Assembly (NCBI GenBank): GCA_022821965.1
Contig: JAJECN010000003.1
Location: 1 to 42,014, forward strand
Direction of reading: 5' to 3'
DNA from: Candidatus Poribacteria bacterium
Lineage (GTDB): Bacteria > Poribacteria > WGA-4E > WGA-3G
DNA: 42,014 nucleotides
The first letter of the stretch is position 1. The number at the start of each line of letters is the position of its first letter. Shown here one piece after another: positions 1 to 42,014 of this stretch. Position numbers and translations under genes: made by a program. The notes below the pieces were generated by a model, which did not search any database, was not told the origin of the DNA, and saw nothing but the letters and a program-made list of their open reading frames with translations.

Positions 1-114
1 CAAACGGCTATGAAATGGAGCACACCCGGGATAAATGCCATTTTATTCTGGCGATGTTTATTAAAGAATGGGGCCTGGGATGTATTTTGGGATCAACACT
101 CAAAAACCGCGTGA
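1..114 (+). pseudogene. C-terminal end of a transposase (gene enters from outside the window)
   Basis: Frame 1 is open from the first base to a TGA at 112-114 and encodes 37 residues. They include KWSTPGINAILFWRCL and, further on, NGAWDVFW. A Trp-rich tail of the form W..G..AIL..R....G.W..FW is typical of the C-terminus of DDE transposases of the ISKra4-like kind, although the family call is from memory and the fragment is short. The stop is followed 16 bases later by TTTACACACCCC (131-142), which fits an element terminus. I cannot tell whether the gene is intact upstream, so it is listed as partial rather than proven broken. Confidence 0.5.
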
Positions 115-127
115 ATAGTATGACAAA

Positions 128-145
128 ATATTTACACACCCCTTT
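128..145. repeat. Putative right terminal repeat of the insertion element
   Basis: The string ATATTTACACACCCC lies just downstream of the transposase stop. The same string in the same orientation occurs at 12016-12030 as the right end of a MITE-like element, and its complement core GGGTGTGTAAA occurs at that element's left end near 11755-11766. Shared ends between a transposase-bearing element and a small non-coding element suggest mobilisation in trans. Only one end of the larger element is in the window. Confidence 0.5.
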
Positions 146-148
146 TCT

Positions 149-177
149 TTGAATAATTCAAGAGGATGTGTTATACT
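149..177 (+). promoter_or_regulatory. Sigma-70-type promoter for the cyclase gene
   Basis: TTGAAT (149-154), a 17-base spacer and TATACT (172-177) make a near-consensus promoter. Transcription would start near 184, about 48 bases before the ATG at 232. A GGAAGGAG-type ribosome site precedes that ATG. The -35 box starts only about 4 bases beyond the end of the upstream insertion element. Confidence 0.6.
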
Positions 178-231
178 ACATATCAAGCCTTATAAAGGCG
201 ACATGTTTGTAGGAAGGAGAAACATACCAAA

Positions 232-912
232 ATGCACCTTGACTTTCAAGACGTGCTGGATCTGTCTTATGTGGTCGATGAAAATAGCCCATGTGAGCTG
301 CCGATTGATCCCGCCAAAATTTATGACCAAGCGACGTTGGAAAAAGATGGCTATTTTGAAAGCCGTATTGACACATCTGGGCACTATTCTACGCACATGG
401 ATGCCCCCTGTTTAATGTATCCCGGTGGTGCAACTATCGCCGAGATTCCAAAAGAGAAACTGACTGGAAACGCTGTGTTAATGGACTTCTCAGCAATCAA
501 AAAACCAAAGGACGCGGTGACCGCCGCAGATATTAACGCATGGATAGCCGAAAACGATGAGATTCCAGAAGGCAGTATCGTCTTTATGCGGACAGGAATG
601 GACAGATTCGTCTATCAGGAAAACTTTAATCGAGAGTGGATCGGTTTCAGTGAAGACGCTGCTGAACTTCTCGTCGAAAAAGGTATAAAGGTTATAGGAA
701 CGGACGCATGTAGTATCGACTCGGTGGCGGGGCACCCACCCTTACACGACGGCTTACCCCCCGCACATCTCGTTTTTCTTGGAGCGGGTATCCCGCACGT
801 TGAGGATTTGTGCAATTTGAGTCAACTACCGACGCATTTCTATGTTGTAATTGCGCCGTTGAAATTAGCACGGAGTTCCGGGGCACCGACACGTGTGTTC
901 GCGTTCGTATAG
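232..912 (+). CDS. Cyclase-family (kynurenine formamidase-like) metal hydrolase
   Basis: The 226-residue product matches the cyclase superfamily (PF04199), whose members hydrolyse N-formylkynurenine, isatin and related amides using two metal ions. The signature HxGTHxDAPxH appears as HYSTHMDAPCL: His51, His55 and Asp57 are kept, but Gly is Ser and the last His, catalytic in KynB, is Leu61. The later metal-ligand segment is present (AHLVFLGAGIPHVEDLCNL, with its His and Glu). The start is supported by GGAAGGAG 10-15 bases upstream. No other kynurenine-pathway gene is nearby, so the substrate is unknown. The missing His means classical formamidase activity should not be assumed. Confidence 0.85.
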   Translation: MHLDFQDVLDLSYVVDENSPCELPIDPAKIYDQATLEKDGYFESRIDTSGHYSTHMDAPCLMYPGGATIAEIPKEKLTGNAVLMDFSAIKKPKDAVTAADINAWIAENDEIPEGSIVFMRTGMDRFVYQENFNREWIGFSEDAAELLVEKGIKVIGTDACSIDSVAGHPPLHDGLPPAHLVFLGAGIPHVEDLCNLSQLPTHFYVVIAPLKLARSSGAPTRVFAFV

Positions 913-984
913 GAAACTTCAAAACAGATATACTTCTCCTTCGGACAGGATTACAACACGGCAACCTCATTTGATTCAAAAAAA

Positions 985-2424
985 ATGACACCTAATATCC
1001 CTGAACCGATCTTAAACCTGTTACATGAAATCGGTGAAGTAGGTGGAGAGGGAACCTACCTTGTCGGCGGATTCGTCCGCGACCTACTGCTCAAAAAACC
1101 GAGTCTTGACATTGACATCGTTGTAGAAGGAGACGCAATACGAGTTGCAAACGCGATGTGTGATCGGTGGAATGGGACATTAGAAGTGCATCCACAATTC
1201 GGCACCGCAACCGTTACACCGGAAAATGTTAGCCTTCCGAAAGTGGACTTCGTGACGGCACGGCGTGAAACTTATCAAGACGCGGGCACGTTACCTATAG
1301 TGCAGAGCGGGGCTATTACGGATGATTTACACCGGCGGGATTTTTCAATCAACGCGCTTGCAATGCGTTTAGATACAAGTGCCTTCGGTGCCATCGTCGA
1401 TAAAACCGGCGGATTAGAAGACCTTAAATCCGGTATCGTTCGGGTACTCCACAAGCAGAGTTTCATAGACGATCCTACGCGTATTTTTCGTGCCGCTCGG
1501 TATGCCGGACGCTACGGTTTTCGTATCGCTGAAACCGACACAATTCTGATTCAGGAAGCACTATCCATATTAGCACGACTTAGCGGTGAACGGATACGGA
1601 ACGAGATTGACAGGTTACTCCTTGAAAAGGACGCTCCAGAGATTGTAGAACATCTCACACGACTCGACGTATGGAAAACTATCTCTGAAGGGTGGAATAT
1701 ATCCACAACGTTTGCCTGCGATTTTAAGAAGGCAGAACAGACAATAACTTGGGCATCCACGCACCTTATGGGTGAAGGATTTCAGCCTGAACTCGTGCGC
1801 TGGATGGCATTTTTGGGGACTGGAACACCGATATATCAGATCGAGGCACTCAGTTTCAGACTCGTGTTGGAGCATCAACTCCAACGACTCATAAGCCGGA
1901 CGCAAGCGTCAAAACATCAAGTGTCGCTCCAAAAAGTGACACACGCTGCCTTTGCCAAACTCGGAATTCCGCTATCAGAGAACGCGTCTATCGAACACCA
2001 AAACGGAAAATGGCGCATTGTTGATACGGATAACGCGGCAACCTACGTATGTGGAGAAGGGAATCTTTATCAAGTGCAAACGCCACTCACCACCTACAGA
2101 GAGTTGGAACAAACACTTGTGCCTTTGAAGGAAACAGCAAGACCAAGCGAAATCTATCAATTGCTAAAACCTTATCCGACCGAAGCATTAGCATTTGGCT
2201 GTGTAGACACGAGCCTGCCGAAGTGGAAACGGGAAAAAATAAAACATTACCTGCTGGTTTTGCGAAAGATTGAACCCCTTATCACAGGAAAAGACTTAAT
2301 TACCTTTGGAGAAAAACCGAGCAAGAATTTTGAAACTCGACTTTGGAAACTGTTCGCGGCACAATTAGATGGAGAAATAAGTAAAAAAGAGGAGGCATAT
2401 TCCCGCTTACGGACTTTTGTATAG
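985..2424 (+). CDS. cca: CCA-adding tRNA nucleotidyltransferase / poly(A) polymerase family
   Basis: The protein has 479 residues. The nucleotidyltransferase head is plain: LVGGFVRDLLL at about 27-37, followed by DIDI with Asp42 and Asp44 as the metal-binding carboxylates. RRDFSINALAM at about 116-126 and DPTRIFRAARYAGRYGF at about 160-180 are the template-recognition neck motifs of class II enzymes. The enzyme restores or adds the 3' CCA of tRNAs. The C-terminal half (about 220-479) is long and divergent, and I see no intact HD phosphohydrolase motif in it. The start is preceded only by an A-rich stretch, not a good ribosome site. A CCA versus poly(A) role cannot be separated from sequence alone, although the absence of another homologue here favours CCA addition. 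Confidence 0.9.
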   Translation: MTPNIPEPILNLLHEIGEVGGEGTYLVGGFVRDLLLKKPSLDIDIVVEGDAIRVANAMCDRWNGTLEVHPQFGTATVTPENVSLPKVDFVTARRETYQDAGTLPIVQSGAITDDLHRRDFSINALAMRLDTSAFGAIVDKTGGLEDLKSGIVRVLHKQSFIDDPTRIFRAARYAGRYGFRIAETDTILIQEALSILARLSGERIRNEIDRLLLEKDAPEIVEHLTRLDVWKTISEGWNISTTFACDFKKAEQTITWASTHLMGEGFQPELVRWMAFLGTGTPIYQIEALSFRLVLEHQLQRLISRTQASKHQVSLQKVTHAAFAKLGIPLSENASIEHQNGKWRIVDTDNAATYVCGEGNLYQVQTPLTTYRELEQTLVPLKETARPSEIYQLLKPYPTEALAFGCVDTSLPKWKREKIKHYLLVLRKIEPLITGKDLITFGEKPSKNFETRLWKLFAAQLDGEISKKEEAYSRLRTFV

Positions 2425-2458
2425 CAAGATTTGGCTTGCAAGTGGTGCTAAATAGATA

Positions 2459-3142
2459 ATGTCTAATTTCGATCCTTATGTAGCAATCCTTAGAGTTACA
2501 CAGTTCATCATTCTGTTAACCTTTCACGAATGGGGACACGCTAAATCAGCAGATATGTTAGGAGATTCGACAGCGCGCGATCAGGGACGGATGTCGTTGA
2601 ATCCGGGTGTACATATCGATGTTATTGGCACACTGATCCTCCCGCTGCTTGGTACACTTTTTGGGGGTGGTTTCTTTGGCTGGGCAAAACCGGTGCCGGT
2701 TAACCCTTACAATTTGAAAAACCCAAGAAGGGACCTAATGCTTATCGCCGCTGCGGGCCCATTCATGAATATCATTCTTACTTTTGTGATTTTGGGAGCA
2801 CTCAGTATAGTATTGGAATTTACAGGTTTTAATCCGCGTCAATCTCCACTACATGATGAAATTAACAGACAAGTAATTCTTACAGCATTGATTAGTGTGT
2901 TTCTCGCGGCATTCAATATGCTCCCACTTTTTCCGTTAGACGGTTTCAGCGTTGTGAGAGGTTTGCTTCCGAGAGAAGCAGCCTTCCAATTTGAAAAATT
3001 GAGTCCGTATGGCATGCCGATTCTGATGTGCCTTATTTTCCTGCCGAGTATCCTCGGTATACCAAACATTGTGTTCAATTTCCTTGGTGATGTCAGTTAC
3101 GGCACGCTCAATCTGATAGCCAAAATCGTGGGTCTACGATAG
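2459..3142 (+). CDS. Site-2-protease-like M50 family membrane metalloprotease
   Basis: This 227-residue integral membrane protein carries the zinc motif HEWGH (His23, Glu24, His27) in its first membrane segment and the third-ligand motif as NMLPLFPLDG with Asp161. The intervening LNPGVHIDVIGTLILP matches the conserved loop of the small, PDZ-less S2P proteins commonly found near scpA/scpB. Such proteases cut transmembrane segments. The gene sits between cca and scpA, with 34 and 81 base gaps. Substrates are unknown. A membrane-anchored sigma factor lies at 19027, but a link to it is speculation. Confidence 0.88.
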   Translation: MSNFDPYVAILRVTQFIILLTFHEWGHAKSADMLGDSTARDQGRMSLNPGVHIDVIGTLILPLLGTLFGGGFFGWAKPVPVNPYNLKNPRRDLMLIAAAGPFMNIILTFVILGALSIVLEFTGFNPRQSPLHDEINRQVILTALISVFLAAFNMLPLFPLDGFSVVRGLLPREAAFQFEKLSPYGMPILMCLIFLPSILGIPNIVFNFLGDVSYGTLNLIAKIVGLR

Positions 3143-3223
3143 ACAAAATCACTGCTTTACCTTAAAATCGGAAACACATATCCATAAATACCACAGAGAC
3201 TACGTTGACTAAAAAAAATAAAA

Positions 3224-4054
3224 ATGTTGACTGAAACGACTCCAACTTCTGACGCTACAGGCCCGATGTACTCCGTGAAATTAGATGGTTTTGAAGGCCC
3301 CTTAGATTTGCTCCTCCATCTGATTCAGAAAGAGGAGATGGATATCTATGATATTCAGATTGCGCAAATTACGGATAGGTATCTGGAGTATGTCAATTTA
3401 ATGGAGCAGTTGGATCTTGATGTGGCATCCGAATTTTTGGTGATGGCAGCGACACTTCTGCATATTAAATCTCAGAGCATTCTTCCACAACTCACCCCAA
3501 GTACCGAACACACAATCGGTGATCAAGAACAACTTGTTAAACAGCTCTTAGAGTACAAACAGTTCAAAGAGGCTGCTCAAGTCTTAGATGTCTACGCCGA
3601 GCAACAGACGTGGGTCTATAGCAGAAGTCCAAAACTGCATGCCGATTTAGATGGCACACGTTCTTTCGAGATTAAAGCGTCGCTGTTTGATCTACTTACC
3701 GCTTTCAAGACTATAAATGATCGCGTTGCGGAGGTAGACCCCGAAGAGTTGTACGAGACAGTCGAAGAAGAAACAATCACCGTTGAAGACAAAATCACCT
3801 TCATAGAGAGGCAGTTGGAGATCGCAGACCAACTCTTATTCGATGAACTGTTTCCGTTGTCTGCAAGCAAGGCGGATTGGATTGTTACGTTCCTCGCCAT
3901 TTTAGAGCTTATTCGGATAGGGAAAATTGTCACTGTTCAAACCGATCACTTCGAGAGCATTTACATCGTTAAACAAGAACACCAAGAGTCTGAGCGCGAG
4001 ATCGCGCCGCCTCCAACCGTAGAAAATCCTCGTTCAGAAGAACGAGACTATTAG
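3224..4054 (+). CDS. scpA: Segregation and condensation protein A
   Basis: The 276-residue protein begins its conserved part with VKLDGFEGPLDLLLHLI at about 19-35, followed by EMDIYDIQIAQITDRYLEY, the N-terminal kleisin domain that binds the Smc neck. The C-terminal winged-helix part, which contacts the Smc head, spans about 205-260. ScpA bridges Smc heads and, with ScpB, forms the condensin complex that compacts and separates chromosomes. Length is normal for the family. Six bases separate its stop from scpB, so the two are surely co-transcribed. The last 20 residues are charged and unconserved. Confidence 0.95.
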   Translation: MLTETTPTSDATGPMYSVKLDGFEGPLDLLLHLIQKEEMDIYDIQIAQITDRYLEYVNLMEQLDLDVASEFLVMAATLLHIKSQSILPQLTPSTEHTIGDQEQLVKQLLEYKQFKEAAQVLDVYAEQQTWVYSRSPKLHADLDGTRSFEIKASLFDLLTAFKTINDRVAEVDPEELYETVEEETITVEDKITFIERQLEIADQLLFDELFPLSASKADWIVTFLAILELIRIGKIVTVQTDHFESIYIVKQEHQESEREIAPPPTVENPRSEERDY

Positions 4055-4059
4055 GAACT

Positions 4060-4704
4060 TTGTTTATGGATTCTGAATATGTTACCGCTGTCGATCCGAT
4101 AGAGGAACCAGACCCAACAGTACTTCCAAAACCTAAATCAATTTTGGAAGCGATTCTGTTCGCAGCGAGCGAACCGATTTCGGTGGAACAGTTTCAAGCA
4201 GTGCTGCCGGAGTTAGACAAGCGCGCCATCCGGCGAGAACTCGACGAACTGCGCCAAGACTATCAAGAAATGAGACGCAGTTTTCGCCTTGTTGAAATAG
4301 CAAACGGCTACCAAATTTGCACGTGTCCACAATATGCAGAGTGGATCCAGAAGTTTTATACTCGGCAGGTTCGCGTCACGCTGTCCCCGTCCGCCTTAGA
4401 GACGCTGGCAATCGTTGCTTACAAGCAGCCTATCACACGCGCTGATGTCGCAGCACTTCGCGGTGTAAATAGCGACAGCGTCCTCAATTCACTCCTTGAA
4501 AAAGGACTTGTTCGTATCGCTGGCAGAAAGGTGGGTCGCTCACTGCTCTTCTCAACCACAGATGAATTCCTCCAACAATTCGGATTGAAGGATGCCTCCG
4601 AATTGCCATCACTCGATGAAATTGACGAACTCCTCAATACGCCTAACATGAGCGAACCTACCGAAAGCTTACTTCCAGAAATGATGGAGGAGAGCGCAGA
4701 ATAA
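4060..4704 (+). CDS. scpB: Segregation and condensation protein B
   Basis: ScpB dimers bind the kleisin ScpA in the Smc condensin complex. The 214-residue product has the two winged-helix domains of the family. The first starts at [20 protein letters not shown] (about 26-45). The second carries [29 protein letters not shown], the most conserved ScpB segment. The start could be 4060 or the ATG at 4066. I kept the first because it follows scpA by six bases. The extra 20 residues at each end are acidic and poorly conserved. Its TAA overlaps the thrC ATG by one base (TAATG), which implies translational coupling. Confidence 0.94.
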
Positions 4705-6032
4705 TGAACTACAAGGCATGGTTCCAGTGCAGCGACGGATGTGATGAAACGTATCCGCTCACTGAAGTTATCTACCGGTGCAAAAAATGCGGCGGGCTTT
4801 TAGAAGTTCAACACGACATAGATGTGTTGAAACAGCGTAGTGCTGCGGACTGGAAATCGCTCTTTGAGCACCGTTACATGCGAACACAATATCCCTACGG
4901 TAGCGGTGTATGGGGCAAAAAGGAACTCGTCTGTCCAAACATCAATGATGATAATATCATCTCTATGTATGAGGGTGGCACCAATCTCTTCTGGGCAGAA
5001 CGGTTCGGTGCTCAGCTCGGCTTGAGCGACCTATGGATTAAGCAGTGCGGTAACAGTCATACCGGTTCTTTTAAAGACCTTGGTATGACCGTTCTGGTCT
5101 CAATGGTAAAACAGATTATGGCTGAATCTGGAGACCTCCGCGCTGTTATGTGTGCTTCTACCGGTGATACCTCTGCCTCTCTGGCAGCCTACGCCTCTGC
5201 GGCGGGTATCCCGGCAATCATTCTCCTACCAAAAGAGAAGGTTACACGTGAGCAGCTCATCCAACCCATCGCCAATGGTGCGTTGACGCTTTCACTTGAG
5301 ACCGATTTCGATGGCTGTATGGAAATCGTTCAAAAACTCTCAGCCCGAAAAGATTTCTATCTTGCGAACTCCATTAATTCTATTCGCATCGAAGGGCAGA
5401 AAACCATTAGCATTGAGATCGTCCAACAGTTCAATTGGGAAGTCCCCGATTGGATTATCATTCCGGGGGGTAACCTCGGCAACGTTTCGGCACTCGGACT
5501 TGGCTTTCTAATGATGTTGGAACTCGGTATTATCGACAAACTTCCGCGTATCGCTTGTGCCCAAGCCGAACGTGCCAATCCGCTCTACCGAAGTTATCAA
5601 ACAGGGTTCACAGAGTTCCACGCTATCACAGCACAATCTACACAAGCCACAGCAATCCAGATCGGCAATCCGGTCTCAATCCACCGCGCTATCCGAACCC
5701 TGCGCCGGTTCGATGGCATTGTTGACCAAGCAACGGAAGTAGAACTCGCGAACGCTGCGGCGAGAGCAGATAGAACGGGATTGTTCAATTGCCCGCACAC
5801 CGGCGTAGCGTTGGCGGTCTTGATAAAAATGGTCGAGCGTAAACAGATTCTTCCGGATGACAGGGTTATCGTTATCTCCACAGCCAACGGACTCAAGTTC
5901 CCGGATTTCAAGGTAGCATATCACAACTTCACACCCGGTGAACCACCACCCCGTTACCTAAATGCCCCAATTGAATTGGAAGCAGACTATGAAGGCGTTC
6001 TGAAACAGATTTCCGCCCACCTCGATGCATAA
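4704..6032 (+). CDS. thrC: Threonine synthase
   Basis: The 442-residue PLP enzyme turns O-phosphohomoserine into threonine. A zinc-ribbon-like N-terminus (Cys9, Cys13, Cys26, Cys29) precedes the fold-type II core. The PLP lysine is Lys124 in [10 protein letters not shown], and the phosphate-binding glycine loop is [12 protein letters not shown] at about 252-263. Length fits the class with the N-terminal zinc ribbon. Coupling to scpB through TAATG is a chance operon arrangement rather than a functional one. No other threonine-pathway gene is in view. Related enzymes with other substrates exist, so the specific activity is a family-based call. Confidence 0.92.
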
Positions 6033-6181
6033 CGTGCTGCTTACACAAGTGTCCTTCTACCCAAATGTAGGAGCAACTTCCTAAGAACGATAGCACGATT
6101 TTCTAACCAGCATCTTCGGATACCAACGACACATCCAATAGAACACCATCTTTGAAACCAAAGCAAGGTATTGGTAAGAAT

Positions 6182-6211
6182 TTGCAAAAAATATGCCAAA
6201 TATGGTATAAT
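6182..6211 (+). promoter_or_regulatory. Sigma-70-type promoter for xylA-cstA
   Basis: TTGCAA (6182-6187), an 18-base spacer and a perfect TATAAT (6206-6211) lie upstream of the xylose isomerase gene. The predicted start of transcription is near 6218, giving a leader of about 48 bases with GGAG before the ATG at 6266. The rest of the 233-base gap after thrC shows no gene. A small CTAC/GTAG palindrome near 6058-6074 is not convincing as a terminator. Confidence 0.6.
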
Positions 6212-6265
6212 CTGAATGTTAGTTTACTAACTTAACCAAAATTAATAAACAATAGGAGTGAATGA

Positions 6266-7435
6266 ATGTCAGAACAGTATCAGCCTAAGCCTGAACATAA
6301 ATTTACCTTTGGATTGTGGACCGTCGGTAACCCGGGACGGGACCCATTTGGTGATGTTGTCAGGCCCCCCTTGAAACCCACATACACTGTCGAAAAATTA
6401 AGCGAATTGGGCGCATACGGTGTCAATTTACACGATAACGACCTCGTTCCTTTTGATGCCACAGCCGTCGAGCGCGATAACATTGTCAGCGAATTCAAAA
6501 GGGCACTCGCCGATCACGACATGAAAGTGCCAATGGCGACAACGAATCTTTTTTTCCACCCGATCTTCAAAGATGGTGCGTTTACCGCTAACGACCCGAA
6601 GGTCCGAGCATTTGCAATCCAGAAAACATTAAACGCTATTGATCTCGGTGTGGAATTAGGCGCGACCATTTATGTCTTTTGGGGTGGACGCGAAGGCGCA
6701 GAAGTAGATGCCTCTAAAAACGGGCCGGATACCGTCAAGTGGAACCGCGAGGCGATGAATTACTTCACGCACTACGTCAAAGACCAAGGGTATGATCTCC
6801 GATTTGCGCTTGAGGCGAAGCCGAATGAACCCCGTGGCGACATCTACCTACCGACGACGGGACACATGCTTCACTTCATCGAAACGCTTGATCACCCGGA
6901 AATGGTCGGCGTTAACCCCGAATTCGCCCATGAAACGATGGCAGGGTTAAGCTTTATCCACGGTGTCGCACAAGCTTATGAATCCGGTAAACTCTTCCAC
7001 ATTGACCTCAATGACCAGAAGATGAGCCGTTTCGACCAAGACCTGCGCTTCGGTTCCGAAAACATCAAAGGCGCGTTTTTCCTCGTTAAATTCCTTGAGG
7101 ACGTGAACTGGAATGGCAGCCGCCACTTTGATGCCCACGCGTATCGCACTGAAGATGAACAGGGGGTTTGGGACTTCGCTGCAGGGTGCATGCGGAGCTA
7201 CCTGATTCTGAAGGAAAAAGCACGCCGTTTCAACAAAGACGCGGAAATTCAAGGGATTCTCGCGGAACTGCAAGCACGCGATCCAGAACTTGAAGCACTC
7301 ATGGGAAACTATAACGCCGAGAGCGTTGGGAAACTGAGAAAGATAGATTTTGAACCGGACACCCTCGCACAAAAAGGACTCGGATACGAGAAATTGGATC
7401 AACTCACATTTGAAGTTTTGACCGGAGTCAGGTAA
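6266..7435 (+). CDS. xylA: Xylose isomerase
   Basis: This 389-residue TIM-barrel enzyme interconverts D-xylose and D-xylulose (and glucose/fructose) with two divalent metals. Length and the opening [17 protein letters not shown] match the shorter class I (Streptomyces-type) enzymes. The catalytic pair is in [14 protein letters not shown] (His56, Asp59). The metal-ligand segment [19 protein letters not shown] and the substrate segment [12 protein letters not shown] are intact. The family usually has Gly where this protein has Asp-Gln-Lys after HIDLN, a minor variation. The start is fixed by TAGGAGTGAATGA just upstream. A CstA-type transporter follows after 38 bases, probably in the same transcript. 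No xylulokinase gene is in the window. Confidence 0.95.
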
Positions 7436-7473
7436 TCTAAGGCTTCCTTGAGAAACAAGTTGGAGCTTCGCCT

Positions 7474-9369
7474 ATGAATACGCTTATTATTGCGGTTTTG
7501 AGCTTTGTCGGCTTCATCGTCGCCTATCATACGTATGGTAAATGGTTAGCGAGAAAGATTTTCGGATTAGATGCCCAAGCAACAGTTCCGAGTCAAGAAC
7601 TGAAAGATGATGTCGATTACGTCCCCACCAAAAAGGAAGTCATCTTCGGGCATCACTTCACAAGCATCGCTGGCACAGGTCCCATCGTTGGACCCGCGAT
7701 TGCCGTTTTCTGGGGATGGTTGCCAGCATTGCTATGGGTCGTCCTCGGATCAGTTTTCATAGGTGCTGTTCACGACTTTGGCGCGCTTGTTGTGTCCTTA
7801 CGCAACCGCGGGCAGAGTGTAGGAGAGGTCGCAGGCAGAATGATTGGACCTCGTGCCAAATTTCTCTTCCTTTTCGTTCTCTTCATGGGCTTGACAATTG
7901 TCCTTGCTATCTTCGGCTTGGTCATCGCCCTCATTTTCTCTTACTATCCAGAATCCGTGCTATCGGTCTGGGTAGAAATCCCGCTCGCTATTGCCATCGG
8001 TATCTGGATCTATCGCAGGGGTGGCAACATCCTCATCCCATCTATCGTTGCCCTCGGTATCATGTACATAGGGATGGCAGTTGGGGCATACGTTTTACCG
8101 ATCGATTTAAGTCAATGGCTCGGTATTCCACTCCTTGGACAAACTTACCTGAACGTCGTGGTGATCTGGACGCTGGTGCTTTTTGTCTACTGCTTTATCG
8201 CCTCAGTCCTGCCCGTCTGGACACTTCTGCAACCCCGTGATTTCATTAATAGCCACGAACTCGTATTAGCACTGCTCCTACTGGTACTTGGACTCGCCGT
8301 AGCAGGCTTGACGGGCAGAGCAGATTTAACAGCATCTGCTCCTGCTGTTGCCTCAGACATTCCACCGGATGCACCACCGATTTGGCCCTTCCTCTTCATC
8401 ACGATTGCGTGTGGTGCCGTTAGTGGCTTCCACTGTATGGTGAGTTCTGGGACCTCCAGTAAACAGGTTGCCTCCGAGAGCGACGCGCAATACGTAGGAT
8501 ACGGCGCGATGCTCCTTGAAGGTGGTCTTGCAGTTATCGTTATTCTCGCTTGCTGTGCTGGCATCGGTATGGGAATTTTTAATCGGACTGGCACCGGCGC
8601 AAATTATAGGTTTGAACCCATTGTCAAAGCAGAAAGCACTGCCCTTGTTACCAATCAAGACGCATGGAGAACCCGTTATGCGACCACTACAACAGCGATA
8701 AACGCCGATGGCACGACAAAAGTCGTTGGCGGTTGGGCAAGCCACAATCTCAAAGCGAAGGTGAGCGCGTTTGTTGACGGTGGCGGAAATTTCCTTGCGT
8801 CGCTCGGTATCCCGCTGAAAATGGGCATAGCGATTATGGCAGTACTCGTCGCCAGTTTTGCTGCCACAACGCTCGATACAGCGACGCGGCTTCAGCGGTA
8901 CGTCATTTACGAACTTGCGCAGACGGTTAATATCAAACCGTTAATGAATCGTTATATAGCGACTGCGTTTGCGTTAGTGCTTGCGGCAGCGGTCGCCCTG
9001 CTACAGGGACCGAATGGACCCGGTAGTGGTGGTTTGACCCTCTGGCCCCTCTTCGGTGCAACAAATCAACTTTTAGCAGGATTAGCGTTTATGGTCATTG
9101 TCTTCTATCTCGTCCGTCGGAATAAACCGATTTGGTTCGCAGCACTCCCGATGATTGTCATGCTCATCATGCCTGCATGGGCAATGCTACACCAGATGTT
9201 CAATCCACAGACAGGATGGCTTTTCACCGGCAAATATCTGCTCTTCGGATTCGGTGTTGTCGTTGAGGCACTACAAATTTGGATGATCGCCGAAGGTGTC
9301 ATCGCGTGGCGAAATGCCCGTGGGAATTACCCCGAACTCCCGCCATTAGAAAGCGTTGCTGCCGATTAA
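7474..9369 (+). CDS. cstA: CstA-type carbon-starvation / pyruvate transporter
   Basis: The 631-residue polytopic protein starts with a membrane helix and the family signature FGHHFTSIAGTGPIVGPAIAVFWGW (about 60-83), followed by GAVHDFGALVVSLRNRGQSVGEV. About 15 hydrophobic segments are visible. CstA and its relatives BtsT and YjiY import pyruvate or peptides when carbon is scarce. The start follows TTGGAGC with a 10-base gap to ATG. Co-transcription with xylA suggests sugar or organic-acid utilisation, but substrate cannot be read from sequence. A hydrophilic insert at about 380-430, with TTTTAINADGTTKVV, looks extracytoplasmic. Confidence 0.9.
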   Translation: MNTLIIAVLSFVGFIVAYHTYGKWLARKIFGLDAQATVPSQELKDDVDYVPTKKEVIFGHHFTSIAGTGPIVGPAIAVFWGWLPALLWVVLGSVFIGAVHDFGALVVSLRNRGQSVGEVAGRMIGPRAKFLFLFVLFMGLTIVLAIFGLVIALIFSYYPESVLSVWVEIPLAIAIGIWIYRRGGNILIPSIVALGIMYIGMAVGAYVLPIDLSQWLGIPLLGQTYLNVVVIWTLVLFVYCFIASVLPVWTLLQPRDFINSHELVLALLLLVLGLAVAGLTGRADLTASAPAVASDIPPDAPPIWPFLFITIACGAVSGFHCMVSSGTSSKQVASESDAQYVGYGAMLLEGGLAVIVILACCAGIGMGIFNRTGTGANYRFEPIVKAESTALVTNQDAWRTRYATTTTAINADGTTKVVGGWASHNLKAKVSAFVDGGGNFLASLGIPLKMGIAIMAVLVASFAATTLDTATRLQRYVIYELAQTVNIKPLMNRYIATAFALVLAAAVALLQGPNGPGSGGLTLWPLFGATNQLLAGLAFMVIVFYLVRRNKPIWFAALPMIVMLIMPAWAMLHQMFNPQTGWLFTGKYLLFGFGVVVEALQIWMIAEGVIAWRNARGNYPELPPLESVAAD

Positions 9370-9420
9370 CTTGCCGATAAGTATTACCGCCTCACCGGTC
9401 AAAACCTCTCACAAGGATAA

Positions 9421-9530
9421 TTGAAACGAAGTGACAGAATGGATGCATCACAGCGAGAGAGAACTCGCCAGCGTTATGCATACAGTTGCGGATATTGTGG
9501 AGTTCACGAATCAGATGTGGGTTCACTCTC
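9421..9530 (+). pseudogene. Remnant of an HNH endonuclease N-terminus
   Basis: From the ATG at 9439 the frame reads MDASQRERTRQRYAYSCGYC and then GVHESDVGS. This is the usual opening of small HNH nucleases, in which two zinc-binding cysteines precede the His-Asn-His core. After about 9530 the frame continues as unrelated sequence, with none of the expected DHxxP...N...H motif. I read it as a decayed or truncated gene whose 3' part was lost when the downstream region was joined. It is short, so the call is moderate. Confidence 0.5.
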
Positions 9531-9578
9531 ATTCAAGCCAGCCTACATGATAGAACAAGTTTTAACCGAATTCACACT

Positions 9579-10445
9579 ATGCCAAGTTCAACATTTTCCT
9601 TTGACGTATCCAGTCAATTTGAATTTACAGAAGTCCCAATTTATTTCACAAGCGAAGGCAATTCACCGTCCTATGCCTACATTGACGTACTTGTCAATGA
9701 GGTGAAACTCAGGCTTTTTATTGATACTGGACACGGGTATGGCACTGTGAGTTTACCACCATCTGTCTTGAGTGAATTAGATGTCATCTACACAGGTATC
9801 ACCAAAGAGAACCGCGATTTCAAAGGGGCCAAATATGATTCAAGGCACTATTTGATACCTAAAATCAGAATTGGATCCCTCGTTTTAAACCAATTGCCCG
9901 GTTATGAATTTCTCTCAAGATACGATGACTTGGGAGGGCTCATCGGATTAGCATTCTTGAATCAATTTAATGTCCTGATTGATTACCCAAACAGAAAATT
10001 CGGTCTGTATCGGAAAGATTTCTATCCAGGTTACCTAAAATCGCAAGGTTGGACGAAAGTTCAGTTAGTTCCACCACTGAGTTTACCGGTTAAACTCAAA
10101 AACTATGAAGAAACTTTCACTTTTTGCTTGGACACAGGAGTTATAGCCGTTGATAAGGAGAGGCATTCCTACGGTACGATCCGTTCCGAGTCGGAATTCG
10201 GGCAATTGGTACAACAGAAGGAAATCGTTGAACCCGATCCTACGGATACTGACATATTGGGAAAATTTAGTTCAAATCAGTTACGAACACCCTGCAATTA
10301 TCCACTCACGCTGATGGATTTCATGCTTGTAGACTATGAATACCCCAAGAGAGATGGTTTTTTAGGTCATAATTTCTTCTCCAAGTATTCAGTTTTTATC
10401 GATTTTACTAAGGACGAACTTCATCTACGTCCACATGACAACTAA
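9579..10445 (+). CDS. Two-lobed retropepsin-like aspartic protease-family protein
   Basis: From the ATG at 9579 the product has 288 residues. Two halves each carry an aspartic-protease-type motif: FIDTGHGYGTVSL in the first and FCLDTGVIAVD in the second. Each half ends in a matching strand motif (GLIGLAFLNQFNVLIDYPNRKFGLY and GFLGHNFFSKYSVFIDF). This is how pepsin-like or duplicated retropepsin-like folds look, with one catalytic Asp per lobe. There is no signal peptide and no good ribosome site. An earlier ATG at 9486 would add 31 residues that read like out-of-frame HNH sequence, so I reject it. Function and substrates are unknown. Confidence 0.65.
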   Translation: MPSSTFSFDVSSQFEFTEVPIYFTSEGNSPSYAYIDVLVNEVKLRLFIDTGHGYGTVSLPPSVLSELDVIYTGITKENRDFKGAKYDSRHYLIPKIRIGSLVLNQLPGYEFLSRYDDLGGLIGLAFLNQFNVLIDYPNRKFGLYRKDFYPGYLKSQGWTKVQLVPPLSLPVKLKNYEETFTFCLDTGVIAVDKERHSYGTIRSESEFGQLVQQKEIVEPDPTDTDILGKFSSNQLRTPCNYPLTLMDFMLVDYEYPKRDGFLGHNFFSKYSVFIDFTKDELHLRPHDN

Positions 10446-10454
10446 GTTAGGTAT

Positions 10455-10530
10455 ACTATAGATTTTACAATTATCGATACACCACAGAGAGTGAGGTTAC
10501 TGTAAACATATTTTTCGATTTTACTATAAA
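10455..10530. repeat. Short inverted-repeat element between convergent genes
   Basis: The left end (around TATAGATTTTACAATTATCG) and the complement of the right end (around TTATAGTAAAATCGAAAAAT) are imperfect inverted copies. The same kind of ends bound a larger element at 31972-32172. It may be a deleted MITE copy or a stem-loop that ends both convergent transcripts. It lacks a clear GC-rich stem with a T tail. Confidence 0.35.
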
Positions 10531-10538
10531 CACCTCTA

Positions 10539-11732
10539 TCAAGATTTTTGCTCGATCTCCGTCGGATAAAAATGGACATCTCTTTGTGGGAAGGGGATTT
10601 TAATGTCGTATTCTTTAAACTTTTCCCAGATCATAAAATGGAGATCGCTGGCAATATCAAAACGCTGAAAGCAGTCAGGAAGCCAGACTAACAACTGAAA
10701 TTCTAAAGCGGACTCTCCGAAGTTGACAAAGCGCACAAACGGTGCTGTTACACCTTCCATCGCAGGATCGGGTTCTTTGATGACCTCGGGATGCGTCTCT
10801 GCAACCTCAAGCAGCACTTTTTTGACGAGTTCCACGTCCGAATCATACGATACACCTATCGGAATTTGAAGACGATACCGGTTGTTATAGTGCGTAAGAT
10901 TATGAACCGGCTCCGTAATAAATTGAGAATTCGGAACGATAACCTCCTTTTCATCGAGCGCGACGATGACCGTTGAACGGAGATTGATGCTACTGACTCT
11001 ACCAAATATATTAACGTCCATGATCTCGACGAGATCTCCAATTTTGATAGGTCTCTCAAAAATTAGAATAAAACCTGAAATCAAGTTTGAGGCAATATTC
11101 TGCAAACCGAAACCGATACCAATACTCAAACCACCAAAAATTATCGCTAAACTTGTGAAACTCACCCCGACGGTGCTCAGACTGATAAGTACACCGATAA
11201 TAATAAGGCTAAAATGAAGAAAGCGGAGCAAGATAAATTGGGTATGCTCTGCAATTTGAAAGGCTTGTAGCACCTGCCGCCGTAGTACCCATTGTACATA
11301 TTTTGACAGGATAAACATCCCGAAGACAATCACAAACCCATAAAAAAGCCTTGCCAGAGTTAATTTACCCACATCTTCAGCAGCATCAGTTTCACCGAGT
11401 CTTTGGGATGGTTGAAATAGATCTGTGAGTGGGTAATCAAGAAGTCTGCCAAAGAACCCAGTGCTAATTCCAGCGAACCGGAATGCCAAACCGACTCCAA
11501 AAATCAGCACAATCAGGAACAGCAGCGCGAGTAATCGATTGCTGAGGTGTTGTGGCATCCCGAATCGATTGAAGAGCCTCCGGAACCATCGACGTAAAAA
11601 ACCAGCGGTGGCTAACGTAGCTGCTAAAGTCCCAACTAACAAAATAATTTGGCTGACTTTTACAGGTTCTTCACCCAAAGTGATGACACGCGTTTGAAGT
11701 AAATCAAGAAATCGTTGAATCAACTCATCCAT
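10539..11732 (-). CDS. MscS-family mechanosensitive channel
   Basis: The 397-residue protein has about four hydrophobic segments, then a pore-helix region rich in Gly and small residues (SLAIIFGGLSIGIGFGLQN, about 195-213), then the soluble beta and alpha/beta domains of MscS. GFGLQNIASNLISGFIL followed by IKIGDLVEI is the most conserved stretch. These channels open when membrane tension rises and release solutes during osmotic downshock. The extra N-terminal helices place it with the longer MscS-like proteins rather than the minimal channel. The ATG lies about 20 bases from the edge of a MITE-like element, so its upstream promoter region may have been altered by the insertion. Confidence 0.9.
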   Translation of the reverse strand: MDELIQRFLDLLQTRVITLGEEPVKVSQIILLVGTLAATLATAGFLRRWFRRLFNRFGMPQHLSNRLLALLFLIVLIFGVGLAFRFAGISTGFFGRLLDYPLTDLFQPSQRLGETDAAEDVGKLTLARLFYGFVIVFGMFILSKYVQWVLRRQVLQAFQIAEHTQFILLRFLHFSLIIIGVLISLSTVGVSFTSLAIIFGGLSIGIGFGLQNIASNLISGFILIFERPIKIGDLVEIMDVNIFGRVSSINLRSTVIVALDEKEVIVPNSQFITEPVHNLTHYNNRYRLQIPIGVSYDSDVELVKKVLLEVAETHPEVIKEPDPAMEGVTAPFVRFVNFGESALEFQLLVWLPDCFQRFDIASDLHFMIWEKFKEYDIKIPFPQRDVHFYPTEIEQKS

Positions 11733-11740
11733 CTAATGCT

Positions 11741-12037
11741 ATCCTACCCATAGGCGGGTGTGTAAAGTTTTTGGCAGCATATTGATTTTTCAAAGCGGAC
11801 AGGTTTGCGGACATAGCACTCCGATGGAGTGCGAGAGAACAGGGCTATCTCTTTCTATAGATATATTGCTCCGCTGGAGCAAAGAGGCTTCTGAGAGGTC
11901 GGGGTTCTCTTCACGCCAGAGGCGTGATATATCTATAGGGGTAGATGTCAACGATGAAGGCACTCCAGCGGAGTGCTATGTCTTAGATCGCCCCGATATG
12001 GGAACGCTGCCAGAATATTTACACACCCCTATCCTAC
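11741..12037. mobile_element. MITE-like non-coding element with terminal and nested inverted repeats
   Basis: The 358-base gap between the mscS start and the transporter stop holds this element. Imperfect inverted ends of about 25 bases lie near 11754-11778 and 12006-12030 (GGGTGTGTAAA core, GGCAGC inner edge). TATCCTAC occurs immediately outside both ends (11741-11748 and 12030-12037), a possible 8-base target duplication, although a few extra bases separate it from the left end. Inside are perfect inverted pairs at 11810-11822/11970-11982 and 11855-11866/11927-11938, plus small palindromes at 11816-11832, 11868-11880, 11912-11926 and 11960-11976. An open frame from 11758 crosses it but looks accidental. 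Confidence 0.65.
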
Positions 12038-12090
12038 TCACCCCTGTGTGCTCAAGAATCCGACTCAGTAAAATCGGTAGGTATATCTCG

Positions 12091-14364
12091 CTAATCAATC
12101 GAGATTTGCTCAATCGCATGCACAAACAGGACATCGTTCGCGTCTGCATAGGAACGCAGGGTTTGACTCAATTTTTCAGAACCGAGGTCTTCTCCCGTCA
12201 AGCCTGCGATGACCAAATCTGTCTGAGAGGATCGGTGCTCTACCTCTTGCTCTAAAGCTTTTTGGCTGCTGTAAGACACGGAAGTCACGTTATGCATTGA
12301 AATCGGTAGTCGTCCCTCTCTCATCAATGCTGAGAGTCTGTCCGCTTCACGCTCAGCATCCGTAGCCTCGGAACAAGCAAAAAGCCGGATTTCAGCACGT
12401 CTCCAATCTGGATGTCCCACAATAATATACGCGAGCAGTAGCATCATTGGCGCGTTTTTCAGATTGTCCTCAGTCACCCAAACATCAATGGTAGAACGAT
12501 ATCCAAAGCGGTAACCCGTTGAGCGCAGGACGAGGACATTGAACAGCGAATTCGCAACAAGGCGTATCCCTTCCTCGACCTCCTCAATCTCGTCAGGGTT
12601 TTCTCGATCAAACTCAAGGAGGACACAGTTATTTGGCAAACCAGAAATTCCCGGCATTTGTAGTATTTGTGACAATGCAAGTTTAAATGTCGGGCAAATT
12701 ACGGAATCGACGAAGATACCGGCTCTGCTAACCTCTGTCCTTTTAATCAACTCGTCAACATGGATACGCGCTTGGAGTTCGCTGGAAAATGAGTAGTCAC
12801 CGTGGAACAGACGAATGAAGTGTCCGAATCCGTGCCTGTGGCAGATCCAGCGGAGCAAATCGAAATGTCCAAGCCTCCGCTCACCGAATCGAGTCACTGC
12901 GACAATCGACGGGCGCCATCCGCCCTCAGACGAGATAACACGGCTCTTTTGTAAAGTAATTTGAAGCCATCGGGTTAACTGAAACATCGTCCCTTGAAAG
13001 ATCGCTGTCAAGTCCCGTTGTCCCTTATGACTTCGACGGAGACCGAGGTAAGTTACCGCCATAAGCCCAATTGAAATAAAGGCATACAGTGCGCTGATTT
13101 GGAACATCATCAAACCGCACATCACAGTGCCTAATAGGGACAAGTACCAACGAGAATGGAAAGTAGGACGATAGGACGGATTACTCGCGAAATGCTCAAG
13201 GAACGATACCGCACACAGTGCGCCATAAGTTACCATGAAGAACATCGTCAAAATCTGGGCGATAAAGTCCAATTCACCGATCGCTACGAATACAATCGCG
13301 ATTATGCCAGATACAGAGGTCGCATACACGGGTTCCTGCGTCTCTCCTATACCCTTTTCCATGAGACGGTTCAACTTGGGGATAGGTAGTACATTATCGC
13401 GAGCGAGCATCTGGAGCGTTCTTGGAGCCACCATAATTGAGCCGAGAGCAGAGGAGAATGCCGCTGCACCCAATCCAACATAGATTGCTGAACTCCAGAG
13501 AGATATCTTCGCCATGATAAACTCGTCCGCCGCAAGTGCTTCAGGGGTAGCACTCTGTCCCAATTTGATCGCAACAAGTACATATATGACCATGCCTGCG
13601 AACGTTGCAGCGATTGTTCCGAGCGGTATGCTTCTTTGAGGGTTCCTCAGGTCGCCGGATAATCCCAAGCCAGCGATCATACCAGTGAAGGCAGGAAAAC
13701 ACGTTGCGAAAACTATACCAAAACCATCAGGGTTCTCAATACGTGCCGTAAGGTTCAACCCTTCAGGTTGGATCGATTCGGGACCCGAACCAAAAAGAAA
13801 TGAGATGATTGACACCGCTAAGATTCCACAGACGACCCACAGTACCCGAACACCGACACCAGCCCCCTTTGTCAGCATAAGCACAAGAAGCAAAACAGTG
13901 AAAGGAAGGCTTACCCAACGCGGGTCAGGGGTCAACACATACGTCGTCGAAACCCAATCATAGATAGGTTGAAAGGATTGCGCAAACGCGACGATATAGA
14001 AGGCAACCGAGATCGCTTGCGAGATATACAAGGCAATTCCGATGCTGCCACCGATACTTTCGCCGAAGGAACGGCTGACAATATAGTAGGCACCACCGCC
14101 CGCGACACGACGGTTCGTTGCAATCTCGGAAACTGCCAGAACTGTGGGAACAGTCACGAGATGACCCAGTGTGATAACCATGAGACTACCCCACAGACCG
14201 GCGTGTGCCACAGCGTAACCGAATCGTAAGAAGAGAATTGCCCCAAGAATGGTACTAATCGAGGCAAGAAACACAGGTGCGGTGCCGAAGCCGTGTCCGT
14301 GTTGGGGTCCCGGAACACCGCTACCAAATCTGGATTCAGATCGTTCTCCTGAGCTTGAGAGCAT
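12091..14364 (-). CDS. SLC12-like (cation-chloride cotransporter/APC superfamily) transporter
   Basis: The 757-residue protein has about 12 membrane segments in its first 470 residues and a soluble C-terminal half. The first segments, VFLASISTILGAILFLRFGYAVAHAG and later GGGAYYIVSRSFGESIGGSIGIALYIS, match the eukaryotic SLC12 signature (GAILFLR and AYYLISRSLG-type motifs) better than ordinary amino-acid permeases. The C-terminal part resembles the cytosolic regulatory domain of that family, including NVLVLRSTG and a late LVIAGLTG strand. Bacterial and archaeal homologues exist. Ion selectivity is not established: Na/K/Cl transport or amino-acid transport are both possible. The ATG follows AAAGGAAAAC with good spacing. 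Confidence 0.82.
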   Translation of the reverse strand: MLSSSGERSESRFGSGVPGPQHGHGFGTAPVFLASISTILGAILFLRFGYAVAHAGLWGSLMVITLGHLVTVPTVLAVSEIATNRRVAGGGAYYIVSRSFGESIGGSIGIALYISQAISVAFYIVAFAQSFQPIYDWVSTTYVLTPDPRWVSLPFTVLLLVLMLTKGAGVGVRVLWVVCGILAVSIISFLFGSGPESIQPEGLNLTARIENPDGFGIVFATCFPAFTGMIAGLGLSGDLRNPQRSIPLGTIAATFAGMVIYVLVAIKLGQSATPEALAADEFIMAKISLWSSAIYVGLGAAAFSSALGSIMVAPRTLQMLARDNVLPIPKLNRLMEKGIGETQEPVYATSVSGIIAIVFVAIGELDFIAQILTMFFMVTYGALCAVSFLEHFASNPSYRPTFHSRWYLSLLGTVMCGLMMFQISALYAFISIGLMAVTYLGLRRSHKGQRDLTAIFQGTMFQLTRWLQITLQKSRVISSEGGWRPSIVAVTRFGERRLGHFDLLRWICHRHGFGHFIRLFHGDYSFSSELQARIHVDELIKRTEVSRAGIFVDSVICPTFKLALSQILQMPGISGLPNNCVLLEFDRENPDEIEEVEEGIRLVANSLFNVLVLRSTGYRFGYRSTIDVWVTEDNLKNAPMMLLLAYIIVGHPDWRRAEIRLFACSEATDAEREADRLSALMREGRLPISMHNVTSVSYSSQKALEQEVEHRSSQTDLVIAGLTGEDLGSEKLSQTLRSYADANDVLFVHAIEQISID

Positions 14365-14593
14365 CGTCGGTTTTCCTTTCGTCTAAAAAAGTTTAAGTAA
14401 AACAGGTAGCCGTCCGGTGTTGAAATTTCAAGCAAGGCATCACATTCTTACAACGTAACACGTAATATCGATAAATATTTGTAGTGCCACTTCTCCATCA
14501 ATGGTTGACTATTATAAGTCATAGAGCCACTTAAGCGCAAGTTTAATCGAGTGGACAGGGTAAACGTGATCGCAGGTTCTGCAGAAAATCTGC

Positions 14594-15103
14594 TTAATCC
14601 CGAGTGTTCCTGTACAAAAGCGTGATTAAATATGCTCCTATAGGAGCACCAACCAGACAGCCGCTCAATGCCCAATTAAATTGAAGTTTTTTTGTTTTGA
14701 CCTTATAAGCATCATAATAGAAAGCAACATATTCAGGGGATTTCCCGAGTACTCGTGCGGTAGGCATAAAAGGCTGGTAACGCTGCGAAAGAATAGGACC
14801 GACCAAAGGAAAAAAACAGCCCGTACTAAACCACAAAGTTCTATTGAGATGTGCGACTGCGTCTTTTTCAGCATCACTCACGGCTTGCGCTGCAACAGAC
14901 TGTAGCGCATCCGGTGTAACGGCTGAGTCCTCAACCTCAACAATCTCGTACCGTTTTGTTTCAATTACGTCGTACTGTTTCGGACGACCATCAACTTCTA
15001 CAGTGATCCGCTCATTTTCTTGGCAAAGACCCAACAAATGTGTTCCAAAGATGAAAGTAATTATAAAAAGCCCGAATAAGATGAAATGGAAATTTATTCT
15101 CAC
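14594..15103 (-). CDS. Small membrane/secreted protein of unknown function
   Basis: I place the start at a GTG (15103), preceded by AAGGGGGAGGGG. It gives 169 residues with an N-terminal hydrophobic signal segment (about 3-24). A longer frame would begin at 15220 but would run into the upstream lipoprotein gene. After a short charged part with KRYEIVEVEDS comes a helical, acidic stretch and then two hydrophobic segments separated by SPEYVAFYYDAYKVKTKK. The pattern LWFSTGCFFPLVGPILSQ...Q...GKSPEYVAFY looks conserved in my memory of similar uncultured genomes, but I cannot name a family. A small GCAGA/TCTGC hairpin follows the stop. It likely shares a transcript with the lipoprotein gene upstream. 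Confidence 0.6.
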   Translation of the reverse strand: MRINFHFILFGLFIITFIFGTHLLGLCQENERITVEVDGRPKQYDVIETKRYEIVEVEDSAVTPDALQSVAAQAVSDAEKDAVAHLNRTLWFSTGCFFPLVGPILSQRYQPFMPTARVLGKSPEYVAFYYDAYKVKTKKLQFNWALSGCLVGAPIGAYLITLLYRNTRD

Positions 15104-15174
15104 TATCCCCTCCCCCTTTAGGTGTGCGCAATCCAGAGACTTTATTAACCCGGGTGCGCAAAGACAACTCAGTG

Positions 15175-15888
15175 TTAATTCAGTTTCTGGTAGACATGGC
15201 CAGTAGAGGTAGCTGTCCAAAAAAGGACTAATAATTCACCGTCCCATGTATAACTACTTGCAACCGGTTCAGTACTTCCATCAGAAAACCAATAGATTGT
15301 TCCTTTTCTCTCATCAAACGGCTCAATCAATTTATACGAACCGAAAAAAAATGCCTCGCTCCCTTGGTATTCTCTCGTAAATGTTGTTGTTGTCAGGCGC
15401 ATTGATCCAAATTCTTCGGTTGTCTTACCATCGACTTGTGTTCGGATCAGTTCATATACGCCACTAAGTGCCTCAGCGACTCTATATGATTTTGAAAAGA
15501 CGATAATTGAAGCAGACTTCGAGACGGTCTCCTCACCCCCATCTCTGACAGAAACATGAACCGTAATGGTCTCGTCTGGTGCGATTTCTGAATCGCGGAG
15601 TTCAGGAGCTGTCCACTGAACCTCTGCGTTCTCTCCGCCAGTCAATGTTCCTGCAGATACCTCCCATGTGTAGGTTAAGGTGTCGTTCTCAGGATCGAAA
15701 ACACCGACCTTAAGCGCAACACTTTCCCCGTAGCGGACCTCTTTCGGGACAGTGAACGTATTAATCTCGGGTGGGTCGTTTGTCCAACGTTCATACTCGT
15801 CACAACCACTAAATATGAGCAGTTGGCATGTTACTAAAAGAAGTAGCCCGAACCGCGTCGCGAAAATCGCAGGATTTAAAATTTTCAT
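15175..15888 (-). CDS. Lipoprotein with an Ig/PKD-like domain
   Basis: Starting from the ATG at 15888 gives 237 residues. That ATG is chosen over 15906 because AAGGAGATATGTT sits at ribosome-site distance before it and would otherwise be coding. A lipobox (IFSGC) ends a typical signal peptide, so the protein is probably lipid-anchored in the envelope. Residues about 35-130 (PPEINTF.V..........DPENDTLTYTWEVSAGTLTG) match the PKD/cadherin-like bacterial Ig fold. The C-terminal 100 residues, with many Thr/aromatic strands, resemble a lipocalin-like barrel only loosely. Function unknown; an adhesive or binding role is an inference from fold. Confidence 0.72.
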   Translation of the reverse strand: MKILNPAIFATRFGLLLLVTCQLLIFSGCDEYERWTNDPPEINTFTVPKEVRYGESVALKVGVFDPENDTLTYTWEVSAGTLTGGENAEVQWTAPELRDSEIAPDETITVHVSVRDGGEETVSKSASIIVFSKSYRVAEALSGVYELIRTQVDGKTTEEFGSMRLTTTTFTREYQGSEAFFFGSYKLIEPFDERKGTIYWFSDGSTEPVASSYTWDGELLVLFWTATSTGHVYQKLN

Positions 15889-15990
15889 AACATATCTCCT
15901 TTTCAACGATTAATCCTACCCTGGACATTTCGGAGCCTGTTTTGGATAGATGTGAAGATTAATGAAATCACCGAGGTAAACAACGGATAT

Positions 15991-16019
15991 ATATTATACA
16001 ACAGAAGCCGCTTTGTCAA
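15991..16019 (-). promoter_or_regulatory. Sigma-70-type promoter for the lipoprotein gene
   Basis: Read on the minus strand, TTGACA (16019-16014), a 17-base spacer and TAATAT (15996-15991) form a strong promoter. A shifted TATAAT with a 15-base spacer overlaps it. The predicted transcript would begin near 15984, leaving a leader of about 95 bases before the ATG at 15888. The 282-base gap between divergent genes holds only this promoter and that of the oxidoreductase. Confidence 0.6.
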
Positions 16020-16105
16020 ATTAAATTAGGGATGCTGCGAGACACTTTCCAGCCATTAGCAGTGCATAGAAGCCGCCACCAGAGTTCCTAAAAAAGTGCC
16101 TTAAT

Positions 16106-16134
16106 TTGCTAAAAAAAACTATCTATGGTATTGT
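16106..16134 (+). promoter_or_regulatory. Putative promoter for the Gfo/Idh/MocA gene
   Basis: TTGCTA (16106-16111), 17 bases, TATTGT (16129-16134). The boxes deviate from consensus at two positions each. They are well placed about 37 bases before the ATG at 16171, which has an AGAGGGGA ribosome site. Confidence 0.4.
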
Positions 16135-16170
16135 AATGCATCACACACTTTTACCAAAGAGGGGAAAATT

Positions 16171-17358
16171 ATGGCGGTCCAGATGGCAATTATTGGATGC
16201 GGCGGGATGGCAAACGGACATCTCAACGCTTATCTCACAATACATCAAACAGAACCCGGAAAAGTGGAACTCGTAGCGATGTGCGACGAAGTCAAAGAAC
16301 GCGCAGACGACTTCGCGAACCGAGTCAAAGAGGTAACAGGTAAAAAGCCAGCAGTATTCGATGACACCGATACGATGCTTGCAACAGCGGACTTGGACGG
16401 GGCAGACATCTGCACTTCACACGCGCATCACCACATCAACGCGATAAAGTGCCTCAACAACGGCGTGAACGTTATGGTAGAAAAACCGATGGGCGTTACC
16501 GTCAAAGCGAGCCACGCGATTATCGCAGCAGCGGAAGCGAATAACAGAATCGCTGCGACGGCTGAGAACATTCGTCGGATGCCGAGTCGGCGGACAGCGG
16601 AATGGCTAATGAACGAAAAACAGATGCTCGGAGATTTACGGATGTTTTCCGCACAACACGCCAGCTATCGGGCACCAGATCCGCAAAGCCAGTGGCATTG
16701 GCGACTCGATTTAACGCTCGGTGGCGGTGGTATGGTGATGGATTCCGGGGCGCACTATTGTGATACCATCCGCTACCTCTTTGGTGATCCGAGCACTGTG
16801 TACGGACGCGTCTGTCAATTTGAGGATTTGCAAGTTACCAAAGCAGGAGAACTCGTCAAGAATGAACAAGAGGACACTTGGGTAGCAACCATCAACTTCA
16901 AAAACGGTGTTATCGGACTTTGGACCTGTACATGGGCAGCAGTTGGGCACGGCTTTCATCATGTTGTCTACCACGGCAGCGAAGGCTGTCTGCTCGATGA
17001 TGGCGACATCTTCCACGGTCCTTTTGATGGTGCCGAAGTTATCCTCAAAGATGGAACCCACCATAGCATGGAAAGCCTTATCCAGGAATATATGGCAAGT
17101 CTCTCAGATGAAGAGGCAGCGCGGCTTTTCCCACACAACTTTACCGACGGTGTGGTGCTCGAATGCTACGATTTCGTGGATGCCATAGGGAACAACCGTC
17201 CACCCGAACTCGATGCTGAGGTTGGACTCCGCGCAAAGTCGATTTGTGAAGCGATATATGAATCTAATGCTTGTGGGCAGGCGGTAGATTACGAGGAGGT
17301 TGTAGCAGGAAATATTGAAGTTTACCAGAAACCGATCAACGAACGATGGGGTCTGTAA
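16171..17358 (+). CDS. Gfo/Idh/MocA-family NAD(P)-dependent oxidoreductase
   Basis: The 395-residue protein starts with a Rossmann nucleotide-binding motif (AIIGCGGMANGHLNAY, glycines at 10-14). The family Lys is in VEKPMGV at about 110-116. The C-terminal alpha/beta domain, where the sugar or inositol-type substrate binds, covers about 140-380. Such enzymes reduce or oxidise sugars, inositols and sugar-derived alcohols. The catalytic His/Asp are likely in DSGAHYCDTIRYLFG at about 191-205. It abuts the following MFS transporter gene with no gap, so a coupled uptake and oxidation role is a reasonable inference. The precise substrate is unknown. Confidence 0.9.
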   Translation: MAVQMAIIGCGGMANGHLNAYLTIHQTEPGKVELVAMCDEVKERADDFANRVKEVTGKKPAVFDDTDTMLATADLDGADICTSHAHHHINAIKCLNNGVNVMVEKPMGVTVKASHAIIAAAEANNRIAATAENIRRMPSRRTAEWLMNEKQMLGDLRMFSAQHASYRAPDPQSQWHWRLDLTLGGGGMVMDSGAHYCDTIRYLFGDPSTVYGRVCQFEDLQVTKAGELVKNEQEDTWVATINFKNGVIGLWTCTWAAVGHGFHHVVYHGSEGCLLDDGDIFHGPFDGAEVILKDGTHHSMESLIQEYMASLSDEEAARLFPHNFTDGVVLECYDFVDAIGNNRPPELDAEVGLRAKSICEAIYESNACGQAVDYEEVVAGNIEVYQKPINERWGL

Positions 17359-18669
17359 TTGTCTAAACAGGAACGCACCCCAATAAAGTCTACGATAGAT
17401 CGCCAGCGGGAAACCAATGAGCCGACCGGTTATACTGGAAAATCGGTCGGCTATCTTCAACTCATGCGACAGAATCCGAACTTCCGCTGGCTCTGGGGTG
17501 GACAAGTTGTCAGTCTGCTTGGAGATTGGTTTAACCTTATCGCCTCTGCGATATTGATTGCAGAGTTGACGGGGTCTGGTCTCGCAGTGGGTGTTCTGTT
17601 TACAATTCGGATGTTGGCACCGTTTGTCGTCGCTCCAATCGCGGGGATATGTGCTGACAGCTACAATCGGAAGCATCTGTTAATCATCACGGATCTCGTG
17701 CGTGCCGTTGTCGTTCTTGGGTTTCTCTTCGTCCAAGACGCAAACGATATCTGGTTACTTTACACCCTCACGGTCCTTCTGTTTGGTGTAAGTGGTTTCT
17801 TCAGTCCCGCACGGAGTGCGATCCTACCAGACATTACCTCCCCACAAGAACTCGGCACCGCTAATACGCTTGGTGCTGCGACTTGGTCGGTCATGCTCGC
17901 TGTCGGTGCCGCCATCGGTGGTTTAACAACGGGACTCTTTGGTAGCCAGACAGCCTTCGTTATTGACGGATTCACCTTTGCTATTTCAGCAGGACTCCTG
18001 CTTAAGATTAGACTGCCGCGAACATCATCCGAAACGTCAGGAACGCCAGGGCGTGCGAAGGTAACAGTGTTGCGCTATATGCTGCAGCACCCGGATATCC
18101 TCTTCATAGCGATGCATAAGGCAGCGATATCCCTTCTAATGTCTACCGGCATTCAGGTCATACTGGTTGAAATCGCCAAAAATTATTTTGTTATCGGGGT
18201 CGGGGGCGCGCTTAGCTTAGGGGCGATGTACTGTATGAACGGCATCGGCAGTGGCATCGGACCGATTCTCGCCCGACGTTGGACCGGCGACCGAGACAAA
18301 CCACTCAGGATAAGCATTAGTTGGGGCTACCTGATTGCAGCGATCGGCATAGCCATTATCGCGCCCCTTTTTGATTTTGGAACTGTGCTTTTCGGTGGAC
18401 TTATCAGGAGTATCGGAGGTGGAATCGCATGGGTGTTTTCAACGCAATTGCTGCTCCAACGCGCCCCGAACGAGATTCGAGGTCGCATTTTCGGCACTGA
18501 GTTCGCGCTTTTTACACTCATGGGTGGTGCCAGTTCACTAATTATTGGTGCCCTGTTAGATCGGTTTCAAGTAGAGGCTATCTTATGGGGAATGGCAGCA
18601 CTAAACCTTATCCCAGCACTGCTATGGTGGCTGTGGCAGAGACATTACAGTCAGTTGAAACAAGAATAA
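17359..18669 (+). CDS. MFS transporter (MFS_3/exporter-like)
   Basis: The 436-residue protein has about 12 membrane segments. The opening LMRQNPNFRWLWGGQVVSLLGDWFN is typical of the MFS_3 group that includes EntS-like exporters. ADSYNRKHLLIITDLVRA is the loop between helices 2 and 3 (the usual motif A position). The proposed start is a TTG directly after the oxidoreductase stop, with no clear ribosome site. An ATG at 17464 (residue 36) would lose only a hydrophilic leader and is a reasonable alternative. Substrate unknown; the group includes macrolide and siderophore exporters. Proximity to an oxidoreductase gives only weak context. Confidence 0.85.
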   Translation: MSKQERTPIKSTIDRQRETNEPTGYTGKSVGYLQLMRQNPNFRWLWGGQVVSLLGDWFNLIASAILIAELTGSGLAVGVLFTIRMLAPFVVAPIAGICADSYNRKHLLIITDLVRAVVVLGFLFVQDANDIWLLYTLTVLLFGVSGFFSPARSAILPDITSPQELGTANTLGAATWSVMLAVGAAIGGLTTGLFGSQTAFVIDGFTFAISAGLLLKIRLPRTSSETSGTPGRAKVTVLRYMLQHPDILFIAMHKAAISLLMSTGIQVILVEIAKNYFVIGVGGALSLGAMYCMNGIGSGIGPILARRWTGDRDKPLRISISWGYLIAAIGIAIIAPLFDFGTVLFGGLIRSIGGGIAWVFSTQLLLQRAPNEIRGRIFGTEFALFTLMGGASSLIIGALLDRFQVEAILWGMAALNLIPALLWWLWQRHYSQLKQE

Positions 18670-19026
18670 GTGCTTATTTCCGATAGGAGGAAACTTAGCT
18701 ACCTGTCCTCTCTCGGTAGGAGCGATCTCTAAATCGCGATTCCAGGTTTCCAAAATCTGGTTCCTATCCCCTACCAAATGCCTTCTAAAAAATCCAATTT
18801 TTTGTTTTTTCAAATTATGCAAGTTTTCTACCCTAAAATTTCGTCATTAATAATGATAGGGTACGAACCGTATCGCGTCGCGTAATTTTAAGAGACGCTG
18901 CATTTGATTAAGCCTTTTGGCGAATGCAGACACGAACCAATCTGTTCATTATAGTGATTTTTCAAGTTGATGTGTCCTGCCTTTGACGCGGTGGGCTGAG
19001 TTTATAAACATAAGAAGGAAGCACGC
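18670..19026. other. 357-base intergenic region before the sigma/LRR locus
   Basis: No gene is seen. It holds a small palindrome GCGATCTCTAAATCGC (18722-18737) and a run of A/T-rich sequence. A TTATAGTGATTTTTC string (18949-18963) resembles the ends of the short inverted-repeat family in this window. AAGAAGGAAG precedes the ATG at 19027 as ribosome site. I could not assign a promoter with confidence: a TTGACG / TATAAA pair near 18983-19008 has a 14-base spacer, too short for sigma-70. If the sigma factor activates itself, its promoter should lie here. Confidence 0.4.
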
Positions 19027-21660
19027 ATGGAAATAGAAGACGATGCTCAATTGATTCAACATATTTTATCGGGCGATGACTCGGCATTCAATACGTTAGT
19101 CCAAAAGTACCAAAAGGGCATTCACGCGCTCGCGTGGCGGAAGATTGGCGATTTTCATTATGCTGAAGAGATTACCCAAGATACCTTCTTACAAGCATAC
19201 AAAAATCTCTCTACACTCTCGAACCCTGACCAATTTGCGGGATGGCTCTATGTTATTGCCACTCGACTCTGCATTGATTGGCAGCGAAAGCAAAAATTTG
19301 TGCCACAATCTCTGCAGGAGGTGTCTGTGAAAGAAATAGAAGAATCCACGTATGCGCGTTATATATCAGAAAAACAAGAGACAGAATCCAGAGAACGTCG
19401 TTACGAAATCGTCGAAAAAATTTTGAAAAGGCTCCCAGAGAGCGAACGGACGGTTGTCACACTCCACTATCTCGGTGAAATGACAGCAAAGGAAATTGGT
19501 AAGTTCTTGGGGGTTTCTGTAGGGACGATTGATAGTCGTCTCCATCGGGCACGAGAACGTTTGAAAAACAATGAAGAACGCTTGGTTCAAGAAGTGCTTG
19601 AGGACGTACACCTATCGGCGAATGTAAGTCAGAACATTATGCGGGAAGTTGCTGACCTGAAACCGACACCCGATCCGGCGAAAAGCCCTCTGCTACCCTG
19701 GGCAGCTTTAAGCGCGGCAGCAGTTTTCATCGCTTTATTGCTTGGTGGCAGCAATCAATACCTCACGCGTTTTCAACCCCCTTATAGTTTTGAGGCAGCA
19801 TCCCAACCCACAATCGAAATTATTGACGTACCTGCCGTTTTGGAGCTTGATGCAAAACCCGCTGTGCGAAATCAAGCTGGACAAGTTGGCGCGACCGATA
19901 AAACGAATAACGCCGGCTCACAAGGGTCTGAGCAGGTCTCAACATCCAATGCGTTGGCATCTCCAGAGGACGCTGAGGCATGGATGCCAGATCCAAACTT
20001 GCGTGCCGCAGTTCGCGAAGCACTTGGGATCCTGGATGATGCCCCACTGATGCCATTGGACATGGAACGATTGACAGCATTGAATGTCGAAGAGCGTCAG
20101 ATCACAAGTCTCAAAGGGTTGGAATATGCAAAGAACTTAACAGGCGCGCTGTTTGAAGGCAATCCTATCTCAGACATTTCACCCTTAGCAGGTCTCGTCC
20201 AATTGCGAATGCTGAATATGGCGGCCTGTCGGATTTCAAATATTCGTCCGCTGACAAACTTGACGCGCTTGGAGAGCCTTCGCCTCCACCACAATCAAAT
20301 TGAAGACCTTATACCGCTTGCAAATTTAACAAGACTCAGGGATTTGTGGCTGGTTGATAATCAGATTACAGATGTCCATCCACTTGAAAAACTAACACTG
20401 CTGGAGGAATTACGGATTCAAAACAACGGGATTACGGATTATAGTCCAATTGAGACACTCGCCCTTGTCAACTTTCAATATGATGAAAGCTGCAAATCAC
20501 CGGGACTTCCAATTCAAGCGCGAATCCAAAACCGGAGTTTTCCTTCTATTTTCAATGCATGGGGGGATATATCAAACCGACCTGCATTACCATACGAAGC
20601 CCGATTGGCACATCACGATCTATCTTGGAGTCCTGAGTTTGGGCTCCGCTTCCGAAGAACAGGTCGGGAATTTCAGATAGTTGGCAGCTTCATGGAATCC
20701 CTGAAACGGCGTGATACTTTGATCAAGATGAACTCAGATAAGATTTCCATTCTTGAGATTCGGATGAGGGGCGCGGATCCTGATTCACCCTTTTACAAAG
20801 TTACGTATACGGATGATTTTCCCTGGATAAGAGATGCAGCGGGAGACATGGTTTCCGGTAGTGATTTGCATAGAGAGTTCTTAATCGATTTTACACATCC
20901 TGACGTGCAGGACATAATTGTTCAACAGGCACTTGCTGTTAAAAAGTGTGGACTTTACGACGGTATTTTTTTTAGCTGGTGGAACGAGGATGGTCCAGTT
21001 CTTAACGGATATCGGACATCTGAAGCAGAGCAACAGGCGCGATCGTTGATTTTGGAAGGTATCCGTGATGAGGTTGGAGACGATTTCCTAATAATCGTCA
21101 ATTCGGGATGTCGTAAACCAATGCAGGCAGCACCTTACATTAATGGACTCTTTATGCAAACAGACCGTGATCACACGAGGGGTTACAGTTACGAAGGATT
21201 AATGGAGATCGAAAGCACGCTATCTTGGGCAGAGGAAAACCTCCGTTCACCACAGGTCAATTGTCTCGAAGGTCGGGGCGTTGAAACCGAAGCTCTTGAT
21301 AGTCCAACGAATCTCCGCTGGATGCGTGTGTTTACGACAATGGGACTGACACACTCCAACGGATATGTGCTGTACATCACAAATAATCGCGATATCTATT
21401 GGGCAGACTTCTGGGATGCGCCTCTGGGCAAACCTGTTGGCGAGAAGGCACAACTGTACAAAAACCTCGATGGGCTATTTATCCGCGAGTTCACCAACGG
21501 CTGGGTAGTCTACAATCGGAGCGGACAGGCACAGGTCATAGCGTTACCGGAGGTCACAGCGGGAGTCGGGAGCCGTATCACGGCAGGTTCGCACACCGTC
21601 CCGGATTTAGATGGTGAGGTTTTCTTAAAAAAGACGATAGACAACTCACAAAGGAGATAA
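19027..21660 (+). CDS. ECF sigma factor fused to a membrane helix, LRRs and a glycosidase-like domain
   Basis: This 877-residue protein starts as a complete ECF sigma factor. Region 2 covers about 5-92 (AEEITQDTFLQAYKNL, WLYVIATRLCIDWQRKQ). Region 4 covers about 124-180 (ERTVVTLHYLGEMTAKEIGKFLG and a DNA-reading helix ending RLHRARERLK). A linker leads to one hydrophobic helix at about 222-241. Beyond it lie a low-complexity part, about six leucine-rich repeats (320-485) and a C-terminal domain (about 500-870) with YDGIFFSWWNED, reminiscent of putative glycoside hydrolases. By topology the sigma domain is cytoplasmic and the rest extracytoplasmic. No separate anti-sigma gene is adjacent. The ORF is continuous, so no frameshift explains the fusion. 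The role of the C-terminal domain is uncertain. Confidence 0.88.
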   Translation: MEIEDDAQLIQHILSGDDSAFNTLVQKYQKGIHALAWRKIGDFHYAEEITQDTFLQAYKNLSTLSNPDQFAGWLYVIATRLCIDWQRKQKFVPQSLQEVSVKEIEESTYARYISEKQETESRERRYEIVEKILKRLPESERTVVTLHYLGEMTAKEIGKFLGVSVGTIDSRLHRARERLKNNEERLVQEVLEDVHLSANVSQNIMREVADLKPTPDPAKSPLLPWAALSAAAVFIALLLGGSNQYLTRFQPPYSFEAASQPTIEIIDVPAVLELDAKPAVRNQAGQVGATDKTNNAGSQGSEQVSTSNALASPEDAEAWMPDPNLRAAVREALGILDDAPLMPLDMERLTALNVEERQITSLKGLEYAKNLTGALFEGNPISDISPLAGLVQLRMLNMAACRISNIRPLTNLTRLESLRLHHNQIEDLIPLANLTRLRDLWLVDNQITDVHPLEKLTLLEELRIQNNGITDYSPIETLALVNFQYDESCKSPGLPIQARIQNRSFPSIFNAWGDISNRPALPYEARLAHHDLSWSPEFGLRFRRTGREFQIVGSFMESLKRRDTLIKMNSDKISILEIRMRGADPDSPFYKVTYTDDFPWIRDAAGDMVSGSDLHREFLIDFTHPDVQDIIVQQALAVKKCGLYDGIFFSWWNEDGPVLNGYRTSEAEQQARSLILEGIRDEVGDDFLIIVNSGCRKPMQAAPYINGLFMQTDRDHTRGYSYEGLMEIESTLSWAEENLRSPQVNCLEGRGVETEALDSPTNLRWMRVFTTMGLTHSNGYVLYITNNRDIYWADFWDAPLGKPVGEKAQLYKNLDGLFIREFTNGWVVYNRSGQAQVIALPEVTAGVGSRITAGSHTVPDLDGEVFLKKTIDNSQRR

Positions 21661-21666
21661 AACGAA

Positions 21667-23946
21667 ATGCGACTCGCTAAAAAGCGACCCATTTTCATTA
21701 GCACACTCACACTTTATGCTGTGCTTTTCTTGATTCCACTGACGACAGTGGCACAAACTGTTAGTATTCCCGATGCGAACCTTCGCAACGCGATTAATAA
21801 GGCACTTGACAAGGTGCCGAATGCCCCGATTACTGTGGAAAATATGCGAGCACTCAGGGAACTTCGGGTAGAAAACAGAGATATTCAGAATTTGAAGGGA
21901 CTCGAAGCTGCCACAAACCTTGAGTTCCTTCGGATTAATGGCAATTCGATATCCGACCTATCGCCGCTTGTAGGATTGATCAAACTGCGCGACGTGAATA
22001 TACGACATAACAACATATCTGACATATCACCTCTCTCAGGATTAATCGGCTTGACTTGGTTAGATATTAGTCTTAACCAGATAACTGATATATCCCCGGT
22101 CGCAGGATTGAAGAACTTACGGGGGATAAGTGTTGGTGAGAACCACGTAGTACTCGACTTATCACCGCTTGCAAATTTAATAAAGCTTGAATCGGTTGAC
22201 ATGAGTGAGAATGATATTGCGGATCTCACGCCGCTCTCGGGATTAATCAACTTACAGCATTTTAAATCTTGGGGGACCGTTATACTTAATCTGAACTCTT
22301 TGGCAGAATTACCAAAACTACGGAGGATAGATATTTGTGGCGGTGAATTGTCGGATATCTCTGCTTTGGGGAGGATAACAGGTTTGCGAGTGCTCTATCT
22401 CGCAGGGAACGATATATCAGACATCTCGGCGTTGGCGCATTTAAAGGGGTTGACACGCCTGAGTCTTAACCACAACGCGGTCTCCGATCTGTCTCCGCTT
22501 GAGGGATTAAAAGGGTTGACGTGGATAGACCTCCGCGACAATCACATCTCAGATGTTTCTCCACTCGGAACATTAGATAACCTAACATGGGCTGACCTCG
22601 CTGACAATAAAATAACGGATGTGTCCGCACTGACTGCTTTGCGAAACTTGACGTGGATGAGCCTTGGTGGCAATACAATAACAGACGCGTCGACTTTAGA
22701 AAGATTTTCTGCGACGACTACTATCTTGTACTCGGATTTTGTGAGTTCGCTGCTGCCGCCAGCGGGTTTGAAAATAGAGGGACCTTGGCTATGGGCAGTT
22801 GTGCCGGGGACGAGTGTTGGCGACATAGACCTACTTTCAAAAGCGAGCGGGGGTGCCGCAACGGAGGTGAAAGTCTCCACTTTTGGGGCGAAAGAGGGTA
22901 AGGCGGTTGGCGATAGGAAGTGGAGCGAGTGGACGGCTCACACACTCTCATCTACAAGTGCCAACAATATCGACGAAATGGCAGCGGATCTCGGTTGGGA
23001 CATAAGAGCGGAGGGATATAAGCATGTCGTTTACGGTTGTGTCACGTTAAATGCGCCGCGTCAACAGGACACTACGATGCTCGTCGGCAGCAATGACGGG
23101 GTTAAGGTTTGGCTCAACGGCGAATTGGTTCACTACAATCCTGTCATCCGATGGGCAGATGATTATCAGGACGCATTCCGTGTCACGTTGAAGCAGGGCG
23201 CGAATGTGTTATTGGTCGCTATTGACAACCGCAACAATGATGGTGGGTTTAGCGGTTTCTTTGGTTTTGCCGAAGACGCAGATTATACAGTGAATCACCC
23301 GGACAAAGAAATCAATATAGAAGCAGCCGATTCTGATGTAAACCGAGATGGGATCACAAATGTTTTGGACCTCATTTTGGTCGGGCAGGACTTCGGGAAC
23401 GAGAATGCTGCCAACGCACGGACAGACGTAAACGGCGACGGAGTCGTGGATGTCCGAGACCTCGTCCTCGTCGCAGGCGCGTTCGGAAACTCCGCAGCCG
23501 CACCTGCCACCGGATATCAAGACCTGAAGGGCACGCTGACCCGGGCTCAGGTGGAGCAGTGGTTAACGCAAGCACGGCAACTTAACCCCACAGATGTCAG
23601 CTCTCAGCGCGGCATCCGTTTCCTGGAGCAGCTCCTACTAACATTGACACCGCAAGAGACGGCACTCCTCGCGAACTACCCGAATCCGTTTAACCCGGAG
23701 ACGTGGATACCGTATCAACTCGCTAAATCTGCTGAAGTCAAACTGTGTATCTATGCGACAAATGGGGCATTGGTGCGGACGTTGGACATCGGACATCAGG
23801 CCGCGGGAGGTTATCAGGAGCGGAGCCGCGCGGCGTATTGGGATGGTAAAAACAGGGAAGGTGAACCCGTTGCCAGTGGTGTCTATTTCTACACCCTCAC
23901 TGCGGGTGATTTCACGGCTATCCGAAAAATGATCATAAGGAAGTGA
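21667..23946 (+). CDS. Secreted LRR protein with dockerin and C-terminal sorting-like domain
   Basis: Six bases separate this 759-residue gene from the sigma-fusion stop, and its AAGGAGATAA ribosome site overlaps that stop. A signal peptide (about 1-29, ending TTVAQ) is followed by some 14 repeats of about 22 residues with the DISPL/DLSPL pattern (about 30-360). Next is a beta-sandwich region at about 375-545 (TTMLVGSNDGVKVWLNGELV). Then come two dockerin type I calcium loops, DVNRDGITNVLDLI at about 557 and DVNGDGVVDVRDLV at about 587. The end (about 668-759) has NYPNPFNPETWIPYQL and resembles FlgD/type-IX-sorting Ig-like domains. The dockerin implies binding to a cohesin, and one is encoded next door. 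The role is structural or adhesive by inference. Confidence 0.9.
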   Translation: MRLAKKRPIFISTLTLYAVLFLIPLTTVAQTVSIPDANLRNAINKALDKVPNAPITVENMRALRELRVENRDIQNLKGLEAATNLEFLRINGNSISDLSPLVGLIKLRDVNIRHNNISDISPLSGLIGLTWLDISLNQITDISPVAGLKNLRGISVGENHVVLDLSPLANLIKLESVDMSENDIADLTPLSGLINLQHFKSWGTVILNLNSLAELPKLRRIDICGGELSDISALGRITGLRVLYLAGNDISDISALAHLKGLTRLSLNHNAVSDLSPLEGLKGLTWIDLRDNHISDVSPLGTLDNLTWADLADNKITDVSALTALRNLTWMSLGGNTITDASTLERFSATTTILYSDFVSSLLPPAGLKIEGPWLWAVVPGTSVGDIDLLSKASGGAATEVKVSTFGAKEGKAVGDRKWSEWTAHTLSSTSANNIDEMAADLGWDIRAEGYKHVVYGCVTLNAPRQQDTTMLVGSNDGVKVWLNGELVHYNPVIRWADDYQDAFRVTLKQGANVLLVAIDNRNNDGGFSGFFGFAEDADYTVNHPDKEINIEAADSDVNRDGITNVLDLILVGQDFGNENAANARTDVNGDGVVDVRDLVLVAGAFGNSAAAPATGYQDLKGTLTRAQVEQWLTQARQLNPTDVSSQRGIRFLEQLLLTLTPQETALLANYPNPFNPETWIPYQLAKSAEVKLCIYATNGALVRTLDIGHQAAGGYQERSRAAYWDGKNREGEPVASGVYFYTLTAGDFTAIRKMIIRK

Positions 23947-23953
23947 TATCAGC

Positions 23954-26900
23954 ATGAAAATTGTCAAATACCTTTCTCTGATAATCTTGATGTCCATCGG
24001 ATTAGGATTTGGAAGGGTATCCGCCCAGCAGAATCTTGCGCAAGAGGCGTATGCTATCTTTCAACAGAACTGTCTCAACTGCCACGGCCCCAGCGGTGCT
24101 TTTAGACACGACCTTCTGATTGAATCGGCAGCAGACTTAATTGCTTCTGGGTCGGTCGTCCAAGGAAAACCTGATGAATCCGAACTCTATACACGGCTCC
24201 TTGAAACCGATCCGGCAAAACGGATGCCCCTTGGACAACCTCAACCGCTGCCCGTAACCGTGATCCAAAAGATTGAACAATGGATTCAAGCAGGGGCACC
24301 GAGTTGGGAGAGTCAGCACGATATCAGTTTCATTACGACCGATACGATGCTCACGGCTATCCAGCGGCATCTGGAAACACTGGATCTCTTCGATCGTCCC
24401 TACGCCCGTTATTTTACAATGACGCACCTCTATAACGCTGGTGAAAGCCCAGAAACACTTGGTGATTATAGGGCTGCGCTCTCAAAACTGGTGAATAGTC
24501 TCTCTTGGGGGTTTGAGATTATCCAGCCACAACCTCTTGGTGAGCAAGAGACAATCTTTTACATTGACCTACGCGATTATGAGTGGGATAGGGATAACAT
24601 CGATGCCTGGACACAACTTGAGAATGTTTATCCTTATGGCATCGAATATGATGCCGAGACGCAAGCCGGTCTCCACGAGAAACTAACGACCCTCCGCGAA
24701 GAAATGGCGTGTGAAGTGCCGTTTATCCACGTGGATTGGTTTCTTGCGACTGCCTCACTGCCGCCGCTGTATCACGACATTCTGGATCTGCCAACAACCG
24801 ATCGTGAACTTGAGCGGCAGTTGGGGATAAATGTTGCCCGGAACCTCCAGAGGGCACGGGCATGGCGTGCGGGGTTCAAAGAGTCAGGTGTGTCACGCCA
24901 CAATCGCGTTGTGGAACGACACACGTCTCGGTATGGTGCGTATTGGAAAAGTTACGACTTCGCGGGAAGTGCGGAAATACAGAATGTCTTTATCTATCCA
25001 CTTGACTTTAGACATGATGGCGGTGAGATCGTTTTCAATCTCCCCAACGGTTTACAAGCGTACTATATCACGGATGCCTCCGGGAATCGGATAGACGCGG
25101 CACCGACAGACATCGTTTCCAACCCGGCGGCGAGCGATCCTACTGTGCGGACAGGTGTATCGTGCATCGGTTGCCACGCAAAGGGGATACAACTGTTTGA
25201 GGATGAGGTGCGTGCTGAGATTGAGGAAACGGTAAACCCTGCTTATGACAAGGATCAGGCGTTGCGTTTGTATGTTCCCCAAGCCGTGATGGACGAGTAC
25301 TTGCATGACGATACGCAACATTTCAAGGCTGCACTTGAAGCGACGGGTAATGTGTTTGATCGTTTAGGAAAAGAGCTGGTTGAGCGTTTTTATGACGTGT
25401 TTCAAGATAGACCCCTTGACGCGTCTCACGCTGCGGCGGCTTTAGGCTTAGAAGCAGAAGTGCTGCGTGCCAAGATAAAGGAAAACCCAAGTTTACAGAA
25501 CTTAGGACTGGTGAGTCTGCTGATTGATGAGGGCTATGTGAAGCGTGACGCGTGGACCTCCAGCTTTAAGGCAGTTGTTGCTTGCTTATATGGTGGTGAT
25601 TGCGTGGTACCCGAGACACCCGTTTCCACGTTGAACCCAACGCTGTTTTCTGATCTGATTCCTGACGCGAACCTGCATGTAGTGATTGCCGAAGCACTCG
25701 GTAAGGCACCGGATGACGCAATTACGAAGGTGGACCTCGCGAGGTTAACGCGGCTTGAAGCCGATGGAGCCGGCATAACCGATTTGACGGGACTTGCGTA
25801 TGCGACGAAGTTGGAACGGATAGTGTTGCGGCACAATGCGATATCGGATTTATCGCCATTGGCGGACTTGATAAGCCTGCATGACATCCATTTGGCCGGG
25901 AATCGGATAACCAATGTCTCGCCCCTTGCGCGCTTGTTTAATGTGCGCCAGCTCGGGCTTGAGGAGAACATCATTACTGATTTATCGCCACTGAAAGGGT
26001 TAGTGCGGTTGAGATGGATAGGGATTGATGGCAATCCTATCTCTGATATTTCGCCGCTTGCCGGCATACTTAGTTTGAGAGACCTCAATGCTACACGCAC
26101 TGCTATTTCAGATTTCTCTCCATTGGCAAAGTTGCTCAGACTCCAAAAGATAGCATTTGGCGATGATAAGTCGCTAACAACACTTCCATCTCTGCAAGGA
26201 TTAAAAGCACTGAGAGAATTGGAAATTAGGCACTGTGGTATCTCGGATATCTCCGGCTTAGCGGAGTTAGCGCAATTGACATCGTTAGTGCTCAACGATA
26301 ACTTGATAGAAGATGTATCGCCCTTGACGGGGTTAACAGGTTTGACCGATTTGCACCTTGTGTCTAACCTTATATCGGACGTATCACCCCTCGCAAAGTT
26401 AGCAAATTTGAAATTGTTGAATCTCAGCAACAACGTCGTCTCAGATGTGTCGTCCCTGGCGGGGTTAACTCGCTTGGAACACCTTGATCTCTACAACAAC
26501 GCGATATCGGATTTTTCACCATTAGAAAAATTATCTGAGAAAACCTCTATCTTCTCGGCTGATAACCCAGGGTTCCCCATAGGGGGTCCGAAAATAACAG
26601 GTCCGTGGTTGTGGGTGATAGTGCCAGGAGAAGGTTTTTATGAGGACAGGGATTTGCTTGCGCGAGCAAGCGGCGGAAAAGTGACAACGTTGAAAGTTGC
26701 GACCGATGGCGTAACGGCGGGAGCTCCCGTCGGCAGTCGCGTGTGGACCTCCCATAAAATCGATCCCGTACATGGTAACAATATCAATAAAATGCTGGAT
26801 GCCCTCGGTGCCGAAACAGATGGTGAGAGAACAGACCAAGTAGTGTATGGCTCTATTATTTTGGATGTGAACCAGGAACAACGGACGACAATGCTGGCGG

Positions 26901-27844
26901 GTGGTGCCGCGGGGTATAAGGTTTGGCTTAACGGCGCGTTGGTTCGTGAGAATGATCATAGTGAGTATCACGATTACATGGAATTTTTCCCTGTCACATT
27001 GGAACAAGGGAAAAACGTTCTGCTGGTTGCTATTCGCAATGCGAATTGGGCGTGGAGAGGCTTTTTTGGATTTACCGCTGATGCCGAATATACGGTGTTA
27101 GCACCTAACTCAGGATTTTCGCTTTCCACAGATGCTGCTCGGATTGAGGTCGGCACAAAGTTTACCGCCCACCTCAAGGCAGCGAACGTCACCGATTTAG
27201 CCGGTTGGCAAACAGATATTACCTTTGATCCCACCGTGCTGAAAGCAAAGGAGGTCAGCGAGGGGGATTTTCTTAAACAGGCGGGCGGAGGCACCCGCTT
27301 TGAAAAAGGCACGATTCAGAATAAGCGCGGTAAGATTACCGGTTTAAGTGCCACGAGGGTCTCACGAGGCGGGGCCAGCGGTCAAGGGACACTCCTTTCT
27401 ATCCAATTCACGGCACTCGCAAGGGGGGGGACGCGCGTGACGCTTCGCAATTTCCTGGCCGGTTCGAGTACCAGTAAGCCAATTGCTTCTCCACCTATTG
27501 AAATGTTCATTGTTGTCGAAGGACAACCTGCTGCACCAGTGCTTGTCCCTGAAGATACGACTGTATTCCACAACTATCCAAATCCGTTCAATCCAGAGAC
27601 ATGGATACCTTATCAGTTGGAGCAACCAGCGGACGTGAAGATCACTATCTATGCTGCGGATGGACAGTTAGTTCGGATGTTAAATTTAGGGCATCAGGCT
27701 GCGGGGTATTATATAGGTAGAAGGCGCGCCGCACATTGGGATGGCAAAAACACTGTTGGGGAATCTGTCGCAAGCGGCATCTACTTTTATCGATTGCAGG
27801 CAGACAATTTGTCATTCCTACGAAAGATGGTTATCCTGAAATAG
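23954..27844 (+). CDS. Secreted cytochrome c-like/LRR/cohesin protein with C-terminal sorting-like domain
   Basis: The 1296-residue protein starts seven bases after its neighbour. It has a signal peptide (about 1-24), a CxxCH haem motif (CLNCH, 40-44) in a planctomycete-type cytochrome region, and a second motif CIGCH at 404-408. About 14 leucine-rich repeats cover 560-870. A beta-sandwich region like its neighbour's covers about 880-1045 (TTMLAGGAAGYKVWLNGALV). A cohesin-like domain follows at about 1052-1190 (GTKFTAHLKAANVTDLAGWQ, ITFDPTVLKAKEVSEGDFL). Residues 1205-1296 are the same C-terminal domain as in the preceding protein. The cohesin is the natural partner type for the neighbour's dockerin. 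Haem attachment and electron transfer are inferred from motifs. Confidence 0.9.
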   Translation: MKIVKYLSLIILMSIGLGFGRVSAQQNLAQEAYAIFQQNCLNCHGPSGAFRHDLLIESAADLIASGSVVQGKPDESELYTRLLETDPAKRMPLGQPQPLPVTVIQKIEQWIQAGAPSWESQHDISFITTDTMLTAIQRHLETLDLFDRPYARYFTMTHLYNAGESPETLGDYRAALSKLVNSLSWGFEIIQPQPLGEQETIFYIDLRDYEWDRDNIDAWTQLENVYPYGIEYDAETQAGLHEKLTTLREEMACEVPFIHVDWFLATASLPPLYHDILDLPTTDRELERQLGINVARNLQRARAWRAGFKESGVSRHNRVVERHTSRYGAYWKSYDFAGSAEIQNVFIYPLDFRHDGGEIVFNLPNGLQAYYITDASGNRIDAAPTDIVSNPAASDPTVRTGVSCIGCHAKGIQLFEDEVRAEIEETVNPAYDKDQALRLYVPQAVMDEYLHDDTQHFKAALEATGNVFDRLGKELVERFYDVFQDRPLDASHAAAALGLEAEVLRAKIKENPSLQNLGLVSLLIDEGYVKRDAWTSSFKAVVACLYGGDCVVPETPVSTLNPTLFSDLIPDANLHVVIAEALGKAPDDAITKVDLARLTRLEADGAGITDLTGLAYATKLERIVLRHNAISDLSPLADLISLHDIHLAGNRITNVSPLARLFNVRQLGLEENIITDLSPLKGLVRLRWIGIDGNPISDISPLAGILSLRDLNATRTAISDFSPLAKLLRLQKIAFGDDKSLTTLPSLQGLKALRELEIRHCGISDISGLAELAQLTSLVLNDNLIEDVSPLTGLTGLTDLHLVSNLISDVSPLAKLANLKLLNLSNNVVSDVSSLAGLTRLEHLDLYNNAISDFSPLEKLSEKTSIFSADNPGFPIGGPKITGPWLWVIVPGEGFYEDRDLLARASGGKVTTLKVATDGVTAGAPVGSRVWTSHKIDPVHGNNINKMLDALGAETDGERTDQVVYGSIILDVNQEQRTTMLAGGAAGYKVWLNGALVRENDHSEYHDYMEFFPVTLEQGKNVLLVAIRNANWAWRGFFGFTADAEYTVLAPNSGFSLSTDAARIEVGTKFTAHLKAANVTDLAGWQTDITFDPTVLKAKEVSEGDFLKQAGGGTRFEKGTIQNKRGKITGLSATRVSRGGASGQGTLLSIQFTALARGGTRVTLRNFLAGSSTSKPIASPPIEMFIVVEGQPAAPVLVPEDTTVFHNYPNPFNPETWIPYQLEQPADVKITIYAADGQLVRMLNLGHQAAGYYIGRRRAAHWDGKNTVGESVASGIYFYRLQADNLSFLRKMVILK

Positions 27845-27900
27845 TATCAAATGATTGTTTTATATTTCCTTGCGGTTCGTTGTGGTTATTTTTGTATCTT

Positions 27901-27931
27901 AAACCCCCTAAATCCCCCTTATCAGGGGGAC
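27901..27931. repeat. Repeat copy A: CCCCCTAAATCCCCCTTATC-type hairpin
   Basis: The sequence CCCCCTAAATCCCCCTTATC followed by AGGGGGAC occurs here just after the LRR operon. Its inner part CCCCCT-TATC-AGGGGG is a perfect hairpin. A near-identical copy in the same orientation lies at 28689-28715, the two bracketing the ubiX gene. It may work as a transcript end for the LRR operon, though no T-rich tail follows. Confidence 0.7.
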
Positions 27932-27945
27932 TTTAAGATGGGTGC

Positions 27946-28536
27946 TTATTCTTTCCACCGCTGAATCAGTTTTGTATCTATCCCAAACTGATCTAAGATT
28001 TTTGTGACAATGAAGTTGAGTAGATCGTCCACATTTTTTGGGTAGTGATAGAATCCAGGCATCGCTGGCAACACACAAACCCCCATACGCGACAATTTGA
28101 GCATGTTTTCCAAATGAATCGAACTTAAGGGCGTTTCGCGCGGGACAAGCACAAGTTTGCGATTCTCCTTGATACACACATCTGCAGCACGTTGGATAAG
28201 GTTGCGAGACATACCCCCGGCAATGGAAGCAACGCTCCCCATACTACAAGGTGCTACAATCATCCCTGCAGTTCGGAAAGAACCGCTGGCAATCGGTGCA
28301 GCGATGTCTGATTCATGGTGGTAAATAACGCGTGGCGAAGAAATACCGATGAGCGATTCCAACTCGAAATTGTCAAGGTCAACCTTAATCTGAAGTTCTT
28401 CCAACAAGGCGCGCGCCCCAGATGAAGAAATTGTTAGATGGACCTCGATATCCTCGTGTTTTGTGAGAACCTCAAGCAGACGGACACCATATATCCCTGC
28501 ACTCGCGCCGGTTATCCCTACAATCAATCGTTTCAA
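27946..28536 (-). CDS. ubiX: UbiX-family flavin prenyltransferase
   Basis: UbiX attaches a prenyl group to FMN to make the cofactor used by UbiD-type decarboxylases. The conserved opening is KRLIVGITGASAGIYGVRLLEVL. IVAPCSMGSVASIAGG and LVPRETPLSSIHLENM are the FMN and prenyl-phosphate segments. I chose a TTG start at 28536: AGGGGAG precedes it by about 10 bases, the resulting 196 residues fit the family, and the putative promoter lies inside the longer ATG-initiated frame (ATG at 28617). No UbiD gene is in the window. A UbiA-family gene is 9 kb away and probably unrelated. Confidence 0.85.
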   Translation of the reverse strand: MKRLIVGITGASAGIYGVRLLEVLTKHEDIEVHLTISSSGARALLEELQIKVDLDNFELESLIGISSPRVIYHHESDIAAPIASGSFRTAGMIVAPCSMGSVASIAGGMSRNLIQRAADVCIKENRKLVLVPRETPLSSIHLENMLKLSRMGVCVLPAMPGFYHYPKNVDDLLNFIVTKILDQFGIDTKLIQRWKE

Positions 28537-28606
28537 TTTATTAAATTCTCCCCTAAGAAAATCATACTCAAACTTCAAAAGGTGTGTGCGCTTACGAAGT
28601 ATGCCT

Positions 28607-28634
28607 ATTATATCCATTCCCGATAAAATTTCAA
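28607..28634 (-). promoter_or_regulatory. Putative ubiX promoter
   Basis: On the minus strand TTGAAA (28634-28629), a 16-base spacer and a perfect TATAAT (28612-28607). The -10 box overlaps codons 2-4 of the longer ATG frame, so transcription would begin near 28600, downstream of that ATG. This favours the TTG start at 28536. Confidence 0.5.
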
Positions 28635-28688
28635 GGACAAACCATCTTAATAGGGCTATTTAGTTTTCGGTTTTCTAGCTGACATTAA

Positions 28689-28715
28689 CCCCCTAAATCC
28701 CCCTTATCAGGGGAC
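28689..28715. repeat. Repeat copy B: CCCCCTAAATCCCCCTTATC-type hairpin
   Basis: A direct repeat of the unit at 27901-27931, differing by one G in the right arm. It lies between the divergent ubiX and D-threonine-aldolase-like genes, in a 304-base gap that otherwise holds only their promoters. Confidence 0.7.
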
Positions 28716-28766
28716 TTGAGGTATTTTTTCTGGAGAACTAAATGACCCTAATCTTAACTTGACTGC

Positions 28767-28795
28767 TTGACAGAAAAATGCACAAAGGGTAAATT
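28767..28795 (+). promoter_or_regulatory. Sigma-70-type promoter for the aldolase-like operon
   Basis: A perfect TTGACA (28767-28772), 17 bases, then TAAATT (28790-28795). The start of transcription would be near 28802, about 39 bases upstream of the ATG at 28841, which has a GAGGAAAC ribosome site. Confidence 0.6.
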
Positions 28796-28840
28796 AAGCG
28801 TAGAGATTCATCTGATTACGGTATACACAACGAGGAAACT

Positions 28841-29884
28841 ATGAACATCACTGACTTAGACACACCGACTCTTGTTGCTGATCTGGATGTGCTTGAACGG
28901 AATATCAATGGAATGGCAGCACTCTGCGATCAACTCGGTATTCCACTGCGTGTCCATACCAAGACGCACAAGGTGCCAGAAATCGCTAAGTTGCAAGTCG
29001 CTGCCGGTTCCCAAGGTATCACCTGTCAGAAGTTAGGCGAGGCGGAGGTGATGGTGGATGCTGGCGTTGATAACATCCTTATCCCGTACAACATCGTCGG
29101 GAAACCGAAACTGAAGCGATTGACAGCACTTACAAAACGTGCCAAGGTTATCGTTGCCCTCGATTCAGCAGAGACGGCAACCGGTATCTCCCAACAAGCC
29201 ATTGCTGATGACTGTGTTGTGCCTGTTATCGTGGAACTCGATACCGGCAGTGGACGCTGTGGTGTGCAATCACCCCAAAAAGCACAACGCCTCGCACAAC
29301 AAATTATGAAAATGCAAGGCATCGACTTCCAAGGCATGATGACATATCCGAGCAATCTCCGAGCGAAGCCGTTTATCGAAGAAACGCTTGACCTGCTCTC
29401 AAGTGATGGAATTCCCGTGAACATCATCAGCGGTGGCGGCACAGGTTCGGAGGCAGCATCAAAAGAGATCGGCTGCACGGAAACCCGTAGCGGTTCTTAT
29501 GTCTACGAAGGCATGACCCGAATCGGAAATTCTGAAATGCTAACGCCTGAAAGATGTGTGCTGCGTGTCATCACAACCGTTGTCAGCACGCCGACACCAG
29601 AACGAATTATTATTGATGGTGGGATGAAGACTTTCGCCAGTTATCCACCAACACCTTATGGATATATCATTGAACATCCCGATGCGAAGATTTATGGAAT
29701 GTCGGTTGAACATGGACATGTCAATGTTAGTGAATGTTCACACCGATTTAAGGTTGGGGAACAACTCTCGGTTATCCCGCTACACCAAGGGATGACAAGT
29801 AATCTCCACGATGAACTGATATGCGTGAGAGATAATAAGGTTGAGGCAATCTGGAAAATCGCGGGCAGGGGCCGCGTAAAGTAA
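28841..29884 (+). CDS. D-threonine aldolase/D-serine dehydratase-like PLP enzyme
   Basis: The 347-residue protein belongs to the fold-type III (alanine-racemase-like) PLP family that includes D-threonine aldolase and D-serine dehydratase. The active-site motif RVHTKTHK places the PLP lysine at Lys41, and LDTPTLVADLDVLERNI opens the barrel domain. A His/Cys metal site is expected in the C-terminal domain, where SVEHGHVNVSE and VIPLHQGMTSNLHDEL contain the likely ligands. It may cleave or deaminate a beta-hydroxy D-amino acid. It is followed after 13 bases by the dioxygenase-like gene, and the three genes probably form one transcript. Exact substrate unknown. Confidence 0.85.
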   Translation: MNITDLDTPTLVADLDVLERNINGMAALCDQLGIPLRVHTKTHKVPEIAKLQVAAGSQGITCQKLGEAEVMVDAGVDNILIPYNIVGKPKLKRLTALTKRAKVIVALDSAETATGISQQAIADDCVVPVIVELDTGSGRCGVQSPQKAQRLAQQIMKMQGIDFQGMMTYPSNLRAKPFIEETLDLLSSDGIPVNIISGGGTGSEAASKEIGCTETRSGSYVYEGMTRIGNSEMLTPERCVLRVITTVVSTPTPERIIIDGGMKTFASYPPTPYGYIIEHPDAKIYGMSVEHGHVNVSECSHRFKVGEQLSVIPLHQGMTSNLHDELICVRDNKVEAIWKIAGRGRVK

Positions 29885-29897
29885 CGGGAGGAAAATC

Positions 29898-30614
29898 ATG
29901 ATTCTACCAACACCGGCAGAAAAGAAACAGTGGGAAGAAGAAGGGTATCTCGTCTTTGAGAACGCAATTCAAGGAGAAGACCTCAAACGACTCCAAACCG
30001 CTTTCGACCATTGGGCAGACGCATGCAAGGAAGAATGGCTGGACAGAGTCGAAGCGGGGGATGCCGTTGCGACCTTCTATGATATCCCAAATCCGCTTGA
30101 AAAAGATCCTATCTTTATTGATATTATCGACTATCCAAGCTACTATGGTGCGTTGATGGAGTTCACCGACCACGATCTGATTCTATTGGGTCCACAAGTT
30201 CGGACGGTGGCACCGTGGCCCGTGAGCTATACCGGATGGCATCCCGATGTGGGATATGACAACCCGCTCCACATCAAGGTACAAATCTACGTCAACGATG
30301 TCGAACAGGGAGGTGGGGAATTCGGCTTTGTGCCGGGCAGTCATAAACCGGGTTCAGGTCCGTACACGCGTCCGATGCGGCAAGAGAGTATGACCGGACA
30401 CAAAACCTTTCCGGGTAAAGCAGGTACGGCGATCATGTTCAATTCGTGTGGCTGGCACGTTTCGATGGACAATCATTCCGATACACCGCGTAAATCAATT
30501 ATTCTGATTTACGAAAAACGAACCCCCGGACGTATTGGACCGCAACAGTATGCTTCTATCTCGGAATACTGCCAAACCCCGGAACGTCGCAAATTGTTTA
30601 GTTTGGACGGCTAA
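29898..30614 (+). CDS. Phytanoyl-CoA dioxygenase (PhyH)-family protein
   Basis: This is a 238-residue Fe(II)/2-oxoglutarate oxygenase-like protein. The metal triad is visible: His115 and Asp117 in GWHPDVG and His187 in CGWHVSMDN. Arg198 in PRKSIIL is placed to bind 2-oxoglutarate. EFGFVPGSHKPGSGPYT is the usual conserved loop before the third ligand. The start has GGGAGG six bases upstream. Members hydroxylate varied small molecules and many have no known substrate. The context of an aldolase-like enzyme and an amidohydrolase suggests a catabolic route for a hydroxylated small metabolite, which is inference. Confidence 0.88.
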   Translation: MILPTPAEKKQWEEEGYLVFENAIQGEDLKRLQTAFDHWADACKEEWLDRVEAGDAVATFYDIPNPLEKDPIFIDIIDYPSYYGALMEFTDHDLILLGPQVRTVAPWPVSYTGWHPDVGYDNPLHIKVQIYVNDVEQGGGEFGFVPGSHKPGSGPYTRPMRQESMTGHKTFPGKAGTAIMFNSCGWHVSMDNHSDTPRKSIILIYEKRTPGRIGPQQYASISEYCQTPERRKLFSLDG

Positions 30615-30633
30615 TCAAAGGAAGGTTATCATA

Positions 30634-31527
30634 ATGCCACGAATCGATGCACATCTGCACGTATTCACAAAAGCCTCCTCCGAGTTTCCACGGGAGATAT
30701 CAGACGTTTGGCCCGCAGAACGGGAAGAACCTGTCGAAAAGCTGTTAGGCGAAATGGAGAAACACCAGATCGATCAGGCAGTTCTTGTCCAGATGGCGGG
30801 CGCGAGCATAGAAAACCATCGTTACTTGCTACGCTGTCTCAAGGAGTATCCAAACCGATTTCTGGGAATTGGATTGGTGCCAGAGGGACATCCGAACCCC
30901 ACCGACCACATGGCGGAACTCACAGATAACACTGGGATTATCGGATTCCGATTTTCTACATTTGGGGGACCGCGCGATATTTTTGCGAAGATGGATGTCC
31001 GCGAGTTCGCGGCGTATCCGATCTGGAAGTGCGCTGCCGAACGCGATTATGTCCTGTGGCTCTATCCAAACGCCATCAATGCACATCTCCTGCCATACCT
31101 GGTCCAAGAATTCCCACAGGTTCGTGTTGTGCTAAATCATCTTGCCGTGTGTCCTGGAAACGGCAAATTCAGCTGGGACGAATTCGGGAGACCGCAGATA
31201 CAGGTGACAGGTTACAACCTCACCATGCACACCACCTATCGACTCGCCCGCTTTGAAAATGTTAATGTACACCTCTCCGGTCAGTACGCCTTTAGTCAAG
31301 AAGAATTCCCCTATAAAGATTTGGCAGGATGGCACCGGGGTCTTCTGAGCGGCTTTGGGGTAAAGCGATTGATGTGGGCAACCGATTTTCCATGGATATT
31401 AGAAGAACCGGGGTATGGGAAACTGACTACGGTTATAGAAGAATTACTACCGGATCTATCTGAAGCGGAACTGGCAGACATTATGGGAGGAAATGCGAAA
31501 CGGATTTTACGGTTCCCTAATCTGTAA
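30634..31527 (+). CDS. Amidohydrolase-family (TIM-barrel) hydrolase
   Basis: The start at 30634 gives 297 residues. It is preferred over 30535 because the latter would overlap the dioxygenase gene by 80 bases, and because AAAGGAAGG precedes this ATG. RIDAHLHVF carries the two first-strand His ligands. VVLNHLAVCPGNGKFSWDEF and MWATDFPWI hold the expected later His and Asp. The group (amidohydrolase 2) includes lactonases and decarboxylases of aromatic or sugar-acid pathways. It is the third gene of the operon, and loss or addition of a carboxylate or lactone ring is a reasonable but unproven guess. Confidence 0.85.
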   Translation: MPRIDAHLHVFTKASSEFPREISDVWPAEREEPVEKLLGEMEKHQIDQAVLVQMAGASIENHRYLLRCLKEYPNRFLGIGLVPEGHPNPTDHMAELTDNTGIIGFRFSTFGGPRDIFAKMDVREFAAYPIWKCAAERDYVLWLYPNAINAHLLPYLVQEFPQVRVVLNHLAVCPGNGKFSWDEFGRPQIQVTGYNLTMHTTYRLARFENVNVHLSGQYAFSQEEFPYKDLAGWHRGLLSGFGVKRLMWATDFPWILEEPGYGKLTTVIEELLPDLSEAELADIMGGNAKRILRFPNL

Positions 31528-31539
31528 AAAGGAAGCAGC

Positions 31540-31926
31540 TCAGAATCTATTTCCGGCTTGAAACGCAAACGCACTCTCGATCTGCTCAAGTTTTAACAAC
31601 TCAAGCTGGGGAGACAAATGAATTGCGATAACATCAAAACGGCACGGCGCGTCTAAAAGATTCTGGGCTTGCAGATATGCCAAAGCAACCTTGGAGATCT
31701 GTCGCTGCTTCTGTAGAGTTACAGCTGCTTGGGGTAACCCAAATTTGAGGTTCCGTCGCGTTTTCACTTCCACAAAAACAGTGAATTCCCCATCCCGTAC
31801 GATGATATCTATCTCGCCGCGTAGTGCCCGATAATTCCGTGCGAGGATTTCACATCCACGTGCCTTGAGATGCTTCATTGCGAACGCCTCACCAATTTTT
31901 GCGATATTCAAGCGTGAACAATCCAT
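31540..31926 (-). CDS. yraN: YraN/UPF0102-family nuclease-like protein
   Basis: The 128-residue protein has the UPF0102 core: EAFAMKHLKARGCEILARNYR at about 11-31, then GEIDIIVRDGEFTVFVEVKTRR (about 37-58). The latter holds the GEIDIV...FVEVK pattern of restriction-endonuclease-like folds. YraN commonly follows rnhB in bacterial operons, as here. A processing or repair role is often suggested but not established. The start is preceded by TAGGAGAG about 14 bases away. It converges with the amidohydrolase gene, 12 bases apart at the stops. Confidence 0.9.
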   Translation of the reverse strand: MDCSRLNIAKIGEAFAMKHLKARGCEILARNYRALRGEIDIIVRDGEFTVFVEVKTRRNLKFGLPQAAVTLQKQRQISKVALAYLQAQNLLDAPCRFDVIAIHLSPQLELLKLEQIESAFAFQAGNRF

Positions 31927-31971
31927 TTAGGTTTTTCGTTCTCTCCTAAGCGTATACAGGCTTATAGTAGA

Positions 31972-32172
31972 TTTTGTAATTACTTATACACTCAGCATCG
32001 GTGCGGTTAGGAATGCAGATCGCGGGAAACACCCCAGCAAAAACACCCCCCTTTATCCTCCCTTATCCCCCTTCCCAGTAACGGGTGGGGACCCCGGGGG
32101 CAGGTGAGTACACCGCAAAACCGCACCTACCAGGGGTTGAAAGTGTGTATTTATTTTTGGAATTTACTATAA
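31972..32172. repeat. MITE-like element overlapping the rnhB 3' end
   Basis: TTATAGTAGATTTTGTAATT (about 31972-31991) is an imperfect inverted copy of the right end, whose complement reads TTATAGTAAATTCC (about 32172-32159). GGTGCGGTT occurs inward of each end in inverted orientation (about 32000-32008 and 32118-32126). Similar ends bound the 76-base unit at 10455-10530. The right end overlaps the last codons of rnhB (SKFQK and stop). The 225-base gap to yraN holds only this element, with a G/C-rich run (CCCCCTT, GGGGACCCCGGGGG). Confidence 0.4.
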
Positions 32173-32768
32173 TCATCCGGCAGGAGTTTAAAGGTGCGAC
32201 GATGAATCTCGGACGCACCAAATTGGGCAATTGCTTGTCGATGTTGTGAGGTAGGATAGCCTTTGTGTTTCGGGAATCCGTAGTTCGGATAGCTACGATC
32301 AGCTTCAATCATAAGCCGGTCGCGAGTGGTTTTGGCGATAATGGAGGCTGCGGCGATAGAATAACTTCGGCTATCACCTTTCGGAATTGCTTCGCCCGCA
32401 ATACCCGTCGCGGGTAAATTCAAGCCGTCAACGAGCAGATAATCGGGTTGTGAGGTTAGTTTTTCGACCGCTTCCTGCATCGCTAACAGCGTCGCTTGAA
32501 GGACATTTGAACGATCAATAATTTGATGATCCGCGGCACCGACACCTACAGACACAGCAACGTCGTGGATTTCGTCAAATAAACGGGCACGTTGCTTTGG
32601 AGATAATTGCTTTGAATCTTTCAGGCCTTTGATGTCGCAGCGAATCGGTAAGATGACTGCAGCAGCAATGACGGGACCCGCCAGAGCACCTCTGCCCGCC
32701 TCGTCAATGCCTGCAATCCGTTTGTAGCCGCTTCGTTGGCAAGCGAGCTCAAAAACATTCATCTCCAT
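32151..32768 (-). CDS. rnhB: Ribonuclease HII
   Basis: From the ATG at 32768 the product is 205 residues, the usual length. DEAGRGALAGPVIAAAV holds the first active-site carboxylates. SIAAASIIAKTTRDRLM and YGFPKHKGYPTSQH are the other conserved blocks. The enzyme removes RNA from RNA-DNA hybrids and single ribonucleotides. An upstream in-frame ATG (32930) would run back through rplS and is rejected: rplS ends at 32773, four bases before this start. The last six residues lie within an inverted-repeat element, so the natural C-terminus may have been replaced. The core motifs are unaffected. Confidence 0.92.
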   Translation of the reverse strand: MEMNVFELACQRSGYKRIAGIDEAGRGALAGPVIAAAVILPIRCDIKGLKDSKQLSPKQRARLFDEIHDVAVSVGVGAADHQIIDRSNVLQATLLAMQEAVEKLTSQPDYLLVDGLNLPATGIAGEAIPKGDSRSYSIAAASIIAKTTRDRLMIEADRSYPNYGFPKHKGYPTSQHRQAIAQFGASEIHRRTFKLLPDDYSKFQK

Positions 32769-32772
32769 CAGG

Positions 32773-33117
32773 TTATCTTCTGCGTTCTCTAACGCGTGCG
32801 GATCTTCCAGTGCGCTCACGCAGGTAATACAATTTCGCGCGTCGAACAGCACCGTATCGAACAACCTGAATGCTCTCAATATTGGGTGAATGGAGCGGGA
32901 ACGTTCTTTCACTTCCAGCACCGAACGCAACGCGTCGAACCGTAAATGTTTCTTTCAATCCACCATGGTGGCGACGAATCACGGTTCCCTCGTAAGCCTG
33001 AATTCTTTCCTTCTGTCCTTCTCGGATACGGGTGTTCACTTTGACAATATCTCCAGGTCCAAACTCAGGAATGTCGCTCTTCATATATTGATTTTCAACA
33101 GATTCAATTAAGTTCAT
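32773..33117 (-). CDS. rplS: 50S ribosomal protein L19
   Basis: The start at 33117 (ATG, with CGGAGGAATAATAAG before it) gives 114 residues, standard for L19. The conserved [14 protein letters not shown] and [11 protein letters not shown] segments, then TFTVRR...[16 protein letters not shown] and [13 protein letters not shown], are all present. L19 sits at the 30S-50S interface. The gene belongs to the ffh-rpsP-khpA-trmD-rplS-rnhB operon. A 390-base insertion-rich stretch separates it from trmD, unusual because these genes are normally close together. Confidence 0.97.
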
Positions 33118-33159
33118 CTTATTATTCCTCCGTAATATAATATAAGTTCTGCTATATCC

Positions 33160-33350
33160 TTGATATACTAAACTTTGGACAATTTTTTTTAATTCTATAA
33201 ACATTCCGCCCCTCTGGGGCTGCGCTTTGGTGGCTTTGCGTTTATTTTTCTGCGAGTTGCATTTGTGTGGGAAACTTTGAGAAAAATAAGAATGCTTTGA
33301 AAACTGGGCATGAACCCGATAGAAATTGTCCAAACTATAGTTGATATAGA
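33160..33350. repeat. Inverted-repeat element 1 upstream of rplS
   Basis: TTTGGACAATTT at 33174-33185 has an exact inverted partner at 33323-33334 (AAATTGTCCAAA). Flanking GATATACTAAAC and CTATAGTTGATAT extend the match loosely. The inner part has no gene. It fits a small non-autonomous element or a decayed repeat. Confidence 0.5.
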
Positions 33351-33371
33351 TTACAAGTCCTTAAAGACCTG

Positions 33372-33491
33372 ATACCATTTCTAAAAGTTTATATCGCATT
33401 AACCGCCCTTTAGTGCACAGACTAACAGTCTATGCTACAAGGGAACACAAACTAAAAGTTTGTGCTACAATTTCAATCAGAAATGGTATAA
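33372..33491. repeat. Inverted-repeat element 2 (120 bases) upstream of rplS
   Basis: ATACCATTTCT (33372-33382) and its exact complement AGAAATGGTAT (33481-33491) bound the unit. Inside are two hairpins: GCACAGACTAACAGTCTATGC (33415-33435) and CACAAACTAAAAGTTTGTG (33446-33464), each followed by CTACAA. The symmetry is that of a MITE with internal palindromes. Together with the previous element it fills the 390-base gap between trmD and rplS. Confidence 0.6.
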
Positions 33492-33507
33492 GAATCAAAT
33501 TTTTAGT

Positions 33508-34236
33508 TTACTCCACCAATCCTGCCGTTTTGAGAATTTCGATATCTTCCTCGCTCAGTTCCATCTTCTGCAGTAGATCTGGACGGTGCTTTGCGGTACG
33601 TTTGAGTGCCTCTGCATACCGCCATTTCTCTATATTCTCATGATGTCCACTTAGAAGCACCTCAGGGACACCCATTCCAGCGAATTCAGCGGGTCGAGTA
33701 TAGTGTGGATGGTCCAACAATTCATGACTGAACGAATCGACGTGTGCGGATTCGTAATCGCCGAGGGCACCGGGAAGTACACGACCGATTGCATCAACCA
33801 AAACGAGGGCAGCGATTTCGCCTCCGCTCAACACATAATCCCCGATAGAGATTTCAGTTTTCACCAATTGGTGACGCACCCGTTCATCAACGCCTTTGTA
33901 ACGCCCACATAAAAGAATAAGATGCGTTTCCAAGGAAAGCGATTCCGCTAATCCTTGTGTCAAAGGGACCCCCTGTGGTGTCAGGTAGATAACGTGCGCA
34001 TTTACCTCCGGATTCAACGCTGCAATCGCAGCAAAAATAGGCTCCGGTTTCAGAATCATCCCTGCACCACCGCCATAAGGGTAATCATCAACTGACTTAT
34101 GTTTGTCGGTTGCCCAATCTCGTAGGTTATGGAGATTGACGGTGAGTTTATCAGTGTCCTGAACGCGCTTGAGGATGCCTGTTTCTAATGCCGGTGCAAT
34201 TATCTCCGGAAACAGGGCAAGAACATCAATTTTCAT
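33508..34236 (-). CDS. trmD: tRNA (guanine-37-N1) methyltransferase
   Basis: TrmD methylates G37 of tRNAs reading CNN codons and so prevents frameshifts. The 242-residue protein opens with [30 protein letters not shown] and the trefoil-knot SAM segment ([15 protein letters not shown] and [11 protein letters not shown]) are intact. [20 protein letters not shown] is the usual late conserved loop. Operon neighbours are khpA upstream and rplS downstream. The gene usually found between khpA and trmD, rimM, is missing here. The ribosome site is weak (AGTAAAG). Confidence 0.95.
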
Positions 34237-34339
34237 CTTTACTGGCTTTCGGCTTTCGGCTATCAGTTAAAGAGGGATATGATAGTTCTGGGGAAACACG
34301 CAAGCAAAAACACGTCTTTTCTGACTGCTATTCTCCAAT

Positions 34340-34591
34340 CTACTCATCTGACCTGGGGTGTTCAATCAATTCAAGAATAACCTTTTTATTCGCTTGCAAG
34401 CCCGCAGTATAGAAGACGCTTCTTATCGCTTTAAGCGTCCGCCCATATCTACCGATGATCTTCCCGAGATCCTCCTCCGTGACAGTCAACTCAATAATAA
34501 CGACCGTTTCGCCGGTGACTTCTTTAACCACCACCTGGTCAGGATGATCGACGAGAGATTTTACGATGTATTCAATCAATTCTTTGAACAT
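34340..34591 (-). CDS. khpA: KH-domain RNA-binding protein
   Basis: The 83-residue protein is a single KH domain. Its RNA-binding loop is LGKIIGRYGRTLKAIRSV (GxxG = GRYG). KhpA (YlqC) partners KhpB in binding RNA and affects division and expression in Gram-positives. It lies between rpsP and trmD as in many genomes. The 104 bases to trmD show only simple repeats such as GGCTTTCGGCTTTCGGC. No good ribosome site was seen. Confidence 0.93.
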   Translation of the reverse strand: MFKELIEYIVKSLVDHPDQVVVKEVTGETVVIIELTVTEEDLGKIIGRYGRTLKAIRSVFYTAGLQANKKVILELIEHPRSDE

Positions 34592-34657
34592 AGTTGACTT
34601 TCGGATTTCAGTAGATATATCCGCTGCTTGCGTTTTTGGAACCGATAGAGGCAGATG

Positions 34658-35083
34658 CTATTCTTCCTCTTCAGCGGATTCAGATGCTTCTTCTTGTGTC
34701 TCGGTCTCTTCAGAATCAGCAGTTTCCGTTTCAGGTTCCGTCTCTTTTACCTCGGTAGGTTCTGGATCGTCCGTTTCCGCGTCCTCTTCTACGACTTCCT
34801 GATCTGGCATCGGTTTTCCCAATTTTTCGTACTCGAATTTCATCAAAATCCCATTTTTAGTGAGTAAACGCTTCGCGGTATCGGAGGGTTGTGCCCCGCG
34901 CCTTAACCACTTTAATGCCTTCCCTTCATCAATGAAAACATCAGCCGGTTCCGTCATAGGATTGTAATGACCGAGGCGTTCTAAAAACACGCCATCCCTC
35001 TGGGCACGTGCATCAGCCGCGACGAGTCGATAAAACGGACGTTTTTTTCTACCGTGTCGTTGTAATCTAATTCTAACTGCCAA
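34658..35083 (-). CDS. rpsP: 30S ribosomal protein S16 with an acidic C-terminal tail
   Basis: The first 90 residues are a normal S16 ([21 protein letters not shown], then ERLGHYNPM and [11 protein letters not shown]). The last ~50 are almost all Glu, Asp, Thr, Pro and Ser, ending EEEE. S16 binds 16S rRNA early in 30S assembly. The usual length is 80-90 residues, so the tail is an extension and probably disordered. It is encoded in frame, without a frameshift sign. TAGGAGG precedes the start, and a 70-base gap with an imperfect palindrome (about 35126-35150) separates it from ffh. Confidence 0.95.
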
Positions 35084-35153
35084 AAATTACCTCCTAAAGG
35101 CATTCATACCGCGTTTATAAGGAAAGGCGAGTTCCTTAAGGACTCACCTGTCG

Positions 35154-36545
35154 CTATCTGCGGCGTTTCCGTCTTCGGGGTTTTCTCCCTGCCTTCCGCT
35201 TTGGACGAGGAAGTGTTCCCATTTTCTGCCCCATTTGCGGCATTGCCATCGCCGCCTGCTGGTTCAACATACGATTCATCATCTGGAGTTGAGAAACCAG
35301 CATATTTATCTGATTCACCGTCGTCCCGCTACCTTTGGAAATGCGGAGTTTTCGACTTCTATCTAATAACCGAGGGTTCTTTCGTTCCTCACGTGTCATT
35401 GAATGAATGATCGCTTTTGCCGTTTGCAAATGGCTTTCATCTGGTGTCAGGTTTTTAACTGGTAACTGGTTCTTAAAGGGCATCAGATCCATCAATTGAT
35501 CTAAAGGACCCATATTTTTAAGCTGCTCCAGTTGCGTGAGGAAATCGTCAAAATCTAACCCTTTTTGCTCTGTAAGTTTACGTTCAAGTTCTTTTGCCTG
35601 ATCTTCGCTGAAAACTTCTTCCGCTTTTTCAAGCAACGTTTGGAAATCACCCTCTCCAAGGATGCGAGAAGACATCCGCTCCGGGTGAAACTCCTCTAAT
35701 GCCGCTGCCTCAATTTTCTCACCGACCCCGATGAACTTAATCGGTTTCTGCGTGATATGCCGAATCGAAAGTGCTGCACCCCCGCGAGCATCCCCATCCA
35801 TTTTGGTGAGGATAACGCCGTCAATCTCCAAATCACTGTTGAAATTTTCGGCGACATTTACGGCATCTTGCCCTGTCATCGCATCAACAATCAGTAGGAT
35901 TTCAGTAGGTTCAACACGCTCCTTGATTTGTCGCAGCTCACCCATCAATGTGTCATCAATGTGCAAACGACCGGCGGTGTCAATAATAACGCAGTTATGT
36001 CCGTGTGCCAAAGCCTCATCGACAGATGCCGCCGCGATGTCAACTGGGGAAACATCTGTTCCCATGGAAAACACCGGTGTTTCGGTCTGTTCACCGAGAA
36101 CTTGGAGCTGCTTAATGGCAGCGGGTCGATATACATCAGCAGCAACGAGCAGCGGTTTACGTCCCTCTTTACGGAACCTGAGTGCCAATTTCGCCGCGAC
36201 CGTTGTTTTACCGGCACCTTGCAAACCAGCAAGCATCACCACTGTCGGACCACTCGGCGCAATGTTAATCTTTTCCGCCTTGTTACCCATCAATTGGGTG
36301 AGTTCTTCACCAATGATCCGAGCAATCTGCAGCTCAGGTGTCAGGCTACCCAGCACCTCTTGACCAAGGGCACGTTCCTTAATTCGATCTATAAACTCAC
36401 GCGTGACTTTATAGTTAACGTCCGCTTCCAGAAAAGCGCGCCGGACCTCACGCAGCGTATCAGAGACATTGCTCTCTGTGAGTTTCCCTTGCCCCTTGAT
36501 TTTTTTCAGGGTACTTTGTAAACGATCACCCAAACTTTCAAACAT
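35154..36545 (-). CDS. ffh: Signal recognition particle protein (Ffh)
   Basis: Ffh binds SRP RNA and signal peptides and targets nascent membrane proteins to FtsY. The 463-residue protein has the N-domain at about 1-88. The G-domain covers about 95-300, with P-loop GLQGAGKTTVAAKLA, DTAGR and TKMDGDARGGAAL. The methionine-rich M-domain starts at about 330 (MGPLDQLMDLMPF, IHSMTREER). The C-terminus is strongly basic (KRKAGRKPRRRKRRR), as expected for RNA binding. GAAGGACGCAGGAACA precedes the ATG. It is the first gene of the operon running to yraN, behind a perfect promoter. Confidence 0.97.
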   Translation of the reverse strand: MFESLGDRLQSTLKKIKGQGKLTESNVSDTLREVRRAFLEADVNYKVTREFIDRIKERALGQEVLGSLTPELQIARIIGEELTQLMGNKAEKINIAPSGPTVVMLAGLQGAGKTTVAAKLALRFRKEGRKPLLVAADVYRPAAIKQLQVLGEQTETPVFSMGTDVSPVDIAAASVDEALAHGHNCVIIDTAGRLHIDDTLMGELRQIKERVEPTEILLIVDAMTGQDAVNVAENFNSDLEIDGVILTKMDGDARGGAALSIRHITQKPIKFIGVGEKIEAAALEEFHPERMSSRILGEGDFQTLLEKAEEVFSEDQAKELERKLTEQKGLDFDDFLTQLEQLKNMGPLDQLMDLMPFKNQLPVKNLTPDESHLQTAKAIIHSMTREERKNPRLLDRSRKLRISKGSGTTVNQINMLVSQLQMMNRMLNQQAAMAMPQMGQKMGTLPRPKRKAGRKPRRRKRRR

Positions 36546-36617
36546 TGTTCCTGCGTCCTTCTTTATGAGTCCTGACTGCTAAAGTCGCGCAACGATAGAT
36601 CAGTTACTGACTATACA

Positions 36618-36646
36618 ATTATAGCAAATTTAACCGCTGATGTCAA
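36618..36646 (-). promoter_or_regulatory. Perfect consensus sigma-70 promoter for the ffh operon
   Basis: On the minus strand TTGACA (36646-36641), a 17-base spacer and TATAAT (36623-36618) match consensus at all 12 positions. Transcription should begin near 36611, giving a leader of about 65 bases before the ffh ATG. Such a strong site fits an operon of SRP and ribosome genes. Confidence 0.8.
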
Positions 36647-36660
36647 ACTTTTTTTCATAC

Positions 36661-36689
36661 TTGACATAAAGCCACATCTATGGTAAAAA
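36661..36689 (+). promoter_or_regulatory. Putative promoter for the beta-helix lipoprotein gene
   Basis: TTGACA (36661-36666), 17 bases, TAAAAA (36684-36689). Transcription would start at about 36696, exactly where the first ATG lies, so the mRNA would be leaderless or translation would start at the ATG at 36735. It diverges from the ffh promoter across about 15 bases. Confidence 0.4.
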
Positions 36690-36695
36690 TATAGT

Positions 36696-37784
36696 ATGAA
36701 AATACCAACCATCACACAACACTATCGGCAACTTATGTCTTACAAATCCCTAATTCCCTTTATCTGTGTCTTAACCGCCCTCTATTGTGGATGCCAAGGC
36801 GAGACCTTCAACGTCGATATCGGCGACACCGGTTCAGAAATCATAGAGAAATCCGGTGAACTCACGGAGAATGAGGTCTGGGACGGACGCATCTATATCA
36901 CCAATACGCTCGTTGTGCCAGAAGGCATCACGCTGACGATCCGATCAGGAACCATCGTCGGTTTTGAACCGACGGATACACCGAGCCAGATCATCGTGCA
37001 GGGCGAACTCTATGCGGAAGGATCACCGGACAGGATGATCGTCTTCGGCTCCTTAGGGCGACAACGTGAACGTCAACAAGCACCCGAAGTAAATACAACG
37101 CCTGATCCAATAGCGACCGGCTTTACAACAGGGTTAGATGGATATACCAACCCCGAACCCCAGAAAACCGTCGCAGCGGATCCCCCAAAAGCAGGGGATT
37201 GGGGGGGAATTCAGATCGAAACGGGAAGTCCGAACAGCCGCTTAACGTATTGCCGCATTCAACATGCGAATGTTGGTATCATAGCACGAACAGACGCGGT
37301 CCAAATCGAGAGATGCCTGTTCAGCGAAAATAAAACAGGGGTCCTTTCTGAAAGTACAAATCCCACTATTACCAGCAACGAATTCAATAGAAACGGCACA
37401 GGTTCACGGTTCCAAGGAAGTTCATCACCAGATGTAGAATACAACGAATTCACGGCTAACAATTACGGAATTATCTGCGAAGACGATTCCCGACCCCGTA
37501 TTCAGTATAATATCCTCCGCGCCAATTACGAGAACGCTATTGCCTGCTATTCCACCTCCTCACCGGAAATAATTTCCAACAATATAACGATGAACGCCGG
37601 TTGGGCAGTCTACGACGGCGGCAGGCTTCGAGACAATTTCATTCAGGGAAATAAACAGGTTGGACCTAATATCACAGAACTCGGGGTCGGAACACAAAGT
37701 GATCAATTTTACGGCGTAGAGGAAGCGTTTGAGCCGAGAAACTCTCCGGTAACAGAAGCAGGCGTGCCACGAGAAAATTTCTAA
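36696..37784 (+). CDS. Secreted right-handed beta-helix lipoprotein
   Basis: The 362-residue protein has a hydrophobic leader ending TALYCGC, consistent with a lipoprotein or secreted start. Residues about 190-330 are a beta-helix. Short turns repeat with the Asn-rich ladder (EFNRNGTG, EFTANNYG, NILRANYENA, NNITMNAG) typical of pectate-lyase-like NosD/parallel-helix proteins. There is no clear catalytic triad, so a carbohydrate-binding or scaffolding role is as likely as lyase activity. The start could be 36696 or the ATG at 36735, which would give a neater signal peptide. The UbiA-family gene begins 15 bases after its stop, probably in one transcript. Confidence 0.72.
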   Translation: MKIPTITQHYRQLMSYKSLIPFICVLTALYCGCQGETFNVDIGDTGSEIIEKSGELTENEVWDGRIYITNTLVVPEGITLTIRSGTIVGFEPTDTPSQIIVQGELYAEGSPDRMIVFGSLGRQRERQQAPEVNTTPDPIATGFTTGLDGYTNPEPQKTVAADPPKAGDWGGIQIETGSPNSRLTYCRIQHANVGIIARTDAVQIERCLFSENKTGVLSESTNPTITSNEFNRNGTGSRFQGSSSPDVEYNEFTANNYGIICEDDSRPRIQYNILRANYENAIACYSTSSPEIISNNITMNAGWAVYDGGRLRDNFIQGNKQVGPNITELGVGTQSDQFYGVEEAFEPRNSPVTEAGVPRENF

Positions 37785-37798
37785 CAGGAAATTGATAT

Positions 37799-38722
37799 AT
37801 GGACCGCTTCAAAGCCTATCTTGAACTTATCCGTTACCCACTCTTTGCGATTCCGATTGTTGCGACACTCCCCGGTGCACTCATTGCGAGTGAGGGACAG
37901 CTTACGTGGCGGGTCGGGGCGGTGCTGTTGATCGCACTCTGTGGTTACTTCGCTGGAATGATAAAGAACGACTACTTTCATCACGAAACAGACAAGCGTA
38001 CAAACCCTGAGCGTCCGCTTCCATCACAACGTCTAACGCCACAGCAGGCAATTATCCCAGCGAGTATTATCTACGGGTTATGTGTCATCGGCGGTTTCTG
38101 GCTCGATATCAAAGCAGGCTTATTAGTGATGGGCTTGGTCGCGATTTCGCATCTCTATAACGCAATTTTCAAAGCGAAAGGTATCTTAGGAAGCCTTACA
38201 CTCCCTTTAGGGATTGGGTTACTGAGTGTTTTCGGAGCATTAGCCGTGAGCGGCACTGTCCCACGATTGGTATGGTATGCCTTCGCTGCGACAACGCTTT
38301 ACGACCTCGGCACACATATTACGACGACGTTCAAAGATATCTCACGGGACGAACAACTTGGCATCGTAACGACACCACTCCAGATTGGCATCCGTCCGGC
38401 ACTCTTACTCTCGGCAGTTGCAACCGTTCTCGCTTTCGTCATCGCCTTTTTACCGTATTGGATGGAACCGGACGTTCAAAAGTCTTATATCGTCTGGGTG
38501 ATCTTAGGCATTATAGCGACTGTGGGTAGCCGTATTTCACTCTATCTTCAACCAAACGAGAAAAACGGCTACTTCGCATTGAAGGGTTCGATGGTGAGTT
38601 CGATTCTCTTTTTTCCGTGTCTCATCGGTGCGCAGGTGTCTATTGTTGTTTCTGCAGCGGTTATTCTACCGTTGCTGTTAGTGACACTGCTTTTATTAAG
38701 GACAACACGCCAAGAGGTTTAA
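37799..38722 (+). CDS. UbiA-family membrane prenyltransferase
   Basis: The 307-residue membrane protein carries the first Asp-rich motif of UbiA enzymes as NDYFHHETD (about 59-67), followed by KRTNPERPLP. The second is in YDLGTHITTTFKDISRDEQLG at about 165-185. Roughly eight to nine membrane helices are visible. The family transfers polyprenyl groups to aromatic or other acceptors for quinones, haem A, chlorophyll and archaeal-type lipids. The acceptor is not identifiable here, and the second motif (DISRD) is closest to the non-quinone subgroups, so I give no gene symbol. AGGAAATT precedes the start. Confidence 0.85.
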   Translation: MDRFKAYLELIRYPLFAIPIVATLPGALIASEGQLTWRVGAVLLIALCGYFAGMIKNDYFHHETDKRTNPERPLPSQRLTPQQAIIPASIIYGLCVIGGFWLDIKAGLLVMGLVAISHLYNAIFKAKGILGSLTLPLGIGLLSVFGALAVSGTVPRLVWYAFAATTLYDLGTHITTTFKDISRDEQLGIVTTPLQIGIRPALLLSAVATVLAFVIAFLPYWMEPDVQKSYIVWVILGIIATVGSRISLYLQPNEKNGYFALKGSMVSSILFFPCLIGAQVSIVVSAAVILPLLLVTLLLLRTTRQEV

Positions 38723-38848
38723 GTCTATTTCGCTACTCGACTTCCTATGAGAAAAACTTAGGCATCATTATCCAAGGCAGTAATGATTTCATTAGAAACC
38801 GATGGTCGCCCCAACAGGACGACCGTACGGAGGTTAATAGATAAAAAT

Positions 38849-40294
38849 ATGAAAAATATTGTTTTACTTATTACGGATACCTTCCGGTATGACAATTTAG
38901 GCGAACGGGCGAGCCGTCCGATTCGCACACCAAGACTCGACAAATTCGAGGCAGAGCGGGCAACTGCCATCGACAAATTCTATATGAGCAGTTTCCCGAC
39001 GGTTCCACACCGCACAGATATTATGACAGCAACAGTTGGGTGGCCTCACTATCCGTGGCAGCCAATTGATCTGAGTGGACGGAGCGTCATCGCGCAACTC
39101 CTGAGCGAGCAGGGATATGCAACGCAGCTCATCTGTGATACCCCGCACCTATTCAATGTCCGTTTCCAGCACTGTTTCCATGCCGCCTTCCAGCATCGTG
39201 GACAGGAGGGAGACAAACCGCTTCTCCATCACAACGACGAAATAAAAATCGTTATGCCGAATGAGAAGACACGACCGCATCCGTCCTATAGAGGGCACAC
39301 CCTGCCGAACACGCACCGCTGGACGAACCGTTACTACCAGTATGAGACGGAGACGTTCTCCAGCAGGACCTCCGAGACGACAATTCGATGGTTGGAAGAG
39401 AATCACCGTTCGGGTCCCTTCTTCCTCTGGGTAGACTTCTTCGATCCACACGAACCGTGGGATCCACCCGAATACCTTGTCAAACGCTACGATCCAGATT
39501 ACACCGGTCCACCGATGCTACATCCGAACTACGGTCTGTCGTCCCTCTTTACGGATGCGGAACTGCACAACCTCTGGGCACACTACGCAGGAGAGGCAGA
39601 ACTCATTGACCGACATATCGGAAACGTTCTGCAGAAAGTGGAAGATTTAGAGTTATGGGACGATACCCTCGTCGTTGTGCTGTCCGACCACGGAATGTCT
39701 ATCGGTGAACACAGCAGGACGGGTAAATCCAACATCGATCCAGAGGATTCTCGCTACTGGCCCACGTATCCAGAGATTAACCATGAGATGTTCTTGATCG
39801 CTGGCGGAGATGTCCCAAGCGGGCAACGTCTCGACCTCATCGCACAACCGATGGATATTATGCCGACGCTCTGTGAATTGGCGGGTGTTACGTTAGAGCC
39901 ACCGAAACCATTTGAGGGACGCTCTTTTGCAAATGCGCTCCTCAATGGCGATGCGCAGCACAGGGAATACGCCGTAACCGGTTGCCATATCGGTGCCCCG
40001 GATGGAAGCGTGCCGCGCCGAGCAACCACACCGTTCCTCGTCACAGAACGTTGGGGATATGCGCCTGTCGGTGAATACGGCAGACCGGAACTCTTTGATC
40101 TACCCGCAGATCCCATCGCTGAGAACAATATCGCTGCGGACAATATGGAACTCGTTAAGGAGTTGCATGAAATGTTTATGTCGCATCTCACGGAGCATAA
40201 CGCGCCTGAGAAATTCCTTGACCTTTGGAAAGAGGAACCTTCTGGCGACGGACGCGGCAAATGGTCAATTGACTATCCAGAGGAAGATGAATAG
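38849..40294 (+). CDS. Sulfatase-fold hydrolase with Thr at the nucleophile position
   Basis: Placed at the ATG at 38849, because the family opens with MKNIVLLITDTFRYDNL and the upstream 22 residues from 38783 are not conserved. The 481-residue protein has the metal ligands of the alkaline-phosphatase/sulfatase superfamily: Asp10 near the N-terminus and the C-terminal DHG (Asp280, His281) in VVVLSDHGMSIGEH. The sulfatase C/S-x-P-x-R signature appears as TVPHR (Thr51-Arg55), so formylglycine formation looks impossible. Thr is the usual nucleophile of phosphodiesterase-type members. Function may thus be phosphoester or phosphonate hydrolysis, or the assignment to sulfatase may be by fold only. 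Confidence 0.8.
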   Translation: MKNIVLLITDTFRYDNLGERASRPIRTPRLDKFEAERATAIDKFYMSSFPTVPHRTDIMTATVGWPHYPWQPIDLSGRSVIAQLLSEQGYATQLICDTPHLFNVRFQHCFHAAFQHRGQEGDKPLLHHNDEIKIVMPNEKTRPHPSYRGHTLPNTHRWTNRYYQYETETFSSRTSETTIRWLEENHRSGPFFLWVDFFDPHEPWDPPEYLVKRYDPDYTGPPMLHPNYGLSSLFTDAELHNLWAHYAGEAELIDRHIGNVLQKVEDLELWDDTLVVVLSDHGMSIGEHSRTGKSNIDPEDSRYWPTYPEINHEMFLIAGGDVPSGQRLDLIAQPMDIMPTLCELAGVTLEPPKPFEGRSFANALLNGDAQHREYAVTGCHIGAPDGSVPRRATTPFLVTERWGYAPVGEYGRPELFDLPADPIAENNIAADNMELVKELHEMFMSHLTEHNAPEKFLDLWKEEPSGDGRGKWSIDYPEEDE

Positions 40295-40318
40295 GAAAGT
40301 AGTTAGTCAGTGAACGAG

Positions 40319-40362
40319 GGAACACCCTATCAAAAACCCCTGACTGTCGCTGGCGAGGGTGT
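40319..40362. terminator. Possible bidirectional hairpin between convergent genes
   Basis: GGAACACCCT and, about 25 bases later, AGGGTGTTTC are inverted copies between the sulfatase-fold gene and the C-terminal repeat gene, which converge. A loose stem with a long loop and short T run (GTTTCTTC) follows. This would fit a terminator for one or both, with low support. Confidence 0.3.
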
Positions 40363-40423
40363 TTCTTCGAGTATCCTCGTCTTCCCCAATGTCAAAGTGC
40401 CTGACCGCCGCTGGTAATAAGCG

Positions 40424-42014
40424 TTACTTGCGTATCAGCATCTTACGGGTTGCGGTAAAGTCGCCTGCTGTCAAAGTATAGAAATACAAACCACTTGCGA
40501 CAGGTTCACCTAACGCATTTCTCCCATCCCAATACGCCGCACGGCTACGACTCTGATATATACCCGCAGCCTGATGTCCGAGTGCTAACCGCCGAACCAC
40601 TTGTCCATTTATGTCGTAGATGGTGACTGTGACATTCGCCGCCGATGCCAACCGATAAGGAATCCACGTCTCAGGGTTAAACGGATTTGGATAGTTGGCG
40701 AGGAGCTGCGTCTTCTCTGGACGTGCCATTGCTATCAGACTCCGAAGATACGCCAACGTTTGCCTCGCCGCAGGCGACCGATCATTTTTTGCCGCCAACA
40801 ACTCAATCTGCGCCTCAAGGTCGTCTATCTGCGCAGCGGTAAACTGCCTCCCAACCACAAGCGGCGCGCCTGGCGTGTCTTGTGGCTCTCCCCGCACCTT
40901 GAGCTCGACAGAGTTAGGCGTGCAAGTGCTACCCGTATTGCCCTCACCCGTAACGCTACTTATACACGCATAGTAAAGATAGGTGCCGGGCGCATCTGGC
41001 GCGCTGAGTTCGATGCTCACATCGCTTGTCCCCATTGCCGCGATCGGACTCACGCTCTTTTGACCAACTTCTGTCCCACTCTCGCCAACACCAGAGCTGC
41101 GATAATATTTCAGGGTCGTCTCAGGTGATAAACTTCCACCTGTATTTTCAACAGTAACAGACATTGTAAAAGATTCACCTGAATCTAAGACTGTCTTGCT
41201 TATGACTGGTATTGAAACACCTAAACCTGACGGATTAACAGGTTCAGATGGTTGTTTCTGTTTCGTATCGGTAGCCGGTTCTGACGGGTCTTGTGGCTCT
41301 CCCCGCACCGTGAGCTCGACAGAGTTAGGGGTGCAAGTGCTACCCGTATTGCTCACACCCGTAACGCTACTTACACACGCATAGTAAAGATAGGTGCCGG
41401 GGGTATCTGGCGCGGTGAGTTCAATGCTCACATCGCTTGTCCCCATTGCTGCGATCGGACTCACACTCTTTTGACCAACTTCTGTCCCACTCACGCCAAC
41501 AGCAGAGCTGCGATAATATCTCAGTATTGCCTCAGGGGATAAACTTTCACCGATGTTTTCAACAGCAACAGACATTGTAAAAGATTCACCTGAATCTAAG
41601 ACTGTTTTGCTTACGACCGGTATTGAAGCAACTAAATCTGACAGATCAACAGGTGCAGTGGTCCCCTCGGCAGGTGTGTTAGTGGTGCTCGAAGGCGGCG
41701 TTCCTTGTGTATTACCCGTTGGACCTCCAGGGGCAGCCTGCTGCGCTTGCGTATTGCCTGTTGAACCTCCAGGGGATGTGTTACCTGTTGAACCTTCAGG
41801 GGCAGCCTGCTGCGCTTGCGTATTGCCTGTTGGACCTTCAGGGGCATCTGTATTACCCGTTGAACCTCCAGCAGCAGGGGATGTGTTACCCGTTGAACCT
41901 TGTGTATTACCCGTTGAACCTCCAGCGGCAGCCTGCTGCTGCGCTTGCGTATCACCCGTTGAACTTTTAGGGGCAGCCTGCTGTGCCTGCGCGGCTGAAT
42001 TTTTAGGGGTAGGC
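40424..42014 (-). CDS. Secreted repeat protein with two CARDB-like domains and C-terminal sorting-like domain (partial)
   Basis: The frame is open through the right edge of the window, so the N-terminus is missing and about 530 residues are seen. The first part is low complexity, repeating GGSTGNTQAQQAAP-type units (about 41700-42010). Two ~115-residue domains follow (VISKTVLDSGESFTMSVTVENTG, then SSVTG.GNTGSTCTPNSVEL). They are nearly identical and resemble CARDB/BACON-type adhesion domains. The end has NYPNPFNPETWIPYRL and VASGLYFYTLTAGDF, matching the C-terminal domain of the two LRR proteins at 21667 and 23954. It is probably an exported surface protein. An internal ATG at 41575 lies inside the first domain and is not the true start. 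Confidence 0.75.
   Translation of the reverse strand, partial: PTPKNSAAQAQQAAPKSSTGDTQAQQQAAAGGSTGNTQGSTGNTSPAAGGSTGNTDAPEGPTGNTQAQQAAPEGSTGNTSPGGSTGNTQAQQAAPGGPTGNTQGTPPSSTTNTPAEGTTAPVDLSDLVASIPVVSKTVLDSGESFTMSVAVENIGESLSPEAILRYYRSSAVGVSGTEVGQKSVSPIAAMGTSDVSIELTAPDTPGTYLYYACVSSVTGVSNTGSTCTPNSVELTVRGEPQDPSEPATDTKQKQPSEPVNPSGLGVSIPVISKTVLDSGESFTMSVTVENTGGSLSPETTLKYYRSSGVGESGTEVGQKSVSPIAAMGTSDVSIELSAPDAPGTYLYYACISSVTGEGNTGSTCTPNSVELKVRGEPQDTPGAPLVVGRQFTAAQIDDLEAQIELLAAKNDRSPAARQTLAYLRSLIAMARPEKTQLLANYPNPFNPETWIPYRLASAANVTVTIYDINGQVVRRLALGHQAAGIYQSRSRAAYWDGRNALGEPVASGLYFYTLTAGDFTATRKMLIRK
40877..41231. repeat. Tandem duplication, copy 1 (CARDB-like domain)
   Basis: This 355-base stretch matches 41288-41642 base for base at a constant offset of 411, with only scattered substitutions and no visible insertion or deletion. 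It encodes one copy of the domain. Confidence 0.8.
41288..41642. repeat. Tandem duplication, copy 2 (CARDB-like domain)
   Basis: Second copy of the 411-base-period repeat. The high identity and lack of indels imply recent duplication or gene conversion. Confidence 0.8.
41700..42014. repeat. Low-complexity Gly/Ser/Thr/Gln-rich coding repeat
   Basis: Degenerate units encode (G/E)G(S/P)TGNT(Q/S/D) with AQQAAP spacers. The DNA repeats GGCAGCCTGCTGCGCTTGCG and CCCGTTGAACCT-type words. It runs to the window edge and likely continues. It is coding (minus strand), not a CRISPR array. Confidence 0.7.

Follow-up and report, generated by a model that had tools for sequence, protein, structure and literature searches.

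The 273-bp unit at positions 11756-12028 of the Candidatus Poribacteria DNA analyzed here (the window, meaning the whole stretch of 42,014 nucleotides, which is contig C22 of a genome of 5.69 Mb that is assembled into 62 contigs) is best explained as a MITE of the ISKra4 family that formed around, or was invaded by, a REPIN-like core of four hairpins, likely partnered by a Y1 transposase, and we place the probability of this reading at about 0.85. The MITE assignment is supported by ends shared with ISKra4-family IS elements, by copies that carry 9-bp target duplications, by empty sites in relatives and by the duplications of the IS elements themselves. The features of the window copy are:

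11756-12028, no strand assigned: MITE unit, 273 bp (limits from full-length matches in relatives, at query positions 307-579, and from the 9-bp duplications of other copies)
11756-11778, plus strand: left terminal inverted repeat, G type, GGGTGTGTAAAGTTTTTGGCAGC (inverted-repeat search)
12006-12028, minus strand: right terminal inverted repeat, T type, reading GGGTGTGTAAATATTCTGGCAGC on that strand (inverted-repeat search)
11739-11747, plus strand: left copy of the 9-bp target duplication CTATCCTAC
11748-11755, plus strand: 8 extra bases, CCATAGGC, from the duplication to the left end
12029-12037, plus strand: right copy of the 9-bp target duplication CTATCCTAC

An earlier note, made from the sequence alone, had proposed a MITE with imperfect inverted ends at 11741-12037. 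The two ends are indeed inverted (11756-11778 and 12006-12028, 23 nt with 87% complementarity) and the element does lie within that interval, but the actual unit is narrower, at 11756-12028. A duplication is also present, although it is not the 8-bp TATCCTAC that had been suspected; it is the 9-bp CTATCCTAC, and because 8 bases part its left copy from the left end, the window copy is without an abutting duplication. These 8 bases probably stem from a small insertion at a later time or from imprecise joining at the left end. Nested palindromes are real as well, and the internal inverted repeats of the unit match at 96% over 23 nt and at 78% over 32 nt. The predicted fold of the unit has z = -10.5 as DNA and z = -11.5 as RNA, and in each case 0 of 200 shuffles equaled it. 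The unit is flanked by two genes, both on the minus strand, and is situated upstream of a mechanosensitive-channel gene (10539-11732), 23 bases from its start codon, and downstream of an amino-acid-permease-like gene (12091-14364), 62 bases from its stop.

The first bases of the window contain the remains of an element with a related end:

1-141, plus strand: right end of an ISKra4-family IS, with a terminal repeat ending at 141
1-111, stop at 112-114, plus strand: C-terminal transposase piece of this IS
142-150, plus strand: 9-bp duplication CTTTTCTTT of the window-start IS, with its second copy on contig C5

The 37-residue frame at 1-111, which is present at four contig edges of this genome, shares 73% identity with the terminal part of a 428-aa frame from the relative G034. 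In G005, G017, G034 and G013, the IS elements read are 1.33-1.45 kb in size, have a single long frame and lie between duplicated flanks. Four of four proteins from G005, G017 and G034 pass the NCBIfam model NF033572 (ISKra4), with 219-249 bits against a cut-off of 205, a result that identifies the transposase family as ISKra4. The earlier proposal that the unit is a non-autonomous derivative of the transposase family at the window start, by which it would be moved, is supported. The string ATATTTACACACCCC occurs at 128-142, where it had been reported, and in the unit at 12015-12029, one base to the left of the reported 12016-12030; 14 of its 15 bases belong to the element, and the final C is flank. 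The complete IS elements have the same GGGTGTGTAAA ends and 9-bp duplications, so the proposed kinship of ends holds, with the qualification that only the right end of the unit is identical in this string to the window-start IS, whereas its left end (G type) is that of another IS sub-type.

Within the window's own genome, the ISKra4 transposase gene is present as terminal pieces only, and GGGTGTGTAAANNTT has 23 occurrences, with 0 for the reversed pattern. Four contigs with IS left ends and four with right ends pair one-to-one through perfect 9-bp duplications (C2-C36, C3-C50, C5-C22 and C28-C37), and the other 12 pairings have 5-8 mismatches. We infer that this genome carries four ISKra4-family IS copies that the assembly did not cross. 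The matching duplications thereby predict four contig joins through IS copies in this genome (G000). A candidate for a complete 2.2-kb IS (C57:275099-277311) was rejected, as no transposase frame was found among its ORFs and no matching flank was seen by eye. In G032, which has several MITE copies, the transposase search of the genome gave no match.

Copies of the unit were sought with window positions 11450-12350 as the query in 60 genomes, including the window's own. At least 45 of the 60 genomes matched, a figure that should not be taken for a number of MITEs, as matches to the flanking genes and to the palindromes contribute to it. The window copy is the only full-length MITE in its own genome, and full-length matches were found in at least 12 further genomes of the genus. 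Among the matches listed, 22 full-length copies, which come from 13 genomes within a single Candidatus Poribacteria genus, were aligned, a set that excludes truncated copies (L138, L139, L154), partial copies (L155, L197) and duplicate fetches (L135, L136, L151). Both ends are common to the full-length copies aligned, and the exact 23-base left end occurs in 53 stretches of the genome collection, every one of them labelled Poribacteria. Target duplications of 9 bp are perfect in 10 of the 22 copies and have at most one mismatch in 14; three or more mismatches are found in the remaining 8, which include G032b, a copy with an 8-bp duplication.

The unit is absent from all 10 of the orthologous intergenic loci that were read in relatives (flanks 72-91% identical), where the earlier note had suggested looking for empty sites; at two of them, L121 (G001) and L122 (G008), another insert of ~1.8 kb occupies the same intergenic site. 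At these empty sites, exact CTATCCTAC is present once each in G001 and G008, near-forms of it are found in G026, G034, G013 and G032, a fragment remains in G017, and the target site is unrecognizable in G007, G023 and G016.

The IS ends fall into two types that differ just inside GGGTGTGTAAA, with GTTTTTGG defining the G type and TATTTTG the T type. Ends are matched in 7 of 7 long-frame IS elements with duplications (5 G/G and 2 T/T), a count that excludes one spurious pairing spanning a MITE and an IS. One of the seven, the 1333-bp IS at L058, is ~95 bp shorter than its relative L074. Mixed end types are found in 18 of 21 short elements, a tally in which one of three short elements scored as having two G ends, L110, really has a T-type end that was mis-scored through a one-base gap. 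Because most of the 18 mixed-end elements belong to one family they do not represent 18 events, yet elements with mixed ends have remained mobile while diverging considerably, and such hybrids give a hint of the end bases that are tolerated by the transposases. The left end of the unit is 96% identical over 28 bases to a G-type IS end, and in G018, where the IS ends seen are of the G type, contig edges repeatedly carry members of a subfamily that has G ends on both sides. In G034, a 183-bp mixed-end MITE on contig C68 lies 17 bp from a T-type ISKra4 IS (L058 / L132), and the 17-bp gap consists of two tandem copies (9 + 8 bases) of one duplicated target.

For several elements of the ISKra4 group, insertion sites are reported to lie upstream of predicted sigmaA promoters, at a distance of 13-17 bp (PMC3942029), and for ISLre2 and ISKra4 elements a preferred position 50-250 bp from genes is described (PMC9208149). 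The MITEs show the same promoter-upstream preference as that published for ISKra4. Across 149 distinct junctions, to which one element may contribute two, 30 of 46 outward TTGAC motifs begin at bases 16-18, and 31 lie within bases 13-19 compared to a shuffle mean of 1.0 and a maximum of 4 (200 shuffles). A match to TTGACA at five or more of six positions was found within bases 15-18 at 37 of the 149 junctions, against a shuffle expectation of 3.6, in a scan whose end classes are rough (at least one MITE end was classed as an IS right end). When the scan was limited to the 22 MITE copies and used a looser -35 (4 of 6) plus a -10, a sigma-70-like -35/-10 pair with its -35 starting 15-18 bases outside one end was found in 13 of them (shuffle mean 0.52, maximum 4, 1000 shuffles); other offsets gave 0-4 copies, except for 10 at 17-20. 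The window copy is one of the 9 copies of 22 that have no promoter-like pair at 15-18. The unit thus resembles the ISKra4 family (p-MULT 4, prokaryotic Mutator-like), as described in PMC3942029, in its common transposase model, IS organization, inverted ends and duplications, but differs from it in lacking a transposase gene, in having ends of two sub-types and in having the promoter on either side (6 to the left and 7 to the right of the 13 units, never on both sides).

The interior of the unit contains the following elements:

11805-11832, plus strand: tag (TTGCGGACATA) and palindrome 1, GCACTCCGATGGAGTGC (11816-11832)
11855-11882, plus strand: tag CTATAGATATA and palindrome 2, TTGCTCCGCTGGAGCAA (11866-11882)
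11911-11938, minus strand: palindrome 3, TCACGCCTCTGGCGTGA (11911-11927), and tag CTATAGATATA
11960-11987, minus strand: palindrome 4, GCACTCCGCTGGAGTGC (11960-11976), and tag (TCTAAGACATA)
11855-11938, no strand assigned: inner 12-bp stem, 11855-11866 / 11927-11938, CTATAGATATAT / ATATATCTATAG

Each of the four palindromes is 17 nt long, with a 7-bp stem, a 3-nt loop and a CTATAGACATA-like tag on its 5' side, so that the core consists of two direct pairs of CTATAGACATA-tagged palindromes that face each other; for palindromes 1 and 4, local and long-range pairing are about equally good. Conservation across the 22 copies is 96% in the stems and loops of the core, 92% in the paired bases of the outer ends and 68% in the spacers. 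Two-sided change was found in 6 core pairs (shuffle mean 3.6, with 24 of 500 shuffles reaching 6), and the core covariation score and the number of two-sided-change cells were reached in 0 of 500 shuffles; strong covariation in the core was rejected, the number of pairs with two-sided change being only modest.

The palindromes of the unit are members of a repeat family separate from ISKra4, and its interior is not a shrunken IS. A strict pattern that represents the tag and part of the palindrome (TATAGAYATN6CCN3GG) has 36 matches in the window's own genome, 42 in G021, 44 in G005, 86 in G017, 38 in G032 and 56 in G041, and 0-1 per genome when reversed; G036 has 0 strict matches, yet related hairpin arrays exist there. 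Of 30 tagged-palindrome sites sampled, 27 could be classified (several of them sharing a locus) and 3 had no qualifying palindrome near their center. Among the 27, 14 have no nearby MITE end, 8 have one end, 3 have paired ends of the AACCTAAGTTGC type and 2 have paired ISKra4 ends. The usual unit elsewhere is a direct pair of tagged palindromes ~50 bases apart.

It is unlikely, in our estimate, that the unit is simply an ISKra4-derived MITE inside which the palindromes arose, to spread elsewhere later. Its ends and duplications are those of ISKra4, as such an origin would predict, and two palindromes of the core kind (CCCC-GTA-GGGG) are likewise found in a second MITE with mixed ends, the 183-bp L058:1271-1453, which extends the link between ends and hairpins beyond a single family. 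On the other hand, a comparison of the unit interior with 7 IS copies gave no match better than E 0.9, and 25 of the 27 sampled hairpin sites lie outside paired ISKra4 ends (4 have one such end). In addition, hairpins occur in G041 and arrays in G036, where the transposase piece had no match, tagged hairpins are also found beside Y1 genes, and a mixed-end unit of 192 bp at C19:152634-152825 of the window's own genome, which is without an abutting duplication, has no hairpin of the tagged type on inspection by eye.

The association of these repeats with Y1 genes is seen in G021, where an array of tagged-palindrome pairs adjoins a gene for a 159-aa Y1 protein. Homologs of this Y1 subfamily are present in 22 of 38 genomes of the genus, at 1-3 per genome, and were not found at E 1e-20 in the window's own genome. 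Tagged palindromes lie beside 19 of 30 subfamily loci (33 matches were listed); they are present at 14 of 14 loci of a near clade (~80% identity or more) and missing at 11 of the 16 loci outside it. By comparison, palindromes were found at 1 of 27 other Y1 loci (Fisher p 1.3e-6), at 2 of 26 ISKra4 loci and in 0 of 30 reversed Y1-locus sequences. At 13 of the 14 near-clade loci, palindromes are found on both sides of the Y1 gene (L341 has them on one side), and the nearest palindromes are inverted at 12 of these 13, the exception being L323. The Y1 protein passes the IS200/IS605 model NF033573 (73-76 bits, cut-off 55), and the solved structures closest to it in sequence are those of transposases, among them 2fyx and 2xm3; the proposal that it is a RAYT was rejected, since it fails the cut-off of NF047646 (28-37 bits, cut-off 80). 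The interior of the MITE, with two plus and two minus palindromes and the tags outward, has the hairpin order of a four-hairpin unit in the G021 array, on the opposite strand.

These repeats are comparable to the REP, BIME and REPIN sequences and their RAYT partners, for which tagged palindromes, inverted arrangements, many copies and arrays beside a low-copy Y1 transposase gene are likewise described (PMC3116915, PMC2817692, PMC3733652). As with REPs and REPINs, inverted repeats flank the Y1 gene in the near clade (at the 12 two-sided loci noted above). The two systems differ in that REP and REPIN sequences have a GTAG (or CGTC) tag and a RAYT-type Y1 and usually exceed 100 copies per genome, whereas the Poribacteria repeats have the CTATAGACATA tag, a Y1 protein that scores as IS200/IS605 and 36-86 strict-pattern copies in 6 of 7 genomes (0 in G036), and their usual unit is the direct pair.

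Hairpins that adjoin Y1 genes and form the best-conserved part of the unit might also indicate that the Y1 enzyme is the main mover of the unit, with the GGGTGTG ends as passengers. We consider this highly improbable, as precise ends, 9-bp duplications (14 of 22 copies) and ISKra4-type promoter spacing point to a DDE enzyme, and known IS200/IS605 elements are described as having neither terminal inverted repeats nor larger target duplications (PMC2817692). A conserved structured RNA or terminator that merely resembles a mobile element would account for the strong fold and the high stem conservation, but this reading was rejected as having almost no chance of being correct, since the sequences that flank different copies are unrelated and include target duplications, and since the unit is missing at the orthologous sites that were read.

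If the unit is an ISKra4-family MITE with a REPIN-like core, then ISKra4-family DDE (Mutator-like) transposases would recognize its GGGTGTGTAAA ends and move it in trans, inserting it into a target whose two strands are cut 9 bases apart, which would produce the 9-bp duplication, and insertion would often occur where a -35 box begins 15-17 bp outside one end. The likely partner of the tagged-hairpin family is an IS200-like Y1 transposase, which would presumably recognize the tagged hairpins. It is possible, though we hold this only tentatively, that both enzymes work on the same DNA, with the DDE transposase acting on the outer ends and the Y1 enzyme on the inner tagged hairpins; if so, a REPIN-like family rides MITEs into promoter regions and is dropped 15-17 bp upstream. 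Promoter targeting sets strongly folded hairpins at a fixed distance from promoters, where they may influence transcription, and so provides a natural experiment on regulation.

The unit also illustrates concretely how one selfish repeat family can be carried by another, and QMITE2 of Coxiella burnetii may be an earlier instance of this. QMITE2 is, by description, a MITE with a repetitive extragenic palindrome, whose GTAG-tagged palindrome is presented as a target of IS1111 (PMC10969869); given this precedent, the presence of a REP within a MITE is in itself no novelty. The unit differs from QMITE2 in its four CTATAGACATA-tagged palindromes, its symmetrical core and the Y1 gene that accompanies the same repeats in relatives. 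Other bacterial MITEs, such as RUP, Nezha, ERIC and Correia, are likewise reported to span 70-300 bp, to share ends with an IS and to fold strongly (PMC3733652, PMC2817692), but the partner of the present unit is ISKra4 and its interior comes from a second repeat family. No ISKra4 MITE was found described in a search of open-licence literature, where, in the portions of text available, sources naming ISKra4 and MITE together mention ISKpn19 and MITEEc1, or IS statistics, apart. Similarly, the available text of a review of prokaryotic MITEs (PMC10969869) has 0 occurrences each of ISKra4, RAYT and REPIN, and treats a GTAG REP in QMITE2.

Tagged palindromes were also seen in other settings. The window contains a further one at 33194-33222 (TCTATAAACATT + CCGCCCCTCTGGGGCTG, with one mismatch), and short elements with AACCTAAGTTGC / GCAACTTGGGTT-like ends also bear them, at L005 (C19:1367), L053 (C58:8330), L212 (C27:200210), L241 and L245. 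At L321 (G011:C24), a Y1 gene lies between palindromes, with an ISKra4-type MITE end beyond one side and an AACC-type end beyond the other, an arrangement that looks as if two MITEs had been joined at the Y1 gene.
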